NCBI RefSeq assembly: GCF_014170305.1
Contig: NZ_LZZT01000047.1
Coordinates: 248,001-312,000 of the forward strand
DNA length: 64,000 nucleotides
Direction: 5' to 3'
Origin: Achromobacter sp. UMC71
GTDB lineage: Bacteria; Pseudomonadota; Gammaproteobacteria; Burkholderiales; Burkholderiaceae_B
The position numbers and the translations under genes are program-made. Positions 1 through 64,000 of the stretch are shown in pieces (within the stretch, counting starts at the first letter, position 1; each line of letters starts with the position of its first letter). The notes beneath the pieces are model-generated. The model saw nothing but the letters and a program-made list of their open reading frames with translations. It was not told the DNA's origin and did no database searches.

Positions 1-725
1 TCGCCGTGCTGACGGACATCCTGGGCGACGAAGATCACCTGGGCGACATGGACTTCAAGGTCGCGGGCACCGAAAACGGCGTCACCGCACTGCAGATGGA
101 CATCAAGATCCAGGGCATCACCAAGGAAATCATGCAAGTGGCGCTGGCGCAAGCCCGCGAAGGCCGCCTGCACATCCTGGGCAAGATGAAGGAAGCGCTG
201 GACGGTTCGCGTGGCGAGCTGTCGGCTTTCGCCCCGCGTATGCTGACCATCAAGATTAACCCCGAGAAGATCCGTGACGTGATCGGCAAGGGCGGCGCCA
301 CCATCCGCGCGCTGACCGAAGAAACCGGCACCCAGATCGACATCTCCGACGACGGCACGATCGTAATCGCCAGCGTCGACGAAGCGCAGGCCAAAGAAGC
401 CCAGCGCCGCATCGTCGAGCTGACCGCCGACGTCGAAGTGGGCCAGATCTACGAAGGCTCGGTCCTGCGCCTGCTGGACTTCGGCGCCATCGTGCAAGTG
501 CTGCCGGGCCGCGACGGCCTGCTGCACATCTCGGAAATCGCCAACTACCGCATCGCGAACATCAACGATGTGCTGAAGGTCGGCCAGCAAGTCCGTGTCA
601 AGGTCATCGAGGCCGACGACAAGGGCCGTCTGCGCCTGTCCATCAAGGCCATCGGCGGCATCGAGCAGCAGCAACCCGCTGCCGCGCCCGAAGCTGCCCC
701 GCAAGCGGAACCGCAAGCCGAATAA
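1..725 (+). CDS. pnp: Polyribonucleotide nucleotidyltransferase, C-terminal part (5' end outside window)
   Basis: PNPase is a phosphorolytic 3'-to-5' exoribonuclease and a degradosome partner. The reading frame is open through the window edge, so only about the last 240 residues are present. They start in the second RNase PH-like core domain ([20 protein letters not shown], typical of the catalytic core). A KH domain follows with the GKGG loop near position 280-300, then an S1 RNA-binding domain ([21 protein letters not shown]). The tail is rich in Ala, Pro, Gln and Glu. A strong intrinsic terminator follows the stop codon. The family assignment is secure; the start cannot be seen. Confidence 0.97.
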
Positions 726-745
726 GGCCTGCCTGACGTTTGTCG

Positions 746-772
746 AAAACGGCGCCGCGAGGCGCCGTTTTT
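746..772 (+). terminator. Intrinsic terminator of pnp
   Basis: AAAACGGCGCC, loop GCGA, GGCGCCGTTTT: an 11-bp stem followed by T residues, starting 21 bp after the pnp stop codon. The A-tract and T-tract on the two sides would let it work in both directions, but no minus-strand gene ends here. Confidence 0.85.
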
Positions 773-933
773 CATGGCCTGGCGCCGCGCTGATTCATCT
801 TCTTTCGTCTTGGTATCCCTGGCATCTCCCATCTTCGCGCCCCTTACGGTAAAGTCTTGCGCGTATGAGACGAGCGCCGGCGCCGGCGCACAGGCCGGCA
901 AGGCGCCAGACAGGGGAACGGGATGGATCGGGC

Positions 934-1668
934 ATGACGCGATGGCAAGGACCCGCAGCGGTTTCGGCGGCCGTATTGCTGCTGGGGGCGCTGCTGACGG
1001 GCTGCATGTCCAGTCCCGGCCCGGGCCAGGGTTCGCCCAAGGGCGAAAGCATGTCGGCGGACCAGTTGGTCCAGACCGATTTCAATCGCACCGTCACACT
1101 GGAAGTGCGCGACAACCTGGCCAGCCTGTACAGCCTGCTGGACAAGCTCTACCGGCGCAATCCGCGTGAATGGCGCAAGACGGGCGCGCCGGATCAGGCG
1201 ACGGCGGTGTCCCGGGTCAAGCATTCCATCGAAGTCCGCATTCCGCCGGCCGACCTGGCGGGCCTGCACGACATCCAGATTCTGGCGGTGTCGCTGGATC
1301 CGAACTATTCCGGCGACCGGGTCGGGGCGTTCATCTACGGCCTGGCCGACACCATCATCGCCGCCCACAATGGCAAGACCCGGCTCTACGCCACCGACGC
1401 GTTGGACGGGCAGCGGGTCTACAATGCCGCACGGAACGTCGAGGCGGCGGCCTGGCTGCTGGCGTCGCGCCGCAACAACCAGGGCGAGCCCTTGCTGCTG
1501 GCCAACGAGATATCGCCGAACGCCACCAACCTCAGTTTCGAGCGCGAGTTCGGCGCCATCATCGGCCGGCTCGACCTGATCGCCAACCTGCTTGGCGAGA
1601 ACTCGCGGCGCATCGGCATCAACTATGCGCAAGGCCTTTTGCTGTTCAACTTCCTGCCGGTGCGCTAA
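934..1668 (+). CDS. Conserved lipoprotein of unknown function
   Basis: A 244-residue protein with a lipoprotein signal peptide: MTRW, a hydrophobic stretch and the lipobox LTGC, placing the lipidated Cys near residue 24. An upstream in-frame ATG at 865 would add 23 Arg/Pro-rich residues before the signal peptide, so the ATG at 934 is preferred. The mature part is mostly helical by eye and has no catalytic motif I recognise. Ser follows Cys at +2 is not Asp (the mature start is CMSS), which by the usual rule favours outer-membrane sorting. The gene lies 15 bp before the threonine ammonia-lyase gene and may be co-transcribed with it. Function unknown. Confidence 0.75.
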   Translation: MTRWQGPAAVSAAVLLLGALLTGCMSSPGPGQGSPKGESMSADQLVQTDFNRTVTLEVRDNLASLYSLLDKLYRRNPREWRKTGAPDQATAVSRVKHSIEVRIPPADLAGLHDIQILAVSLDPNYSGDRVGAFIYGLADTIIAAHNGKTRLYATDALDGQRVYNAARNVEAAAWLLASRRNNQGEPLLLANEISPNATNLSFEREFGAIIGRLDLIANLLGENSRRIGINYAQGLLLFNFLPVR

Positions 1669-1683
1669 ACGGGATTTTCCATC

Positions 1684-2901
1684 GTGATCGATATCGCTTC
1701 CATCCAGACCGCCCGCGAAAACCTGCGCGGCCAGGTGCTCAAGACCCCGTTTACGCTGTCGCGCACCCTGTCCGACATTTTCGGCGCCGAGATCTGGCTG
1801 AAATTCGAGAACCTGCAATTCACCGCCAGCTTCAAGGAGCGCGGCGCGCTGAACCGCATGCTGACGCTGTCCGAAGACGAGCGCCGCATGGGCGTCATCG
1901 CCGTCTCGGCCGGCAACCATGCCCAGGGCGTGGCCTATCACGCGCAGCGCATGGGCGTGCCGGCCGTCATCGTGATGCCGCGCTTCACGCCCACGGTCAA
2001 AGTCGCTAACACGCGCCGCTTCGGCGCCGAGGTGGTGCTGGCTGGCGACACGTTCGATGACGCCAAGGCGCATGGCTACGAGCTCGCCAAGCAGCGCGGG
2101 CTGATCATGATCCACCCCTATGACGACGAAGCCGTCATTTCGGGACAGGGCACGGTGGCGCTGGAAATGCTGGAAGACCAGCCGCAGCTGGACACCCTGG
2201 TCATCGCCATCGGTGGCGGCGGGCTGATTTCGGGCATTGCCACCGCGGCCAAGGCGCTCAAGCCCGGCATCGAGATCATCGGTGTGCAGACCGAACGCTT
2301 TCCTGCGATGTACGCCGCAGTCAAGGGCGTGTCCATGCCGCAGGGCCAATACACCATTGCCGAAGGCATCGCCGTGAAGTCGCCCGGCGCGCTGACGCAG
2401 CCCATCGTCAGCAAGCTGGTCGACCATATCGAACTGGTCAGCGAAGCCGACATCGAGCACGCCATTGTGGTGCTGCTGGAAATTGAAAAGACCGTGGTCG
2501 AAGGCGCCGGCGCGGCCGGCCTGGCCGCGCTGCTGCGCGCGCAAGAGGCGGGCAGCGAGCAGTTCAAGGGCAAGCGCATCGGCCTGGTGTTGACGGGCGG
2601 CAACATCGATCCGTTGATGCTGGGCGAGCTGATCGAGCGCGGCATGGTGCGCGCGGGCCGCCTGGCCCGCATCCGCGTGGATCTACGTGACCTGCCCGGC
2701 GCGCTGGCGCATGCCACCAAGCTGATCGCCGATGCGCAGGCCAACATCACCGAAGTGCATCACCAGCGCGCGTTCACGTCGCTGCCGGTGCGCAATGTGG
2801 AAGTGGACTTCGTGTTGCAGACGCGCGGGCCCGAGCATATCCAGGAAGTGATCGACATCCTGAATGCGGCGGGCTTCGCCGCGAGCAACCACGACCATTG
2901 A
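1684..2901 (+). CDS. ilvA: Threonine ammonia-lyase with C-terminal ACT domain
   Basis: A PLP enzyme of fold type II that converts threonine to 2-oxobutyrate and ammonia. The Schiff-base lysine lies in FKERGALNRM (about residue 56) and the phosphate-binding glycine loop is GGGGLISG (about residue 180). At 405 residues it is shorter than the biosynthetic enterobacterial IlvA with two ACT-like domains. It matches the single-ACT type, with the ACT domain over the last 75 residues (RIRVDLRDLPGALAHATKLI). The start is GTG at 1684 with only a weak ribosome-binding site. The symbol could equally be tdcB; a role in isoleucine synthesis or threonine catabolism cannot be decided here. Confidence 0.9.
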   Translation: MIDIASIQTARENLRGQVLKTPFTLSRTLSDIFGAEIWLKFENLQFTASFKERGALNRMLTLSEDERRMGVIAVSAGNHAQGVAYHAQRMGVPAVIVMPRFTPTVKVANTRRFGAEVVLAGDTFDDAKAHGYELAKQRGLIMIHPYDDEAVISGQGTVALEMLEDQPQLDTLVIAIGGGGLISGIATAAKALKPGIEIIGVQTERFPAMYAAVKGVSMPQGQYTIAEGIAVKSPGALTQPIVSKLVDHIELVSEADIEHAIVVLLEIEKTVVEGAGAAGLAALLRAQEAGSEQFKGKRIGLVLTGGNIDPLMLGELIERGMVRAGRLARIRVDLRDLPGALAHATKLIADAQANITEVHHQRAFTSLPVRNVEVDFVLQTRGPEHIQEVIDILNAAGFAASNHDH

Positions 2902-2927
2902 TGCGGCTGCGCGCGCCGCGTGGCGCG

Positions 2928-3578
2928 TCAGCAGCCGCCCAGTTCCGGGTCGCGCCCCACCTGGTTCTTCAGCCGGTATAGCCGTTCGCGGTGTAGTGTC
3001 GTGGCCAGCGGCTCGGGCTCGCGGCCCAGCGCGATGTAGTCCGCCGGGATCTGCGCGATAGCGTCGCGCATGCGGCCGGCATCGTCCTGCCACCATTGCG
3101 CCAGCATGCGATCCGGGTTGTACACGTCCAAGCCCTGGCGCCGCAGTTCCGAACGGTTGAAATCCTTCAGGTTCCAGGTCAGCACCTGTACGGCCGGCGT
3201 CTTCGGCAAGCCGCAGCGCGCGCGGCGCGCCAGTCCGGCCGCGATCACGTGGAAGTCCTTGGGGTCGCTGTAGCGCAACGAGGCTTCGTAGACCTGCGTG
3301 TCGGCTTCGTTGGCTTGGGGAAAGCGCGCGTTCATCTCGGCCCAGAACTCATCCAGGACTTCCGGCGGGATCTCCCAGATGCGCGAGGCGTTGCGGCGCC
3401 ATTCCTCGCCGATGCGTTCGGTCCAGACGGGGGCGAACACGCCGGCGTCGGCCAGGCGCAACAGCAGGCGCCGCAAGATGCCGGACATGAGCACGCAGGC
3501 GTCCAGGACGATGAAGGGCGGGGTAAGGGAGGGCGTGGTCAAGATGGAGCGGATCGCCGTGGGCTGGCGCGCATGCAC
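2928..3578 (-). CDS. PIN-domain protein (putative ribonuclease)
   Basis: A 216-residue protein with PIN-fold features: the first acidic residue in VLDACVLMSG (D26), acidic residues in ERIGEEW (about 57-58), DPKDFHVIAAGL in the middle and TWNLKDFN. These are the spacings of Mg2+-dependent PIN ribonucleases. It is longer than a VapC toxin (about 130 residues) and I see no antitoxin-sized gene next to it. A stand-alone PIN protein of the DUF-like type is therefore more likely than a classic toxin. The gene is convergent with ilvA and ends 26 bp from it. The start could lie a few codons downstream, since the first 20 residues are poorly structured. Confidence 0.7.
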   Translation of the reverse strand: MHARQPTAIRSILTTPSLTPPFIVLDACVLMSGILRRLLLRLADAGVFAPVWTERIGEEWRRNASRIWEIPPEVLDEFWAEMNARFPQANEADTQVYEASLRYSDPKDFHVIAAGLARRARCGLPKTPAVQVLTWNLKDFNRSELRRQGLDVYNPDRMLAQWWQDDAGRMRDAIAQIPADYIALGREPEPLATTLHRERLYRLKNQVGRDPELGGC

Positions 3579-3686
3579 CCGGACTTGCCGGGCGGTAGGG
3601 TGTCAGAAGGTCGAGGCAGAAGAATAATGGTTTTTCCCGCGATGCGCGCGCTACGGGCGTAGGCGCCCAAGCGCAAGCCAGGAGGG

Positions 3687-3998
3687 TGGTGCCCGAGACC
3701 GGAATCGAACCGGTACGGCCTTGCGGCCGAGGGATTTTCTTACCACTTCGGCTTTCGCCGCCAGCGCGCGAGCGCTGTTCGTGGTCTGGAGCACGCCTTC
3801 ACCATAGCCTTGCGGCCTTAGGTGCCCGCCGTCTGCTCTCTACACCTTCCCGGTTCTTTCAAATCGGGCTTGGCTCGGCGTTGGCTCGGAACAGGTCCAG
3901 GGCATTCGCCGAGTTTGACGGGCTACACCTTTGGAGTTTCCTCCAAAGGGCTCAAATTAGTTCAAGTCCCTTGTGTCTACCAATTTCACCACTCGGGC
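3687..3998 (-). tRNA. tRNA-Leu(UAA), split by a group I intron
   Basis: On the minus strand the 5' half begins GCCCGAGTGGTGAAATTGGTAG and runs to GGGACTT. The 3' half is AAAATCCC, then a variable arm GGCCGCAAGGCC, the T arm GGTTCGATTCC and CTCGGGCACCA. Joined, the halves give acceptor stem GCCCGAG/CTCGGGC, anticodon stem GGGA/TCCC, loop CTTAAAA and anticodon UAA. CCA is encoded. The halves are separated by 225 nt inserted between anticodon positions 34 and 35, the same site as in the chloroplast and cyanobacterial tRNA-Leu(UAA). A standard tRNA scan could miss this gene because of the insert. Confidence 0.93.
3739..3963 (-). ncRNA. Group I self-splicing intron in tRNA-Leu(UAA)
   Basis: The 225-nt insert starts G at 3963 and ends with G at 3739, as group I introns do. 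P1 can be drawn as CUUGAA / UUUGAG with loop CUAA, placing a U.G wobble exactly at the 5' splice site after U34. P2 is CCUUUGGAG-GAAA-CUCCAAAGG, nine base pairs with a GAAA tetraloop. The core has GAGCCAA-type P/Q elements and GGUGUAGAGAGCAGACGG, which resembles the R/S region GGTGCAGAGACTC of the plastid trnL intron. No homing endonuclease fits in this length. Subclass IC3 is inferred from these similarities. Confidence 0.88.
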
Positions 3999-4025
3999 AT
4001 TGCGGGCCTCATGCGGGGCCGCAAT
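3999..4025 (-). repeat. Hairpin directly 5' of tRNA-Leu(UAA)
   Basis: ATTGCGG (3999-4005) pairs with CCGCAAT (4019-4025), extended by two more pairs around one bulged G. It abuts the first base of the tRNA, so it would form in the 5' leader of the precursor, next to the RNase P cut site. A candidate -10 box (TATAGT, minus strand, 4074-4079) lies upstream without a clear -35. Confidence 0.45.
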
Positions 4026-4127
4026 GGGATACCTTGGGCGCCGCAGGGGCGCGGGCGGTATCCGGCGGGCGTGACTATACCACTTGGGCCGGCAGGTTCC
4101 GGTCTTGCGCCGGTCCGCTACGGGAAA

Positions 4128-5051
4128 TCACGCAAGGAACTGCACTGACTGCCGGGCGCGCTCGTCCACGTTCAAGGTGAACACGTCCGGCCGCGAATAG
4201 TGCCCGACCACGTCGAAGTCATAGCGGGCGCGAATCAGTTCGTCGATGTCCACCTGGGCGGTCAGGAGGCCGGTCTGGCCATGCAACGGGCCTGCCAGCA
4301 CGTCGCCCAGGGGGCCGACGATCAGCGAGCCGCCGTTGATGAGCGGGCGCTTGGGGTCCCAGCCAGGCACGTCCAGGCCCAGGTCCGCCGGCGAGGGTTG
4401 GACCTGGCAGGCACTGATGACGAAGCAGCGGCCTTCGTGGGCGATGTGGCGCATCGAGCATTGCCAGATGTCGCGCTCGTCGACGGTGGGGGCGCACCAG
4501 ATCTGCACGCCCTTGGCATACATGGCGGTGCGCAGCAGCGGCATGTGGTTTTCCCAGCAGATGGCGCCGCCGGCGCGGCCCGCGGCGGTGTCCAGCACGG
4601 GCAGGGTGGAGCCGTCGCCCTGGCCCCAGATCAGGCGTTCGGTGCCGGTGGGCATCAGCTTGCGGTGCTTGGCGGCCAGGCCCGTGGCCGGATCGAAGTA
4701 CAGGGCGGTGCAATACAGCGTGCTGCCCGCGCGTTCGATGACGCCGATCACCAGGCTGGCGCCGGTGCGTTGCGACAGCCCGGCAAGCGCGTCGGTTTCA
4801 GGCCCGGGCACGTCGATGGCGTTCTGGTAGTAGCGGGCATAGGCCTCGCGGCCTTCGGGCAGGCGATAGCCCAGCCGGGTGCCGAAGATCTCGCCCTTGG
4901 GGTAGCCGCCCAGCAGCGCTTCGGGCAATACGACCAGGACCGCGCCGGATGCGGTGATTTCGGTTTCGAAGGCCAGTATTTGTTCCAGGGTTTTTTCCTT
5001 GCCTTCGGGCGAGGCGCCGATCTGCAACGCGGCGACGGTCTTGGCGGACAT
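4128..5051 (-). CDS. Nitrilase
   Basis: A 307-residue carbon-nitrogen hydrolase that would convert a nitrile to a carboxylic acid and ammonia. The catalytic triad is visible: Glu44 in [11 protein letters not shown], Lys131 in [19 protein letters not shown] and Cys165 in [11 protein letters not shown]. The CWEN motif and the HRKLMPT motif mark branch 1 (true nitrilases) rather than amidases. Length is normal for the branch. The substrate cannot be read from sequence. The gene is divergent from a LysR gene with an 80-bp shared upstream region, a common sign of local control. Confidence 0.93.
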
Positions 5052-5131
5052 GCGGATTCCTTGGTGTGGGTGAATGCAGCCAGTGTCGGGGCGGGCCTAA
5101 AATCAATCAATCCCGTCTGAAGATAAATGAT

Positions 5132-6055
5132 ATGAATAAAATTGATATCGAATCGACCGACCTGAACCTGCTCAAAGTGTTCGAGGCAATCTACGACGAG
5201 GGCGGCGCGGGCCGGGCGGCGTTGCGGCTGGGCGTGACGCAGTCGGCCGTGAGCGCCGCGCTGGCGCGGCTGCGCACGCTGTACGCGGACCCGCTGTTCG
5301 TGCGCACCGGGCGCGGGCTATCGCCCAGCCTGCGGGCGCGCGAGCTGCGGCCGATCATCGGCGAGGCGCTGGACAAGTGCCGCCAGAGCCTGTCGCTGGC
5401 CAGGCCTGGCGCGGCAGGGTTTGCGGGGCGGTCCGTGACGCTGGGGCTGTCGGACGATTTCGAGATTGCGCTGGGGCGCGCCGCGATCGTCGCGTTGGCG
5501 CAGGCCGCACCCGGATTGCGTCTGATCTTTCGGCAAACCCACAGCCGCCTGGCGGCGGACATGCTGATGGCGCGCGAGGTCGATTTGGTGATCGCGTCCG
5601 GCGGGCTGATCGCGCCAGCGCTGCAACGCGTGACCGTGGGGCAGGGCGGTTATGCCTGCTTGGTCGATCCGGCCAGTCTTGCGCCTGGCCAGGACAGCTT
5701 GTCGGTGGCAGCGTTTACGCAGCGTCCGCACGTACTGGTGTCATCCGGCGGTTTCATCGGCGTGGTGGACGAGGTGCTGCACGGCATGGGGCAGACGCGG
5801 CGGGTGCTGGCGGCGACCACGCACTTTTCCGCGCTGCCGTTCCTGTTGCAAGGCAGCGATGCATTGGCGACCTTGCCGGCCCACGCGGCGCGCGGCTTGG
5901 CGGCGATGGCCGGTTTGCGGATGCTGCCGTGTCCCATCGCCATGCCGGGCTACGCCATCGAAATGGGGTGGCGCGCTGACGCGTTGCGCGACGAGGCCGT
6001 GGCCGCGGCCCGGCGTTGTCTGCTGGGGTTGCTGGAAGGGTACGGCTGGCTTTGA
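5132..6055 (+). CDS. LysR-family regulator, divergent from nitrilase
   Basis: A 307-residue LysR-type regulator. The N-terminal winged helix-turn-helix runs from DLNLLKVFEAIYDEGG through GVTQSAVSAALARLRTLYADPLFVRTGRGL. The effector-binding domain follows. ATG at 5132 (MNKIDIESTDLNLL) puts the helix-turn-helix at the usual distance from the N-terminus; the in-frame start at 5066 would add 22 residues reaching into the nitrilase leader. It most likely controls the divergent nitrilase gene. The effector is unknown. Confidence 0.88.
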   Translation: MNKIDIESTDLNLLKVFEAIYDEGGAGRAALRLGVTQSAVSAALARLRTLYADPLFVRTGRGLSPSLRARELRPIIGEALDKCRQSLSLARPGAAGFAGRSVTLGLSDDFEIALGRAAIVALAQAAPGLRLIFRQTHSRLAADMLMAREVDLVIASGGLIAPALQRVTVGQGGYACLVDPASLAPGQDSLSVAAFTQRPHVLVSSGGFIGVVDEVLHGMGQTRRVLAATTHFSALPFLLQGSDALATLPAHAARGLAAMAGLRMLPCPIAMPGYAIEMGWRADALRDEAVAAARRCLLGLLEGYGWL

Positions 6056-6087
6056 GGCGGGGGCGCAGGGCGCCGCCCGCCGTTCGC

Positions 6088-7623
6088 TTATCTGCGCCCG
6101 AACAGCCGTGCCAGCAGGCCGCGCGGCGCGGTGGCCGCCTGTTCCGCCGCCAGGGCGTTGTCCAGCGACAGTTGTTGATACCGAGGCTTGCCGTTCTGTT
6201 GATAGGCCGCCGCGGCCTGGCGGAAGGCCGCGGCGGATTCGGCGTGGCGTTGCATGGCGCCGTAGATCTCGCCGCGCGAATACAAAGCCCAGTCGCGGTA
6301 TTCCGGATCCATCGCGACCAGGCGATCGCAGGCCGCTAGCGCGTCGTCGTGGCGGCGGGCGGCGATCAGGGCATTGATGGTGTCGGCCTGCAGCATGCTG
6401 TCGTCGGGCCAGCGTTGCTGGGCGCGTTCGGCGTCGGCCGCCGCCTCCGCGCCGCGCTCAAGTCCGATCAGTGCGTCGATGCGCACGCGGCGCCACTTGA
6501 CCCAATCGGGGTCCAGCGCGATGGCAACCTCGGACAAGGGCAATGCTTCGCCATGGCGTTCCAGGCGGACGAGCATGTCGGCGGCATTGCCCGGCAGGAA
6601 GTCGTTCTTCGGCGCCAGTTCGTAGCCCTGCAGGTAATAGGCCAGCGCCTGTTCCCACTGGCGTTGGTCGCGTTGCGCGTTGCCGGCCACGAACAGCAAT
6701 TGGGCGTCGCCGCTGGACAAGGGGTCCAGATCGCGCAGGGCCTGTTCGGCCAGTTCCGGCTCGCCGCTGCGCACATATTCGCGGGCCTGTTCCTTGCGGC
6801 CTTCCCAACCGTTGTCCGATAGCGCGTCCAGGCGCCGCCACAACGGCTTGGCTTCGTCGGCGCGGCCCAGCCGGTGCAGCGAGCGGGCCTTGCCTTCCAG
6901 CGGCCAGTCCCAGTCGGGCTCGCGGCGCAGCAGGCTGGTCCATTCCTCGACGGCATCGGCGTGGCGGCCCATGGCCTGCAGGCAAGACGCGCGGTTGTGC
7001 TGGATGGCGTTTTGCTCGCCCAGGATGGCGCGCGACCGGTCGAACATGGCGATGGCCTTGTCCAGGTCGTCCAGGCGGCGGTAGGTATTGCCGGCGTCGT
7101 ACATGAAGCGGCCGTTGCCGGGAGCGAGCGCGACGGCGCGCTCGAAATAGGGCACGGCCTCGCTATGGCGGCCAGCATTGGCCAGGTTGGATGCGATGTA
7201 GCAGTGCGGGGCGCCGGCCTGAGGCCGTTGCTGGATCGCGCGGGTCCAGCAATCGATGGCGTCCTGCAGCCGTTCGTCGTTGATCAGCACATAGGCCTCG
7301 GCCATCAGCAGGCCGAAATGCGAGGGCGCGCGTTGGCGGGCGTCGCGCAGGATGCGCCAGGCTGCTTCGTGGTCGCCGTCGTCGTACTCCGCCGTGGCCC
7401 GCACGCGCAGGGCGTCGGCGCACTGCGGGTCCAGCGCCAATGCGCGCGCCAGGTCGGCATCGCGGGCCGCGGGGGCGCCGTGCTTGTCGTGGCAGCGGGC
7501 GCGTAGCGCCCACACCTGGGCGGCGTTCGGCTGCTCGCGCACCGCTTGTTCGCACAACGCGAGCATCTGCGGATTGTCGTCGCCGTCGTCGGCGCGGAAT
7601 ATGGATTCGATCAAGCTGGACAT
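6088..7623 (-). CDS. Tetratricopeptide-repeat protein
   Basis: A 511-residue protein made almost entirely of TPR-like helix pairs, for example EAVPYFERAVALAPGNGRFMYDAG, QWEQALAYYLQGYELAPKND and DALAACDRLVAMDPEYRDWALYSRGEIY. There is no signal peptide or membrane segment, so a cytoplasmic scaffold role is likely. ATG at 7623 (MSSLIESIF) is chosen; the frame stays open upstream to 7818, but that stretch is low-complexity and overlaps the next gene's end. It is 31 bp downstream of the RDD-pilin-like gene on the same strand, so the two may form an operon. Confidence 0.8.
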   Translation of the reverse strand: MSSLIESIFRADDGDDNPQMLALCEQAVREQPNAAQVWALRARCHDKHGAPAARDADLARALALDPQCADALRVRATAEYDDGDHEAAWRILRDARQRAPSHFGLLMAEAYVLINDERLQDAIDCWTRAIQQRPQAGAPHCYIASNLANAGRHSEAVPYFERAVALAPGNGRFMYDAGNTYRRLDDLDKAIAMFDRSRAILGEQNAIQHNRASCLQAMGRHADAVEEWTSLLRREPDWDWPLEGKARSLHRLGRADEAKPLWRRLDALSDNGWEGRKEQAREYVRSGEPELAEQALRDLDPLSSGDAQLLFVAGNAQRDQRQWEQALAYYLQGYELAPKNDFLPGNAADMLVRLERHGEALPLSEVAIALDPDWVKWRRVRIDALIGLERGAEAAADAERAQQRWPDDSMLQADTINALIAARRHDDALAACDRLVAMDPEYRDWALYSRGEIYGAMQRHAESAAAFRQAAAAYQQNGKPRYQQLSLDNALAAEQAATAPRGLLARLFGRR

Positions 7624-7654
7624 GCGGGATTCCTCAAATCGGGGGCGCCGTGCA

Positions 7655-8746
7655 TCAGGGCGCGATGGCGCCGGCGGCATGGCGGCAGCTGTAGGGGCGG
7701 TCGGCGGCGGCGATGTCATCGCTGCCGCATTGCCAGCGGCGGATGCCGCCGCCCTTGCGTTCGGCGCGCAGCTCGGGCAGATAGACCAGATGCTTGCCGC
7801 CCAGCGACGGCGCGTCATCGGTGCCGGCCGGGCCGGCGATGGTGAAGCGCAGCACGCCGTTCACGGGATTGAGCTCCAGCTTGGAAAAGCCGCTGGATGC
7901 GAGCGATTCGGCCGTCACGCCGAGGTCTTGCGGCGAGGCGGCGAACTTGCCGGTGCTGCGGTAGTGGTTTTCCGCCAGCATCCGGACGGGGTCCGACACC
8001 AGATCCAGCCGCCGCACATCGGCCATCAGGGGGCTGTCGGGCTCATGCTTGCCCAGCGTCAACGCGGCCAGCACGAAGCCGCCCAGCACCAGTACCACGG
8101 CGCCCGCGGCGAACAGCAGGAATTTGCCGGCGCCGGTGACCGAGCGCGCCTGCCCCAGGGCGGCCTGCACGGCCCGCGGATCGGCCTGGGTGGACACCAC
8201 GTAGGTGCCGGCGGCCCAGTTGTGCATGGCGCGATCGCCGAAGATGGCTTGCTGGATATGATGGAACAGGCCGGGCAACACCAGGTTCAGCGGGAACTTC
8301 ATCAGGTGCCGCCAGATGGACCGCGCGAGGCCCGGGCTTGCGCCGTTACGCGTGACCACGCGCTGCTTGAACAACCGCTTGCCGGGCGAGCCTGACCCCC
8401 AGGCATCCATCAGGGCGGGCAGCAACAGGCCGATCAGGCCGGCCGCCAGCCACAGCAGCGCGGGCGCCGGTTGTTCCAGCAGCGCTTGATAGCTGAGGGA
8501 GGCGGCCGATGAAAACGCGAACATCGCCGCGATCATCGTGGCGGCGTCCACGGCGCTGGCCGCCAGCCGCGCCCAGATGCCGGGAAAGGGCGCTGCGCGC
8601 TGGGAACCCGTGGCCTTGGCGCCCTGCCTGGTTTTCGGGGCCTTGCGGGGCGCGGCGGGCGCCGCTGCCGCGGGCAATGGCGCGTGACAGCTGAAGCAGT
8701 GGGTATGGGCGGCCGGGTTCTGCCAATTGCATTTAGGGCACTGCAT
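7655..8746 (-). CDS. Zinc-ribbon / RDD membrane protein with pilin-like C-terminus
   Basis: A 363-residue protein. Residues 1-25 form a zinc ribbon (MQCPKCNWQNPAAHTHCFSCH, two CxxC pairs). An Ala/Pro/Lys linker follows, then an RDD domain (GIWARLAASAVDAATMIAA through GSGSPGKRLFKQRVV) with two or three membrane helices. Another membrane helix is FLLFAAGAVVLVLGGFVLAALTL. The last 120 residues look like a type IV pilin globular domain (ENHYRSTGKFAASPQDLGV, then LRFTIAG and WQCGSD). ATG at 8746 is used because the frame upstream is antisense to a LysR gene. The function is unknown; the domain order is unusual. Confidence 0.75.
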   Translation of the reverse strand: MQCPKCNWQNPAAHTHCFSCHAPLPAAAAPAAPRKAPKTRQGAKATGSQRAAPFPGIWARLAASAVDAATMIAAMFAFSSAASLSYQALLEQPAPALLWLAAGLIGLLLPALMDAWGSGSPGKRLFKQRVVTRNGASPGLARSIWRHLMKFPLNLVLPGLFHHIQQAIFGDRAMHNWAAGTYVVSTQADPRAVQAALGQARSVTGAGKFLLFAAGAVVLVLGGFVLAALTLGKHEPDSPLMADVRRLDLVSDPVRMLAENHYRSTGKFAASPQDLGVTAESLASSGFSKLELNPVNGVLRFTIAGPAGTDDAPSLGGKHLVYLPELRAERKGGGIRRWQCGSDDIAAADRPYSCRHAAGAIAP

Positions 8747-8917
8747 GGTCTGGGTCTTATTCTGGTTGTGAGGTGATGGCGCGTGTCCTGTGCTGCGTGG
8801 ACAAGCCCTGTGCCGCAGGGGGCACGCGATGGCCAGGCGCAGTGTATCGAACTGCAAGGCAATCGGCTGGGGAAAACCCCGATCCCTGTCCCGGAGGCGT
8901 CGCGGGAAACTGCCCGC

Positions 8918-9838
8918 ATGAAGCGCCCCTTGCCCGCCCAGCCTCACCCCCGTGACATCGACCCGGTTTCCCTGCGCCTGTTCCTGGCGGCGGTGGAGGC
9001 GGGCAGCCTGGCCCGCGCCGCGGCGCGCGAGAACATCGTGCCTTCGGCGGTCAGCAAACGCATGATGGAAATGGAAGAGGCCTTCGGCGTGCCGCTGCTG
9101 GAGCGGGGCGTCAAGGGCGTGCAGGCCACGCCGGCCGGCCAGGCATTGGCGGGCCACGTCCGCGTGCTGTTGCTGCAGATGGACCGCATGCATCGCGAGA
9201 TGGCGGGCTTTGCCACCGGCGTGCGTGGCCGCATCCGGCTGGCGGCCAGCGTGGCGGCGCTGTCGGGTGACCTGCCGGCGCAGATCCAGTCGTTTCGCCG
9301 GGCCTATCCCCAGATCGAGATCGCGCTGGAAGAAAGCACCACGCAGCAGGTCTTCCAGGAGGTCCTGGAAGGACGCGCCGACGTGGCGGTGGGATCGGAT
9401 TTCGGCCACGAGGGCCTGCAGGTGTTCCCCTGCGGCTACTGTGAATTGGCCGCCGTCGTGCCGGCCCAGCATCTGCTGGCGGACAGCGAGATACTGGACT
9501 ATGCCCAACTGCTGCCTTACGACCAGATCGAGCTGAACCGCGACAACGGCATCAGCGCGGTGTTCAAGCAGGCCGCGCAAGAAGCCGGCGTGGCGCGCCG
9601 CATCAGCGCGCGGGTCAGCTCGCACGAGACCATCTGCAACCTGGTCGCGCGCGGCATGGGCGTGGCGGTGGTGCCCATGTACCTGAAGCCGCGCCATGCC
9701 AGCCAGGACATTCGCTTCATTGCCCTGTCGGGTCCGTGGTCTGGCACGCCGTTGTGCATCGCGGTGCGCGAACTCGAGGCCTTGGCGCCCGCGGCCCGCG
9801 CGCTGCTGGCGCACATGGGGGCGGTGCCCCAGCCCTGA
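8918..9838 (+). CDS. LysR-family regulator
   Basis: A 306-residue LysR regulator. The helix-turn-helix is in SLRLFLAAVEAGSLARAAARENIVPSAVSKRMMEMEEAFGVPLLERG, followed by the substrate-binding-like domain. ATG at 8918 (MKRPLPAQPH) is preferred over 8783, whose extra 45 residues are not LysR-like. It lies on the same strand 175 bp upstream of the CoA-transferase operon and is the likely regulator of that operon. It is divergent from the RDD gene, with 171 bp between them. Confidence 0.85.
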   Translation: MKRPLPAQPHPRDIDPVSLRLFLAAVEAGSLARAAARENIVPSAVSKRMMEMEEAFGVPLLERGVKGVQATPAGQALAGHVRVLLLQMDRMHREMAGFATGVRGRIRLAASVAALSGDLPAQIQSFRRAYPQIEIALEESTTQQVFQEVLEGRADVAVGSDFGHEGLQVFPCGYCELAAVVPAQHLLADSEILDYAQLLPYDQIELNRDNGISAVFKQAAQEAGVARRISARVSSHETICNLVARGMGVAVVPMYLKPRHASQDIRFIALSGPWSGTPLCIAVRELEALAPAARALLAHMGAVPQP

Positions 9839-10013
9839 CGCCGCGCCGCGTCATGCCGGGCTAGGGCTAACCCGGACGTTCCCAAACGAGAATGCCCCGG
9901 TGCTGAAAGACCGCTTTTCCGAACCTGCCTTGCCCGCGATGATGGCTCCGTACCGGCCGTCGGGCATGCCCCTTCGGCTTCCCGTTCACGGCAGCAGGCA
10001 AGAGGAAACGTTG

Positions 10014-11234
10014 ATGACCGCAGCACCGGCTTCACCCTTCATGGACAGCAGCGAACTGCCCTTGCGCGGCATCAAGGTGCTGGAGCTGTCCCACATGATC
10101 ATGGGACCCGCCGCAGGCCTGGCGCTGGCCGACCTGGGCGCCGAGGTCATTAAGGTCGAGCCCATTGACGGCGATCGCACGCGGCGGCTGAAGGGTTCGG
10201 GCAGTGGCTACTTTCCCGTCTTCAACCGCAACAAGCAAAGCCTGTCCATCGATCTGAAATCGACCGAAGGACAGGCGCTGGCGCGCCAACTGGCGTTGCA
10301 GGCCGACATGGTGGTGGAGAATTTCCGCGACGGCAGCCTGGCCCAGTATGGGCTGGACTACGAGACCCTGGCGGCGGACAACCCCGGGCTGATCTATGTG
10401 TCGCTCAAGGGCTTTCTGTCTGGTCCCTACAAGCATCGCACCGCGTTGGACGAGGTGGTGCAGATGATGGGCGGGCTGGCCTACATCAACGGCGGCGCCG
10501 ATACCCCGCAACGCGTGGCCGCCTCGGTCAACGACATCCTGGGCGGCACGTTCGGCGTAGTGGGCGCGCTGGCCGCGCTGCACGATCGCCACGCCACCGG
10601 ACGCGGCCGCCATGTGCGCTCGGGCCTGTTCGAAAACAACCTTCTGCTGGTGGCGCAATTCATTGCGCAGTTCCAGCTGACCGGTGCCGCGCCCAAGCCT
10701 TTCGGCGCCGAGCGCAAGCCGCCATGGGGCGTGTACGACGTGTTCGAGACCGCCGACGGGCGCGTGTTCGTGGCCGTGGTGGGCGATGCGCAGTGGCGCA
10801 ATTTCGCGCAGACATTCCTGCCGCCCGAATGGGCGGCCGATCCGCGCCTGGCAACCGCCGTGGACCGCGAGGCGGCGCGGTCGTGGCTGGTGCCCGGCGT
10901 GGGCGAAATCCTCAAGACCTGGAAGACCGACGCGCTGTGCGCGGCGCTGGAGGCGGCGAACCTGTCGTATGGCCCCATCCGCCAGCCGCATGATCTGCTG
11001 CAGGACGAACACTTGAACGCCGGCGGCGCGCTGCTGGCCACGACGTTGCCGGATGGCGGCGAGATATCGGCCGCGGCGCTGCCCATCGAGTTCGATGGCC
11101 GCAAGGCCGGCAAGCGCTCCGATCCGCCCGCGCAAGGCCGCCATACCGAATCCATTCTGCGAGGGCTGGGCCTGGATGGCGCGCGCATCCAGGCCTTGCA
11201 CACCGCGGGAATCATCCGCTGCGAAGGCCGTTGA
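10014..11234 (+). CDS. CaiB/BaiF (class III) CoA-transferase
   Basis: A 406-residue class III CoA-transferase that moves CoA between carboxylic acids. The family N-terminus is LRGIKVLELSHMIMGPAAGLALADLGAEVIKVE. NRNKQSLSIDLKSTEGQ follows, and the catalytic Asp is probably the one in ALDEVVQMMGGLAY. ATG at 10014 follows AGAGGAAAC at good spacing; the frame is open further upstream but those residues are not family-like. It is the first gene of an operon with a Bug receptor and an HMG-CoA-lyase-type enzyme. That context suggests uptake, CoA activation and retro-aldol cleavage of a branched or hydroxylated dicarboxylate. The exact acid is unknown. Confidence 0.9.
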   Translation: MTAAPASPFMDSSELPLRGIKVLELSHMIMGPAAGLALADLGAEVIKVEPIDGDRTRRLKGSGSGYFPVFNRNKQSLSIDLKSTEGQALARQLALQADMVVENFRDGSLAQYGLDYETLAADNPGLIYVSLKGFLSGPYKHRTALDEVVQMMGGLAYINGGADTPQRVAASVNDILGGTFGVVGALAALHDRHATGRGRHVRSGLFENNLLLVAQFIAQFQLTGAAPKPFGAERKPPWGVYDVFETADGRVFVAVVGDAQWRNFAQTFLPPEWAADPRLATAVDREAARSWLVPGVGEILKTWKTDALCAALEAANLSYGPIRQPHDLLQDEHLNAGGALLATTLPDGGEISAAALPIEFDGRKAGKRSDPPAQGRHTESILRGLGLDGARIQALHTAGIIRCEGR

Positions 11235-11319
11235 AGCGGTTGCCGAACGGGCCGTAGAGCCTGTCCACGTCGAGGCGGCGCCAGATCGCCAAGACATCCA
11301 TCAATGAGGAGACTATCCG

Positions 11320-12279
11320 ATGATCCGCAAACTCTTGGCGGTGGCCAGCCTGGCCGTCGCCTGCGCCGCCCACGCGCAGGACTATCCGAACAAACCCATC
11401 CGCATCATCATCCCGTCCACGCCGGGCGGCGGCACCGACTACATCGGACGCCTGATGAGCAACAAGCTGCACGAACTGAACGGCTGGGCCGTGGTGCCCG
11501 AGAACAAGCCGGGCGCGGGCACCGCGCTGGGCCTGGCCGAAGCGGCCCGCTCGCCCGCCCAGGGCTACGACCTGGTGATCGGGCAGTCCGACAACGTCAC
11601 CCTGATTCCGCTGTTGATGAAGGTGGCGTACGACCCGCTCAAGGACCTGGCGCCGGTGGCGCTGGTGGCCACCACGCCGATGGTGCTGCTGGTGGCCGAC
11701 AGTTCGCCTTACAAGACGCTGCCCGAGGTGATCGAAGCTGCCCGGAAGGATCCGAACAAGTTGTCCTATGGCACGTCCGGCACCGGCGGTGGCGTGCACA
11801 TTGCCATGGAAATGCTGCAGCACGAGGCGGGCTTCAAGATGCAGCACGTGCCCTACAAGGGGTCGGCGCCCGCACTGGCCGACCTGATGGGCGGGCATCT
11901 GCAGTTCGCGGGCTCGTCGATCTCGTCGGCGGCCTCGCTCATCAAGGCGGGCAAGGTGCGTGCGCTGGCGGTGACCTCGCCCAAGCGCAATCCGGCGTTG
12001 CCGGAGGTGCCCACCGTGGCCGAGCTGGGCTACAAGGATTTCAGTGTGGTTACCTATTACGGCGTGCTGGCGCCGGCCAAGACGCCGCCCGACGTGGTGG
12101 CGCGATTGAACGCCGATTTCAACAAGCTGCTGGCGCGCAAGGACGTGCAGGACGCGTTGGCCTCCCAAGGGTTGGAAACCGACCCCGTGTCCGCCGAGCA
12201 GTTCGCCGCGCTGATTAGGGCGGACATCGGCAAGGCCCGCCAGACCATCGCCGCCGCCGGCATCGTGGTGCAGCAATAG
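11320..12279 (+). CDS. Bug-family tripartite tricarboxylate transporter receptor
   Basis: A 319-residue periplasmic binding protein of the TctC/Bug family. The signal peptide is MIRKLLAVASLAVACAAHA with cleavage before QDYPNKPIR. The family markers YPNKPIRIIIPSTPGGGTD and VPYKGSAPALADLMGGHLQF are present. Such receptors bind carboxylates through two water-bridged beta strands. No membrane components (TctA/TctB) are adjacent, which is usual for Bug orphans. It sits between the CoA-transferase and the lyase, so it probably supplies their substrate. Confidence 0.92.
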   Translation: MIRKLLAVASLAVACAAHAQDYPNKPIRIIIPSTPGGGTDYIGRLMSNKLHELNGWAVVPENKPGAGTALGLAEAARSPAQGYDLVIGQSDNVTLIPLLMKVAYDPLKDLAPVALVATTPMVLLVADSSPYKTLPEVIEAARKDPNKLSYGTSGTGGGVHIAMEMLQHEAGFKMQHVPYKGSAPALADLMGGHLQFAGSSISSAASLIKAGKVRALAVTSPKRNPALPEVPTVAELGYKDFSVVTYYGVLAPAKTPPDVVARLNADFNKLLARKDVQDALASQGLETDPVSAEQFAALIRADIGKARQTIAAAGIVVQQ

Positions 12280-12307
12280 CCGCTGGCGCATTCGACAAGG
12301 AAACGTC

Positions 12308-13234
12308 ATGGATCAGCAAGTGAGGCTGTGCGAGGTCGGTCCTCGCGACGGGCTGCAGATGGCGCGGGGCATGATGCCGGCCGCCGACAAGCTGCGCTGG
12401 ATACGGCAGCTGGCCGCGGCGGGCCTGCGCGAAATCGAGGTGGGCAGCTTCGTGTCGCCGCGGCTGGTGCCGCAGATGGCCGATACGGCACAGGTGCTGC
12501 CCGAGGTCCTGGGCCTGGACGGCGTGACGGTTTGCGCGCTGGCCTGCAACCTGAAGGGCGCCATGGCGGCCTACCAGGCGGGCGCGCACGTGATCGCCAT
12601 TCCGGTGTCCGTCAGCGATACCCATAGCCACGCCAACGTCGGCAAGGGCACGGACGCTCAGGTGGATGCCGTAGCCGCCATCGTCGATTGGCTGCGGGCG
12701 CAGGCCCGGCCCGTGCGGGTGGACGCCGCCGTCGCCACGGCCTTTGGCTGTTCGATGGAAGGCGCGGTGCCGGTGCGGCGGGTGGCGCAGGTGGCCGCGG
12801 CGGTGACGCGCGCCGGGGCTGACGAGATCGCGCTGGCCGACACCGTGGGATACGCGCATCCCGCCCTGGTGCGCGACGCCGTGCGGGCCGCCCAGGACGC
12901 CATCGGCGCCCGGTTGGTCAAGCTGCACCTGCACGACACGATGGGGCTCGGGCTGGCCAATGCGCTGGCCGGGCTGGACGAGGGTATCCGTGCGTTCGAC
13001 GCCTGCCTGGGCGGCCTGGGCGGGTGCCCGTTCGCGCCCGGCGCGTCGGGCAACATCGTTACCGAAGACCTGGTGTTCATGTTGGAAAGCATGGGCTACC
13101 GGACCGGCGTCGATCTGGGGCGGCTGCTGGCTGCACGGGAACTGCTGGCGGCGTCGTTGCCGCAGGAAACCTTGCGCAGCGGCGTGGCGGCGGCGGGCAT
13201 TCCGAAAACCTACCCGGCGGCGTTGGCAGCCTGA
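12308..13234 (+). CDS. Hydroxymethylglutaryl-CoA lyase family protein
   Basis: A 308-residue TIM-barrel lyase of the HMGL-like family. The metal-binding start is CEVGPRDGLQ. HLHDTMGLGLAN carries the HxH metal ligands, and the catalytic Cys loop is GGLGGCPFAPGASGNIVTED, the classic HMG-CoA lyase signature. It should split a 3-hydroxy-3-methyl acyl-CoA into acetyl-CoA (or similar) and an oxoacid. Substrates such as HMG-CoA or citramalyl-CoA are both possible. ATG at 12308 lies 28 bp after the Bug gene. This is the last gene of the operon; it converges with a methyltransferase gene. Confidence 0.9.
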   Translation: MDQQVRLCEVGPRDGLQMARGMMPAADKLRWIRQLAAAGLREIEVGSFVSPRLVPQMADTAQVLPEVLGLDGVTVCALACNLKGAMAAYQAGAHVIAIPVSVSDTHSHANVGKGTDAQVDAVAAIVDWLRAQARPVRVDAAVATAFGCSMEGAVPVRRVAQVAAAVTRAGADEIALADTVGYAHPALVRDAVRAAQDAIGARLVKLHLHDTMGLGLANALAGLDEGIRAFDACLGGLGGCPFAPGASGNIVTEDLVFMLESMGYRTGVDLGRLLAARELLAASLPQETLRSGVAAAGIPKTYPAALAA

Positions 13235-13280
13235 CGAGGCAGGCCGCGGCGGCTGCGTACTGCCTGCTCGGTCTCGGCCG

Positions 13281-13913
13281 CTACGTCGCGATCGCGTCCG
13301 GCTCCCGGCGTTGCGCGAAGAGGAATACGTGGTGATATTTATCGCGCATGGGATGGCGCGGCTGGTCAACCCCGGGTATCGGCGGGACGAACGGCGTGAA
13401 CAGTCCCAGGGCGTCGACATGCACCGGAAACGGCGCGCGCTCGGGCGTGTCGTTGTAGCCCAGGATCAACAGGCCGCCGGGCTGGAGCACTGCATGGCAT
13501 TGCGCCAGCATGCGCTCGTAGCCGGCCTGGTCATTCAAGCCATAGCCGATCAGGCCGTTGGCCACCACCACGTCGAAAAAGCCCGGCTCGTAGAACGCGG
13601 CCATCTCGGTGGCGCTGCCGGTCAGGTGCCGGCCCGGCACGCCGTATTGGGCCTGCGCGGGGTCCATGTCCAGCGAATAGAAATCCGCCTTGAGCAGGCG
13701 GGGGTAGTGCCAGGTGTATTCGCCCATGCCCAGGAACAGGCAACGGCCTGGGCGCCCAGGTCCGGCAGGCAGGCTGTTGAGGTAGCCGAAGATCTGCTGT
13801 TCAAGAAACTGCCGGTTCGGCGCCCGCAAGGGGAATTGCACGCCGCAGCGCGCCGCCAGGGCAGGAGACAGGCGGAATAGGCCCGCCTTCAATGCGTCTT
13901 TCATTTTGGGCAT
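13281..13913 (-). CDS. SAM-dependent methyltransferase
   Basis: About 210 residues with a Rossmann methyltransferase pattern: glycine motif CLFLGMGEYTWHYP (motif I), acidic end of strand 2 in FYSLDMDPAQ, and FDVVVANGLIGYGL followed by AVLQPGGLLILGYND (post-motif). ATG at 13913 (MPKMKDALKAG) is chosen; a GTG at 13955 would add 14 residues. The acceptor is unknown and there is no operon partner. It is convergent with the HMG-CoA-lyase-type gene. Confidence 0.7.
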   Translation of the reverse strand: MPKMKDALKAGLFRLSPALAARCGVQFPLRAPNRQFLEQQIFGYLNSLPAGPGRPGRCLFLGMGEYTWHYPRLLKADFYSLDMDPAQAQYGVPGRHLTGSATEMAAFYEPGFFDVVVANGLIGYGLNDQAGYERMLAQCHAVLQPGGLLILGYNDTPERAPFPVHVDALGLFTPFVPPIPGVDQPRHPMRDKYHHVFLFAQRREPDAIAT

Positions 13914-14088
13914 GGTCACCAGGCTGTGTCGCCGGTTCTTTGCCGGACTCGCCACCGCGTGCCGCCCGGAATGCGCAAAATAGTAGACGAATTCGTCCTA
14001 ATTCAGGACTTGTTCAGCTGTTAATGGTAAGCAGGTTAACGATGCCTGGTCGGCCCTGCTTGTCTCGCCCGCCGTTGGGGGAGAGGGG

Positions 14089-14178
14089 TGGCGGAAGCGG
14101 TGGGATTCGAACCCACGAAGGGTTTAACCCCTTGCCGGTTTTCAAGACCGGTGCAATCGACCACTCTGCCACGCTTCC
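14089..14178 (-). tRNA. tRNA-Ser(UGA)
   Basis: Minus strand, 5' GGAAGCG pairing with CGCTTCC, CCA encoded. The anticodon stem is CCGGT/ACCGG with loop CTTGAAA, giving anticodon UGA (UCA codons). The long variable arm (AAGGGGTTAAACCCTT) is typical of class II tRNA-Ser. The T arm is GTGGGTTCGAATCCCAC. No insert. Confidence 0.96.
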
Positions 14179-14299
14179 TGGTACTGCAATGTACTGCTGC
14201 CGCGGCAATCCGGCCGCCTGGCAAACACTCTGCCCGGCGAAAACACGGCCTGCCGTAAAGGGCGCAATAATAATCTATTTGCTGCGAAGGAGGCACGCG

Positions 14300-15277
14300 A
14301 TGCACGCTGTAGAAATCTCCCGCCCGGGCGGCCCCGAGGTCCTGGTTCCCGTTGAGCGCCCCACGCCGGAACCCGGCCAGGGCGAAGTCCTGATCAAAGT
14401 CAGCGCCGCGGGCGTCAACCGCCCCGACGTGTTTCAGCGCAAGGGCAATTACGCGCCGCCGCCCGGCGCGTCCGACCTGCCGGGTCTGGAAGTGGCCGGC
14501 GAAATCGTCGGCGGCGACCTGGCCGGCAGCGGTTTTGCCCTGGGCGACAAGGTCTGCGCCCTGGTGGCCGGCGGCGGTTACGCCGAATATTGCGTCGCGC
14601 CCGCCGCCCAGTGCCTGCCCATTCCCAAGGGGCTGTCCGACATCGAAGCCGCCGGGCTGCCGGAAACCTATTTCACCGTCTGGAGCAACGTGTTCGACCG
14701 CGGCCGCCTGGCGGCTGGCGAGGCTCTGCTGGTGCACGGCGGCGCCAGCGGCATCGGCACCACGGCCATCCAGCTGGCGCGCGCGCTGGGCCACAAGGTC
14801 TATGCCACGGTGGGCAGCGACGACCGGGCCCGCGCCGTCGAGGCCCTGGGCGCCACCCTGGGCATCAATTACAAGACCCAGGACTTCGTCAAGGAAGTGA
14901 AGGACGCCACCGGCGGCCGGGGCGTAGACGTGATCCTGGACATGGTGGCCGGCGACTACATCGCCCGCGACATGCAGTGTCTGGCCGACGACGGCCGCAT
15001 CGTCATCATCGCCCAGCTGGGCGGGGCCCAGGCCAACGTGGACACCAGCCAGGTCATGCGCCGCCGCCTGACCATCACGGGCTCGACGTTGCGTCCCCGA
15101 CCCGTCGATTTCAAGGGCGCCATCGCCCAGGCGCTGCGCCAGCACGCCTGGCCCCTGCTCGAGCAGGGCGCCATCAAGCCCATCGTCCACGCCACCTTCC
15201 CGCTGGCCCAGGCCGCCCAGGCCCACGCCATGATGGAGAGCGGCGAGAACATCGGCAAAATCATCCTGACGATGTAA
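14300..15277 (+). CDS. NAD(P)H-quinone oxidoreductase (zeta-crystallin/QOR type)
   Basis: A 325-residue zinc-independent medium-chain dehydrogenase. The N-terminal GroES-like part has EVLIKVSAAGVNRPDVFQRKGNY. The nucleotide-binding fold has LLVHGGASGIGTTAIQLAR (GxGxxG-like) and the family motif VILDMVAGDYI. It resembles PIG3/QOR-type enzymes that reduce quinones with NAD(P)H. ATG at 14300 has an excellent ribosome-binding site (AAGGAGG, six bases upstream). It precedes tpiA and secG on the same strand, an arrangement I recall from related Burkholderiales. Confidence 0.92.
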   Translation: MHAVEISRPGGPEVLVPVERPTPEPGQGEVLIKVSAAGVNRPDVFQRKGNYAPPPGASDLPGLEVAGEIVGGDLAGSGFALGDKVCALVAGGGYAEYCVAPAAQCLPIPKGLSDIEAAGLPETYFTVWSNVFDRGRLAAGEALLVHGGASGIGTTAIQLARALGHKVYATVGSDDRARAVEALGATLGINYKTQDFVKEVKDATGGRGVDVILDMVAGDYIARDMQCLADDGRIVIIAQLGGAQANVDTSQVMRRRLTITGSTLRPRPVDFKGAIAQALRQHAWPLLEQGAIKPIVHATFPLAQAAQAHAMMESGENIGKIILTM

Positions 15278-15405
15278 GAAACGCGCGGCGTCCGGCGCGG
15301 CGCCGCGCAACAGGATACAATCTCGGGTTTCGCCTGGAATTATTTCCAGGCCAGCCCGTGGGCGGGTGCTTTTCCCCCGGGTTCATCCACTCTGACATTT
15401 GCGCC

Positions 15406-16152
15406 ATGACTTCAGTCGAAAACCGCGCCCGCCTTGTGCTGGGCAACTGGAAGATGCACGGCAACCTGGCTGAGAATGCTGCGTTGCTGACCGAGCTGCG
15501 CGCCGCGGATGCCGCGAGCCACTGCGAGATCGGCGTCTGCGTTCCGTTTCCGTACCTGGCCCAGGCCGCGTCGGCCCTGACCGGCAGTGCCGTGTCGTGG
15601 GGCGCGCAAGACGTCAGCGCGCATGACAAGGGCGCCTACACCGGCGAAGTATCCGGCCCCATGCTCAAGGAATTCGGCTGCCGCTATGCGCTGGCCGGGC
15701 ACTCCGAGCGCCGCGTGCTGCACGGTGAAACCGACCAGATCGTCGCCGACAAGGCCCGCGCCGCCCTGGCCGCCGGCCTGACCCCGGTGGTCTGCGTGGG
15801 CGAGTCCCTGGCCGACCGCGAAGCCGGCAACACGCTGGCCGTGATCGAACGCCAGCTCAAGCCGGTGCTGGCGCTGGGCGCCGAAGCCGTGTCGCAAATG
15901 GTGCTGGCCTACGAGCCCGTCTGGGCCATCGGCACCGGCCGCACCGCCAGCCCCGAGCAGGCGCAGGAAGTCCACGGCGCCATCCGCGCCGCCCTGGCCG
16001 CGCTGGGCGCGGCGCAGGTACAGGTTTTGTACGGCGGCAGCGTCAAAGCTGCCAATGCCGCCAGTTTGTTCGCCATGACTGATATCGACGGAGCCCTGGT
16101 CGGCGGCGCGTCGCTCGTGGCCGAAGAATTTTTGCGAATCGCCGCCATCTAA
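15406..16152 (+). CDS. tpiA: Triosephosphate isomerase
   Basis: A 248-residue TIM barrel that interconverts dihydroxyacetone phosphate and glyceraldehyde 3-phosphate. The active-site residues are visible: Asn14 and Lys16 in LGNWKMHG, His99 in AGHSERR, and Glu170 in LAYEPVWAIGTG. The phosphate loop is YGGSVKAANA and GALVGGASL. ATG at 15406 matches the family N-terminus. secG follows after 21 bp. Confidence 0.98.
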   Translation: MTSVENRARLVLGNWKMHGNLAENAALLTELRAADAASHCEIGVCVPFPYLAQAASALTGSAVSWGAQDVSAHDKGAYTGEVSGPMLKEFGCRYALAGHSERRVLHGETDQIVADKARAALAAGLTPVVCVGESLADREAGNTLAVIERQLKPVLALGAEAVSQMVLAYEPVWAIGTGRTASPEQAQEVHGAIRAALAALGAAQVQVLYGGSVKAANAASLFAMTDIDGALVGGASLVAEEFLRIAAI

Positions 16153-16173
16153 GTTTCCGTTCCGGAGTCTGTA

Positions 16174-16671
16174 ATGCCCTTGATGCTTAAACTTCTGCTG
16201 GCCGTCCAAGTGATTTCGGCGCTGGCTATCATCGTGCTGGTCCTGCTGCAACAGGGCAAAGGCGCCGACATGGGGTCCGCTTTCGGTAGCGGCTCGTCGG
16301 GCAGCCTGTTCGGTGCCACCGGCGCGGCCAACTTCCTGTCGCGCGCCACCAAGTGGGCCGCCGTGGTCTTCTTTGCTTCCACCGCCGGCCTGGCTTATGT
16401 CAGCCACAAGGGCACGGGCGCTGCCGCCGTCGATAGCGGCGTGATGCAAAGCTTCCCGGCCGACCGTTCGGTTCCGCAAGTGCCGGGCGCTGCGCCTGCC
16501 ACGCCGGGTGCGTCGTCCGTCCCGGGCGCATCGTCCGTCCCCGGCGCCTCGTCCGTCCCCGGCGCTTCGTCGGTTCCGGGCGCTGCGCCGGCACCGGCCG
16601 CCCAGCCTGATGCTTCCGTCCCGACGGCGCCCGCCGCTGGCGGCAAGCCGGCTGAAACGCCCGCGAAGTAA
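16174..16671 (+). CDS. secG: Protein-export membrane protein SecG
   Basis: A 165-residue SecG, the small subunit of the SecYEG channel. Two membrane helices are visible, LLLAVQVISALAIIVLVLLQ and WAAVVFFASTAGLAYV, separated by the conserved GKGADMGSAFGSGSSGSLFGATGAANFLSRAT. The remainder is a long Ala/Pro/Ser tail containing four near-perfect PGASSV repeats. The tail makes it longer than the E. coli protein (about 110 residues). It is last in the tpiA-secG unit and is followed by a strong terminator. Confidence 0.96.
   Translation: MPLMLKLLLAVQVISALAIIVLVLLQQGKGADMGSAFGSGSSGSLFGATGAANFLSRATKWAAVVFFASTAGLAYVSHKGTGAAAVDSGVMQSFPADRSVPQVPGAAPATPGASSVPGASSVPGASSVPGASSVPGAAPAPAAQPDASVPTAPAAGGKPAETPAK
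16504..16584 (+). repeat. 18-bp tandem repeat inside secG
   Basis: Four in-frame 18-bp units (16504-16521, 16522-16539, 16540-16557, 16558-16575) plus a partial fifth encode PGASSV x4 then PGA. The units differ mainly at third positions, so the array is old enough to have diverged yet may still change copy number by slippage. Confidence 0.85.
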
Positions 16672-16686
16672 GCCTCTGGCATTCCG

Positions 16687-16715
16687 AAAAAGGCCGGCGC
16701 ATGCCGGCCTTTTTC
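16687..16715 (+). terminator. Intrinsic terminator after secG
   Basis: AAAAAGGCCGGC, loop GCAT, GCCGGCCTTTTT: a 12-bp stem with flanking A and T runs, 16 bp after the secG stop codon. Confidence 0.9.
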
Positions 16716-16823
16716 ATTGGCGCGGGCGGCCATGGCCCGAGCGGGCTGCGATAATGCGCGGATGCGGCGGCAGGCCTGTTTGACGGCCCGCCGGCCGCGC
16801 AAGAGGCACTACGGACCGGCCCC

Positions 16824-17765
16824 ATGGAAAAGCGTTTGATGCCATCGATGATGGCGCTGCAGTGTTTCGAGGCGGTGGCGCGGCACATGAGCGTGACGCG
16901 CGCCGCCGAGGAACTGCACATGACCCAGAGCGCGATCAGCAAACAGATCGCGCAGCTCGAGGCGCTGCTGCGCAATCCGCTGTTCCTGCGGGTGCGCAGG
17001 CGCCTGCAATTGACGCCGGCGGGGGCGTTGTACCAGTCCGAGGTCCGGGCCATCCTGAATCAGGTGGATATGTCCTCGCGCTACATCCTGACCTACGGCA
17101 GCGAAACCCAGGTCCTGACCATCGGCACCCAGCCCACCTTCGGCGCGCGCTGGCTGATTCCGCGCCTGCAACAGTTCATGGCCGCGCATCCGGATATCCA
17201 GCTGAAGGTCCGCAGCGAAACCCGGCCGTTCGACCTGATGCAGGCCAAGATCGACATCTCATTTTTCTTCGGCCACGGCACCTTGCCGGGCGCGCAGTGC
17301 CGTGAGCTGTTCGGCGCCGAGGTGATTCCGGTGTGCGCACCGGGCTTGCTGCCCGGAGACAAGGTGTCCAGCTTGGAGGCATTGAGCGGCCAGACGCTGA
17401 TCCAGTGCGCCTCGCGCCCCGAGGCCTGGCACGACTATTTTTCGCACCAGCAGTTCCAGTCCGACCGCAGCTATCACGGCCCCCAGTTCGACACGTTCTA
17501 TATGTGCGTGCGCGCGGCCGAAGGCGGCTGCGGCATCGCCCTGACGCCCAGGCTGTTGGCCGAAGAAGAACTGCAGGCCGGCAAGCTGGTGATTCCCTGG
17601 GGCTACGTGCAGCCCAGCGACGGCGCCTATTTCGTGGCCTATTCCGAGCATTCGGCCGAAGTCCCGAAGATCAAGCAGTTCGTCGCCTGGGTCGAACGGG
17701 AAGCCGCGCAAAAGCGCGGCCGTGACGCCCGGCGCACGCGATCCATGAAAAAAAGGACTGATTAA
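16824..17765 (+). CDS. LysR-family regulator (GcvA-like)
   Basis: A 313-residue LysR regulator of the GcvA-like group. The helix-turn-helix is in MALQCFEAVARHMSVTRAAEELHMTQSAISKQIAQLEALLRNPLFLR. The effector domain contains FGARWLIPRLQQFMAAHPDIQLKV, typical of the group. The tail is basic (KRGRDARRTRSMKKR). The gene lies 81 bp upstream of the HglS-like dioxygenase gene on the same strand, so a lysine- or 2-oxoadipate-responsive role is plausible but inferred. Confidence 0.85.
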   Translation: MEKRLMPSMMALQCFEAVARHMSVTRAAEELHMTQSAISKQIAQLEALLRNPLFLRVRRRLQLTPAGALYQSEVRAILNQVDMSSRYILTYGSETQVLTIGTQPTFGARWLIPRLQQFMAAHPDIQLKVRSETRPFDLMQAKIDISFFFGHGTLPGAQCRELFGAEVIPVCAPGLLPGDKVSSLEALSGQTLIQCASRPEAWHDYFSHQQFQSDRSYHGPQFDTFYMCVRAAEGGCGIALTPRLLAEEELQAGKLVIPWGYVQPSDGAYFVAYSEHSAEVPKIKQFVAWVEREAAQKRGRDARRTRSMKKRTD

Positions 17766-17846
17766 GCCGATTTTTTTCATTTGATTGCCCTCGCCGGGCA
17801 TGATTTCATGCGGGCCATCCTTGTTTATCGATGTGCCGAGTCCGCC

Positions 17847-19244
17847 ATGAGTCAGAATTTCGTCAACCCGGATCAGATCCGCGCCTGGTTCTCCCGAGCC
17901 ATGTCCGACATGTACAAGTCGGAAGTGCCCTTGTATGACACGCTGCTGGACCTGGTGGCCCAGGTCAATGCCAAGACGTTGGCCGAGCAGCCCGAGCTGT
18001 CCGCGCAACTGGCGCGCACCGGTGAAATCGAACGCCTGGACATCGAGCGCCACGGCGCCATCCGCGTCGGCACGGCCGAAGAACTGGCCAACATGCGCCG
18101 CGTGTTCGCCGTGATGGGCATGCAGCCGGTGGGCTACTACGACCTGTCGCCGGCCGGCGTGCCGGTGCATTCGACCGCTTTCCGCGCCACCCACGAGGCC
18201 GCGCTGCAGGCCAGCCCGTTCCGCGTCTTCACCTCGTTGCTGCGCTTGGAGCTGATCGATGACGTGGCCTTGCGTGAAAAAGCCGCCCGCATCTTGGCCG
18301 CGCGCCAGATCTTCACGGACTGTGCACTGGAACTGGCAGCCCGTTTTGAAACGCAGGGCGGTCTGAACGACGCCGACGCGCGCGAATTCGTCGCCGAGGC
18401 GTTGCACACCTTCCGCTGGCACAGCGAAGCCACCGTCAGCCTGGATGACTACCGTGAACTGCACGGCCAGCATCGCCTGATCGCCGACGTGGTGGCCTTC
18501 AAGGGCCCGCACATCAACCATTTGACGCCGCGCACGCTGGACATCGATGAAGCCCAGGCGGAGATGCCGCGCCGTGGCGTGGCGGCCAAGGCCGTCATCG
18601 AAGGCCCCCCGCCACGCAAGTGCCCCATCCTGCTGCGCCAGACCAGCTTCAAGGCGTTGGAAGAGCCGGTGTGGTTCACCGGTACGGATGGCCAGGCCGC
18701 GGTCGGCAGCCATACCGCGCGCTTCGGCGAGATCGAGCAGCGCGGCGTGGCCCTGACCCGCAAGGGCCGGGCCCTGTACGACCAGTTGCTGGACCTGGCG
18801 CGCAGCCGCATCAGCGGCGCGCCCAACGAAGGTAACGCGGCGGCCTACATGCAGAATCTGCAGGAATGCTTCGCCACGTTCCCCGACGACTACGCGCAAT
18901 TGCACGACCAGGGGCTGGCGTATTTCCGCTATTTCCTGACCGGCAAGCAAGGCGCCGAACCGGACAGCGACCTGCGCGCGCTGATCGAGCAGGGCTATAT
19001 CCGCTTTGAACCGCTGGTCTACGAAGACTTCCTGCCGGTCAGCGCCGCGGGCATCTTCCAGTCGAACCTGGGCGACAAAGCCCAGGCCGAGTACGCCCAG
19101 AACGCCAGCCAGACCGCATTCGAGCAGGCGCTGGGCGCGCCCGTGCAGGATGAGCTGGCGCTTTACCAGGACACGCAGGACCGTTCGCTGGCCGCCTGCC
19201 TGCAGGCGCTGGGCGCCCGAGCCGGTACGCCGGTGGCCGCATGA
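17847..19244 (+). CDS. hglS: 2-oxoadipate dioxygenase/decarboxylase, HglS-like (DUF1338)
   Basis: A 465-residue DUF1338 protein. The characterised homologue converts 2-oxoadipate to D-2-hydroxyglutarate during D-lysine catabolism with a non-haem iron held by two His and one Glu. Candidate ligands here are His69 (ERHGAIR), His225 or His222 (PHINHLTPR) and Glu295 (FGEIEQRG), nearly at the published positions. The N-terminus MSQNFVNPDQIRAWFSRAMSDMYKSEVP is family-like, so ATG at 17847 is used and not the one at 17781. The stop codon overlaps the next start by ATGA, indicating translational coupling. Confidence 0.85.
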   Translation: MSQNFVNPDQIRAWFSRAMSDMYKSEVPLYDTLLDLVAQVNAKTLAEQPELSAQLARTGEIERLDIERHGAIRVGTAEELANMRRVFAVMGMQPVGYYDLSPAGVPVHSTAFRATHEAALQASPFRVFTSLLRLELIDDVALREKAARILAARQIFTDCALELAARFETQGGLNDADAREFVAEALHTFRWHSEATVSLDDYRELHGQHRLIADVVAFKGPHINHLTPRTLDIDEAQAEMPRRGVAAKAVIEGPPPRKCPILLRQTSFKALEEPVWFTGTDGQAAVGSHTARFGEIEQRGVALTRKGRALYDQLLDLARSRISGAPNEGNAAAYMQNLQECFATFPDDYAQLHDQGLAYFRYFLTGKQGAEPDSDLRALIEQGYIRFEPLVYEDFLPVSAAGIFQSNLGDKAQAEYAQNASQTAFEQALGAPVQDELALYQDTQDRSLAACLQALGARAGTPVAA

Positions 19245-20416
19245 GCCGACTGGACCGCTGCCTGTCGGTGCGGGACTTCGAGCGCGAGGCGCGGCGCATC
19301 ATGCCGCGCTGCGTCGAAGGCTACGTCTGCGGCGGCACCGAAGACGGCGCATCGCTGCACGAGAGCCTGCGCGCCCAGCACGACATCGGCTTCAAGCCGC
19401 GCGGCCTGCGGGTGGTGGATCAGCGCAGCAGCCAGGTCAGCCTCTTTGGCGAGCAATACGCCATGCCGGTGGGTTTTGCGCCCACCGGCTTCTCGGCCAT
19501 TGTCATGCATGAATGCGACCTGGCGCTGGCGCGCGCCGCCCAGGATGCCCATATCCCGTTCATCATCAGCGGCGCGTCCAGTGTGCCGCTCGAACGCCTG
19601 CAGGAAGCCACCGGCAAGCGCTGCTGGTACCAGGCCTACCTGCCCGGCAACACCGACCGCATCGCCAAACTGCTGGACCGCCTGCGCCGCGCCGAGATCC
19701 CGGTACTGGTGGTGACGATCGACACCTGTGTCGGCGCCAACCGCGAGAACCTGCAGAAACTGGCTTTCACCGTGCCTTTCAAGCTCAGCCCCCGCGTGGT
19801 GCTGGACGGCATGCTGCATCCGCGCTGGAGCCTGAATGTCTTCGTGCGCACGCTGCTGGGCAGCGGCGTGCCCCGGTTCTCGAACCTGTACGAAGACATC
19901 GGCCCGCCCATCACCCAGGACCCGCCCAACGGCTTTCGCGGCGAACGCGACAAACTGTCGTGGGACCACATCCGCTGGATCCGCCAGAACTGGCCCGGCA
20001 AGCTGGTGCTCAAGGGCGTTATGCACGCCGACGACGCACGGCTGGCCCATGAGGCCGGCGCCGACGGCGTCATCGTGTCCAACCATGGCGGGCGCCAGCT
20101 CGACGGCTGCATTTCACCCTTGCAGGCGCTGCCCGGCGTCGTGGCGGCCGTGCCGGCCGGCTTTCCGGTCATGGTCGACGGCGGCTTTCGCCGTGGGTCC
20201 GATGTGCTCAAGGCCGTGGCCCTGGGCGCAAGCATGGCCTTTACCGGCCGTCCCCAGCTGTTCGGCGCGGCAGTCGGCGGCAACGCCGGCATCCGCAAGG
20301 TCACCGAGATCTTCCGCAGCGAGATCTCGACCAACATGGCGCTGCTCGGTTGCGGCTCGCTGGCCGACGTCACGCCGGACCTGATCGCGCCGATGCGCGT
20401 GGCTTGCCCCGCCTAG
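19241..20416 (+). CDS. FMN-dependent alpha-hydroxy-acid dehydrogenase
   Basis: A 391-residue FMN TIM-barrel protein of the L-lactate dehydrogenase / glycolate oxidase family. The active-site signature SNHGGRQLDG, the early MPVGFAPTGFSAIVMHECDLALARAA and the phosphate site MVDGGFRRGSDVLKA are present. The start overlaps the hglS stop codon (ATGA). The family normally oxidises L-2-hydroxy acids, while the known HglS product is the D form. The coupled enzyme may therefore act on another intermediate or have changed stereochemistry. A Bug receptor follows. Confidence 0.88.
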   Translation: MSRLDRCLSVRDFEREARRIMPRCVEGYVCGGTEDGASLHESLRAQHDIGFKPRGLRVVDQRSSQVSLFGEQYAMPVGFAPTGFSAIVMHECDLALARAAQDAHIPFIISGASSVPLERLQEATGKRCWYQAYLPGNTDRIAKLLDRLRRAEIPVLVVTIDTCVGANRENLQKLAFTVPFKLSPRVVLDGMLHPRWSLNVFVRTLLGSGVPRFSNLYEDIGPPITQDPPNGFRGERDKLSWDHIRWIRQNWPGKLVLKGVMHADDARLAHEAGADGVIVSNHGGRQLDGCISPLQALPGVVAAVPAGFPVMVDGGFRRGSDVLKAVALGASMAFTGRPQLFGAAVGGNAGIRKVTEIFRSEISTNMALLGCGSLADVTPDLIAPMRVACPA

Positions 20417-20524
20417 GGGCAAGCCGTCGCGATGCGGCGCCCGGGCAGGGCCGCCCCGACCACAACAAGAAAACAGGCGCGCCGCCGCGTGGGCGCCGAT
20501 TCCATTTTTTCGACAGGAGGAGAC

Positions 20525-21514
20525 ATGAAGAACATCTATTCGAAGCTGGCTGGCGTGGCCGCGGCGATCGCGTGCGCCGTGAGCACACCGGCCCAGGCCC
20601 AGGCAAGCAACTACCCGTCCAAGCCCGTCCGGCTGGTTGTGGGCTATGCCCCTGGCGGCACCACCGACATCAGCGCCCGCATGATCGCCGACGTGCTGGG
20701 CAAGGAATTCGGCCAGACCTTCGTGGTCGAGAACAAGCCGGGCGCCAACAGCAACATCGGTGCGGAAACCGTGGCGCGCGCGCCCGCCGACGGCTACACC
20801 CTGTTCGTGGGGTCGATTTCCACCGCGATCAACCAGTCGCTGTATTCCAAGATGTCGTATGACGCGCTCAAGGACCTGGACGCCGTCGCGTTGTTGAACG
20901 TGGTGCCCAACATCCTGGCGGTCAACGCCAATGTGCCGGTCAAGTCGGTGCAGGAATACATTGCCTACGCCAAGAAGAACCCCGGCAAGCTGACCTGCGC
21001 GTCCCCAGGCAACGGCTCGTCGGCGCACCTGGGCTGCGAGCTGTTCAAGATGAAGGCCGGCATCGATATCCTGCACGTGCCGTACCGCGGCAGCGGCCCG
21101 GCCGTGGCCGATCTGCTGGGCGGCCAGGTGGACTCCATCTTCGATAACCTGCCGCCGCTCTTGCCGCACGTGCGCGCCGGCAAGCTGACGGGTCTGGCCG
21201 TCACCACCGCCAGCCGTGTGCCGTTCGCCCCGGAAATTCCCACCATTGCCGAATCCGGTCTGCCGGGCTTTGACGTGGCGGCCTGGTTCGGCCTGTTCGC
21301 GCCTGCGGGCACGCCGCCGGAAATCGTCCAGAAAGTGAACGCCGCCATCAACAAGGCGCTGACGTCCGACAGCGCCCTGGCCGCGAACTATCAGACCAAC
21401 GGCTTCCTGATGCCGCCGCCACCCAACACGCCGCAAGCGTTCAAGGCCTTCATGGAGAGCGAAACCCGGAAATGGGGCGAGGTCGTGAAGGCGACGAACC
21501 TGCAGATCAATTGA
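20525..21514 (+). CDS. Bug-family tripartite tricarboxylate transporter receptor
   Basis: A 329-residue TctC/Bug periplasmic receptor. The signal peptide MKNIYSKLAGVAAAIACAVSTPAQAQ precedes NYPSKPVRLVVGYAPGGTTD. VPYRGSGPAVADLLGGQVD is the second family marker. Two cysteines about 19 residues apart (LTCASPGNGSSAHLGCELF) could form a disulfide, which this subgroup often shows. ATG at 20525 follows an excellent ribosome-binding site (AGGAGGAGAC). It probably feeds the hglS/FMN-dehydrogenase pathway with a carboxylate. Confidence 0.92.
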   Translation: MKNIYSKLAGVAAAIACAVSTPAQAQASNYPSKPVRLVVGYAPGGTTDISARMIADVLGKEFGQTFVVENKPGANSNIGAETVARAPADGYTLFVGSISTAINQSLYSKMSYDALKDLDAVALLNVVPNILAVNANVPVKSVQEYIAYAKKNPGKLTCASPGNGSSAHLGCELFKMKAGIDILHVPYRGSGPAVADLLGGQVDSIFDNLPPLLPHVRAGKLTGLAVTTASRVPFAPEIPTIAESGLPGFDVAAWFGLFAPAGTPPEIVQKVNAAINKALTSDSALAANYQTNGFLMPPPPNTPQAFKAFMESETRKWGEVVKATNLQIN

Positions 21515-21681
21515 TCGGGTAGGGCGGGGGGCTAGAGCCCCTCGCCTGGGTAAGCGGGTATTCGGAATGGGGATTCCGGTCAGGCTTCGCCGGGCTGGCC
21601 CCAGTCCGGTTGCCAAGATTACGGATTTGCGTGTTAGAATGTTCGACTTTCCAGGAAAGCACGCCTTTTCTGGTTGGATTT

Positions 21682-21766
21682 GCCGACGTGGTGAAATTGG
21701 TAGACACGCTATCTTGAGGGGGTAGTGGCGAAAGCTGTGCGAGTTCGAGTCTCGCCGTCGGCACCA
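21682..21766 (+). tRNA. tRNA-Leu(GAG)
   Basis: Acceptor stem GCCGACG/CGTCGGC with encoded CCA. Anticodon stem CTATC/GGTAG and loop TTGAGGG give anticodon GAG. The long variable region TGGCGAAAGCTGT is typical of class II tRNA-Leu. No intron, unlike tRNA-Leu(UAA) at 3687. Confidence 0.95.
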
Positions 21767-21806
21767 GGAATTCCTCGTGAAAGTCGCAAGATGACTGTCA
21801 CAAGAT

Positions 21807-21844
21807 AAGAGGCCCGCTGAAACGAAAGTTTCAGCGGGCCTCTT
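21807..21844. terminator. Shared terminator between tRNA-Leu(GAG) and ridA-like gene
   Basis: A perfect 17-bp stem AAGAGGCCCGCTGAAAC / GTTTCAGCGGGCCTCTT with a GAAA tetraloop, 40 bp after the tRNA and 56 bp beyond the stop of the converging ridA-like gene. The T-tract is short (TCTTGCTT). The symmetrical sequence and convergent position suggest it serves both strands. Confidence 0.75.
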
Positions 21845-21899
21845 GCTTGTGGCGCGCGGGCTTGGGAAGGCGCCGGTTCTGTTCGACTGGCGGTCCTAT

Positions 21900-22370
21900 T
21901 CAGTTCCGCCCAGGCGTATAGGCCGTGGCCTTGATTTCCACGATGCCGCCCGGTGGATTGAGCTGGGCCACGCCCAATTCGACGGCCGCCGGATAGGGGG
22001 CGCTGAAGAATTCGTCTCGAACCCGGGCGATGGCCGCCAATTGGCCGTTCTTGTCGAGCGCCAGGTGCGCGCTACCGAAAACATGGAACATCTGCAGTTC
22101 GGTCACGTCGTCCAGGTGCGCGCCGCAGGCGGCCAGCAGATGGCTGATCTGCTCGAACACATGGCGCAACGCATCGCAGAACGCAGCCTCGCCCATGGGT
22201 TCGGCCAGCGGGTTGCTGACGACGATCCCCGAGAGCAAGACAAAGTCGCCGGCGCGCCGGGCGGGGGCGTAATGGAACTGCGCCACGTCCGATTCGAGGC
22301 TGGCGGGAATCGCGACCATGCCCGTGCGGGTGGGAACGATGCGGGTATCAGGGGCGGCCAGATCAATCAT
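21900..22370 (-). CDS. RidA/YjgF family protein
   Basis: A 156-residue RidA-superfamily protein. GDFVLLSGIVVSNPLAEPMG, LAACGAHLDDVTELQMFHV and the C-terminal GGIVEIKATAYTP are family features. RidA enzymes hydrolyse reactive imines using an Arg just before the last strand; here the equivalent PARxxV motif reads PAAVELGV, so that Arg appears to be absent. It is also about 25 residues longer than RidA. It may be a non-deaminase subfamily member. ATG at 22370 is chosen. A tetR gene lies upstream on the same strand. Confidence 0.82.
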   Translation of the reverse strand: MIDLAAPDTRIVPTRTGMVAIPASLESDVAQFHYAPARRAGDFVLLSGIVVSNPLAEPMGEAAFCDALRHVFEQISHLLAACGAHLDDVTELQMFHVFGSAHLALDKNGQLAAIARVRDEFFSAPYPAAVELGVAQLNPPGGIVEIKATAYTPGRN

Positions 22371-22450
22371 GGGGGCTTCTTCCGTAGCGGATAGGGGGGA
22401 ACGGGCCAATGAGCCCGTGTTTGGGTGCAGCCTGGGGCGATCTTGCGGGG

Positions 22451-23032
22451 TTACAGCGCCGCCAACGTGCCTTCGACGACATCTTGCAGAAAGGCGCGAT
22501 CCGGCATGGATTGGCCCAGGATGCGCAGCCCGTAGTAGCTGGCCAGGAAGGCGCGGGTCACTTGCGCGGGCGGCTGGTCGGCACGCAGTTCGCCGGTGCG
22601 CTGGCCGGTCTCGATGACGTGGCGCAGGGCGGCTTCCAGCTGGTCGACATAGGCACGGTTGATCCTGTCGATCGCCGGGTCCTTGCTGCTGCGTTCCATT
22701 GCGGAGAACAGCGCCATGCAACTGCGCCGATTCGCCGGGTCGAGGTCGTCGTCCATGCCCCACTGCAGCAGCGCGCGCAGCTTGTCCTTGGCGGAGCCAG
22801 GCGTCGAGAGGGTGCCGGCTTGCGTTTGGATCGCTCGTTCCTGGTAGCGGCGCAACGCCATTTCGTAGAGGTGCTGCTTGCTGCCAAAGGCATGGTAAAG
22901 ACTGCCGCGGCCCAGGCCCGTGCGTTCGCACAGTTCCTGCGTCGAGCAGGCTTCGTAGCCATTGCTCCAGAAAACCTGCATGGCGGCGTCTATGACGGCG
23001 TCGTCGTCATATTCCTTCGGTCTTCCGCTCAC
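22451..23032 (-). CDS. TetR-family regulator
   Basis: A 193-residue TetR repressor. N-terminal helix-turn-helix: DDDAVIDAAMQVFWSNGYEACSTQELCERTGLGRGSLYHAFGSKQHLYEMAL. The C-terminal helical domain (SCMALFSAMERSSKD, AFLASYYGLRILGQS) matches the group with YDES-type ligand domains. GTG start at 23032. A near-palindromic site sits about 45-65 bp upstream, which suggests self-repression. It may also control the ridA-like gene 80 bp downstream on the same strand. Confidence 0.87.
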   Translation of the reverse strand: MSGRPKEYDDDAVIDAAMQVFWSNGYEACSTQELCERTGLGRGSLYHAFGSKQHLYEMALRRYQERAIQTQAGTLSTPGSAKDKLRALLQWGMDDDLDPANRRSCMALFSAMERSSKDPAIDRINRAYVDQLEAALRHVIETGQRTGELRADQPPAQVTRAFLASYYGLRILGQSMPDRAFLQDVVEGTLAAL

Positions 23033-23075
23033 GGCTTTGATCCTGCGATGTCGATTCAGGCTGGATTAAATCAAT

Positions 23076-23097
23076 ATTGTACCGATCAGTCAACAAT
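23076..23097. promoter_or_regulatory. Candidate TetR operator
   Basis: ATTGT-ACCGATCAGT-CAACAAT: outer arms ATTGT/ACAAT and an inner near-palindrome ACCGATCAGT centred on GATC (8 of 10 symmetrical). It lies just upstream of the tetR start in a 104-bp gap, where a self-regulating TetR would bind. Confidence 0.5.
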
Positions 23098-23136
23098 TGG
23101 CGGTGTTTGATCGGACCGGCCGGCCCGCCAGCCGCG

Positions 23137-23442
23137 TCAACTTTCGATCGGGTCGATGATCATGAGCACGCCGTGGCTGCCCTGGGCAACGGCGTGCGCG
23201 ATGCCGGCGGGCGCCAGATACATGTCTCCCGCGGCCACGTCGATGTCTTCGCCTTGCACGCACAGGCGCAATACCCCGCTGATGACGATGAGCGCCTCGT
23301 TGTAGTCGTGGGTTTCCGCCGGCGACGCCTGGCCGTCCATTTTCAGGACCTTGATGTTGCAGGCGCCGGCTTGGGCGAGCACCCGGGATTTCCAAGTGTC
23401 GGGCAGGTCGCGGGCGATGTCGGCGAGATTGAGCAGGGGCAT
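23137..23442 (-). CDS. Small cupin-domain protein
   Basis: A 101-residue single cupin barrel. Cupin motif 1 is replaced by HDYNEALIVISGVLRLCVQG and motif 2 by GDMYLAPAGIAHAVAQG, retaining His and Glu candidates for a metal. ATG at 23442 (MPLLNLADIARDLPDTW) is the natural start. The N-terminal helix before the barrel resembles small cupins seen beside amine or RidA genes. Function unknown. Confidence 0.8.
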   Translation of the reverse strand: MPLLNLADIARDLPDTWKSRVLAQAGACNIKVLKMDGQASPAETHDYNEALIVISGVLRLCVQGEDIDVAAGDMYLAPAGIAHAVAQGSHGVLMIIDPIES

Positions 23443-23539
23443 GGCGGGATGCGGATGGAAAGTAGGCGTAATGGTAAAGGCCTGCAAGCGTAGCGGCCTG
23501 CTCGGAGGCCGCACGGCATCTGGCCGTGCGGGTCAGCTG

Positions 23540-23842
23540 TCAATTCAGGTGGCGCCCGAACGCGATGAGGGAGACCACGAAGGTCACCGCGCCCACGGCC
23601 GCCCATGCCGCCGCCCGTTTTGCCAGCAAGGCGTTGCGGCTCATTCCCAGCAGCAGGGTCACGAGCGTCCAGAGCCCCGTGAACGCCAGCAACGCCAAGG
23701 TGTAGACGAAGTTCGACAGGTCGTAGCTACCGCCGCCGATGGACGGATAGCCCGAACTCTTGGGCAGGAGCAGATAAACGAGCGGGCCGGCGACCAGCAC
23801 AAACACGGCCAATCCAATCTGAAATCCGCGGTCTTTCAGCAT
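23540..23842 (-). CDS. Small three-helix membrane protein
   Basis: A 100-residue protein with three hydrophobic helices: GFQIGLAVFVLVAGPLVYLLL, FVYTLALLAFTGLWTLVTLLLG and AAVGAVTFVVSLIAFG. The N-terminus MLKDRG is basic, suggesting an inside orientation. ATG at 23842. I do not recognise the family. It is divergent from the OmpA-like gene, with 158 bp between them. Confidence 0.65.
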   Translation of the reverse strand: MLKDRGFQIGLAVFVLVAGPLVYLLLPKSSGYPSIGGGSYDLSNFVYTLALLAFTGLWTLVTLLLGMSRNALLAKRAAAWAAVGAVTFVVSLIAFGRHLN

Positions 23843-24000
23843 GGGTATCCTTGCGTGTGAAGATAACGCAGTCTGCCGCCATTTTGGCACGCCCTCGGCT
23901 TGCGGTTTAAAGCCCCCGATGCATAATGGCCGTCATTCGCCGCTGACAACCTGCGGTAACCGGTTCATTTTTCGAAATTCGCTTACAGGAGTCTCCGAAC

Positions 24001-24969
24001 GTGACGGTACGCACGACCAGAACCACGCTGTTGGCGCTGCTGGGCGCCATGCTGTTGTCCACCGCGCTGCCGGGCCATGCCGAAGATGTGGCTGGCTCCA
24101 AGGACCATCCGCTGCTCACGCGTTTCAAGGGCGCCGAGATCCGCGCCTATCAGCAGCTGGATTATGACGAAGCCGTCATGCCCGACCGGCCCATCGAGCA
24201 GGAGTCCGAGGCCAAGACCCTGGACCGGGAGGGCAAGATCACCCGTATCTCGTATCGCATCGACGGCACGAAGTCCGCACTTGAGGTCTATCGCAATTAC
24301 CAGAATGCGCTGCAGACCGGCGGATTCAAGACCGTGTTCGAGTGCAAGAACGACGAGCAATGCGGCGGCAGTTTCCAGTCCTTCGTCATCAACAGCAATA
24401 AGGTGCGCCCGCCGGGCCAGGGCGACGCGAGCTTTGGCGGCAAGTACTACGCGGTGCTGGCCAAGAAGGAAGCGCCGACGGGCGATGTCTACGTGTTCCT
24501 GGACGTGATGCAGGACGAATCCAACAAAATCACGCCGGTCTTCCTGCAGGTGGTCGAAACCAAGCCCATGCAGACGGGCCAGGTCAGCGTGCTGGATGCG
24601 ACGGCGATGGAAAAGGCGCTGGCCGAATCCGGTAAGGTCGCCGTCTACGGGGTGTATTTCGATACCGACAAGGCCGAGGTCAAGGCGGAATCGAAGGCCG
24701 CGCTGGACGAAATGGGCAAGCTGCTCAAGGCCGACCCCAAGCTCAACGTGTACGTGGTGGGTCACACCGACAACCAGGGCAGCCTGGCCGGCAACCTGGA
24801 TCTGTCGCAGCGGCGCGCGGACGCGGTGGTCAAGGCGTTGACCGCGTCGTACCAAATTCCCGCCGCGCGCCTGTCCGCCAAGGGCGTGGCTTCGCTGGCC
24901 CCGGTGGCCTCCAACAGCGCCGAGGACGGCCGCGCCAAGAACCGCCGGGTGGAGCTGGTCACTCAATAG
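24001..24969 (+). CDS. OmpA-family outer-membrane protein (DUF4892-like + OmpA)
   Basis: A 322-residue secreted protein with signal peptide (TTLLALLGAMLLSTALPGHA). The middle resembles DUF4892 (YRNYQNALQTGGFKTVFECKNDEQCGGSFQSFV). The C-terminal OmpA domain has FDTDKAEVKAESKAALDEMGKLLKADP, VVGHTDNQGSLAGNLDLSQRRADAVV and NRRVEL, the peptidoglycan-binding pattern with its conserved Asp and Arg. GTG start at 24001 after CAGGAG. It probably anchors the outer membrane to peptidoglycan. Confidence 0.85.
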   Translation: MTVRTTRTTLLALLGAMLLSTALPGHAEDVAGSKDHPLLTRFKGAEIRAYQQLDYDEAVMPDRPIEQESEAKTLDREGKITRISYRIDGTKSALEVYRNYQNALQTGGFKTVFECKNDEQCGGSFQSFVINSNKVRPPGQGDASFGGKYYAVLAKKEAPTGDVYVFLDVMQDESNKITPVFLQVVETKPMQTGQVSVLDATAMEKALAESGKVAVYGVYFDTDKAEVKAESKAALDEMGKLLKADPKLNVYVVGHTDNQGSLAGNLDLSQRRADAVVKALTASYQIPAARLSAKGVASLAPVASNSAEDGRAKNRRVELVTQ

Positions 24970-24998
24970 GCTGGGACTTCCGCCGGATAGACGTGACG

Positions 24999-25028
24999 CC
25001 CTGTGGCCGGGCTTGATCGGCCACAGGG
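24999..25028 (+). terminator. Hairpin after the OmpA-like gene
   Basis: CCCTGTGGCCG / CGGCCACAGGG, an 11-bp perfect stem with an 8-nt loop, 29 bp after the stop codon. There is no T-tract, so it is either a Rho-assisted end or an mRNA-stabilising hairpin. Confidence 0.5.
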
Positions 25029-25082
25029 TGGTTCGTCTGAAATACCCGTGCGGTGCAAGTAAACCGCCCTTATTCGCTACAA

Positions 25083-25101
25083 AACTGGAACAGTTTGTTC
25101 C
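25083..25101. promoter_or_regulatory. Overlapping palindromes upstream of the nitroreductase gene
   Basis: AACTG-GAA-CAGTT (25083-25095) and GGAACA-GTT-TGTTCC (25087-25101) are two perfect inverted repeats sharing nine bases. They sit 110 bp before the nitroreductase start in a 240-bp gap and look like a protein-binding site. The regulator is unknown. Confidence 0.4.
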
Positions 25102-25209
25102 GGCAAAAATCCCGCTTTTCTGGTCTGAACCGGTGGTCGCCAACATCCTCGGCCAGTAGAATTTGCTCACTCGTTACCCCTCTATCTACTAGTCGAAAGG
25201 CATATCCTC

Positions 25210-25809
25210 ATGAGCAACGCATATATCGACGCACTGAAGAAGCGCCGCACGCAGTATTCGCTGGGTCGCAACCTGACCGCCTCGAAAGAGGAACTGACGA
25301 CCCTGATCCAGGACGCGATTAAGCACAGCCCGTCGTCGTTCAACTCGCAGAGCTCGCGCGCGGTGATCCTGTTCGGCGCCGAAAGCGACAAGCTCTGGAA
25401 CCTGGCCATTGAAGAAGTGCGCAAGGTGGCCCCGGCCGAAGGCTTCGACAAGACCGAAGCCAAGCTCAAGAGCTTCGCCGCCGGCGTGGGCACTGTGTTG
25501 TTCTTCGAAGACCAGGGCGTGGTGCGCGGCCTGCAAGAGAAGTTTGCGCTGTACGCCGACAATTTCCCGGTGTGGTCCGAGCAAGCGGGCGGCATGGCCC
25601 AGCTGTCGGTCTGGAGCGCGCTGGCCAACGCCGGCGTGGGCGCCAGCCTGCAGCACTACAACCCGCTGATCGACGATGTCGTCGCCCGCGAGTGGAACGT
25701 GCCGGCCTACTGGAAGCTGCGCGCGCAGATGCCGTTCGGCTCGAACGAAAACGGCTTTGGCGAAAAGGCCTTCATGGACGACGCCGAGCGTTTCCGCGTA
25801 TTTGGTTGA
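25210..25809 (+). CDS. Nitroreductase-family oxidoreductase
   Basis: A 199-residue FMN nitroreductase-family protein. The first family region is RRTQYSLGRNLTASKEELTTLIQDAIKHSPSSFNSQSSRAVIL, with SSFNSQ as the FMN contact. GGMAQLSVWSALANAGVGASLQHYNP is the dimer-interface helix, and QMPFGSNENG is near the C-terminus. It would use NAD(P)H to reduce nitro compounds, quinones or enones. It ends in a clear terminator and is monocistronic. Confidence 0.9.
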   Translation: MSNAYIDALKKRRTQYSLGRNLTASKEELTTLIQDAIKHSPSSFNSQSSRAVILFGAESDKLWNLAIEEVRKVAPAEGFDKTEAKLKSFAAGVGTVLFFEDQGVVRGLQEKFALYADNFPVWSEQAGGMAQLSVWSALANAGVGASLQHYNPLIDDVVAREWNVPAYWKLRAQMPFGSNENGFGEKAFMDDAERFRVFG

Positions 25810-25850
25810 TACGGTGCACGCCGGGCGCCCGCCGCCGGGCGTCGCCCATC

Positions 25851-25888
25851 AAACCCGCATGGTCCCGCAAGGGCGATGCGGGTTTTTT
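25851..25888 (+). terminator. Intrinsic terminator after the nitroreductase gene
   Basis: AAACCCGCAT / ATGCGGGTTT with a 15-nt loop and seven T residues. It may also end the converging Lrp gene, whose stop is at 25894. Confidence 0.82.
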
Positions 25889-25893
25889 TCTTG

Positions 25894-26373
25894 CTAGGCC
25901 AGCGGCAGCGAAATTGCTTGTCCGGCGCCCTTGACTTCCTTCAGGACGAAAGAGGTGTAGACCTCCTTCACGCCGGGCAGTGCACCCAGCACGTAGCGCG
26001 TCAGGTCACCGAAGGTGTCCAGGTCGCGGGCGATCACCGTCAGTTGGTGGTCGTAGCGGCCCGAGACGCAATGACAGGTCAGGACCTCGGGAACGTTGCG
26101 AATGGCGTCTTCGAATGCCTTGACGTGTTCAGCGCCCTTCTTGTCCAGCGAAATCCACACGAAGGCGGTGACACCGAAGCCTAGCTTTTTTACGTCGACA
26201 TCCGCACGGTAGCCGCGGATGACGCCGTCGTCTTCCAGCCGTTTGACCCGGCGCCAACAGGGCGATGGCGTGAGCGAGACCCGGTCGGCCAATTCCGCGC
26301 TGGACAGGCGTCCATCCACCTGCAACGCGGCCAGAATCTGCATGTCTGTGGGATCAAAATTCTTGTTTTGCAC
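25894..26373 (-). CDS. Lrp/AsnC-family regulator
   Basis: A 159-residue feast/famine regulator. Helix-turn-helix DMQILAALQVDGRLSSAELADRVSLTPSPCWRRVKRLEDDGVIRGY, then an RAM (ligand/oligomer) domain with VLTCHCVSGRYDHQLTVIARDLDTF. It is divergent from the aldolase-aminotransferase operon across a 159-bp AT-rich gap containing inverted repeats. It is therefore the probable amino-acid-sensing regulator of that operon. Confidence 0.9.
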   Translation of the reverse strand: MQNKNFDPTDMQILAALQVDGRLSSAELADRVSLTPSPCWRRVKRLEDDGVIRGYRADVDVKKLGFGVTAFVWISLDKKGAEHVKAFEDAIRNVPEVLTCHCVSGRYDHQLTVIARDLDTFGDLTRYVLGALPGVKEVYTSFVLKEVKGAGQAISLPLA

Positions 26374-26381
26374 GATTCGTC

Positions 26382-26454
26382 GAAGAAATTGAAGTTAACC
26401 GTTAAATCATTCTAAATTTTTACACATAACGGCTAAAAATCACGAAATTTCTTC
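26382..26454. promoter_or_regulatory. AT-rich control region between lrp-like and aldolase genes
   Basis: Contains GAAGAAATT (26382-26390) with its exact reverse complement AATTTCTTC (26446-26454), and inside these the perfect palindrome TTAAC-C-GTTAA (26395-26405). The AT content is sharply above the flanks. Spaced half-sites fit the multi-site wrapping of Lrp-type proteins. Confidence 0.45.
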
Positions 26455-26532
26455 AGTCGTTCACAGATATCTTTGTCGAACTTGAACGGGGTTTGCGCAC
26501 CCCGAAAAAAAGATCGATCAAGAGGAGCCGCT

Positions 26533-27327
26533 GTGAAGAATCCGAATCCTGTCCGCCATGCCTTGCTGACACTTACTCCCACCGAAGGCTGCTGGCTGAC
26601 CCTGGCCAGTCCCGCCGTCGCCGAAGCCATTGCGCATTGCGGTTTTGACTGGCTGGTGGTCGACATGGAGCATGCGCCCAACGACGTCGAGAGCACGACG
26701 GCGCAGTTGCGGGCAATCGAGGCGGCCCGGGCGCATGGTGCGGCGACGCATGCCGCAGTGCGGGTGACGGCCAATGATGCGGTGCTGGTCAAGCGCGCCA
26801 TGGACTGCGGTGCGCAGACCATCGTGTTTCCGAACGTGGATACGGTCGAAGACGCGCGTCGCGCGATTGCGTCCATGCACTTTCCGTCCAATGGCAATGC
26901 CGGCACGCGGGGCGTGGCCGGGTTGGTGCGCGCGGGGCGGTATGGGCAGGACCCCGCCTATGTGGCAGAGGCGAACGGGCAGGCCTGCGCGATCCTGCAG
27001 ATCGAGTCTGCAGAAGCCATACGCAATATCGACGCGATTGCCGCGCTGCCGGGCGCGGATTGCTTGTTCATCGGCACGGCCGACCTGGCGGCCAGCCTGG
27101 GCCACCTGGGCGACATGACGCATCGCGCCGTGGTCGACGCCGTGGGAAGCGTCATGCAGGCTGCACGGACCCATGGCAAGGCGGTCGGCATTTTCGCCAA
27201 CAGCGCTGAGGAGGCGGCCAGCTACCGCAAGCGCGGCGTGCAGTTCATTGCCTTGCACTCCGATGTGGCGTGGCTGGCGCGCGGCGCCCGGCAGGCCAGG
27301 GCCCAATTCGCGGCGGCTTGCGGCTGA
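26533..27327 (+). CDS. HpcH/HpaI-family aldolase
   Basis: A 264-residue class II aldolase of the HpaI group, which splits hydroxylated oxoacids to pyruvate and an aldehyde with a divalent metal. Expected active-site residues are seen: His in VVDMEHAPND, Arg in VKRAMDCGAQ, Glu in LQIESAEAI and Asp in GTADLAASLG. GTG at 26533 with AGAGGAG upstream is chosen; the ATG at 26473 would add 20 residues. First gene of a four-gene catabolic operon. Confidence 0.88.
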   Translation: MKNPNPVRHALLTLTPTEGCWLTLASPAVAEAIAHCGFDWLVVDMEHAPNDVESTTAQLRAIEAARAHGAATHAAVRVTANDAVLVKRAMDCGAQTIVFPNVDTVEDARRAIASMHFPSNGNAGTRGVAGLVRAGRYGQDPAYVAEANGQACAILQIESAEAIRNIDAIAALPGADCLFIGTADLAASLGHLGDMTHRAVVDAVGSVMQAARTHGKAVGIFANSAEEAASYRKRGVQFIALHSDVAWLARGARQARAQFAAACG

Positions 27328-27376
27328 GCGGCGGCCTTGTTCCGACCGATTTCCTATTCTTCTGGCAGATTTTCCG

Positions 27377-28576
27377 ATGACAGACACCCTTTCTCCCGAT
27401 ACCTTTCCGGGCGCCCGGACCGCCGTGCGCAGCTTGCGATCTTCGCAGATCCGGGAGGTGGCCAACGCGGGTTTGGGCCAGCCCGACGTGCTGCCCTTCT
27501 GGTTTGGTGAACCGGATGAGCAGACACCGCAGGCGTTCCGCGATGCGGCCATTGCGCACATCGCCTCCGGCCAGACTTTCTACGTGCAGACCTTGGGCAC
27601 GCCGGCTTTGCGTGAAAGCCTGGCCGCTTATGTCAGCCGGCTGCATGGCCGCCGGGATGTCGACAACATCGCGGTCACCAGCTCGGGTACGTCAGCGCTG
27701 ATGACGGCGGTGCAGGCGCTGGTGGGCAATGGCGACCATGTCGTCGCGGTAACCCCGCTGTGGCCCAACCTGGTGGAAATGCCGAAGGTGCTGGGCGCCC
27801 GCGTGACGACCGTGGCGCTGGAGTTTTCCGAATCCGGCTGGCGCCTGGACCTGGATGCGCTGCTGCGGGCCCTGACCCCGGATGTGCGTGCGTTGCTGGT
27901 GAATTCGCCGAACAATCCTACCGGCTGGGTGCTGTCCGCCGATGAGCAGCGCACGGTGCTGGCGCACTGCCGCAAGCACGGCATCTGGATCATCGCTGAC
28001 GACGTCTACGAGCGCTATTACTACGATGGGGCGGCGGCGCCCACGTTTCTGGATATCGCCCACCCCGACGACCGGGTGGTCAGCTGCAATTCCTTTTCCA
28101 AGGCCTGGCTGATGACGGGATGGCGCATTGGCTGGCTGACGGTGCCGCGATCCTTGCTGCCCGAGATCGGCAAACTGATCGAATACAGCAACACTTGCAC
28201 GCCGGGTTTCGTGCAGACCGCCGCGCAATGCGCGCTTGAACAAGGCGAACCCGTTATTGCCCGCACCGTGGCACGCCTGCGCACCGCGCGCGACCACCTG
28301 GCATCGCGCCTGCTGGGCGTGCCCGGCGTAACGCTGGCGGGCAGCGCGCCCGGCGCCATGTACACGTTCTTCCGGATCGATGGCGTGACGGACAGCCTGG
28401 GATTCTGCAAAGACCTGGTCGTGCGCGGCGGCCTGGGCTTGGCGCCCGGCGTGGCTTTCGGACCCGAGGGCGAGGGCTATCTACGGTGGTGCTATGCCAG
28501 CGTGCACGAGCGCCTGGACGAAGGGGTGGAGCGGCTGTCCCGCTATCTGGCGCGGCATCGGGGCCAGGCGGATTGA
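27377..28576 (+). CDS. Class I/II PLP-dependent aminotransferase
   Basis: A 399-residue fold-type I aminotransferase. Family features: VTSSGTSALMTAVQALVGNGDHVV, NSPNNPTGWVLS (Asn for PLP O3'), ADDVYERYYYDG, and the Schiff-base Lys in SFSKAWLMTGWRIGW. A pyridoxal-phosphate Arg lies near the C-terminal part. ATG at 27377. It follows the aldolase by 49 bp, so it may convert the amino substrate of the pathway to the oxoacid the aldolase needs. Confidence 0.9.
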   Translation: MTDTLSPDTFPGARTAVRSLRSSQIREVANAGLGQPDVLPFWFGEPDEQTPQAFRDAAIAHIASGQTFYVQTLGTPALRESLAAYVSRLHGRRDVDNIAVTSSGTSALMTAVQALVGNGDHVVAVTPLWPNLVEMPKVLGARVTTVALEFSESGWRLDLDALLRALTPDVRALLVNSPNNPTGWVLSADEQRTVLAHCRKHGIWIIADDVYERYYYDGAAAPTFLDIAHPDDRVVSCNSFSKAWLMTGWRIGWLTVPRSLLPEIGKLIEYSNTCTPGFVQTAAQCALEQGEPVIARTVARLRTARDHLASRLLGVPGVTLAGSAPGAMYTFFRIDGVTDSLGFCKDLVVRGGLGLAPGVAFGPEGEGYLRWCYASVHERLDEGVERLSRYLARHRGQAD

Positions 28577-28633
28577 TCAACCCTTGATCGGCCGGCTCGC
28601 CCGCAGGCGTATCGTGCCGGCTTTCCATTTTGG

Positions 28634-29824
28634 ATGCGACCCATGATGCCTTCAGATCTCCCCCTTTCGCTGCCCTGGATCGACCGTCTGGTGCGGTTCG
28701 ACACCACCAGCCGACTGTCCAACCTGGGACTTGTCGAAGCCGTGCGCGATCATCTGGCCACAGCGGGGCATAGCCCCCGGCTGTTCCACAATGCAGATCG
28801 GACCAAGGCCAATCTCTTCGTCACGCTGCCCGCGCACGATGGCGCCACGCAAGGCGGCATCGTGCTGTCCGGGCATACGGACGTGGTGCCCGTCGATGGC
28901 CAGGACTGGAGCAGCGACCCGTTCATCCCCGTCGTGCGGGACGGCCGGCTGTATGGCCGCGGCGTGTGCGACATGAAGGGTTTCATCGGCGTGGCGTTGG
29001 CCATGTTGCCTGTCTTCGCATCGCGGCGGCTGCGGGTGCCGCTGCACCTGGCGTTCAGCTATGACGAGGAAGTAGGCTGTCTGGGCGCCGACGCGATGCT
29101 GCGCGAGCTGGCCCGGATCGGCATACGGCCGGACAGCTGCATCGTGGGAGAACCCACCGAAATGCGGGTGATCTCGGCGCACAAGAGCAGCAACCTATAT
29201 CGCTGCACGGTGCACGGCCACGCCGCGCATTCGTCGCTGACGCCGCACGGCGTCAATGCCATCGAGTACGCAGCCCGGGCGATCTGCCATATCCGGGACA
29301 TGGCGGACAGCCATCGCCGGAGCGGCCCGTTCGATCGTGATTTCGAGGTGCCATTCACCACGGCGAACACCGGTCTGATCCGCGGCGGCTTGTCGGTGAA
29401 CACGATTCCGGACCGGTGCCAGTTCGAATTTGAATTCCGCACCATCCCGGGCGTCCTGGCGGCGGACGTCATCGGTGGGCTGCGCGGCTACATCACTGGC
29501 GAATTGCGCGAGCGTATCAAGGCCGAGAACCCGGCGGCGGATATCGAGCTGGAAGTATTGGCGCAAGTGCCGGGCTTCGACACTGCGGCGCAGGCGGAAA
29601 TCGCCAGGTTGGTCCAGGCGCTGACCGGTGCGCGGACCATGGAAAAGGTGGCCTATTGCACCGAAGCCGGCCTGTTCCAGCGGGCAGGCATGACCGCCGT
29701 GGTGTGCGGCCCGGGCAACCTGCAGCAGGCGCATCGCGCCGACGAATATGTGGACCTCGACCAGATCCGCGTCTGCGAGCGGTTCATGGAAAAGCTTGCC
29801 GATCACTTGCAAATGGCCGACTGA
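28634..29824 (+). CDS. argE: M20-family deacylase (ArgE-like)
   Basis: A 396-residue zinc metallopeptidase of family M20, ArgE-like. Metal ligands: His and Asp in SGHTDVVPVDG, Asp in GRGVCDMKGFIG, the catalytic Glu pair in YDEEVGCLGAD, GEPTEM, and the last His in LQQAHRADEYVDLDQ. ATG at 28634; 28643 is possible. Being inside a catabolic operon, it may deacylate an N-acyl amino acid rather than act in arginine synthesis, so the symbol is by similarity only. Confidence 0.83.
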   Translation: MRPMMPSDLPLSLPWIDRLVRFDTTSRLSNLGLVEAVRDHLATAGHSPRLFHNADRTKANLFVTLPAHDGATQGGIVLSGHTDVVPVDGQDWSSDPFIPVVRDGRLYGRGVCDMKGFIGVALAMLPVFASRRLRVPLHLAFSYDEEVGCLGADAMLRELARIGIRPDSCIVGEPTEMRVISAHKSSNLYRCTVHGHAAHSSLTPHGVNAIEYAARAICHIRDMADSHRRSGPFDRDFEVPFTTANTGLIRGGLSVNTIPDRCQFEFEFRTIPGVLAADVIGGLRGYITGELRERIKAENPAADIELEVLAQVPGFDTAAQAEIARLVQALTGARTMEKVAYCTEAGLFQRAGMTAVVCGPGNLQQAHRADEYVDLDQIRVCERFMEKLADHLQMAD

Positions 29825-29869
29825 ACAGGCCGACGCGTCATCAACTCAATAAACCAAAGGGAAAGAGAC

Positions 29870-31183
29870 ATGAGTATTTCTGAAAGCGTGCCGCTGGGCG
29901 CGGCAAGGCCGGTTGCGGTGCCCGCGGCGGATGCCGCCCGTCGCAAGCAGGCTCGCCGGGCGGTGATCGCCGCGTCGATCGGCAATGCGCTGGAATGGTT
30001 CGACATGATCGCGTACGGCACCTTCGCGCTGGTCATCGCCAAGCTGTACTTTCCGTCGGCCAGCGAAAGCTCATCGCTGCTGCTGGCGCTGGCAACCTTC
30101 GGCGTGTCGTTCCTGATGCGGCCGTTGGGCGCTATCGTGCTGGGCACCTATGCGGACCGGGCCGGGCGCAAGGCAGCCCTGACCGCGTCTATTTTCCTGA
30201 TGATGATCGGCACACTGCTGATCGTGCTGGTGCCCACGCATGCTCAGATTGGCGTCACGGCATCGGTGATCATCCTGATCGCGCGGCTGATCCAGGGTTT
30301 TTCCGCCGGCGGCGAGTTCGGCAGCGCCACCGCGTTTCTCATCGAGTATGCCCCCGACCGGCGCGCCTATTACGCCAGTTGGCAGGTCGCCAGCCAGGGC
30401 GCTGCGATCTTGCTGGCTGCGGTGTTCGGCACGGCGCTGCATGCCGGCCTGACGCAAGCGCAATTGGAAAGCTGGGGATGGCGGGTGCCGTTTATTTTCG
30501 GCTTGCTGATCGCGCCGGTCGGCTACTACATCCGTCGCCACATGGATGAAACGCCGGAATTCAGCGCGGCCAAAGCGTCGGATTCGCCGTTGGGCGATAT
30601 GTTCGCGGGTCAGAAGCTGCGACTGGCCGTCACGGTCGGGTTTGTGGCGCTGGGTTCGGTGGGCAATTATCTCGCCCTGTACATGCCGACGTACTCGATA
30701 CGTCAATTGGGGCTGCCGCCGACGATCGGCTTTCTGGCGACGTTGGTGACCGGCGTGATCATGACGGTGGGCTCGCCCTTCGTGGGCGCTTGGGCCGACC
30801 GCATCGGCCCCGCCCGCATCATGACGGTTACCGCGGCGCTGACGGCGGTGTTGTGCTATCCGCTGTTCTTCGTGCTGGTGTCGCACCCGACGGTTGCCGT
30901 ACTGATGGGCGTGCAGGTGGTCCTGGGCGTCTTGGCCACCGCCTATTTCGCACCGATGCCCGCGTTGATGTCCGCCATATTCCCGGTGCAGGTCCGTACG
31001 ACCGGTCTGTCGCTAGGCTACAACATCGCGGTCACGATCTTCGGCGGCTTTGCGCCGTTTATCCTGACGTGGCTGATAGACAGCACGGGCTCCCGCTTGT
31101 CGCCCAGCTATTACTTGTTTGCCGTGGCCCTGATGGCCTTGGTGTCGCTGTCCATGGCGCGGGTCCGGTTCAGCCAGCGATAG
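29870..31183 (+). CDS. MHS-type major facilitator transporter
   Basis: A 437-residue MFS permease with 12 predicted helices, metabolite:H+ symporter type (ASIGNALEWFDMIAYGTFA at the start, FGVSFLMRPLGAIVLGTYADRAGRKAAL, ARLIQGFSAGGEFGSATAFLIEYAP). Such proteins import carboxylates, betaines or amino-acid derivatives with protons. ATG at 29870 follows AAAGGGAAAGAG. It is the last gene of the aldolase/aminotransferase/M20 operon and is presumably its importer. Confidence 0.9.
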   Translation: MSISESVPLGAARPVAVPAADAARRKQARRAVIAASIGNALEWFDMIAYGTFALVIAKLYFPSASESSSLLLALATFGVSFLMRPLGAIVLGTYADRAGRKAALTASIFLMMIGTLLIVLVPTHAQIGVTASVIILIARLIQGFSAGGEFGSATAFLIEYAPDRRAYYASWQVASQGAAILLAAVFGTALHAGLTQAQLESWGWRVPFIFGLLIAPVGYYIRRHMDETPEFSAAKASDSPLGDMFAGQKLRLAVTVGFVALGSVGNYLALYMPTYSIRQLGLPPTIGFLATLVTGVIMTVGSPFVGAWADRIGPARIMTVTAALTAVLCYPLFFVLVSHPTVAVLMGVQVVLGVLATAYFAPMPALMSAIFPVQVRTTGLSLGYNIAVTIFGGFAPFILTWLIDSTGSRLSPSYYLFAVALMALVSLSMARVRFSQR

Positions 31184-31312
31184 CGGGCGCCGCCGCGGCC
31201 ATTCCGGGCTTGCCGCCGGAACGCCGCGGCGTTGTCAACGGAAGCAGCAGCGCAAGATCGGGCGGGAAAGGCATAATTGCCCTTTTTCTTGCGCCAAGAA
31301 AGGTTCTTCCGT

Positions 31313-31927
31313 ATGACCGACGCCGTACCCATCAGCCAAGCCGACTACGACCTGCCCCTGGAAAAACTGGAATCCCACCTGCTGGCGCAGCGCCAGCGCG
31401 CGGCGGACGTGGTCAATGCGGCGACGCGCAACTGGACCTGGGTGCGCCATGGCGCGTTCCTGGCGTCCATCGTCATCGTCGGCATCGAGAAACTGACGAC
31501 CGGCAAGGTCGGCGCCAATACCGCGGTCTTCGCCAGCGTGATACTGCTGATGGCATTGAGCTTCATCGCCGCGGCCAAGACCCGCCGCATCATCAAAGGC
31601 CTGGGCAACGGGCAGCCCACACCCAAGTGGGTGCTCAAGCGCATGATCCGCAAAACCATTTTCAAGGGCGCCGACAGTCTGCGCGGTTCAGCCCGGTTCT
31701 ATCCGGATCGTTTCGTGCTGGAGCAGAACGGCAGCCATTTCGAATCCGATTACGAAAACGACAAGATCGAATTGATCGCCCTGACGCCGGATTATCTGCA
31801 GATCATTCCGGTGCAACGCAAGGACGTGCCCGACGAGGTGTATTTCATTCCGCTGGCGGCGGTGGACCAGCCCGAGGAACTGCTGAAGTTCCTGGGCGGC
31901 AAGCCTAATTATGTGGATGCGGTGTAG
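31313..31927 (+). CDS. Membrane protein with YcxB-like C-terminal domain
   Basis: A 204-residue protein. Two membrane helices (HGAFLASIVIVGIEKL and FASVILLMALSFIAAA) follow a soluble N-terminal helix. The C-terminal 100 residues form a beta-rich domain (GSARFYPDRFVLEQNGSHFESDYENDKIELIALTPDYLQIIP) like YcxB/PH-like domains. ATG at 31313 follows AAAGG. No known function and no operon partner. Confidence 0.65.
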   Translation: MTDAVPISQADYDLPLEKLESHLLAQRQRAADVVNAATRNWTWVRHGAFLASIVIVGIEKLTTGKVGANTAVFASVILLMALSFIAAAKTRRIIKGLGNGQPTPKWVLKRMIRKTIFKGADSLRGSARFYPDRFVLEQNGSHFESDYENDKIELIALTPDYLQIIPVQRKDVPDEVYFIPLAAVDQPEELLKFLGGKPNYVDAV

Positions 31928-31954
31928 CGAGAGAAGCTCGGCTTATCGCCGCGT

Positions 31955-32887
31955 TCATTCATATGCCTGCTTGGCCGCGGACCATTTGAAGGTCCGCTTC
32001 CACTTTCCGCCTTGCTGGCGCAGCTGGATATCAAAGTAGCCGCCCGTCTTGCCGGGCAGCAACACCAGGGAATTGCTGGCGTCCGATACGTCATGTTCGC
32101 GTGTGCCGTCCGGGTTCCAGTCACCAGCGATCGATTTGCTGAACGACATGGGCTGGGCGAAGACGACCCGCAGGGCTGCGCCGTCGATGCGGAACAGGTA
32201 CAGCGCTTCGAAGTCGGCGCCGCCGCCGGCGTAGCCTTCGCTCCAGCCGGCGCGCAGGCCAAAGGCCACGGCGTCGGGGGCGATCTTGTACGGCGCCAGG
32301 TCAAAGCGCTTCCAGCTTTGCGGCGGCGATAGCCGCGGCGTGCCGGCGTCCTGCATGTCCAGATCGATGGGCAGGTCGATGTCGGTGTCGCTCCAGTCGG
32401 TCTGTGTGGTGACCGGGCCGTCGGTGCGCGCCACCAGCTTGGGCGCGGCGCCTGGGGCTGATTCAAATACGCCGACCCACATCTCGTTCTTGTCTTCGTC
32501 GCGCGACAGGTTGTTGCAGCCGCCGCCGCCATATTTCTGGAGCCGTTCGGCGCGCTCGGCGGTGGCCGCCAGGCAGACCATGGTGACGAACGATCCGGGC
32601 CGCTGCGGCCAGGCCTTGGCGCCGGCCACCAGCAGCCGCTTGGGATTCTGGCCGGGCGCCAGTTGCTGCAGCAGGAACGTGTCGGTGAACTCCGCCGGCA
32701 GTTGCGCGCCCAGGCCATCGGGCTGGGGTGCGCCGCTCATCTGGGCGTCGTACAGCTTGCGCGCGTCCTGGGTCTTGATGGCGCCGGGAACCTGATCCAG
32801 GGATTGCACCCGGGTGTCCGCCAACGCCAGGGGCGCGTGCAGGGCATAGACCAGCGGGCAGAGCAGCAGAGCGGGACGCAGGCGCAT
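31955..32887 (-). CDS. Secreted protein of unknown function
   Basis: A 310-residue protein with a signal peptide (MRLRPALLLCPLVYALHAPLALA) and no membrane anchor. Two cysteines (VCLAATAER and GGGCNNLSRDE) could pair in the periplasm. The middle and C-terminal parts are beta-rich (FEALYLFRIDGAALRVVFAQP; LVLLPGKTGGYFDIQLRQQGGKWKRTFKW). I do not recognise the family. It converges with the YcxB-like gene, 27 bp apart. Confidence 0.65.
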   Translation of the reverse strand: MRLRPALLLCPLVYALHAPLALADTRVQSLDQVPGAIKTQDARKLYDAQMSGAPQPDGLGAQLPAEFTDTFLLQQLAPGQNPKRLLVAGAKAWPQRPGSFVTMVCLAATAERAERLQKYGGGGCNNLSRDEDKNEMWVGVFESAPGAAPKLVARTDGPVTTQTDWSDTDIDLPIDLDMQDAGTPRLSPPQSWKRFDLAPYKIAPDAVAFGLRAGWSEGYAGGGADFEALYLFRIDGAALRVVFAQPMSFSKSIAGDWNPDGTREHDVSDASNSLVLLPGKTGGYFDIQLRQQGGKWKRTFKWSAAKQAYE

Positions 32888-33021
32888 CGATGAAACCAGG
32901 CAGTAGTGAAGTTGCGTGATTATCGCTGAACGGCGGCGGTAGAGGATCGATGAAATCTCTCAGCAAAACGTCAGGAATTTCGCGCTATCCGCCTGCTGCA
33001 ATGGCCCGTGCCCGGGCCGCG

Positions 33022-33792
33022 TCAGTCTGTCTTCCAGCCCCATTTCTCGAAGATCGCGCGGCCGTCGGGCGAGGCCAGGAAATCCACGAAAGCCTGCGCT
33101 TGCGGATTGTCCTTGCCGTACCGGGTGACGACCGCGCCGGCATCGCGGTAGATGCGATACGGCTCTTCCACCTGCACCACGTCGGCCAGTGTGGGGTTCG
33201 AGACCTGCCAGATGTTCCAGATCAGCCAGGCATCGATGCTTTTGTCCTCGGCCCATTGGCTACGCGCCTGGGCGCTGTTGCCGGCTTCGGGCAACATCAG
33301 GTTGGCCCGGAAGGCGCGCACGGTGTCGATGTCGCCCAGGCGGCCGGCCACGTCTTCCCACAGGCCGGTCTGGCCCGCGCCGGAAACGGCCATGACCTTG
33401 ATGCCAGGCTTGAGCAGGTCCTTGAACCCCTGGATACCTTTGGGATTGCCGGGCCGCACCAGGATCGCCGAGGGCCGCAGGTACAGCGTGCGTGCTTCGC
33501 GCAGGTCGAACAGGCCGGGCAGGGCGGTGGCAAAGCCGCTCATCATGTTTTCCGCACCGCTGAACAGCACGTCGGCATTTTGCTTGGCCTGCTCGGCCCA
33601 GGCGGGCGTGGGGCCGGCGGTGACCTTGACCTGGATGCCATGCTGCTTGCCGAAGGCGTCCGCGGCTTCTTTCATGGCGGGCGCCGGGCCGCCCGGGCCG
33701 TAGACGTTCAGGTCTTGCGCGGCCCAGGCGGGCTGGGCGGCCAGCGATGCCAGCGCAAGCAGGGCGCTGGCCAATAGCGTGTTCGACTTCAT
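33022..33792 (-). CDS. AcfC-like periplasmic substrate-binding protein
   Basis: A 256-residue type II periplasmic binding protein. Signal peptide MKSNTLLASALLALASLAAQPAWA, then DLNVYGPGGPAPAMKEAADAFGKQHGIQVKVTAGPTPAW. The VYGPGGP start and AKQNADVLFSGAENMM are features of the accessory colonization factor AcfC and related sulfate/molybdate-like receptors. RPGNPKGIQGFKDLL and LPEAGNSAQARSQWAEDKSIDAWLIWN follow. No ABC permease is nearby. The ligand is unknown; an oxyanion or carboxylate is likely for the fold. Confidence 0.8.
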   Translation of the reverse strand: MKSNTLLASALLALASLAAQPAWAAQDLNVYGPGGPAPAMKEAADAFGKQHGIQVKVTAGPTPAWAEQAKQNADVLFSGAENMMSGFATALPGLFDLREARTLYLRPSAILVRPGNPKGIQGFKDLLKPGIKVMAVSGAGQTGLWEDVAGRLGDIDTVRAFRANLMLPEAGNSAQARSQWAEDKSIDAWLIWNIWQVSNPTLADVVQVEEPYRIYRDAGAVVTRYGKDNPQAQAFVDFLASPDGRAIFEKWGWKTD

Positions 33793-34176
33793 AGCGGGGA
33801 CTCTCCGGCGAGGCCGGTCAACGCCCGAACTGCGCGTGACCGGCGGGTTGGCGTGAACAGGCCGCAAGCATTTCGAGTCGCGGCCCGTCAGGGGTATGGA
33901 CGTTGCCGGGCGCCCGAATATTCCAAGTGCGACATCATGCGTTGCCAATCTGCTGGTTTTCGTTCCAAAAAAAACGGACGCCAGCCCGGCAAGCCTTGTA
34001 TTTCAGTCTATATTCCCTGGGCGAAACCCGTTGCCGCCGCGGCCTGGCTCATCGCGCCCGCGCAACGCGTATTCCGTCCGCCCCGATTGCCCGGGTCCGG
34101 CGCCTGCGCAGCCCTTGCGGCTGCCCAATGCGCGCCGCCGGCGCCGGTGGGCGATGAACCGAACAGAGAGAGAGCG
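33793..34176. other. Intergenic region before the giant helicase gene
   Basis: A 384-bp gap between divergent genes. It holds an A-run (AAAAAAAACGG near 33968) and a candidate plus-strand -10 (TATATT, 34009-34014) without a good -35, which would give a leader of about 150 nt for the helicase gene. Frames here are open but not protein-like. I see no repeat or hairpin of note. Confidence 0.4.
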
Positions 34177-37100
34177 ATGGATAAGCGACAAGACCTGGAA
34201 CAACCGGCCATCCAGGAGGGCGCGGCACAGGCCGTGGCGCATGGCGAGCCGGAATCGCTTGCCCGCGACGCGATCGTCATCGACATCGAGGCCGATCCGA
34301 CCTTGGGTTATGCATCGATCCAGAACGTCGTCCCGGTGCTGCGTTCGTTACGCCTGACCAATCGTTCGCAAGACACCTTCGAGAACCTGGAAGTCCACGT
34401 CCGCTGCAATCCGGCCTTTGCGCAAAGCGCGCGGCTACGCTTTGACGTGCTGGTGCCAGGAGAAATCCGCCGTATCGCGCCGCTGGACCTGGCGCCGGAT
34501 CATGGCTACTTGGCCGGTCTGCAGGAATCGCAGCGCGCCAGCATCGACGTCACCGTGCAGGCCAGCGCTCAGGTCGTGGGCCGCGCGTCGCAGCCGGTGG
34601 CCGTGCTGGCGTACGACCAATGGGCCGGCACGCGCGCCTTGCCGGAGTTGCTGGCCGCGTTCTCGATGCCGAACAATCCGGCGGTGGACGTGCTGATCGG
34701 CAAGGCCGCCAAGCTGCTGCGCAGCCAGCATAGCGATCTGACCATGAACGGCTACCAGTCCAAGAGCCGCGACGTGGTCTGGAAGCAGGTGTCGGCCATC
34801 TACAGCACGTTGGCCGCCGAGACCTTGCATTACGCCGAACCGCCGGCCTCGTTCGGCGTGGATGGCCAGAAGATCCGCACGCCCGACCGCATCCTGGAGG
34901 CCCGCGTGGCGACCTGCCTGGACCTGGCGATGCTGTTCTCGTCGTGCCTGGAGCAGGCCGGGCTGCGCCCCGTGATCCTGATGAAGGACGGCCATGCCTG
35001 GGTGGGCGTGTGGCTGCACCCGGCGTGCTTCGCGGACCCGCTGACCGACGACGTGCAGGCGGTGCGCAAGCGCGTGGACAGCGGTGAATTCCTGGTCTTT
35101 GAAACCACCGGCATTGCCCAGCATCCCAATTTCCGCCCGTCGCTGCGGCTGGCGCTGGAACAGGGCGCCGCGCACCTGCGGGAAGAAAACACATTCCGCT
35201 ACGCCATCGACGTGCACCGCGCGAGGGAGTTGCAGATCAAGCCGCTGCCGTCGCGCGGGGGCAGCGCCGTGCCTGGCGAGGCCGAGGCCACCGAGCGGCC
35301 CGCCGCCATCGAGCCGACCCCCGACCTGCCGCCGCTGGACCCGGAGTTCGTCATCAATCTGGAACCGGCCGACGATACGCCCGAAGGCCGGCTGGCCAAG
35401 TGGAAGTCGCGCCTGCTGGATCTGACGCTGCGCAACCGGCTTCTGAATTTCAAGAACACCAAGTCGACGCTGCCGCTGGTGGCGCCGGACCTGGCGCGCC
35501 TGGAAGACGCCATCGCCGACGGCAGCGAGTTCCGCATCCGTGCGCTGCCCGCCGCGCTGATGGAAGGCAGCGACCCGCGCGTGGCGCAGGTACATGTGGA
35601 CCGCGGCGGCCGCGCGCCGCTGGACGACATGGCGCTGGAGGCCCTGGGCAACCAGGAATTGATCGCGCGGGTGCCGCAAGAAGCCCTGGACGCCAATCTG
35701 CTGACCATCTTCGGCGCGGCGCGCACCGGCCTGGAAGAGGGCGGCGCCAACACGCTGTACCTGGCCATGGGCATGCTGCGCTGGACGGAAGACCCGGCCG
35801 CGGAAAGCGCCCACCTGGCGCCGCTGATCCTGGTGCCGGTGTCGCTACAGCGCCAATCCGTACGCAGCGGATTCCGGCTGGTCAGGCACGACGATGAAAC
35901 CATCATCAACCCCACGTTGCTGCAGATGCTGCGCAACAATTACGAACTGCGCATCCCCGGCCTGGACGTGCTGCCGGCCGATGACAAGGGCGTGGACGTG
36001 GCGCGCGTGCTGCAGGCGTTCCGCCTGGCGGTGCGTGAGATCGCCGGCTGGGAGGTGCTGGAGCAGGTGCACCTGGGCATCTTCTCGTTCACCAAGTACC
36101 TGATGTGGAAGGATCTGCAGGACCGCAGCGCGCAGCTCAAGAGCAATCGCGTCGTCCAGCACCTGATCGATCGCCCGGGCCAGGCCTTTGCGCAAACGCC
36201 GTGGGATCCGCGTTTTGAACGGCTGGACGAAAGCTACAGCCCGCAGGACCTGTTGACGCCGTTGCTGTCCGATTCGTCGCAGCTGAAGGCGATCTGCGCC
36301 GTCGATGCCGGCCGTGACCTGGTGCTGGAAGGCCCGCCGGGCACGGGCAAGAGCCAGACCATCACCAACCTGATCGCGCATCTGCTGGCGCGCGGCAAGA
36401 CGGTGCTGTTCGTCTCGGAAAAAATGGCCGCGCTGGAAGTGGTGCATCGCCGCCTGGCCAATATCGGCCTGGGGCCGTTCTGCCTGGAGCTGCATTCGTC
36501 CAAGGCCCGCAAATCCGAAGTGCTGCAGCAGCTGGGCAAGGCGCTGGACCACAGCGGCCAGCGCAGCAGCGACGACTGGCTGCGCGAGGCCGAGCGCCTG
36601 GGCGTGTTGCGCCAGGAGCTGAACGGCCTGGTGGATGCGCTGCATCATCTGCATCCCAATGGCCTGACGGTGTATGACGCCATCGGCACCAGCATCCAGC
36701 ACGCCGGCCAGGGGCCGTCGCCGATGTTCTGGCCCGATGCGCACGCGCACGGCTACGGCGAGTTGGCGCAACTGCGCGAGGCCGCCCGCCGGATGGCGAC
36801 TCTGTCCGGGGAGCTGGGCGCGTTGCATGGTCATCCGCTGGCCCACATCGGCATGGCCGAATGGAGCCCCAGCTGGCAGGACGCGCTACTGGCGTCGGCG
36901 CAGGCGCTGGACCAGGCGGTGGACGGCTTCAAAGCCCGCATCGCCGCGGCAGGCGAAGGCCTGGGCGTGCCGGCTGCCGGCCTGAGCCTGGACGCCTACG
37001 CCCGCCTGGATGCGCTGATCGACGTGCTGCTGGCCGCGCCGCAGGTGCCCGCCGGCCTGGCCGCGCAGGCGCATGATCCGGCGGCCCGGCTGCAAGTGCA

Positions 37101-40100
37101 GGCGCTGGCCCGGCATGGTTTGGCGCGCAATGCGCAATGGGCGCAGGTGGGCGCGCAGTGGACGGCCGAGCTGGCGCAACTGGACGGCAACGCGCTGAAG
37201 GCGCAATGGCAGGCTGCCTGCACCGCCTGGTGGCCCAAGTCCGCTTTTGCCAAGCGCGGCGTGCGTAAACGGCTGGCGCCGCTGCGCGCCGACGGCCAGC
37301 GCCCGGACGATGCCGCCATCAACGCGATGCTGGCCCCGCTGGCGCTCGTCAACGCCGAGGATCGCGAATTGGCGGCGTTGACGGCCGATGCCCAGCGTCT
37401 GCTGCAGAACGACTACGCGGGTCTGGACACCGATTGGGAACAGGTCAGGCGCCACGAACAGTGGGCCGAGCGCTTTGCCGACGCAGTGACGCTGATGGCG
37501 GGCGACCCGGCCGCGGCCACCGACCTGCGCACGCGCTTGCAGCCGCTGGTGGGGGAAAACCGCGCCTTCCTGCAACCTGGCGCGGCGTTGGGCAAGTGCC
37601 TGCTGGAGGCGCGCAACGCCTGGCGCACGGTGCAGGACACGCTGGCGGCGGTGCAGGCCCAGGCCCAGCCCGTTGAACCGCTACAGGGCGGCGCGGATGA
37701 CAACGCCGCGCTGGAACGCATCCAGGCGGTGCTGGCCGGCTGGCGTCATCACAAGCAGTATCTGATGCCCTGGTGTGTCTGGCGCCAGGCCCGCGAGCAG
37801 GCCATTGCGCTGCAATTGCAGGCCCTGGTCGCGTCGCTGGAGCAGGGCCAGGTGCCCTTGGCCCAGGTCGAGGCGCATTTCGAATACAGCTACCGCAATT
37901 GGTGGGTCAAGAAGATCATCGATCACTCGCCGGTGCTGCGGTCTTTCTCCAGCGCCGACCACGAGCGCAAGATCCGCGAGTTCCGCCAGGCCGACGACCG
38001 CTTCCAGCAACTGACCTCGGCCTATATCGGGGCATTGCTGGCCGGCAAGGTGCCCGCGGGCAACGGCATCCTGGTCAGCCCCGACAGCGAGCTGGGCCTG
38101 CTGCGTCGCGAACTGCAGAAGAAGGCCCGCCATGTGCCGGTGCGCCAGCTGATGCAGCGCCTGCCGTCGCTGCTGCCTAAGCTGAAGCCGTGCCTGCTGA
38201 TGTCGCCGCTGTCGGTGGCGCAGTACCTGGATGCCGGCCATTCGCAGTTCGACGTCGTGGTGTTCGACGAAGCGTCGCAGATTCCCGTGTGGGATTCGGT
38301 GGGCGCCATCGCCCGCGGCCAGCAGTTGGTGGTGGTGGGCGACACCAAGCAGCTGCCGCCCACCAGCTTCTTTAGCAAGTCGACGAACGAAGAAGACGGC
38401 GCCGGCGACGACGGCCAGGTCGAAGACCTGGAGAGCATCCTGGACGAGTGCCTGGGCGCGGACATGAACCGCCTGCGCCTGCAATGGCACTACCGCAGCA
38501 AGCACGAAAGCCTGATCACGTTCAGCAACGTCACCTATTACGACTCGCAGCTCATCACCTTCCCGTCGCCGGTCACCGATGACGTGGCTGTGCGGCTGGA
38601 GCGCGTGGCGGGTGTGTACGACCGTGGCGGCAGCCGTACCAACCGGCAGGAGGCCGAAGCCATCGTCAGGGGTATCGAGCAGCACTATCTGGACAAGGCG
38701 CGCCGCCGCCAGACGCTGGGCGTGGTCACCTTCAACCAGCCCCAGCAATCGCTCATCGAAACCCTGCTGGACGCGCGCCGCCGCGCCAATGCCGAGCTGG
38801 ACAAGGCCATCTCGGCCCAGTCGCGCGAGCCGCTGTTCATCAAGAACCTGGAGAACGTGCAGGGCGACGAGCGCGACGTGATCTATTTTTCGATCACCTA
38901 CGGCCCGGATGCGGCCGGCAAGATGACGATGAACTTCGGCCCGCTGAACGGCGAAGGCGGCCACCGCCGCCTGAACGTCGCGATCTCGCGGGCCCGCGAG
39001 GGCGTGGTGATCTACAGCACGCTGCTGCCCGAGCAGATCGACCTGTCGCGGGTGCGCGCGGCGGGCGTGCGCGACCTGAAGCACTACCTGGAATTCGCGC
39101 TCAAGGGTCCGCGCGCGCTGGTCGAGCAATCCCTGCCCTCGGGCCGCGAACCCGACAGCCCGTTTGAGACGCAGGTCATCAAGGTGCTGCGCGAGCGCGG
39201 CTGGGTGGTGCATCCGCAGGTCGGTTGCTCGGGCTACCGCATCGACATGGGCGTGGTGGATCCGCGCGCGCCGGGGCGGTATCTGCTGGGCATCGAATGC
39301 GATGGCCGTGCCTACCATTCCGGCGCCACCGCGCGCGATCGCGACCGCCTGCGGCAGGTCGTATTGGAAGGCTTGGGCTGGCGGCTGCACCGGGTCTGGT
39401 CCACGGATTGGTGGATCAACCCCGAGCGGGAAGTGGAAAAGCTGCTGGCGCGCCTGGAGACGGAATTGGAGCGTGTGGTGGACGAGGCGCCCGAGGCGGA
39501 GCCCGACGAGGCGTCGCCGTCCGAGACCGGAACACAGGACGATGGCGCGGAATTCGTGATCACCACCGAAGAGGGCGCCGCGGGATGGTCGGGTGCTTCG
39601 ACGCCGACGGCACCGGCCGGTGTGGCGCCGCTGATCGATCCGGCCAGCGGCATTACGCCCTACCGGGTAGCCGACCTGCCGCCTGGCGAGGCCGACGCGT
39701 TCTACACCCGGGCCAACAATGCCCGTCTGGCGGACGCGCTGCGTCAGGTCATCGATACCGAGGGCCCCATTCCTGAAACCGTGCTGCATCGCCGGGTGGC
39801 CCGCGCCTGGGGCCTGGAGCGCACGGGAGTGCGGATCGTGGAGCGCCTGCGCACCTTGACGCCCGCCGACGTCGCCGAGACGCGCGAAGGGGATGTGACC
39901 TATTACTGGCCCACCGGCGTGCAGCCCGATACCTGGGCGGGTTTCCGTGGCGCGGGGCAAGACGAAGCCACGCGCCGCCGGGTCGATGACGTCTGCCTGG
40001 AGGAATTGGCCAACGGCGTGCTGCGGGTGCTGGCCATGACGGGCAATGCGCCCAAGGCGGATGTGATCAAGTCGGTGTGCCGTCTGCTTGGCTTGTCGCG

Positions 40101-40200
40101 GACCTTGGCGGACGCGGAAACCCGGGTCGGTCAAGCAGTGTCGGCGCTGGCGGCGCAAGGGCGTGTGGGCGATGCGGCCGGGATCTTGCGGGTGGTCTGA
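34177..40200 (+). CDS. 2007-residue transglutaminase-like / DUF4011 / SF1 helicase / Vsr-type nuclease / DUF3320 protein
   Basis: Domains in order: an N-terminal beta region; a transglutaminase-like domain about 160-310 with Cys247 (TCLDLAML) and His273 (DGHAWVGVWL); DUF4011 from about 405 (WKSRLLDLTLRNRLLNF); an SF1 helicase split by a long insert, with Walker A GPPGTGKS at 719-726, Walker B VVVFDEAS (D1364, E1365), GDTKQLPPTS at 1389, LQWHYRSKHESL and NVAISRARE near 1605; a PD-(D/E)XK/Vsr-like nuclease with E1664, D1690 and ECDG at 1707; and DUF3320 from about 1826 to the end. DUF4011-helicase-Vsr proteins have been reported as single-gene anti-phage systems (named hhe, as I recall). ATG at 34177 follows a GAGAGAGAG stretch. 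All motifs are intact, so it is probably active. Confidence 0.88.
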   Translation: MDKRQDLEQPAIQEGAAQAVAHGEPESLARDAIVIDIEADPTLGYASIQNVVPVLRSLRLTNRSQDTFENLEVHVRCNPAFAQSARLRFDVLVPGEIRRIAPLDLAPDHGYLAGLQESQRASIDVTVQASAQVVGRASQPVAVLAYDQWAGTRALPELLAAFSMPNNPAVDVLIGKAAKLLRSQHSDLTMNGYQSKSRDVVWKQVSAIYSTLAAETLHYAEPPASFGVDGQKIRTPDRILEARVATCLDLAMLFSSCLEQAGLRPVILMKDGHAWVGVWLHPACFADPLTDDVQAVRKRVDSGEFLVFETTGIAQHPNFRPSLRLALEQGAAHLREENTFRYAIDVHRARELQIKPLPSRGGSAVPGEAEATERPAAIEPTPDLPPLDPEFVINLEPADDTPEGRLAKWKSRLLDLTLRNRLLNFKNTKSTLPLVAPDLARLEDAIADGSEFRIRALPAALMEGSDPRVAQVHVDRGGRAPLDDMALEALGNQELIARVPQEALDANLLTIFGAARTGLEEGGANTLYLAMGMLRWTEDPAAESAHLAPLILVPVSLQRQSVRSGFRLVRHDDETIINPTLLQMLRNNYELRIPGLDVLPADDKGVDVARVLQAFRLAVREIAGWEVLEQVHLGIFSFTKYLMWKDLQDRSAQLKSNRVVQHLIDRPGQAFAQTPWDPRFERLDESYSPQDLLTPLLSDSSQLKAICAVDAGRDLVLEGPPGTGKSQTITNLIAHLLARGKTVLFVSEKMAALEVVHRRLANIGLGPFCLELHSSKARKSEVLQQLGKALDHSGQRSSDDWLREAERLGVLRQELNGLVDALHHLHPNGLTVYDAIGTSIQHAGQGPSPMFWPDAHAHGYGELAQLREAARRMATLSGELGALHGHPLAHIGMAEWSPSWQDALLASAQALDQAVDGFKARIAAAGEGLGVPAAGLSLDAYARLDALIDVLLAAPQVPAGLAAQAHDPAARLQVQALARHGLARNAQWAQVGAQWTAELAQLDGNALKAQWQAACTAWWPKSAFAKRGVRKRLAPLRADGQRPDDAAINAMLAPLALVNAEDRELAALTADAQRLLQNDYAGLDTDWEQVRRHEQWAERFADAVTLMAGDPAAATDLRTRLQPLVGENRAFLQPGAALGKCLLEARNAWRTVQDTLAAVQAQAQPVEPLQGGADDNAALERIQAVLAGWRHHKQYLMPWCVWRQAREQAIALQLQALVASLEQGQVPLAQVEAHFEYSYRNWWVKKIIDHSPVLRSFSSADHERKIREFRQADDRFQQLTSAYIGALLAGKVPAGNGILVSPDSELGLLRRELQKKARHVPVRQLMQRLPSLLPKLKPCLLMSPLSVAQYLDAGHSQFDVVVFDEASQIPVWDSVGAIARGQQLVVVGDTKQLPPTSFFSKSTNEEDGAGDDGQVEDLESILDECLGADMNRLRLQWHYRSKHESLITFSNVTYYDSQLITFPSPVTDDVAVRLERVAGVYDRGGSRTNRQEAEAIVRGIEQHYLDKARRRQTLGVVTFNQPQQSLIETLLDARRRANAELDKAISAQSREPLFIKNLENVQGDERDVIYFSITYGPDAAGKMTMNFGPLNGEGGHRRLNVAISRAREGVVIYSTLLPEQIDLSRVRAAGVRDLKHYLEFALKGPRALVEQSLPSGREPDSPFETQVIKVLRERGWVVHPQVGCSGYRIDMGVVDPRAPGRYLLGIECDGRAYHSGATARDRDRLRQVVLEGLGWRLHRVWSTDWWINPEREVEKLLARLETELERVVDEAPEAEPDEASPSETGTQDDGAEFVITTEEGAAGWSGASTPTAPAGVAPLIDPASGITPYRVADLPPGEADAFYTRANNARLADALRQVIDTEGPIPETVLHRRVARAWGLERTGVRIVERLRTLTPADVAETREGDVTYYWPTGVQPDTWAGFRGAGQDEATRRRVDDVCLEELANGVLRVLAMTGNAPKADVIKSVCRLLGLSRTLADAETRVGQAVSALAAQGRVGDAAGILRVV

Positions 40201-40213
40201 AGCGAGACCTGAT

Positions 40214-40241
40214 CCATGGTGCGCCCCTGGGCGCACCATGG
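40214..40241 (+). terminator. Perfect 13-bp hairpin after the helicase gene
   Basis: CCATGGTGCGCCC / GGGCGCACCATGG with a 2-nt spacer, 13 bp after the stop codon. No T-tract. The remaining 316 bp before the META-domain gene hold nothing I can name apart from A/T-richer sequence near 40430-40530 that may carry a promoter. Confidence 0.5.
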
Positions 40242-40557
40242 GCCGCTCAACTCGCTACGGATTTCGCAATCTTTTGCATAGCTGGGCAGATCGTTGCAGC
40301 GACGCAGATATCGGATGCCAGCGTGTGAGTGTCAGACTGTAATTGCGCACAGGCGGGCGCCGCGGCGTGGGCGAGCCCTCGCGTTTGGGTCATTGCCCAG
40401 GGGCAGCGGCCATTGCATGACGATGATCTTGTCAGGCTGTGTTCAGCCTCGCGGCAAGATTTTGATACGAGCCAACGTCCGATTGGCCAAATTCGTCCAT
40501 GCTGCGGACGTAGAATCCGGGTTTTCATCAGTGCCACATGGCTGATAGGAACGAACC

Positions 40558-41376
40558 ATGAAAAAAACAATCCTCCTGGCGTCTGCTTGCGCCGCGCTGC
40601 TTCAGGCTTGCGCGCCGGTTTCCTCTCCTAGCGAAGGATCGTCCACGATGTCCACCCCCGCCGCCACGTCCGCTTCGACCCAGTTGAGCCTGCCCGCCTA
40701 TTACTGGCGCCTGGCATCCGCCACCGACGCATCGGGCAAGGCCATCGCCGCCCTGCAGAAAGGCATCGAACAGCCCGTGCGCCTGACGTTCTCGGCTGAC
40801 GCCTTGAATATCCGCGGCGGCTGCAATGCGCAGTTCGGCGGCTATACGTATCAGAACGGCGTGCTGCACGTCGCTAACCTGGCCTCCACCATGAAGGCAT
40901 GCGAACCGAGCCTGATGCAGCTGGACGCCGAACTCGGCCGCCATCTGAAGGGCGATCTGCGCGCCACGCTGGGCGGCGAGGCCTCGGAACCTGGCCTGAC
41001 CCTGGTGGCGCAAGACGGTAGCGTGCTCAAGTTCGTTGGCGAGCCGACGCCGGAAACGCTGTACGGCGGCCCGGGCGAAACCATTTTCCTGGAAGTGGCC
41101 GCCAAGCGCACGCAATGCAGCCATCCGATGATTCCCAATTACCAGTGCCTGATGGTGCGCGAGCGCCGCTACAACGATGCCGGCGTGCAACTGCCGCCGC
41201 AGGAAGAATGGCATCCGCTGTATCAGTCGATCGAAGGCTACGAACACCACGACGGCGTGCGCACCGTGCTGCGCGTGAAGCGCTACGATTGGAAGAACCC
41301 GCCCGCCGATGCGCCGTCGAAGGTATATGTGCTGGACATGGTGGTCGAGCAGGACGCGTCGGGTAAGAAGAAGTAG
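40558..41376 (+). CDS. META / DUF4377-type lipoprotein
   Basis: A 272-residue lipoprotein: signal MKKTILLASACAALLQAC with lipobox LQAC (Cys18). The META domain follows (YYWRLASATDASGKAI, then LNIRGGCNAQFGGYTYQNGVLHVANLASTMKACEPSL), as in HslJ-like stress proteins. The C-terminal part with IFLEVAAKRTQCSHPMIPNYQCLMVRERRY matches DUF4377. This combination is seen in outer-membrane stress proteins; the exact role is unknown. A strong terminator follows. Confidence 0.85.
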   Translation: MKKTILLASACAALLQACAPVSSPSEGSSTMSTPAATSASTQLSLPAYYWRLASATDASGKAIAALQKGIEQPVRLTFSADALNIRGGCNAQFGGYTYQNGVLHVANLASTMKACEPSLMQLDAELGRHLKGDLRATLGGEASEPGLTLVAQDGSVLKFVGEPTPETLYGGPGETIFLEVAAKRTQCSHPMIPNYQCLMVRERRYNDAGVQLPPQEEWHPLYQSIEGYEHHDGVRTVLRVKRYDWKNPPADAPSKVYVLDMVVEQDASGKKK

Positions 41377-41413
41377 GGCATTGCGATGACGCGTTCTGAT
41401 GCGTCGTGATGCG

Positions 41414-41447
41414 AAAAGGGCAGTCCGGTTCGGACTGCCCTTTTTTG
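41414..41447 (+). terminator. Intrinsic terminator after the META-domain gene
   Basis: AAAAGGGCAGTCCG, loop GTT, CGGACTGCCCTTTTTT: a 14-bp stem with six T residues. Confidence 0.92.
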
Positions 41448-41532
41448 TGCTTGTGCGGGCGGACGCCCGCAACGCTGCCACGCTTTCTGGCCTCGCTGCG
41501 GAATCATTTACCCGGAGTGTGAGTTGTATTGT

Positions 41533-41551
41533 AAATTATAGTTATTCTCAT
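41533..41551 (+). promoter_or_regulatory. Fur box upstream of first FecI gene
   Basis: AAATTATAGTTATTCTCAT matches the classic Fur-site form AAATGATAATTATTCTCAT at 16 of 19 positions. It lies 20 bp before the sigma-factor start in an AT-rich pocket, as expected for iron repression. Confidence 0.75.
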
Positions 41552-41570
41552 CTATACCCGCGCGTCCCTC

Positions 41571-42077
41571 ATGGCTGCCACCGATCCCACCCCGCAGCAC
41601 ACGCTTCATACGCTATACCAAGACCATCAGGGCTGGCTGCAGGGCTGGCTGCGTAAAAAGCTAGGATGCGCGTTCGACGCGGCCGATCTGGTGCATGACA
41701 CCTATCTGCGGGTCTTGAGCCGCCGCGAGCCGGGCGCTATCCGTGAACCGCGTTCGTATCTGGCCACCATCGCCCATGGCCTGATGGTGAACCATCTGCG
41801 GCGCCGCGACCTGGAGCGCGCCTACCTGGAAACGCTGGCGCACCTGCCCGACCACATGGCCCCCTCGCCGGAAACCCGCGCGTTGGCCCTGGAAGCGCTG
41901 TACGAGATCGACGCCATGCTCGACGGCCTGCCCGTCGCGGTCAGGCGTGCGTTCCTGCTGTGCCAGCTGGAAGGCATCACGCATGCCGAGATCGCCAAGA
42001 GGCTGCGCGTGTCGGTGGGGTCGGTGCGCCTGTACATCGCCCGGGCCTTGCGCCAATGCCTGGAACTGGCGCCGTGA
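41571..42077 (+). CDS. FecI-type ECF sigma factor (cassette 1)
   Basis: A 168-residue ECF sigma factor of the iron-starvation group. Region 2 is LYQDHQGWLQGWLRKKLGCAFDAADLVHDTYLRVL and region 4 VRRAFLLCQLEGITHAEIAKRLRVSVGSVRLYIARAL. It directs RNA polymerase to the downstream receptor gene after release by FecR. Its stop codon overlaps the FecR start (GTGA), so the pair is translationally coupled. A Fur box precedes it. Confidence 0.92.
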   Translation: MAATDPTPQHTLHTLYQDHQGWLQGWLRKKLGCAFDAADLVHDTYLRVLSRREPGAIREPRSYLATIAHGLMVNHLRRRDLERAYLETLAHLPDHMAPSPETRALALEALYEIDAMLDGLPVAVRRAFLLCQLEGITHAEIAKRLRVSVGSVRLYIARALRQCLELAP

Positions 42078-43051
42078 GCGGCGGGGGCATTGACCCGCGC
42101 GCGCTGGACGGCGCGGTGCAATGGTTCCTACGATTGACGTCTGGCACCGCCAACGACGCCGACCGTGCGGCCTGGCAGGCCTGGCGCCGCGCTGATCCTG
42201 AACATGAACGTGCCTGGCAACGCACCGAAGCCCTGACGCGCCGGTTCGAGGCACTGCCCAAGGGTGTGCTGCCGGTCTTGGGCCGGCCGCGCTCGGCGGG
42301 GCGCCGGCGCGCGCTGGGCAAGCTGGCGCTACTGCTCAGCGCTGGCGGCGCTGCGTGGCTGGCGTACCGCGACGACGCCTGGCGCAACTGGGTCGCCGAG
42401 TACCGCACGCCGACAGGGGCGCGGCGCGAGGTCATGCTGGCCGACCATAGCCGTGTCGTCTTGAACACGTCCACGGCGATGGATGTGCTGTTCGACGCCC
42501 AGCAGCGGCTGATCGCGCTGCATGCCGGCGAAATCCTGGTCGAGACCGCGCCCGATCCCGAACGCATCGCCCGGCCGTTTATCGTACGGACCCGCGAAGG
42601 CAGCATCACCGCGCTGGGCACCCGTTTCGTGGTGCGGCGCGACGACGGCGTATCGGCCGTGCAGGTGCTGGAAGGCGCCGTGCGCGTGGCGCCGCGCGGG
42701 GCGGCTGGCGATGGCGCTCTGGTGGTACCGGCCGGCATGGGCTTGCGTTTTGGCGACGGCGTGGCCGACCGCCCCGAACCCATCGCGGGCGATCCGTCGG
42801 CCTGGCAGCACGGCATGCTGCAGGTGGACGGCATGCCGCTCAAGCAATTCCTGGCCGAGCTGCAACGCTACCGCAGCGGCTGGATCGAATGCGCGCCGGA
42901 AGTGGCTCATCTGCCGATCTCGGGCGCGTTTCCGTCGGGCGACATCGACCGGGTACTGGCCACCGTCGCCGATACCCTGCCGCTGCAGGTGCGCTACCGC
43001 ACCCGCTACTGGGTGTCCGTGCTGCCGCGCGGCGGAAAAACTAATTTGTAA
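42074..43051 (+). CDS. FecR-type anti-sigma regulator (cassette 1)
   Basis: A 325-residue membrane sensor. The N-terminal cytoplasmic domain (AVQWFLRLTSGTANDADRAAWQAWRRADPEHERAWQR) binds the sigma factor. One weak membrane segment, LGKLALLLSAGGAAWLAY, follows, and then the periplasmic FecR domain (REVMLADHSRVVLNTSTAMDVLF, ITALGTRFVVRRDDG). The start is GTG at 42074, overlapping the FecI stop; an upstream ATG at 41960 lies inside fecI and is less likely. It passes the receptor's signal to FecI. Confidence 0.88.
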   Translation: MSGGGIDPRALDGAVQWFLRLTSGTANDADRAAWQAWRRADPEHERAWQRTEALTRRFEALPKGVLPVLGRPRSAGRRRALGKLALLLSAGGAAWLAYRDDAWRNWVAEYRTPTGARREVMLADHSRVVLNTSTAMDVLFDAQQRLIALHAGEILVETAPDPERIARPFIVRTREGSITALGTRFVVRRDDGVSAVQVLEGAVRVAPRGAAGDGALVVPAGMGLRFGDGVADRPEPIAGDPSAWQHGMLQVDGMPLKQFLAELQRYRSGWIECAPEVAHLPISGAFPSGDIDRVLATVADTLPLQVRYRTRYWVSVLPRGGKTNL

Positions 43052-43117
43052 CGCGATTAGCACTTTTCGCGTCTCATCTGGCTACGAGGGTAAGACCAAC
43101 TGTTGGAGTGCCCCGTC

Positions 43118-45559
43118 ATGCCCCCGCGTTTTCCCCGTCTGCGCACCAGCGCGTCCCGTCGCGCCCTATGCGGCGCTCGCGCGTTCGCGCTGCCGCTGGC
43201 TGCCCTGGCCGCGCCCGTCCATGCGCAGACGTCCGCCGCGCCGGTCGCGGTGGCGATCGAACCCGGCCCGCTCAGCGCCGCATTGTCGGCCTACGCCGCG
43301 CGCGCCGGCGTGCTGCTGTCGTTCGATCCGGCGCTGACGCGAGACCTGCGCACGGCGGGGCTCCAAGGCAGCTATGGCTTCGAAGAGGGCTTGCGCAAGC
43401 TGCTGGACGGCAGCGGGCTGGAGCCCTTGCGGCGGGCCGACGGCGGCTACACGCTGCGCCGCCAGCCCCAGGCTGACGTGACCGCGCTGCCCGTCGTCAC
43501 CGTGACGGGCAGCCGCGACGGCGACGCGGTCAGCGAAGGCACCGGTTCGTACACGACGCGGGCCGCCTCGTCCGCGACCCGCATGGACTTGTCCCTGCGC
43601 GAGACCCCCCAGTCGGTCAGCGTCGTCACCCGGCAGCAGATGGACGACCAGAATCTGACGACCCTGGACGACGTGTTGCGCCAGACCCCAGGCGTCGTGG
43701 CGGACAAGCAGGACGAACGCGTCACCATCACGTCGCGCGGCTTCGCCATGAACACCATGATCGATGGCGTGCCCACGTTCGCGTTCAAGACGCCCGCGGC
43801 CGAGGTCGGCATGATCAACACCGTCATCTACGACCGCATTGAAGTCGTGCGCGGCGCGGCCGGCCTGCTCAATGGGGTGGGAGAGCCGGGCGGTTCGATC
43901 AACCTGATCCGCAAGCGGCCCACCAGCGAATTCGCCGGCCATGTCACTGCCGGCGCGGGCCGCTGGAATAGCTACAACCTGGAGATGGACCTGGGCGGGC
44001 CGCTCAACAGTTCCGGTTCCGTGCGCGGCCGGGCCATCGCCTCGCGCACCGCGGGCGACAGCTTCATCGACAAGCGCAAGCGGTCCGACGATGTTTTCTA
44101 CGGCATCCTTGAGGCGGATATCACGCCCAACACGCTGTTGAGCGTGGGCTTCGAACATCAAAAGACCGCCATCGACGGCGCCAACTTCGGCCAGGCGCCC
44201 CTGTTCTACAGCGACGGCACGCGTACCGACTTTCCACGCTCGTTCAACCCCGGCACCCCATGGAGCCAGTGGGACATGTACAGCGACAAGATTTTCGTCA
44301 CGCTGGACCATCGCTTCGACAACGGCTGGCGCGTCAAGATGGACGCGAGCCGTCTGAAGAACGAGCGCCGGGCGGTCTGGGGCTACCTGTTCGAATACTT
44401 CCCTGTAGAACAGAACGGCGATTCCACCATCGAGATTCGCAAGAATCCGGCCAACTCCACCAACAAGTCCTTTGACCTGTACGCCACCGGTCCCTTCCAG
44501 GCATTCGGCAGAGAGCATCAGGCGTCGTTGGGCGTGAGCGTCAATGACTACACCAGCGAGCTGAACCTGGATTCGGCCAACCCCAACGGCTGGGACCGCC
44601 GGCCGCTCAATTTCTATCAGCTGCAGAATTTTCCCAAGCCCAGCCAGTTCTACACCTTCTACAACACCTTCCTGGACGCCAAGGAAACCGCCGTCTACGG
44701 CTCCGCCCGCCTGAAAATCGCCGAACCCCTGTCATTCGTGCTGGGCGGCCGCGCCACCTGGTACGAAGAAAAATCCAAGTCCTACAACGGCCCCGCCAAT
44801 CTCTGGACGACCAACCCTACCGCCAAGGCGAACGGCGAATTCACGCCCTATGCCGGTACGGTGCTGGACCTGAACGACACGTTCTCGGCCTACGCCAGCT
44901 ATACGCGGATCTTCATTCCCCGCACCGAACGCGACGCTACCAATGCGTTGCTGCCGCCGCAAACCGGCAAGAACTACGAACTGGGCCTCAAGGGCGAGCA
45001 CCTGGACGGCAAGCTCAACACCAGCTTCGCCGTCTTTCGCACCCAGGAAGCCAACGTGCCGGTCGAAGACCCCAGCGGCACGCCGTTGCCGGACGGCAGC
45101 ACCCCGTACCGTTCCGTGGCGGGTGCGCGCAGCAAGGGTTTTGAGGTGACGGTGGCCGGCGAGGTCGCGCGGGGCTTGCAGCTGATGGGCGGATATACCT
45201 ACTTCGCCAAGCGCGACAACGAAGGCGCCTTGCTGTTGCCGAATTACCCCGAGCGTCTGTTCCGGGTGGCGGCCAGCTATCGCCTGCCCGGGGCATGGAA
45301 CAAGCTCACGGTCGGCGCCAGCGTGAACTACCAGAGCGGGATCTATTACGACGAATCCAGCGGCCTGGGCCGCGCGACGCAGGGCGGGGTGACGGTGTTG
45401 GGGCTGATGGCCCGCTATGAATTCAGCCGGCAGGTTGCCGCGTCGATCAACATCGATAACTTGACGGACAAGCGGTACTACAGCGGGCTGGGCGGATACA
45501 ACGGGTACAACTACGGGACGCCCCGCAATGTGTGGATGAAGGTCAGCTACAAGTTCTAG
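43118..45559 (+). CDS. TonB-dependent siderophore receptor with signalling domain (cassette 1)
   Basis: An 813-residue outer-membrane receptor. After the signal peptide (ends PVHAQ) comes an STN signalling domain (LSAALSAYAARAGVLLSFDP through LLDGSGLEPL), the part that contacts FecR. The TonB box is near VTVTGSRD. The plug contains DLSLRETPQSVSVVTRQQMDDQNLTTLDDVLRQTPGV and RIEVVRGAAGLLNGVGEPGGSINLIRKRP. The barrel ends with Phe (WMKVSYKF). The length and LRETPQSVSV motif fit FpvA/FoxA-type ferric-siderophore receptors. ATG at 43118 is chosen. Confidence 0.93.
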   Translation: MPPRFPRLRTSASRRALCGARAFALPLAALAAPVHAQTSAAPVAVAIEPGPLSAALSAYAARAGVLLSFDPALTRDLRTAGLQGSYGFEEGLRKLLDGSGLEPLRRADGGYTLRRQPQADVTALPVVTVTGSRDGDAVSEGTGSYTTRAASSATRMDLSLRETPQSVSVVTRQQMDDQNLTTLDDVLRQTPGVVADKQDERVTITSRGFAMNTMIDGVPTFAFKTPAAEVGMINTVIYDRIEVVRGAAGLLNGVGEPGGSINLIRKRPTSEFAGHVTAGAGRWNSYNLEMDLGGPLNSSGSVRGRAIASRTAGDSFIDKRKRSDDVFYGILEADITPNTLLSVGFEHQKTAIDGANFGQAPLFYSDGTRTDFPRSFNPGTPWSQWDMYSDKIFVTLDHRFDNGWRVKMDASRLKNERRAVWGYLFEYFPVEQNGDSTIEIRKNPANSTNKSFDLYATGPFQAFGREHQASLGVSVNDYTSELNLDSANPNGWDRRPLNFYQLQNFPKPSQFYTFYNTFLDAKETAVYGSARLKIAEPLSFVLGGRATWYEEKSKSYNGPANLWTTNPTAKANGEFTPYAGTVLDLNDTFSAYASYTRIFIPRTERDATNALLPPQTGKNYELGLKGEHLDGKLNTSFAVFRTQEANVPVEDPSGTPLPDGSTPYRSVAGARSKGFEVTVAGEVARGLQLMGGYTYFAKRDNEGALLLPNYPERLFRVAASYRLPGAWNKLTVGASVNYQSGIYYDESSGLGRATQGGVTVLGLMARYEFSRQVAASINIDNLTDKRYYSGLGGYNGYNYGTPRNVWMKVSYKF

Positions 45560-45621
45560 CGGACCACGCCGGGGCCGGATGACGGGGAACGGAGGCGGAC
45601 GGATTGTTCGCTTCCATCAAT

Positions 45622-45640
45622 AATGATTACAATTCCCATT
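45622..45640 (+). promoter_or_regulatory. Fur box upstream of second FecI gene
   Basis: AATGATTACAATTCCCATT matches AATGATAATTATTCTCATT at 15 of 19 positions and lies 33 bp before the second sigma-factor start. Confidence 0.65.
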
Positions 45641-45672
45641 TCCGAAAATCTGAAAGCAGTCACCCCACGGCC

Positions 45673-46200
45673 ATGTCGTCCACGGAATCCCTGGAGCACC
45701 GCGAGCTTGGCAGGCTCTATCGCGATCATCATGGCTGGCTGCGCGGTTGGCTGCTGCGGCGCTTGAGCGTGCCGGCCGAAGCGGCCGATCTGGCGCAGGA
45801 CACGTTCCTGCGCCTGCTGGCCTCGCCCGCGTCCATGGCACAGTTGCAGGGCATCCGCCAGCCGCGCAGTTTCCTGGCAACGGTGGCACAGCGCACCTTG
45901 GTGGACCACATCCGCCGCCAGGTGCTGGAGCGCGCCTGGCTCGAAACCTTGGCGCAGCAGCCCGAAGCCAGCGCGATCTCTCCCGAGACGCAGGCCATCC
46001 TGCTGGAAACCATCCGCGAGATCGATGCAATGCTGTGCGGCCTGGGCGACAAGGTACGGCGCGCCTTCCTGATGTCGCAGCTCGAAGGCGCCAGCTATGC
46101 CGAGATCGCGTCCGCCCTGGGGGTGACCGTCAGTTCCGTCAAGAAGTACATGGCGCGCGCCACCGAGCATTGCCTTGTGTACGCGCTGGCCAGGCAGTAG
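45673..46200 (+). CDS. FecI-type ECF sigma factor (cassette 2)
   Basis: A 175-residue ECF sigma factor paralogous to the one at 41571. Region 2: LYRDHHGWLRGWLLRRLSVPAEAADLAQDTFLRLL. Region 4: VRRAFLMSQLEGASYAEIASALGVTVSSVKKYMARAT. ATG at 45673 is used; 45604 would add 23 residues covering the Fur box. FecR follows after 6 bp. Confidence 0.92.
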   Translation: MSSTESLEHRELGRLYRDHHGWLRGWLLRRLSVPAEAADLAQDTFLRLLASPASMAQLQGIRQPRSFLATVAQRTLVDHIRRQVLERAWLETLAQQPEASAISPETQAILLETIREIDAMLCGLGDKVRRAFLMSQLEGASYAEIASALGVTVSSVKKYMARATEHCLVYALARQ

Positions 46201-46206
46201 ACGGCC

Positions 46207-47157
46207 ATGGCGGACAAGACCATTTCGGCCGCGGCGCAGTGGTATGCGCGGCTGTGCGCGGATGACGTCACCCCTGCGGACGTGGCGGCGCATGGCCGTT
46301 GGCTGGCCGCCGACCCGGAACACGCGCGCGTCTGGCGCCAGGTCGAACGCCTGCGCGGCACCCTGGGGGCGGCGCCCGCGCGCCTGGCGGCCGATACCCT
46401 GAACCGGGTCGATCACCACTTTTCGCGCCGTCGCGCGTTGCTGCGCAATGGCCTGGGCGCCGTGGCGCTGTTCGGGATTGGCGGCCTGTTGGCCTGGCGC
46501 GCCTTGCCGGTGGACGGGATGCTGGCCGACTATCGCACCGGCACGGGTGAACGCCGCGAACTGCGGATGGCGGACGGCACCCTGCTGTGGCTGGACAGCG
46601 CCAGCGCGGTGGACGTCAAGATCGATACGCACGGCCGCCAGATCATCGTCCATTCGGGTGAAATCCTGATCGACACCGAACACGCGGCGCGGGGCCTGCC
46701 GCCGCTGCGTGTCGCCACCGTGCACGGCGCCGTGCGCCCGCTGGGCACGCGCTTCATCGTCAATCGCCAGGAAGGCCAGACGCAGGTGGCCGTGCTGCGC
46801 CATGCCGTGGCGCTGCAAGCGGCGGCGGGCGGCGACGAGGTGATCCTGCAAGCCGGCGAGCAGGGCACCCTGGAGTCCTCGGGCGCCCGTCACACAGGCG
46901 CCGTCATTGGTGAACCAGACGCCTGGACGCGGGGCTTGCTGATCGTGGATAACTGGCGGCTGGGCGACCTTATCGACCAGTTGGACCGTTACCGTTTCGG
47001 CCGGCTGCGGTGCGACGACGCCGTGGCTTCCTTGCGCGTATCCGGCGCGTTCCCCATCGACGACACCGACCGGGCGCTGGCCGCCGTCGAGCGGGCACTC
47101 CCGGTCCGGATATCGCATTTCACCCGCTACTACGTCCGCGTGGCGGCGCGCGGCTGA
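46207..47157 (+). CDS. FecR-type anti-sigma regulator (cassette 2)
   Basis: A 316-residue FecR homologue. Cytoplasmic part: AAQWYARLCADDVTPADVAAHGRWLAADPEHARVWRQVERL. Membrane segment: NGLGAVALFGIGGLLAWRAL. Periplasmic FecR domain: RELRMADGTLLWLDSASAVDVKID and VHGAVRPLGTRFIVNRQEG. The C-terminal part (DRYRFGRLRCDDAVASLRVSGAFPIDDTDRAL) is the signal-receiving STN-like fold. It pairs with the sigma factor just upstream and the receptor just downstream. Confidence 0.9.
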   Translation: MADKTISAAAQWYARLCADDVTPADVAAHGRWLAADPEHARVWRQVERLRGTLGAAPARLAADTLNRVDHHFSRRRALLRNGLGAVALFGIGGLLAWRALPVDGMLADYRTGTGERRELRMADGTLLWLDSASAVDVKIDTHGRQIIVHSGEILIDTEHAARGLPPLRVATVHGAVRPLGTRFIVNRQEGQTQVAVLRHAVALQAAAGGDEVILQAGEQGTLESSGARHTGAVIGEPDAWTRGLLIVDNWRLGDLIDQLDRYRFGRLRCDDAVASLRVSGAFPIDDTDRALAAVERALPVRISHFTRYYVRVAARG

Positions 47158-47245
47158 TTAATTTTCCAGAGGCATTGTCCTTTTTCCGTGCTCGTCCGAC
47201 TTAGCAGGGATCACGTCGGATTCAAGTCACGGAAAACCTTTGTTC

Positions 47246-49693
47246 ATGTCCTCTACTACTGCTTCCTGCCGCCCCTTCCTTGCTTTGGCGCCGTTGGCGC
47301 GGGCCATCCTGATTGCCGCGATGGCGGTCAGTGCTGCGCCTGACGCATTGGCGCAAGCCGCGCCCAATGTCGAGACCGCCCGCCACTATGACATTGCGCC
47401 GGGGCCGCTGGGCCTGGCGCTGAGCCGGTTCGCCGCCCAGGCGGGCGTGGTGTTGTCGTTCGACGCGCAACTGACCCAGGGCAAGCAAAGCGCCGGGCTG
47501 CAAGGCGGCTATGGCGTTGCTGCAGGCTTGGCGGCCATGCTGGCCGGCACCGGCCTGGAGGCCATCAACCAGGGGGCCAACAACTACGGTCTGCGCATCG
47601 CCGGTACGCAGACGCTGGCGCCGGTGGAAGTGCTGGGCTCGCGCGAACCGGGGCCCAGCGAAGCAACGGATTCGTACACCGTCGGCTTGTCCACCACCGC
47701 CACCCGGCTGCCGATGACCCTGCGCGAAACGCCGCAGTCCGTGTCGGTCATGACGCGCCAGCGTATGACGGACCAGGGCCTGAACACCCTGGAAGACGCC
47801 ATTGCCAACACGCCCGGCCTGACCTTCAAGAAGAAGGGATCGGCCGATGACAACGAGAAAGGCCTGTATGCGCGCGGCATGGAAATCACCAACATGCAGG
47901 TGGACGGCGTGCCGACGCACAAGGATTTCAACGCCTTGGGCCTGGACACCGCGCTGTACGACCGGATCGAGGTCGTCCGGGGATCCACCGGCTTGCTCAG
48001 CGGCGCGGGCAATCCCGCGGCGTCGATCAACCTGGTGCGCAAGCGGCCCACCCGGGAATTCGAGGCCGCCGCTGGCGTCACGGTGGGTTCGTGGGACTAC
48101 AAGCGCACCGAGTTCGATCTGGGCAGCCCGCTGGACGAAGCCGGCAAGCTGCGCGGGCGATTGGTCGGCGCATGGCAGGAAGGCGGTTCGTTCATCGACC
48201 GTGTCAAACAGGATTCGCAACTGCTCTATGGCGTGGTCGAAGCCGACCTGGCCGAGCGCACCTTGTTGACGCTGGGTGCGGAATACCAGCGCAGGAAATG
48301 CACCGCGTGCTCGTACTTCGGCTTTCCCGCCGTATATGCGGACGGCTCGGAGACGGATTTTCCCCAGCGTTTCAACTCGGCCACCAACTGGAGCCGCCAG
48401 GAACGCACGCGCTATAACGTCTTTGCCACGCTGGACCACGAGTTTGCGCCCCTGTGGAAAGGATCGGTCACCCTGTCGCGCACCGGCGACGACAACGATC
48501 GCACCTACGGCTGGTTCAGCAGCAATGGCTGGGCCAACCCGCAGACGGGGCAGGGCGCTTCGGTCTGGGTCGCGAAATGGCCTATTCCCAAGACCCAGAA
48601 CGCCGTGGATGCCAGCCTGTCCGGCGCCTTCAACGCGCTCGGTCGCCAGCACGACCTGGTGTTGGGCGTCAACGCGTCCCGCACCAAGGCGGACTACGAC
48701 ACCTATCCGCTGTGGCTGGCGCCCGGCTATGACCCCAAGATTCCGGACATCCGTGCGTGGAACGGCGATATGCCCGAGCCGGATTGGCAGTCGACCGGCA
48801 AGCGCTATTACACCGAGAAGCAAGCGTCGATCTATGGCGCCGTGCGCCTGCGTCCCACCGAGGCCTTGTCGTTGGTGCTCGGGTCACGCGTGACGTGGTG
48901 GGACCAGCAAGCTTCCTATGCCTATACCGATGGCTCGTCCTATCCGGACAACATGCGCGAGCAAGGCGTCTACACGCCCTATGCCGGGGTGGTCTATGAC
49001 CTGACCCGCAACCTGTCCGCCTACGCCAGCTACACCAGCATCTTCCTGCCGCAACAGGCGCAGAGCGTGTCGGGCAGTGTGTTGGCGCCCATCAAGGGCA
49101 ACACCTATGAAGTCGGGCTGAAGACGACGCTGATGGACGGCCGCTTGAATGGATCGCTGGCCCTGTTCCGTACCCGGCAAGACAATTACGCGATGCTGGA
49201 CGGCGATCGCCTGGCGCCCAACGGCGACAGCGCGTTCGTTGCCGCCGACGGCGCGGTGATGCGCGGCGTGGAAGCCGAGGTGAGCGGCGAGCTCACGCCG
49301 GGCTGGCAGACGCAGCTGTCGTACGCCTATGTGGACCGCAGGCTGCCCCAGGGCTTTACGACGCAGGTGGGTCTGCCGCGCCACATCGCCAAGCTGTACA
49401 CCACCTACCGCCTGCCCGGCGACTGGAGCGCCTTGACGGTGGGTGGTGGCGTGCGCTGGGAAAGCCAGAGCGGCTATTCCAGCCGCGGACCCGGCGGTCG
49501 GCAGGCCGAGGCATCGCAAAGCGCCTATGCGCTGCTGGACTTGATGGCGCGCTATCAGTTCAACCGCCAGTGGTCCGCCACGCTGAATTTGAACAACGTG
49601 CTGGACAAGAAGTACTACGCCAGCACCAACGTCTACAGCAATTACTACGGCGCGCCATTCAGCGCGATGCTGGGGGTGAATTACCGGTATTGA
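47246..49693 (+). CDS. TonB-dependent siderophore receptor with signalling domain (cassette 2)
   Basis: An 815-residue receptor built like that of cassette 1: signal peptide ending ALAQA, STN domain (PLGLALSRFAAQAGVVLSFDAQLTQGKQS), plug (MTLRETPQSVSVMTRQRMTDQGLNTLEDAIANTPGL, RIEVVRGSTGLLSGAGNPAASINLVRKRP) and barrel ending MLGVNYRY. Two Cys (RRKCTACSYFGF) sit in an extracellular loop. It shows moderate similarity to the first receptor by eye, so it probably takes a different siderophore. ATG at 47246. Confidence 0.93.
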   Translation: MSSTTASCRPFLALAPLARAILIAAMAVSAAPDALAQAAPNVETARHYDIAPGPLGLALSRFAAQAGVVLSFDAQLTQGKQSAGLQGGYGVAAGLAAMLAGTGLEAINQGANNYGLRIAGTQTLAPVEVLGSREPGPSEATDSYTVGLSTTATRLPMTLRETPQSVSVMTRQRMTDQGLNTLEDAIANTPGLTFKKKGSADDNEKGLYARGMEITNMQVDGVPTHKDFNALGLDTALYDRIEVVRGSTGLLSGAGNPAASINLVRKRPTREFEAAAGVTVGSWDYKRTEFDLGSPLDEAGKLRGRLVGAWQEGGSFIDRVKQDSQLLYGVVEADLAERTLLTLGAEYQRRKCTACSYFGFPAVYADGSETDFPQRFNSATNWSRQERTRYNVFATLDHEFAPLWKGSVTLSRTGDDNDRTYGWFSSNGWANPQTGQGASVWVAKWPIPKTQNAVDASLSGAFNALGRQHDLVLGVNASRTKADYDTYPLWLAPGYDPKIPDIRAWNGDMPEPDWQSTGKRYYTEKQASIYGAVRLRPTEALSLVLGSRVTWWDQQASYAYTDGSSYPDNMREQGVYTPYAGVVYDLTRNLSAYASYTSIFLPQQAQSVSGSVLAPIKGNTYEVGLKTTLMDGRLNGSLALFRTRQDNYAMLDGDRLAPNGDSAFVAADGAVMRGVEAEVSGELTPGWQTQLSYAYVDRRLPQGFTTQVGLPRHIAKLYTTYRLPGDWSALTVGGGVRWESQSGYSSRGPGGRQAEASQSAYALLDLMARYQFNRQWSATLNLNNVLDKKYYASTNVYSNYYGAPFSAMLGVNYRY

Positions 49694-49778
49694 GCCGGGC
49701 CAGGTCTTCGCCCAGCGTCTGGACCAGGGTGTCGGCGGCCAGTTTCTTCAGGGCTTGGGTGTGATTGATTGCGGTCAT
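49659..49778 (-). CDS. Possible 39-residue protein after the DUF4262 gene
   Basis: MTAINHTQALKKLAADTLVQ begins an open frame starting 7 bp after the DUF4262 stop codon. AAGGAT lies 9 bases upstream of its ATG. Codon third positions are mostly G/C for the first 30 codons. The predicted peptide is one amphipathic helix. Its last 35 bp overlap the 3' end of the TonB receptor gene on the other strand. No family recognised; may be spurious. Confidence 0.35.
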   Translation of the reverse strand: MTAINHTQALKKLAADTLVQTLGEDLARLNTGNSPPASR

Positions 49779-49785
49779 GCCGGGA

Positions 49786-50325
49786 TCATCCTTGGGGTGA
49801 GTCAGGCGTCGCGGCGGGCCAGGCCCAGCCATTTTCCGACAGGTCTGGCTGCAGCGCCTTGAACGAGGCGTCGGCCCCTGCCTGTCCGGGGAACACGCCG
49901 GCCTTGTCGGGCCAGAACAGCTGCACGCAGGGAAAGTCGTCGCCGCCGTGGAACCAGCGGTTCCAACCCAGGTGGTCGGGGTAGTGGGACTTGTCGACCG
50001 GCACGAGCAGGGCGTTGAAGCCGCGGAACAGGGTGTCGGTGGGCACACCGATGGGCGGCGGGTTGCCGGCCTCGATCATCCGATAGAGGTTCCACAGCAC
50101 GTCGTGGGTGACTTCGCGTGGCAGGGAAAAGACGATGACCTCGGGAAATCCATGGCCGACCCAGAATCCCGTGGTGAAGGAGAAGCCCGGCTCGTCGTCT
50201 TCGGCGAAGATCTCGGTGCGAAACCAGCCGTGCTCGCGGATCTGGTTGACGAAGCGTTGCTCGTCGGCGTCCAGGACGTCGGCGGGGGCATCCAGGGCGG
50301 TGGCGATGTCGGGGATGGGGGGCAT
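49786..50325 (-). CDS. DUF4262 protein
   Basis: A 179-residue DUF4262 protein: QIREHGWFRTEIFAEDDEPGFSFTTGFWVGHGFPEVIVFSLPREVTHDVLWNLY is the family core, and WFHGGDDFPCVQLFWPDKAG its second half. The family has no known activity. It is divergent from the next gene and convergent with the TonB receptor gene. Confidence 0.85.
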   Translation of the reverse strand: MPPIPDIATALDAPADVLDADEQRFVNQIREHGWFRTEIFAEDDEPGFSFTTGFWVGHGFPEVIVFSLPREVTHDVLWNLYRMIEAGNPPPIGVPTDTLFRGFNALLVPVDKSHYPDHLGWNRWFHGGDDFPCVQLFWPDKAGVFPGQAGADASFKALQPDLSENGWAWPAATPDSPQG

Positions 50326-50513
50326 GCGGTTTCCGTGGGGTGGGCGAGCGCTGGGCGGTACGGGAAATCATACCTACCCAGCTCCTCTGCCAGGGGGGCG
50401 ACGTGATCTCGTGGCGTGGCAGGCGGATAGCGGACAGTTCTGTAAACTTGCCTGCGTCTTGCCTGCGTCTTGCCCGGCGTCGGCCGCCTTTTCTCTCCTT
50501 CGACCGCTATCCG

Positions 50514-51569
50514 ATGACCACTTCCCACGCCGCTCTCGCCGACGCCCTGCGCGCACCGGTAGGTTCCCCCGCTGAATTGGATACGCTGGAAAAATTCTTC
50601 CAGCGCCCCGAGGTCAGCGCGTTCTACGCCGAAGCCCAGGAACCCGGCGAGACCGGCGCCGCGTTGCAATTCTGCGCCGGCCTGTTGCCTACCCTGCATC
50701 CCAGCCGTGCGGCGGGGTTGGCGCTGATGTGCGGATCCCTGGTGGAAGACGGCGCCGATCCCGTCATCCTGTTCCCGACGCTGCAAGCGCTGCTGCGCCC
50801 CTGGCTGGAAACGCTGCGGCCATACTGCGCCCAGGAAGTGGAAGCGGACGACGACGAGGTCGAAGAGGCTGACCGCCAGGCCTGGGCCGACGCGCAGGCG
50901 CGGCTGGCGGCGGTGCCGCAAGACCAGCGCTGGGAAGTCGATGCGCTGCAGGAGGCCGTGGACACGCTGGTGCTGCCGATGATGGCGATGGTGATGCGCG
51001 ACCGCCGCAACCATCAGGCCTTGATCGACGACGATGCGCTGCTGGAATGGCTGTACGCGATGACGACAATGAACGACAGCCTGCCGTTCGAACAGCTGCA
51101 TTTTTTGTGGCTGGCATCGCGCATCAGCTACGAGGACGAGCTGGTGGTGGTATTGCCGATGTCCGGGACGGGCTTCGTGGCGCGGGCGCATGGCATCAAC
51201 AACAACTTCCATGCCTTCACGCTGCTGCAGATCCTGATCGGCGAGCATGCCCAGGCGTTGGGCGTGCGGCGCGAGATCGCGCCGCGCGAACCGGACGCGG
51301 ATCGGGACAGCGCGGATTTCCAATGGCTGCAGGCGGACGCCTATGCCGGCGGTGCGTTGCAGAACATCATGCGTTTGGCCTGGGGCGAGGGTGCGTTGCG
51401 CGATAACCACGCCAAGGGCGGCAAGCGGGTACTGATCGCGCTGGAAACGGACGAAGGCATCAAGCGCAACTGGTCGGGCTTCAATGGCGCGATCCACGAC
51501 GCGCAACAACCGTCGATGACGTTCATGCGGTACCTGACGCCGGACGAGGTGGCGGCCTATTTGGCGTGA
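50514..51569 (+). CDS. Uncharacterised 351-residue protein
   Basis: A soluble, acidic protein (EVEADDDEVEEADRQ) without signal peptide. Helical N-terminal half; the C-terminal half is mixed (LPFEQLHFLWLASRISYEDELVVVLPMSGTGFVARAHGINNNFHAFTLLQILIG). The last part contains GKRVLIALETDEG. I do not recognise the family or any catalytic motif. ATG at 50514 is preferred; the frame is open to 50340. A short direct repeat CTTGCCTGCGT x2 lies just upstream (about 50449-50470). Confidence 0.6.
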   Translation: MTTSHAALADALRAPVGSPAELDTLEKFFQRPEVSAFYAEAQEPGETGAALQFCAGLLPTLHPSRAAGLALMCGSLVEDGADPVILFPTLQALLRPWLETLRPYCAQEVEADDDEVEEADRQAWADAQARLAAVPQDQRWEVDALQEAVDTLVLPMMAMVMRDRRNHQALIDDDALLEWLYAMTTMNDSLPFEQLHFLWLASRISYEDELVVVLPMSGTGFVARAHGINNNFHAFTLLQILIGEHAQALGVRREIAPREPDADRDSADFQWLQADAYAGGALQNIMRLAWGEGALRDNHAKGGKRVLIALETDEGIKRNWSGFNGAIHDAQQPSMTFMRYLTPDEVAAYLA

Positions 51570-51578
51570 CGCCGCCCC

Positions 51579-51728
51579 GACGAGCGGCGTGCCAAAGTTG
51601 GCGCGCACGACGACGTCGTAGCGGTTGGCCAGCCAGACATCGTCCTTGAAGCCGATGATCTTGCCGCGAAAGCGCCGGACGACGATCAATACCAAGGTAT
51701 ATGTCCCCTGGCCTGTTTGGAACGCCAA
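51579..51728 (-). other. Possible gene remnant, minus strand
   Basis: A frame of about 50 codons from an ATG at 51728 reads like protein (FRGKIIGFKDDVWLANRYDV, then VVVRANFGTPLVG) with G/C-rich third positions, and then runs into sequence antisense to the upstream gene. It has no ribosome-binding site I can see. It could be the degraded start of a lost gene. It also contains the palindromic site at 51689. Low confidence. Confidence 0.25.
51689..51700. promoter_or_regulatory. ATACCAAGGTAT site upstream of mgtA leader
   Basis: ATACC-AA-GGTAT. On the minus strand, with one more base, it reads TATACCTTGGTAT. This is identical over 13 bases to the core of the perfect palindrome at 55713-55732. 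The centre lies about 55 bp upstream of the inferred transcription start, the usual place for a FixJ-type activator. Confidence 0.55.
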
Positions 51729-51736
51729 GCCAGTCC

Positions 51737-51742
51737 TACACT
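51737..51742 (+). promoter_or_regulatory. Candidate -10 box of mgtA leader transcript
   Basis: TACACT with no good -35 hexamer, as expected for an activator-dependent promoter. It would start transcription near 51749, 12 nt before the ribosome-binding site of the leader peptide. Confidence 0.4.
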
Positions 51743-51773
51743 CCCGCTTGTCGCAAACCTAAAGGAGCCCGCC

Positions 51774-51821
51774 GTGGAAGACGACGGAAGTACCAGAACC
51801 TACGGCGCATGCCGGGCATGA
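51774..51821 (+). CDS. Leader peptide upstream of the mgtA operon
   Basis: A GTG-started frame of 15 codons encodes MEDDGSTRTYGACRA. Its ribosome-binding site AAAGGAG at 51761-51767 is one of the best in the window and is perfectly spaced. The peptide starts with three acidic residues. In enterobacteria the mgtA leader peptide MgtL begins MEPDP. Acidic or Pro-rich N-termini there destabilise ribosomes when Mg2+ is low and so switch the operon on. The same logic is inferred here. The stop codon overlaps the first arm of the hairpin pair described next. Confidence 0.5.
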   Translation: MEDDGSTRTYGACRA

Positions 51822-51877
51822 CGGGTCTGCACGCCTTTTCTTGCCAGCCGCCGCGCGCAATCCCGTCTTTCTGACGG
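51820..51877 (+). promoter_or_regulatory. Candidate attenuation switch in mgtA leader
   Basis: GACGGG (51820-51825) can pair with CCCGTC (51862-51867), but CCGTC of that segment can instead pair with GACGG (51873-51877) around a TTTCT loop. The two pairings exclude each other. The first arm coincides with the leader-peptide stop codon, so a ribosome finishing the peptide would free the middle arm for the second hairpin. No T-tract follows; any termination would be Rho-dependent. Confidence 0.4.
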
Positions 51878-51945
51878 CGCCGCAGCGCTACGCATGCGCC
51901 ACTTGAACGCCTTCGGGCGGATCGTCCTGCATTCAGGAGACGCGC

Positions 51946-52293
51946 ATGCTCTTCCATACCCAATCCCCGACACCTGTGCGCCGCGCGCCCACCGCGTCGG
52001 CCTTCATCACCCTGACGTTCTACGGCAGCCCCACCGTGCTGGCCGCGATCCGCAAGCGCCTTTACGAAGCGCTGCGGCAGCGCGACGAGAGCGTGGCCGA
52101 TGTCCGCTATTCGGCCGACGGCGAGCAGGCCTGCACCGCCATCAGCCTGCGTAGCGATACCGGCAACCCCTGGCCGTTGATCACCTGGCTCAGCGACCTG
52201 TGCCGCGACATGGGCGTGCAGACGCTGCGTGTCGGGGTGTCGCCCGCGGCCCGCGCGCAGCCCGCGCCGGTGGTGGCGCCGACCCACCTCTGA
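51946..52293 (+). CDS. Small ACT-like protein, MgtC C-terminal-domain type
   Basis: A 115-residue soluble protein. The core (AFITLTFYGSPTVLAAIRKRLYEALRQRDE, VRYSADGEQACTAISLRSD, PLITWLSDLCRDMGVQTLRVGVSP) reads as beta-alpha-beta-beta-alpha-beta, the ferredoxin/ACT fold of the C-terminal domain of MgtC proteins, without MgtC's membrane part. ATG at 51946 follows TCAGGAGA. It lies 118 bp before mgtA in the same transcript. A regulatory role on the transporter is inferred. Confidence 0.6.
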   Translation: MLFHTQSPTPVRRAPTASAFITLTFYGSPTVLAAIRKRLYEALRQRDESVADVRYSADGEQACTAISLRSDTGNPWPLITWLSDLCRDMGVQTLRVGVSPAARAQPAPVVAPTHL

Positions 52294-52411
52294 TCCATCT
52301 TTTTTCGATTTTCAATATCCATCGAGTTCGCGCTCGCCGCGGATGGGGGATGCCTGCGCCTTGACGCCGGCGCTGCCCCGTCCACGACGAGTGCGGGCGG
52401 GAGCAGCGAAC

Positions 52412-55186
52412 ATGAAGCAAGTCCAAGAAGCCACGCTGCCGGCCCCGCGCGGGCCACGCAGCGAGAAGAACCGGGCGCCCGATACGGCGCCGGGCAAACG
52501 CCGCACGATGCCGGTGGCTCGCCATGCCGGGCTATCGGTGCAAGACAGCCTGCAGGCGTTGCAGACGCAGCGCTCGGGTCTGGCCGAAGCCGACGTGGCC
52601 GTGCGGCGCGCGGTCGATGGCATGAACGAGGTGGCGCACGACAAGCCGGCGCCAGCATGGTTGCAGCTGCTGCGCGCCTTCCGCAATCCGTTCGTGCTGG
52701 TGTTGTTGGGCCTGGCGGCGGTGTCGTACATGACCGACATCCAGTTCGCCAACCCGGCGGACCGGGACTGGACCGGCATCATCATCATGCTGACGATGGT
52801 GACGATCAGCGGCCTGTTGCGGTTCATCCAGGAATACCGGTCGGGCCGCGCCGCGGAAAAGCTCAAGTCCATGGTGCGCAGTACCGCCACGGTGGTGCGG
52901 CGAGACAGCCAGGCCAGCGAGCCGGCGCGGCGCGAGGTGCCGATGAATGAGCTGGTGCCGGGCGATATCGTCGAGCTGCAGGCGGGCGACATGATTCCCG
53001 CCGACATTCGCTTGCTGCAATCGCGCGACCTGTTCATCAGTCAGGCGATCCTGACCGGCGAAGCCTTGCCGGTGGAAAAGTACGACACGCTGGGCAGCGT
53101 CAGCGCCAAGCGCGCCGACGCGCAGGCCGGCGAAAACGCCGAGCTGCTGGACCTGGCCAATATCTGCTTCATGGGCACGAACGTGGTCAGCGGCACGGCC
53201 ACCGCGCTGGTGGTGGGCACCGGGGCAAACACGTATTTCGGTTCGCTGGCCAAGAACGTGGTGTCGACCAAGCGTGTCGAGACCAGCTTTGACCGCGGCG
53301 TGAACAGCGTGTCATGGCTGCTCATCAAGTTCATGCTGGTAATGGTGCCGATCGTGTTCGTCATCAATGGCGTGACCAAGGGCGACTGGGTGACCGCGCT
53401 GACGTTCGCATTGGCGGTGGCGGTGGGGCTGACCCCCGAGATGCTGCCCATGATCGTTTCGGCCAATCTGGCCAAGGGGGCGGTGGCGATGGCACGCCGC
53501 AAGGTGGTGGTCAAGCGCCTGAACTCGGTGCAGAACTTCGGCGCGATGGACGTGCTGTGCACGGACAAGACGGGCACGCTGACGCAGGACCGCATCATCC
53601 TTGAGCACCACTTCAATGTCGACGGCGAGATCGACGACGAGGTGCTGCGCCTGGGCTGGCTCAACAGCGTCAACCAGAGCGGCCAGCGCAACCTGATGGA
53701 CCGCGCGATCCTGGCGCGGGCGCTGGATCTGCGCGGCTGGGAGCGCAGCGACGCCTACGGCAAGGTCGACGAGATTCCGTTTGATTTCGTGCGCCGGCGG
53801 CTGTCGGTGGTGGTGCGAGGCGCGGACGGCGGCCTGGAGATGATCACCAAGGGCGCGGTCGAGGAAATGCTGGCGGTGAGCACGGGTGTGGTCAGCGATG
53901 GCCGCGAGGTGCCGCTGGATGCGGCCATGCGCAAGCGTCTGTTGCGCAGCGCCGAAGCCTACAACCGCGACGGTTTCCGGGTGCTGGTGGTGGCCTCGCG
54001 CCGGCTGGAAGACACCGGCCGCACGCAGTTCCAGACGGCCGATGAGAGCGGGCTGGTGGTGCGCGGCTTCCTGACCTTCCTGGATCCGCCCAAGGACTCG
54101 GCGCAGGCGGCGATCCGCGCGCTGAATGACTACGGCGTGGCGGTGAAGGTGCTGACGGGCGACAACCCCATCGTGGCCGCCAAGGTGTGCCGCGACGTGG
54201 GCCTGGACCTGGGCACCGAACGCGATGGCCGCGTGGTGCTGGGGTCGGAAATCGAGCAGATGGACGATGTGGCGCTATGCCAGCGCGTCGAGAACGCGGT
54301 GTTGTTCGCCAAACTGACGCCGCTACAGAAGTCGCGGGTGGTCAAGGCCTTGCAGGCCAACGGCCACACGGTGGGCTTTCTGGGCGACGGCATCAACGAT
54401 GCGCCGGCGCTGCGCGACGCCGACGTGGGCATCTCGGTGGACAGCGGCGCCGACATTGCCAAGGAGACGGCCGATATCGTGCTGCTGGAAAAGGACCTGA
54501 TGGTGCTGGAGCAGGGCGTCATCAAGGGCCGCGAGACCTTCGGCAACATTCTCAAGTACCTGAACATGACCGCCAGCTCGAACTTCGGCAACGTGTTCTC
54601 GGTGCTGGTGGCGTCGGCCTGGCTGCCTTGGGAACCGATGCTGTCGCTGCAGCTGCTGATCCAGAACCTGGTCTACGACATCTCGCAATTGACGCTGCCA
54701 TGGGACCGCATGGATGAAGAGTTCCTGAAGAAGCCGCGCAAGTGGGAAGCGGGCAACATCCAGCGCTTCATGCTGTGGCTGGGGCCGACGTCGTCGGTGT
54801 TCGATATCACCACCTACTTCCTGATGTGGACGGTGTTCGGCGCCGGGGCGGCCTATGCGCTGCATGGCGGCGACGGCGGCCAGACCATCATGAATTCGGG
54901 CTGGTTCATCGAAGGCCTGGTCTCGCAGACTTTTGTGGTGCACATGCTGCGCACGCGCAAGATTCCGTTCCTGCAAAGCACGGCGTCGCTGCCGGTGCTG
55001 TTGTCCACCACGGTCGCCATCGGGCTGGCGTGCTGGCTGCCGTTCTCGCCGATCGCCGAGTCCATCGGGTTCGTGGCCTTGCCGCCTATCTACTTCGGCT
55101 GGCTGGCGCTGACGATCCTGGGCTACATCGCGCTGACGCAGCAGGTCAAGACGTTCTACATCCGGCGCTACGGCCGCTGGTACTGA
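52412..55186 (+). CDS. mgtA: Mg2+-transporting P-type ATPase
   Basis: A 924-residue P3-type (P3B) ATPase that imports Mg2+ using ATP. Motifs: ILTGEALPVEK (actuator domain TGE), VLCTDKTGTLTQD with phosphorylated Asp385, MITKGAVEEM (nucleotide domain), VKVLTGDNPIVA, and FLGDGINDAPALRDADVGISVDSGADIAKE (hinge). Ten membrane helices, with PWEPMLSLQLLIQNLVYDISQLTLPWD typical of MgtA/MgtB. ATG at 52412 (MKQVQEATLP) follows GGGAGCAG; the frame is open upstream to 52229 inside the preceding gene. The basic N-terminal tail is similar to that of MgtA. A 63-residue membrane protein follows. Confidence 0.95.
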   Translation: MKQVQEATLPAPRGPRSEKNRAPDTAPGKRRTMPVARHAGLSVQDSLQALQTQRSGLAEADVAVRRAVDGMNEVAHDKPAPAWLQLLRAFRNPFVLVLLGLAAVSYMTDIQFANPADRDWTGIIIMLTMVTISGLLRFIQEYRSGRAAEKLKSMVRSTATVVRRDSQASEPARREVPMNELVPGDIVELQAGDMIPADIRLLQSRDLFISQAILTGEALPVEKYDTLGSVSAKRADAQAGENAELLDLANICFMGTNVVSGTATALVVGTGANTYFGSLAKNVVSTKRVETSFDRGVNSVSWLLIKFMLVMVPIVFVINGVTKGDWVTALTFALAVAVGLTPEMLPMIVSANLAKGAVAMARRKVVVKRLNSVQNFGAMDVLCTDKTGTLTQDRIILEHHFNVDGEIDDEVLRLGWLNSVNQSGQRNLMDRAILARALDLRGWERSDAYGKVDEIPFDFVRRRLSVVVRGADGGLEMITKGAVEEMLAVSTGVVSDGREVPLDAAMRKRLLRSAEAYNRDGFRVLVVASRRLEDTGRTQFQTADESGLVVRGFLTFLDPPKDSAQAAIRALNDYGVAVKVLTGDNPIVAAKVCRDVGLDLGTERDGRVVLGSEIEQMDDVALCQRVENAVLFAKLTPLQKSRVVKALQANGHTVGFLGDGINDAPALRDADVGISVDSGADIAKETADIVLLEKDLMVLEQGVIKGRETFGNILKYLNMTASSNFGNVFSVLVASAWLPWEPMLSLQLLIQNLVYDISQLTLPWDRMDEEFLKKPRKWEAGNIQRFMLWLGPTSSVFDITTYFLMWTVFGAGAAYALHGGDGGQTIMNSGWFIEGLVSQTFVVHMLRTRKIPFLQSTASLPVLLSTTVAIGLACWLPFSPIAESIGFVALPPIYFGWLALTILGYIALTQQVKTFYIRRYGRWY

Positions 55187-55204
55187 TATGTACGGAGAAC
55201 CCTC

Positions 55205-55396
55205 ATGGAAAAGGCATTCGAGGAAATGCGCAAGTTCTCGCGCGACATGCACGACTACACGGCTGAAAGGGTGGCGCGCCGTGGCGGCGACCTGCCGGAC
55301 ATGCCGGACGGCCCCTTGATTCCGCTGCGCCTGCTGGTGCCGATGCTGCTGGTATGGACGGTGGGGGTGGGCGGAATTCTGTGCCTGCTGCGCTGA
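55205..55396 (+). CDS. 63-residue single-span membrane protein after mgtA
   Basis: MEKAFEEMRKFSRDMHDYTAERV... then LIPLRLLVPMLLVWTVGVGGILCLL as one membrane helix at the C-terminus. The ribosome-binding site CGGAG is well spaced; the gene starts 18 bp after the mgtA stop codon, so it is in the operon. Short membrane proteins such as MgtS and MgtR bind and stabilise or mark MgtA/MgtC proteins in enterobacteria; a similar job is inferred. No homology to them is visible. Confidence 0.7.
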   Translation: MEKAFEEMRKFSRDMHDYTAERVARRGGDLPDMPDGPLIPLRLLVPMLLVWTVGVGGILCLLR

Positions 55397-55493
55397 TCGG
55401 GCGGTGACAAGACAAGGGCAAGGCCGCAAAACGGTCTTGCCCTTTTTCGTGGGATTGAAGGCAGCCCGCGCCGGGCGGTGCGGGCCGCGCGGT

Positions 55494-55595
55494 TCAGACG
55501 CCGCCGTGCAGCATCTGGATGATGCCCAGCGCGATCCAGATGCCGACGAGCACGGCGCCGCGCGCGAGCCAGAGCGTCCTGATGGAGAGTTTCAT
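55494..55595 (-). CDS. 33-residue small membrane protein
   Basis: Starts MKLSIRTLWLARGAVLVGIW and ends LHGGV: a basic N-terminus then one hydrophobic helix from about residue 13. ATG at 55595; the ribosome-binding site is weak (GGCAGA). A minus-strand -10 TATAAT at 55665-55670 and the palindrome at 55713 lie upstream. Too short for usual gene calling. Divergent from the histidine kinase gene and convergent with the mgtA operon end. Confidence 0.5.
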   Translation of the reverse strand: MKLSIRTLWLARGAVLVGIWIALGIIQMLHGGV

Positions 55596-55712
55596 GGGAA
55601 TCTGCCGGTGAACGTTGAAGGACAGGGCGCGGCTGGGCCGCAGCGCCGCGCGGGGGATGAAAAAATTATAGGAACCGGCTCCCCGCGGCGCGAGGCGGGA
55701 TTGGGGTGGCCC

Positions 55713-55732
55713 GCGTATACCTTGGTATACGC
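55713..55732. promoter_or_regulatory. Perfect 20-bp palindrome between divergent promoters
   Basis: GCGTATACC-TT-GGTATACGC, nine-bp arms. A plus-strand -10 (TACAAT, 55771-55776) and a minus-strand -10 (TATAAT, 55665-55670) lie on either side, each putting the palindrome about 60-65 bp upstream of the inferred transcription start. Neither promoter has a recognisable -35, so both look activator-dependent. The 13-base core is repeated at 51689. Confidence 0.65.
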
Positions 55733-55841
55733 ACGCTTTACGGCGGTAGGCCACGGCCGCCGGCTGTCTCTACAATGGCGTGTCGCGGCGCGCGGCGCAT
55801 CGGAGCCGGCGCCGCTTTCCTTACACCGGGGTGGTCGCGCC

Positions 55842-56924
55842 ATGTTCCACAAGCTGGCCAGGGGTTTGAAACAGCGCCCGGGCGCGGGCATCGCGCTGCT
55901 GATCGCGCTGATGGCGGCTATTTTCCTGGCGGACACCTTTACCCGCCTGGAAATCGCCGTGGCCGTGTTCTACGTGGCGGTGATCCTGGCGGCATTCAGT
56001 TTCCTGCCGCGGCGCGGCGTGATCGTGGTGGCGGTGGTCTGCGCGGCGCTGACCCTGATCAGCCTGTTCCTGACGCCCAATGGCGGTGCGCTGCGCGAGC
56101 TGGGGCTGATCAACGCGCTGATCAGCATTGCCGCGATTGGGGTGACGGCCTACCTGGCGCTCAAGCGCGCGGCGGCTGAAGACGCGGCATTCGAGGCCCG
56201 CACGCAGCTGGCGCGCATGGCCCGCATTCACAGCCTGGGCGAACTGACGGCGTCGATTGCCCACGAGATCAACCAGCCGCTGGCGGCCATCGCCACCAGC
56301 GGCAGCGCCTGCCAGCGCTGGCTGGAGCATGAACCGCCCAATATCGAACGCGCCTTGCGCGCCTTGCAGCGCATGACGGACGATGTGACCCGGGCGAGCG
56401 AGGTGGTGGCGCGGATTCGGCGCGATGCGCGCAATGCCGCGCCGCAACGGACCCGGCTGGCGCTGCCCGATGTGATCGGCGATGTGCTGGAACGGGCTGG
56501 CGGCGAACTCGACCGCCACGAGGTGGTGCTGTCCACCCGTATTCAGGAGCACATGCCCGAGGTGCTGGGAGACCGTGTGCAGTTGGGGCAGGTGATTGTC
56601 AACTTGGTGCTCAACGCCATCGAAGCCATGCAGGATACCCCCGCCGGCGCGCGCCAACTGACGCTGCGTCTGACGGCGCAAGAGCCTGGGCAGGTGCAGT
56701 TTTCGTTGACCGATACCGGACCCGGCCTGAGCCCGCAGGCACGCGAGCGCCTGTTCGACACGTTCTGGACGACCAAGCCGGACGGCACTGGATTGGGTTT
56801 GACCATCAGCCGCGGCATCATCGAAAGCCACGGCGGCCGCCTGTGGGCCGAGCCCGCCGGGCGTGGCGGCGCGGTGTTCTGTTTTACGCTGCCGGCGGCA
56901 CCCGAGGAAGAACCATCATCATGA
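55842..56924 (+). CDS. Membrane-bound histidine kinase
   Basis: A 360-residue sensor kinase. Three or four N-terminal membrane helices (GIALLIALMAAIFLADTF, IAVAVFYVAVILAAFSFLP, GVIVVAVVCAALTLISLFLT, LINALISIAAIGVTAYLAL) have almost no periplasmic loop, so the signal is probably sensed in or near the membrane. H-box SLGELTASIAHEINQPLAAI, N-box VNLVLNAIEAM, G-boxes DTGPGL and GTGLGLTISRGIIESHGG. FixL/DctB-like. Stop overlaps the next start (ATGA). ATG at 55842. Confidence 0.9.
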   Translation: MFHKLARGLKQRPGAGIALLIALMAAIFLADTFTRLEIAVAVFYVAVILAAFSFLPRRGVIVVAVVCAALTLISLFLTPNGGALRELGLINALISIAAIGVTAYLALKRAAAEDAAFEARTQLARMARIHSLGELTASIAHEINQPLAAIATSGSACQRWLEHEPPNIERALRALQRMTDDVTRASEVVARIRRDARNAAPQRTRLALPDVIGDVLERAGGELDRHEVVLSTRIQEHMPEVLGDRVQLGQVIVNLVLNAIEAMQDTPAGARQLTLRLTAQEPGQVQFSLTDTGPGLSPQARERLFDTFWTTKPDGTGLGLTISRGIIESHGGRLWAEPAGRGGAVFCFTLPAAPEEEPSS

Positions 56925-57541
56925 ACACGCACGCACGGCCCGAGCCGGCCACTGTCCATATCGTCGACGACGACGTCTCGTTGCGCGAGTCGCTGGAAGA
57001 CCTGATGCACTCGGTCGGGCTGCCGGTGCGCGGCTACGGGTCGGTGCAGGAGTTCCTGGACAGCGATGCGGGCGCGGGCCCCGGATGCCTGGTGCTGGAC
57101 GTGCGCCTGCCAGGCCAGAGCGGCATGGACCTGCTGCGCCGCATGCAGCACGCGCGGCGCCGGATGCCGGTGGTGATGATCACCGGCCATGGCGACATCG
57201 CGATGTCGGTGGCGGCGATGAAGCTGGGCGCGGTGGATTTCCTGACCAAGCCCTTTCGCGACCAGGACCTGCTGGACACCATCCACGCGGCGGTGGAGCA
57301 AGACCGCGCGCAGCTGGCCAGCCTGTCGGGGTCCGAAGAGGTGCGCGCCCGTTGGAACACGCTGACCGATGGCGAAAAGGCGGTGATGGAACGCGTGGTG
57401 CGCGGCATGCTGAACAAGCAGATCGCCGCCGAGCTGAATGTCAGCGAGATCACCGTCAAGGTGCGGCGCGGGCGGGTGATGCGCAAGATGCAGGTACGCA
57501 CGCTGGCCGATCTGGTGCGGGCAGGCGGGCAGTTGGGCTAG
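56921..57541 (+). CDS. FixJ/LuxR-family response regulator
   Basis: A 206-residue response regulator. Receiver: VHIVDDDVSLRESL, phosphoacceptor Asp in LVLDVRLPGQSG, Lys in FLTKPFRDQDLL. Output: LuxR-type helix-turn-helix with LTDGEKAVMERVVRGMLNKQIAAELNVSEITVKVRRGRVMRKM. Coupled to the kinase by ATGA overlap. It is the natural candidate to bind the palindromes at 55713 and 51689. Its last 86 bp overlap the 3' end of the converging binding-protein gene. Confidence 0.93.
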   Translation: MNTHARPEPATVHIVDDDVSLRESLEDLMHSVGLPVRGYGSVQEFLDSDAGAGPGCLVLDVRLPGQSGMDLLRRMQHARRRMPVVMITGHGDIAMSVAAMKLGAVDFLTKPFRDQDLLDTIHAAVEQDRAQLASLSGSEEVRARWNTLTDGEKAVMERVVRGMLNKQIAAELNVSEITVKVRRGRVMRKMQVRTLADLVRAGGQLG

Positions 57542-58637
57542 GAAGGCCACCCGCTTGTTCCGCGCTGCGTGGCGGCTGCGCCGCCGCCCGCCAGACGTCC
57601 AGGAAATGCCGCTTTTTCAGCGGATCCAGGTACACCAGCAGACCCACCCCCAGGCCCACGGGCCGCACGCCCGCCGCCGGAATCACCGACGCGCCGACCG
57701 GCCGCATGCCGGACTGGCGGGACAGCATCTCCTGGCCGCGTGGCGACAGCAGGTAGTCCAGGAAGCGGGCGCCCAGGTCCGCGCGCGGCGCCTGCCGCGG
57801 AATGATGGCCGAGCGCGACAGCATCAAGGTGTAATCCTGCGGGTAGACGATGGCCAGCGGCGCGCCCTGGTCGATGCGATGGCGGGTATAGGATTCCAGC
57901 AGGTTGTAGGCCAGCGTGATCTCGCCGCGTTGCAGCTTGTCCAGGGCGTCTTCGGTGGACTGATGCACGGCGACACGGTTGCGGCCCAGCGCGGCCAGCA
58001 GCGCGCCGGCCAGGCTGTCCAGCCGCGCATCCTGGGTGGCGGCCAGGTAGCCGATGCCGCTGCCTTCCACGTCGTAGGTCGAGACGCGGCCGGCCAGCGG
58101 CTGATCTGACGCCTGCAGCAGTGCCAGCAGTTCGCGGCGCGTGCGGGGCGCGCGCGCCGCGTCCAGCCGGCGCGTGTCGTAGACGATTACGATGGGGTCG
58201 ATGCCGATGCTGAAGACTTCGTCGCGCCAGTTGGCCCAGGCGGGCAGGGCGCGGGTTTCGGGCGAGACATGGGGCTGGGCCAGGCCGTCGTTGACCAGCT
58301 TGGTCTGCAGGTCCATGGCGCTGCTGATGACCAGGTCCGGGCCAGCCTTGACGCCGGGCGCCTGCGCGGCGCGCGCCACCGTGTCGCTGTACAGCGCCTG
58401 GGTCGACAGCTCGGTGTATTCCAGCCGCACGCCGGGGTTCAGCTGGCTGAAGTCTTCGAGTACGCCGCGAAACACCTGCACGCTGTTGGACGCGTGCACC
58501 ACCAGCACGTGCTTGCTGGCGGCAGGGCCGAGCACCAGGCCGTCGCCGCTGGTTTCGGCGGAATGGCCGACGGCGGCCAACAGCAGGGCGGCGCAGCCGG
58601 CCGCCAGGCGGGCAAGCAGAAGGAATCTAGGCGTCAT
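57456..58637 (-). CDS. Periplasmic ABC-type substrate-binding protein
   Basis: A 393-residue type II periplasmic binding protein of the Fe3+/thiamine-like group. Signal peptide LAAGCAALLLAAVGHSA; core HVLVVHASNSVQVFRGVLEDFSQLNPGVRLEYTEL, WANWRDEVFSIGIDPIVIVYDTRR, GRVSTYDVEGSGIGYLA and LLSPRGQEMLSRQSGMRPVG. The last 45 residues are Pro/Ala-rich and lie partly antisense to the response-regulator gene. It starts 11 bp inside the end of the upstream kinase gene, so it belongs to the OmpR/kinase operon. No permease is adjacent; a co-sensor role is possible. Confidence 0.87.
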   Translation of the reverse strand: MTPRFLLLARLAAGCAALLLAAVGHSAETSGDGLVLGPAASKHVLVVHASNSVQVFRGVLEDFSQLNPGVRLEYTELSTQALYSDTVARAAQAPGVKAGPDLVISSAMDLQTKLVNDGLAQPHVSPETRALPAWANWRDEVFSIGIDPIVIVYDTRRLDAARAPRTRRELLALLQASDQPLAGRVSTYDVEGSGIGYLAATQDARLDSLAGALLAALGRNRVAVHQSTEDALDKLQRGEITLAYNLLESYTRHRIDQGAPLAIVYPQDYTLMLSRSAIIPRQAPRADLGARFLDYLLSPRGQEMLSRQSGMRPVGASVIPAAGVRPVGLGVGLLVYLDPLKKRHFLDVWRAAAQPPRSAEQAGGLPSPTARLPAPDRPACVPASCASPARAAP

Positions 58638-60027
58638 GGCGGTGAACCGGCAAGGTGATCACGGCGTCCAGGCCGCCTTCCGGGCGATTGCTCAGGCAGA
58701 GCTGGCCCTGGTGGATGTCGACCACGCGCTTGACGATCGACAGGCCCAGCCCGGCGCCCGGCGTGCGCGGATTGGGGCCGCGCGAAAAGCGCTCGAAGGC
58801 GCTGTGCGCCTGCGCGGGAGCAATGCCGGGGCCGCGGTCCGACACCGCAATGCGCCAGTGTTCGTCCCGCCGTTGCAGCCCGATATCGATATGACCGTCT
58901 TCCGAGGCGCCGTGGCGCAGAGCGTTGTCGATGAGATTCTTGAAGGCCTCGCGCAGCATCAGGCTGTCGCCGGGGGCCATTGCCGCGCCGGTGTCCGGCA
59001 GATGTAGCCGCACGTCGGGCTGCGGGTCGGCCTGCGGCACCGTGTCATGGACCGCCTGGCGCAGCAGTTCGGCCAGGTCCACAGGCTCGAATCTGCGCAG
59101 GTTGCTGCGGTGGATCACGCTGGCGTCGCTGAGCAGCTGGTTGACCAGGCGCGACAGCTTTTCGGCGTTGCGCAGCACGGCCAGCAGGCTGCGGCGCTGT
59201 TCCGCGGGGTCTTCTTCGTCCAGCGCGACTTCCATCTGCGCGTGCAGCGCCGCCAGCGGCGTGCGCAGCTGGTGCGCGGCCTCGGCGATGAACAGGCGCA
59301 GGGTGTCCAGGTTTTCGGCCAGGCGGGCCATGAAGCCGTCCAGCGAATGCACCAGCGTATCGAGTTCCTCGGGCACGGGCGCCGCGATGGGATGCAGGTC
59401 TGACGCGCTGCGCCCGGCCAGCTCGCGCTCGATGCGCTGGATCGGCGACAGCGAACGTTGCAGCCCCCAGTAGGCCAGCGCCAGCGCGGCGGCGGTAAAG
59501 CCGATCAGCGCCAGTGTGCCTTGCCACAAAATGCGTTCGGCCAGCGCATCGCGGGCCTCGCGCGTTTGCGCCACCAGGATCCGTGCGGACTCGGTCGCGC
59601 GCGGGCCGGCGACCTTGCGTTCCATCCACGCGACCCGCACGGGCTGACCCTGGTAAGTGGTGGCATACAGCTGCGGCGAATCCGCGGCCTCGGCGTGGCG
59701 TGCGGGCGGCAGCGGCAGATCGGCATACCCCGAAATCAACGCGCCGTCCGCCGCCGCGACCCGGTAGAACACCCGGTCGCGCGGCGCCTGTTCCAGCAGC
59801 GCGAGCGCCGCGTAGGGCATATCCATCTGCCAGTCGCCCTGCACCAGTTGCAGGCTGTCGGCCATCGACAGCACCGAGGCGCGCAGCAATTGGTCGTACG
59901 TGGTGTCGGCGGTCTGTTGCGCATAGCCGCGCACCAGCGTGTATAGCGCGCCCAGCGCCACCACGAACAGCGCCAGCAGCATGGCCAGCAAGCGGCGGCG
60001 TACGGAAATGCGGCGGCCGTGCTGCAC
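58627..60027 (-). CDS. Histidine kinase with 2CSK_N domain (TctE/QseC-like)
   Basis: A 466-residue sensor kinase. N-terminal helix (LLAMLLALFVVALGALYTLV), a periplasmic 2CSK_N domain (about 30-165; QQTADTTYDQLLRASVLSMAD), second helix (GTLALIGFTAAALALAYWGL), a HAMP-like linker, H-box FIAEAAHQLRTPLAALHAQ, N-box FKNLIDNALRHG, and DRGPGIAP plus GAGLGLSIVKRV. GTG start at 60027, 3 bp after the regulator stop codon. Kinases of this type respond to carboxylates or metals. Confidence 0.9.
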   Translation of the reverse strand: MQHGRRISVRRRLLAMLLALFVVALGALYTLVRGYAQQTADTTYDQLLRASVLSMADSLQLVQGDWQMDMPYAALALLEQAPRDRVFYRVAAADGALISGYADLPLPPARHAEAADSPQLYATTYQGQPVRVAWMERKVAGPRATESARILVAQTREARDALAERILWQGTLALIGFTAAALALAYWGLQRSLSPIQRIERELAGRSASDLHPIAAPVPEELDTLVHSLDGFMARLAENLDTLRLFIAEAAHQLRTPLAALHAQMEVALDEEDPAEQRRSLLAVLRNAEKLSRLVNQLLSDASVIHRSNLRRFEPVDLAELLRQAVHDTVPQADPQPDVRLHLPDTGAAMAPGDSLMLREAFKNLIDNALRHGASEDGHIDIGLQRRDEHWRIAVSDRGPGIAPAQAHSAFERFSRGPNPRTPGAGLGLSIVKRVVDIHQGQLCLSNRPEGGLDAVITLPVHRHDA

Positions 60028-60030
60028 GGC

Positions 60031-60759
60031 TCAGTCCCGCGGGGCGTCCGGCGCGGGCTCCGGCGCCGTGCCGGACGCGGCCGGCTGGCTCTCATCCACC
60101 GCCGTCAGCAGATACCCCGTGCCGCGCTGCGTCTCGATGCGCAGCGGCGATCCTTCGAGCTTCTTGCGCAGCCGCGCGATATACACCTCGATCGCATTCG
60201 GCGCCGCGTCGTCGTCAAACGCAAACAACTTGTTCGCGATCTCCGACTTGCTGACCGCGCGATTCATCCCCGCCAGCAGGATTTCAAGCAAGCTGTATTC
60301 GCGCTTGGGCAGCTCGATGCGCTGCCCGGCCAGACTGACATGCCGCGCGGCGCTGTCGATCACCAGTTCCCCGAACCGCAACACGCCGGCTGCCTGCGCG
60401 CTGGGCCGCCGCAGCAATGCCCGGCAGCGCGCTTCCAGCTCGCGAAAATCAAACGGCTTGGCCAGGTAATCATCGGCCCCGGTATCGAGCGCATGTACCC
60501 GATCCTCGATATCGATCCGCGCCGTCAATGCCAGCACCGGTGTCTTGCTACCGCGGTCGCGCAACCGATGCAACACATCAAACCCCGACATCCGCGGCAA
60601 GCCGATATCCAGAATCACCAGATCAAAGGTCTCGTACTGCAACACCCCATCCGCGCTCAAGCCATCACTCTGGTAATCGACGGCATGCCCAAGACGACGC
60701 AGTCGGCGTACGAGCGCGTCGGCCAGGTCCTCGTCGTCTTCGATCACCAGAATTCGCAT
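60031..60759 (-). CDS. OmpR-family response regulator (TctD/QseB-like)
   Basis: A 242-residue regulator. Receiver: RILVIEDDEDLADALVRRL, Asp in LVILDIGLPRMSGFD, Lys in YLAKPFDFRELEAR. Winged-helix output: LPKREYSLLEILLAGMNRAVSKSEI and NAIEVYIARLRKKL, ending IETQRGTGYLL. A short Pro/Ala tail follows. It is the first gene of the three-gene operon with the kinase and the binding protein. Confidence 0.94.
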   Translation of the reverse strand: MRILVIEDDEDLADALVRRLRRLGHAVDYQSDGLSADGVLQYETFDLVILDIGLPRMSGFDVLHRLRDRGSKTPVLALTARIDIEDRVHALDTGADDYLAKPFDFRELEARCRALLRRPSAQAAGVLRFGELVIDSAARHVSLAGQRIELPKREYSLLEILLAGMNRAVSKSEIANKLFAFDDDAAPNAIEVYIARLRKKLEGSPLRIETQRGTGYLLTAVDESQPAASGTAPEPAPDAPRD

Positions 60760-60908
60760 GCGCGAGATTGTCGCATAACGATCGAGGTCGTCCGCCGATT
60801 ATCCGTCCCTGGAATAGGTCCGCGACCACCGGACCCTCAGCGTCCGGAGGGTCCGCTCTCGCCGAAGATGCGCGGCCCGCCGGGTAACAGCCGGGCGCCG
60901 CACACGCC

Positions 60909-63900
60909 TCAGAAATGCCAACGCACGTCAATCGATCCGGCGTGTTGGCGGTTGCCGCCGCCGAACTCGCCGGCGTAGCTCAAGCCGGCCGTCATGTTAC
61001 GTATCTGCACGAGATCGGCGCCCAGCTCCAGGCTTGCGGCGTCGCGCGCGATCGGGGTTCCCGCCACGCTGAAAGCCGGGCCCTGGTCGAACGATAACGC
61101 GACCGAAGGCCGGGTTTCGCCATAGACATGGCGCCACCCGAGCATGCCGCGCAGCGCGATGCTCGAACCGGGTACCCGCCAGTTTCCACGCAGGCCCGCC
61201 AGGCTGCTGACGTTGCGCTGGCGCTGTCCGTCGCTGGACAGCGCCGCCGAGCCGCCGGACTCCGAGAACGCGTTCATGCGCAGCTGGCTCCATGCCAGGC
61301 CGACAAACGGCTCTATGCTGGCCGCGGCCGATAGCGGCAGCGCGTAGCCGAGCTCGGTGAACAACTGCGTGGTGGCACCGCGATAGCCGGCAGTGAGCCG
61401 CTCGTCCAGGCTGCCATAGCGCACTTGCCGTTGCGAGTCGATCTGGTGCCAGGAATAGGCGCCGCCGGCCATCAGCTTGAGGGCGCCTGCGCCGAGCGCA
61501 TAGGCCTTGCCGCCGTAGACGGTGGCGCTGTAGCTCTCGGTCTTGGCGCTGGCCTGGCGCGATTGCGCGCTCAGCCGCGCATCCGTGTAGCCGAAGGCGC
61601 CGCCCATGCGCCAGCCTGCGCCCACGGGCGCGTCCCCGCCTATTGTCAGCGAGGTGCTGTGCTGGGTCAGGTTCGGCGCGTTGCCGTCCCCAGCCAGGTT
61701 GCTCCATTCGCCGCCCAGTTGAACCCACAGCGGCGACGCGCCGCTGCGCGGCAGGGCCGAGAGGGGCAGCGGCGTGCCATTGTCAACGGCCGCCGTGGGC
61801 GCGCCAGGCCGCATGGGCGCCGACAGGTTGTAGCGCAGCGCCGCCAGTCCGTTCTGGGAGGCGGGCGCCATGGCGGGGCCCGCCAGCGCCGAGACGACGC
61901 TGGCGTGGGTGTCGCCGGACAGTTGAGCCAGGGCCGGACTCAGGTCGGCCACGTGGGTACTCAACGCGACAGTGCGCCAGACTTCGTGCTGGTGTGGCAG
62001 GGCGTCGATAGCCGTGGCCACGTTGGCCTGGTTGGCGGTGTGGGTCAGGCTGGCCATGCCGCGGTCGTTGCGTTTGAGCGCGAGCGTGACGTCGTTGCCG
62101 TCGCCGCCCGTGATGCTGACCGGCGCATCGAGGAAAAGCAAGGGGTTGCGCAGCGTCGTGAACTCGCCCTTGACCGCGCCGGGGCTGCGCTTGGCGATCA
62201 GCGTGTAGGGACCATTCAATGGCTGCCATGCCGCCGCGTCCATGGGCGAGAGCTGCAGTTCCAGCGTGGCGCCGGTAATGTCCACCTGTCCGGCGACATC
62301 CACGCGGCTGATCGCCGCAGGCGCCCCGCTCGCGCGCAGGGTGCCGTGGTTGACATAATCGCCGGTGATCACTTGCCCGCCGCCAGGATCGCCGGGCGCG
62401 TGTACCGCGCCCGCCTCGATCGTGGTGGCGCCCAGGCTGCCGGTACCGCCCAGCACGGTGCCGTTGCGCGCCAGCACGCTGGCGCCCAGCCGCGCGTTGT
62501 CGCGCAGCCACAGGCCGCCGCCGGCCACGGTGACGTGACCGACGTAGGCGCTGTTGTCGGCGTCCAGCGTGAACATGCCCGTGCCGGTCTTGATCACGCC
62601 GCCGGCGCCGCGGATCTGGCCGGTATAGACACTTTGTTGATTGTCGGCGCCGGTGGTCAGCGTGGCCGCGCCCAGCGCGACGCTGCCGCTGCCGGACAGC
62701 GAGCCGATGGTCTGGTCCAGGCCGCCCAGGTCGAGTTGCGTGCCGGCATTGAGCAGGAAGGCACTACGTGACGAGAATCCCCGGGCCGAGCCGGCGCGCA
62801 ACGTGCCGTTCAGGAGCAGCGTCGGCCCGGAATAGGCGCTGACGCCGGCCAGCACGAGTGTGCCGGGGCCCTGTTTGGTCAATCCACCAGCGCCCTGGCC
62901 ATCGTTCAATGCGCCCGTCAGCTTCAGCGTGTAGGCCTGGGTGTCGATATTGCCAACGCCGGTCAGCGAGATCGCATTGCCCAGGGACAAGCCGTTGGCG
63001 GCTGCCTGCAGTGTGGCGCCTTGCGACATGGCGAGGAGGCCGGTGCCGAGCGCGTTGTTGTGACCCACCCCCAGCGTGCCTTCCCGCAACTGGGTGCCGC
63101 CGGAGTAACTGTTGTTGCCGGACAGTACCAGTGTGCCGGCCCCCGCTTTCACGAGGCTGCCTCGGTAGTTGGCATCGGTCTTGGCCGCCAGCGCAGCGAT
63201 CCGTCCTTGGCGGACATCGATCTGGTCCTGGACCGATCTGTTTTGGTCGATGGCGGCAATGCGTGGCGCGTCGATGGCCGTCAGCGTCAGTTCGCTGTCA
63301 GTGCGTCCGGCGATGAAGTTGTCGTAGTCAGTGGTCTGGCTATACTTGTTACGCCATCCGGGGTGCGCCGATTCATACAGTCCCAGCAAGAGCGCCCCCT
63401 GGGGATGGGCGCGCAGTGCCGCCATTGCCGCGTCGAAGCGCTTGGCCTTATAACCTGCCTTGATGTTCGACTGGATGGCTTCTTTGAGCAGGGCGCGGCC
63501 TTGGGTCATGCCGGCGATCATGTCAGGGGTGGCCGAGGCAGCGCTCGGCACGGCCACGATGCGGCTTTGCAGCGCGGCCTTTTCGGCGACCCAGGCGTCG
63601 ATTTCCTTGGCTTCCTCGAGTCGGCGTTGCGTCAGGGCCGCTTCGGAAATGTTGTTTTTCCACGTGTCGGACACACCGGCGGGCAGGTTGGCGGTGAACT
63701 GCCCCAACAGCTGGGCGGGGCCGTCCATGCCTTTGCGCAGGTCCGGTACCCCCCAGCCGTAGACGACGTTTGGCGTGTCGGCGGGCCCCTCGCCGCGATG
63801 CGAGGCGGTGGTCAGCAGGATCGTGCGGATCTCCTCGTTGCCCAAGTATGGGTAGCGCTCCATCAGCAGGCCCAGCGCGCCGGTCACGTGCGGCGCCGCC

Positions 63901-64000
63901 ATGGACGTGCCATTCCACGACACGTATTTGTCGTTACCGGCCACGTCGGCGCTGAGGATGTTGGTACCCGGCGCGGCGAGGCACCAATATTTGGCCAGGC
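60909..64000 (-). CDS. Subtilisin-type autotransporter (SphB1-like), 5' end outside window
   Basis: The frame runs off the window edge. At least 1029 residues are present. The peptidase S8 domain has its catalytic Ser in WNGTSMAAPHVTGALGLL; the Asp and His of the triad lie outside. The passenger stalk has PATR-type repeats (GTLVLSGNNSYSGGTQLREGT, GTLVLAGVSAYSGPTLL and a third, GTGMFTLDADNSAYVGHV). The C-terminal autotransporter barrel (about the last 270 residues) ends in RWHF with terminal Phe. In Bordetella the SphB1 enzyme matures filamentous haemagglutinin; a similar surface maturation role is inferred. Confidence 0.93.
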   Translation of the reverse strand, partial: LAKYWCLAAPGTNILSADVAGNDKYVSWNGTSMAAPHVTGALGLLMERYPYLGNEEIRTILLTTASHRGEGPADTPNVVYGWGVPDLRKGMDGPAQLLGQFTANLPAGVSDTWKNNISEAALTQRRLEEAKEIDAWVAEKAALQSRIVAVPSAASATPDMIAGMTQGRALLKEAIQSNIKAGYKAKRFDAAMAALRAHPQGALLLGLYESAHPGWRNKYSQTTDYDNFIAGRTDSELTLTAIDAPRIAAIDQNRSVQDQIDVRQGRIAALAAKTDANYRGSLVKAGAGTLVLSGNNSYSGGTQLREGTLGVGHNNALGTGLLAMSQGATLQAAANGLSLGNAISLTGVGNIDTQAYTLKLTGALNDGQGAGGLTKQGPGTLVLAGVSAYSGPTLLLNGTLRAGSARGFSSRSAFLLNAGTQLDLGGLDQTIGSLSGSGSVALGAATLTTGADNQQSVYTGQIRGAGGVIKTGTGMFTLDADNSAYVGHVTVAGGGLWLRDNARLGASVLARNGTVLGGTGSLGATTIEAGAVHAPGDPGGGQVITGDYVNHGTLRASGAPAAISRVDVAGQVDITGATLELQLSPMDAAAWQPLNGPYTLIAKRSPGAVKGEFTTLRNPLLFLDAPVSITGGDGNDVTLALKRNDRGMASLTHTANQANVATAIDALPHQHEVWRTVALSTHVADLSPALAQLSGDTHASVVSALAGPAMAPASQNGLAALRYNLSAPMRPGAPTAAVDNGTPLPLSALPRSGASPLWVQLGGEWSNLAGDGNAPNLTQHSTSLTIGGDAPVGAGWRMGGAFGYTDARLSAQSRQASAKTESYSATVYGGKAYALGAGALKLMAGGAYSWHQIDSQRQVRYGSLDERLTAGYRGATTQLFTELGYALPLSAAASIEPFVGLAWSQLRMNAFSESGGSAALSSDGQRQRNVSSLAGLRGNWRVPGSSIALRGMLGWRHVYGETRPSVALSFDQGPAFSVAGTPIARDAASLELGADLVQIRNMTAGLSYAGEFGGGNRQHAGSIDVRWHF

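Follow-up and report, generated by a model that had tools for sequence, protein, structure and literature searches.

A predicted ProA-family anti-phage helicase-nuclease of Achromobacter with an invariant Cys-His pair

We analyzed a 64,000-nucleotide stretch of DNA from Achromobacter sp. UMC71 (the window), which carries a proA-family gene at 34177..40200 (+). Its product is one very large protein of 2007 residues that combines a motor acting on DNA with a DNA-cutting enzyme and a protease-like domain. The first-pass annotation had described a single 2007-residue protein here, and the translation bears this out with an intact open reading frame. The frame is open from a GTG at 33853, and translation from the ATG at 34177 gives the 2007 residues. 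This ATG appears a plausible start because the frames of orthologs L006, L007, and L015 have only 13 open codons upstream of the residue aligned with residue 1, and a purine-rich stretch lies just before the ATG. Full-length orthologs are present in 22 of 43 Achromobacter genomes (the match in G038 came in two pieces), and none of the 22 has an internal stop, which excludes a chance frame or an artifact.

Conservation was counted over 83 sequences, namely the window protein, loci L002-L078, and five loci from a genome search, after exclusion of 11 duplicate or own loci. DUF4011 occupies residues 412-585 (35410..35931, +; Pfam 163.4 bits, cut-off 22.2). It is followed by an SF1 helicase, whose AAA_11 and AAA_12 matches exceed the Pfam cut-offs. 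The first RecA-like part (residues 700-790; 36274..36546, +; Pfam) carries the Walker A motif GPPGTGKS, which is conserved in 83/83 sequences. The remainder of the helicase (residues 1300-1640; 38074..39096, +; Pfam) carries the Walker B motif DEAS, in which D and E are conserved in 79/79 sequences, the other 4 of the 83 being gapped. In a model of residues 690-1640 (pLDDT 84.1, pTM 0.49), the helicase core is UPF1/IGHMBP2-like (Z 21.2, rmsd 5.8, and 360 aligned residues with IGHMBP2 4b3g), and the two parts are separated by an all-helical insert of about 500 residues (residues about 795-1290; 36559..38046, +). The Walker A to Walker B spacing is 640 residues (K725 to E1365). This insert had been called unusual, but it is standard in the ProA family: in all 79 aligned sequences that contain both Walker motifs, the two are separated by 605-666 residues, the four rows cut or gapped there having been left out. 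An insert peculiar to the Achromobacter protein was therefore rejected.

Downstream lies an MTES_1575/Vsr-type REase domain (PF18741; residues 1663-1760; 39163..39456, +; Pfam 131.8 bits, cut-off 38.2), whose acidic residues D1690 and E1707 are kept in 78/78 and 77/78 sequences, respectively. DUF3320 (residues 1840-1888; 39694..39840, +; Pfam 60 bits, cut-off 25) is close to the C-terminus and is treated as a winged helix in the relevant passage of a 2013 survey of HEPN proteins (PMC3710099). K725, E1365, E1707, C247, and H273 were all located where the first-pass annotation had placed them, and the helicase and nuclease motifs that it described as intact (Walker A, Walker B, and the REase acidic residues) are present and conserved.

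The N-terminus was modeled as a beta-sandwich (residues 33-144; 34273..34608, +; AlphaFold mean pLDDT 91.3), which resembles the C-terminal barrel of factor XIII in the PDB comparison (5mhm; Z 11.0, rmsd 2.5, 96 aligned residues). Next comes a putative transglutaminase-like domain (residues about 156-351; 34642..35229, +), assigned from the model, from Pfam matches in relatives, and from hhalign. The putative catalytic residues C247 (34915..34917, +) and H273 (34993..34995, +) align with the transglutaminase Cys and His. C247 is invariant in the 80 sequences that are ungapped at its position, and H273 in 81 (3 and 2 of the 83 are gapped, respectively). The adjacent D291 and D292 (35047..35052, +), kept in 78 and 80 of 81 sequences, lie 18-19 residues after the histidine and may supply the third catalytic residue.

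The transglutaminase-like N-terminal domain with C247 and H273 had already been proposed from the sequence; we find it supported by relatives and profile alignment, while the call for the Achromobacter protein by itself is weak. A lack of any transglutaminase match in residues 160-310, which the first-pass annotation had named as refuting, was thus not observed. Searched alone, the N-terminal region scores below the Pfam cut-offs for DUF553 (18.0 bits, cut-off 20.5) and Transglut_core (15.9 bits, cut-off 23). Among 64 N-termini scanned, DUF553 was matched in 50 and Transglut_core in 40 at E<=0.1. In hhalign against Transglut_core, with the transglutaminase profile built from 22 of 30 Transglut_core loci, C247 and H273 fall on the catalytic pair at a probability of 70.6, with a score of 32.1 compared with 10.7-22.8 for 20 shuffled controls. 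Foldseek placed transglutaminase 3 in the first row for the N-terminal model (E 4e-5), but with an rmsd of 17.8. The rows of the VIA/PDB structure comparison cover mainly the beta-sandwich and barely the Cys-His domain. When the N-terminal alignment was used as a profile against solved structures, a single weak match was obtained (E 0.033). For the alignments behind the two models, near-duplicates (>93%) and short rows were removed, and 64 of 71 and 57 of 66 rows were used; the 57-row alignment is uninformative on the insert because sequences too short over that stretch were excluded beforehand.

The proA-family gene is under purifying selection in Achromobacter. In four comparisons within the genus, dN/dS was 0.037-0.10 for the transglutaminase-like domain, 0.03-0.07 for DUF4011, 0-0.07 for the helicase, and 0.04-0.12 for the REase, compared with 0.12-0.23 for the insert, which evolves faster than the helicase core, and 0.19-0.82 for the linker at residues 1771-1835. 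Six pairs were computed in all; the two most distant, L013 and L035, approach or reach saturation, so they were kept outside these ranges (0.051 and 0.190 for the transglutaminase-like domain, 0.030 and 0.235 for helicase residues 1300-1640, and 0.126 and 0.482 for the insert, respectively). It is very improbable that the transglutaminase-like domain lacks catalytic activity and serves only as a protein- or phage-binding scaffold. The Pfam matches under cut-off and the unsettled third catalytic residue (D287 varies among aligned relatives) would agree with such a scaffold, but the Cys and His are constant across 80 and 81 sequences, which would be unusual for a dead site.

The NCBIfam equivalog "anti-phage protein ProA" (NF058533) aligns with residues 45-1975 over positions 2-1903 of its 1903 at 2347.2 bits (cut-off 1500), and nothing was found that sets the Achromobacter copy apart from this family. 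Judged by this curated score, the protein is a well-preserved new member of the already named ProA family. The PADLOC phage defense candidate PDC-S37 matches at 1358 bits over residues 404-2001, so that its match leaves the beta-sandwich and transglutaminase-like parts outside. Mokosh (MkoA/MkoC) helicases match only the helicase stretches, at 85-88 bits, and were compared by the helicase alone. The first-pass annotation had likened the core to a reported single-gene anti-phage system of DUF4011, helicase, and Vsr domains, which we take to be Hhe (Gao_Hhe in DefenseFinder). Its placement among anti-phage defenses agrees with the ProA equivalog and PDC-S37, and the likeness to Hhe is one of kinship only. 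Membership in Hhe itself was rejected: the helicase-nuclease core is matched in part (PADLOC 638 bits), and the NCBIfam Hhe model NF042953 scores 907.9 bits, below its curated cut-off of 2000.

The HEPN survey, in its passage on giant MTES_1575-type proteins, describes the fusion of a transglutaminase-like domain, SF1 helicase, Vsr REase, and winged helices (DUF3320) with no methylase in the chain, and proposes modification-free defense; for the transglutaminase-bearing fusion it suggests a role in protein cleavage (PMC3710099). The Achromobacter protein has the same one-chain composition, also without a methylase, its transglutaminase part being matched via relatives and profile alignment only. 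According to the same passage, these giant proteins carry a HEPN RNase domain, whereas the Achromobacter N-terminus models as a beta-sandwich, and no HEPN family appears among the best 25 of 27 Pfam matches to the whole protein at E<=1. The combination of transglutaminase, helicase, and nuclease is thus not new, having been described in 2013 (PMC3710099) and since named as an NCBIfam equivalog, and its candidate novelty is removed. The view of the transglutaminase domain as an extra part was likewise abandoned, since the domain lies inside the NF058533 model and in the architecture described by the survey. Among the matches listed, literature searches gave neither a study behind the ProA name nor papers on transglutaminase-helicase defense, and a search for PDC-S37 found no paper on it. 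A core DUF4011 gene of P. aeruginosa is mentioned, in one passage of a separate report, as flanking a defense hotspot (PMC10250203).

On the right, the gene is followed by a META/DUF4377 gene (40558..41376, +), present in 43/43 genomes of the genus and used here as the site marker; on the left is a gene for a periplasmic substrate-binding protein (33022..33789, -), present in 21/43. All 22 Achromobacter orthologs adjoin this one core META gene, which alone is a conserved neighbor at the site. With orthologs in 22 of 43 genomes, the gene is not core in all relatives; presence in all of them, with no phage phenotype, is what the first-pass annotation had named as refuting its proposal. The META flank is empty in the sister species of a carrier, and in G026 it holds a Mokosh-like MkoC gene (996 bits). 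Inheritance in Achromobacter is largely vertical. Mapped onto a 42-genome rpoB tree (G028, without an rpoB match, is missing), presence and absence require at least 6 changes compared with 14.2 for shuffled labels; this is a quick tree with 13 of 39 inner branches open, and 5 changes are forced by starred branches. The Mantel correlation with rpoB is 0.86 (rho; 0 of 2000 permutations as high), and that with the linked META gene is weaker (0.54 by identity in 21 genomes and 0.57 by bits in 19 genomes). The GC3 of the gene, 0.87, lies inside the 0.83-0.89 of four neighbors, and its overall GC of 68.2% is slightly above theirs (64-66%). A recent horizontal gain is not supported by the GC3, the changes on the rpoB tree, or the Mantel correlation.

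This long-term, largely vertical presence would also suit a general barrier to foreign DNA, such as plasmids and integrative elements, or an enzyme that maintains the host's own DNA. PADLOC matched none of the 7 ORFs neighboring the gene in the window, 3 of which (31909-32718, -; 32950-33777, +; 45556-47118, -) are probably not genes, and relatives of the protein occur on conjugative plasmids. We nevertheless regard such a role as quite unlikely: 21 of the 43 genomes lack an ortholog, the site is empty in a close sister, the equivalog is named anti-phage, and a plasmid relative sits among defense genes. That relative (42.6%), on a Comamonas plasmid, is flanked by Gabija genes (GajA 709 bits) on one side and by a ThsB-like gene (342 bits) on the other, and also adjoins a PDC-S02 gene.

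The explanation we favor, and consider fairly probable, is that the Achromobacter protein is a single-protein, modification-free anti-phage helicase-nuclease of the ProA family, in which the Cys-His domain provides a regulated second activity. We prefer it because of the ProA (2347 bits) and PDC-S37 (1358 bits) matches, the helicase, nuclease, and Cys-His residues that are invariant or nearly so in 83 sequences, the low dN/dS in the catalytic domains, and the Z of 21.2 to IGHMBP2 4b3g. It further draws on the accessory distribution next to META, the site being empty in a carrier's sister, on the Mokosh-like MkoC gene at the G026 flank and the Comamonas relative among defense genes, and on the modification-free defense proposed for this architecture in the survey passage (PMC3710099). 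The UPF1-like helicase would load onto the invading DNA, with ends or replication intermediates as the probable loading sites, assisted by the C-terminal DUF3320 winged helices, and ATP-driven movement would bring the Vsr-type (MTES_1575) nuclease into play to cut the DNA. A partner methylase would be unnecessary, and the protein presumably acts independently of other genes. Until it is engaged by some phage feature, the machine may be kept inactive by DUF4011 together with the helical insert and the beta-sandwich at the N-terminus. The Cys-His domain would be active and regulated, most likely making a cysteine-peptidase-type cut in a phage or host protein, or in ProA itself. Against this explanation, the gene stands alone in the window, where the recognized neighbors are transport, iron-uptake, and META genes; its largely vertical inheritance also suits a housekeeping role; and the protein's own Pfam transglutaminase scores fall short of the cut-offs, with structure searches covering mainly the beta-sandwich.

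The sharp question that remains is why an anti-phage helicase-nuclease retains an invariant Cys-His pair. The Achromobacter genomes lend themselves to a natural comparison on this point, since 22 orthologs adjoin one core gene and a close sister species has the site empty. We tentatively suggest, as a possibility short of an expectation, that engagement of phage DNA by the helicase-nuclease activates the domain as a cysteine peptidase (or a crosslinking transglutaminase), the faster-evolving insert and the beta-sandwich being phage-sensing surfaces. If so, one polypeptide would link the destruction of DNA with a second strike directed at protein. It is unlikely that the Cys-His domain is instead the main effector, with the helicase and nuclease sensing phage DNA and thereby releasing a cysteine protease, which would abort infection by cleaving a host protein. 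The invariance of C247 and H273, a constraint on the domain nearly as strong as that on the helicase, and the protein cleavage suggested in the survey passage (PMC3710099) speak for such an effector, as does a relative in G004 in which a protein kinase precedes DUF4011, helicase, and REase, which indicates that the N-terminal part is exchangeable. The nuclease, however, is equally conserved, and some relatives, for example in G045 and G015, match only past the transglutaminase-like part, so the core also occurs without it.

The proA gene of the window (34177-40200, + strand) translates into an uninterrupted ORF of 2007 residues, and the protein, ProA, is firmly assigned by sequence to the ProA family: the NCBIfam equivalog "anti-phage protein ProA" (NF058533) covers residues 45-1975 with 2347.2 bits against a cut-off of 1500. 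The NCBIfam model of Hhe scores 907.9 bits, below its cut-off of 2000, and PADLOC gives 1358 bits for the candidate PDC-S37 and 638 bits for Hhe. Pfam places four features over cut-off, namely DUF4011 (residues 412-585), pieces of an SF1 helicase (~700-1612), the MTES_1575 REase (1663-1760), whose family was named after the example protein MTES_1575, and DUF3320 (1840-1888). The residues named in the first-pass annotation were all located at their positions by translation and alignment. That annotation had likened the core to a reported single-gene system, which we take to be Hhe.

Gao_Hhe is named once in the excerpted text of the DefenseFinder paper. Excerpts of a 2013 HEPN survey (PMC3710099) describe giant proteins, without a methylase, that combine HEPN, transglutaminase-like, SF1 helicase, Vsr REase and winged-helix domains, the last of which overlap DUF3320. 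The same excerpts suggest that these proteins recognise invading DNA directly, with protein cleavage as a further line of defence. Given this description and the ProA equivalog, the architecture and the leading idea have, as far as the excerpts go, already been published, and the window protein is an ordinary but well-documented addition to the ProA family. None of the papers listed by our literature searches was a study of ProA as phage defence; an anti-phage function of the window copy is predicted and likely.

The proposed transglutaminase-like domain with a C247/H273 pair is supported by relatives and by profile alignment, but not by the window protein's own Pfam transglutaminase scores, which are under cut-off. 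Among 64 N-termini including that of the window, DUF553 was matched in 50 and Transglut_core in 40 (E<=0.1; best 7.8e-5). Alignment of the ProA N-terminus with a Transglut_core profile, built from 22 sequences of this genus and order, scored 32.1 (probability 70.6, E 4.9e-6), against 10.7-22.8 for 20 column-shuffled controls, and brought C247 and H273 into register with the catalytic Cys/His pair. C247 and D249 are conserved in 80/80 sequences and H273 in 81/81, while D291 (78/81) and D292 (80/81) are candidates for the third catalytic residue. The N-terminal structure model (pLDDT 91.3, pTM 0.89) consists of a beta-sandwich (~33-144) followed by an alpha/beta domain (~156-351). The sandwich resembles the C-terminal barrels of animal transglutaminases (Z 11.0, rmsd 2.5, 96 aligned) and matches many other sandwiches at similar Z; the structure searches scarcely probed the Cys-His domain itself.

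The model of residues 690-1640 shows a core similar to that of UPF1/IGHMBP2 (4b3g, Z 21.2, rmsd 5.8, 360 aligned) with an all-helical insert at ~795-1290 (pLDDT 84.1, pTM 0.49). This insert had been regarded as unusual; alignment instead indicates that it belongs to the whole family, as the Walker A-Walker B spacing is 605-666 residues in all 79 aligned sequences having both motifs. The AAA_11 and AAA_12 matches are likewise far apart in a kinase-headed relative (G004).

In four Achromobacter comparisons, dN/dS of the transglutaminase-like part was 0.037-0.10, that of DUF4011 0.03-0.07, that of the helicase parts 0-0.07 and that of the REase 0.04-0.12; it reached 0.12-0.23 in the helical insert, 0.08-0.22 in the beta-sandwich, 0.10-0.29 in the DUF3320 end and 0.19-0.82 in the linker 1771-1835. 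Two more distant pairs are near saturation: L013 keeps the ranking of transglutaminase-like part, helicase and insert, and L035 gives 0.190, 0.235 and 0.482, respectively. The enzymatic parts are conserved, and the insert and beta-sandwich are less constrained, a pattern expected of sensing surfaces, which these two parts might form.

Across related strains, any match was present in 28/43 Achromobacter genomes and a full-length orthologue (83-100% identity) in 22, the window's own counted, so the gene is not core in the genus. All 22 adjoin, at 159-2160 bp, the META/DUF4377 gene (40558-41376, + in the window), which is present in 43/43 genomes. Mapped on a 42-genome rpoB tree, the presence pattern requires a minimum of 6 changes (mean of 14.2 with shuffled labels, 0/500 as low), and ProA and rpoB distances correlate (rho 0.86, 22 genomes). 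The GC3 of proA lies inside the range of four neighbours. In G011, the sister of the carrier G012, the site is empty, with the counterparts of window positions 33846 and 40451 lying 316 bp apart. The pattern would be compatible with a single early gain followed by several losses. In a class-wide sample, 7/369 genomes (own counted) passed the ProA cut-off and 80/369 had any match.

The META flank holds other genes elsewhere. In G026, a full-length MkoC-like (Mokosh) gene (L109:3745-7245, 996 bits) adjoins META, and in G013 a PAAR-motif protein gene (L101:1138-2499, - strand) lies between proA and META; together, they indicate a variable flank that has acquired other conflict genes. The MkoC-like gene occupies the flank where other species carry proA, as in a small variable defence site. 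A 130-residue ORF (L101:749-1141, - strand) also separates proA from META in G013, both ORFs having lower GC3, and G034 has ORFs of similar size at the same place (L102:1543-2892, + strand). Large ORFs of 1339 and 1510 residues in G023 (L104:3756-7775) and G024 (L112:3296-7828), with GC3 of 0.66-0.70 and no Pfam or PADLOC matches, lie <=7 kb from META. In the window, a cassette of ECF sigma factor, FecR-like regulator and siderophore TonB receptor (41571-45559) adjoins META, and PADLOC, NCBIfam and a neighbour scan found no second defence gene near proA.

Relatives also occur on mobile elements, with 477 matching plasmid records (64 covering >=80% of the query) and two phage records, one matching over 94%. 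The neighbourhoods described here are illustrative, giving no frequency estimate, and come from three of the top four plasmid rows with selected neighbours scanned. On a Comamonas antarctica plasmid (L156), a 42.6% ProA-like relative stands in a defence cluster with GajA and a GajB truncated at the boundary of the extracted stretch (both Gabija), a PDC-S02 gene and a ThsB-like TIR gene (Thoeris). A 42.9% relative resides on a conjugative plasmid of P. aeruginosa, and one gene beyond it lies a helicase gene matching GajB models (best 156 bits); the P. phymatum relative adjoins a PDC-S06 candidate.

G004 encodes a 2153-residue fusion of protein kinase, DUF4011, SF1 helicase and MTES_1575 REase (L116:5944-12405), in which the kinase stands in place of the transglutaminase-like part of ProA. 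A 314-residue protein in G170 (L151:2137-3081) matches the ProA model only at its two ends (the first 109 and the last 139 positions), corresponding to the beta-sandwich and DUF3320, with the enzymatic middle seemingly absent; small proteins in G265 and G404 match the DUF3320 end. Two TPR/NHL-repeat proteins of ~1670 residues (L158:923-5935 and L159:1848-6872) carry a C-terminal stretch that matches the beta-sandwich and transglutaminase-like part of the ProA model.
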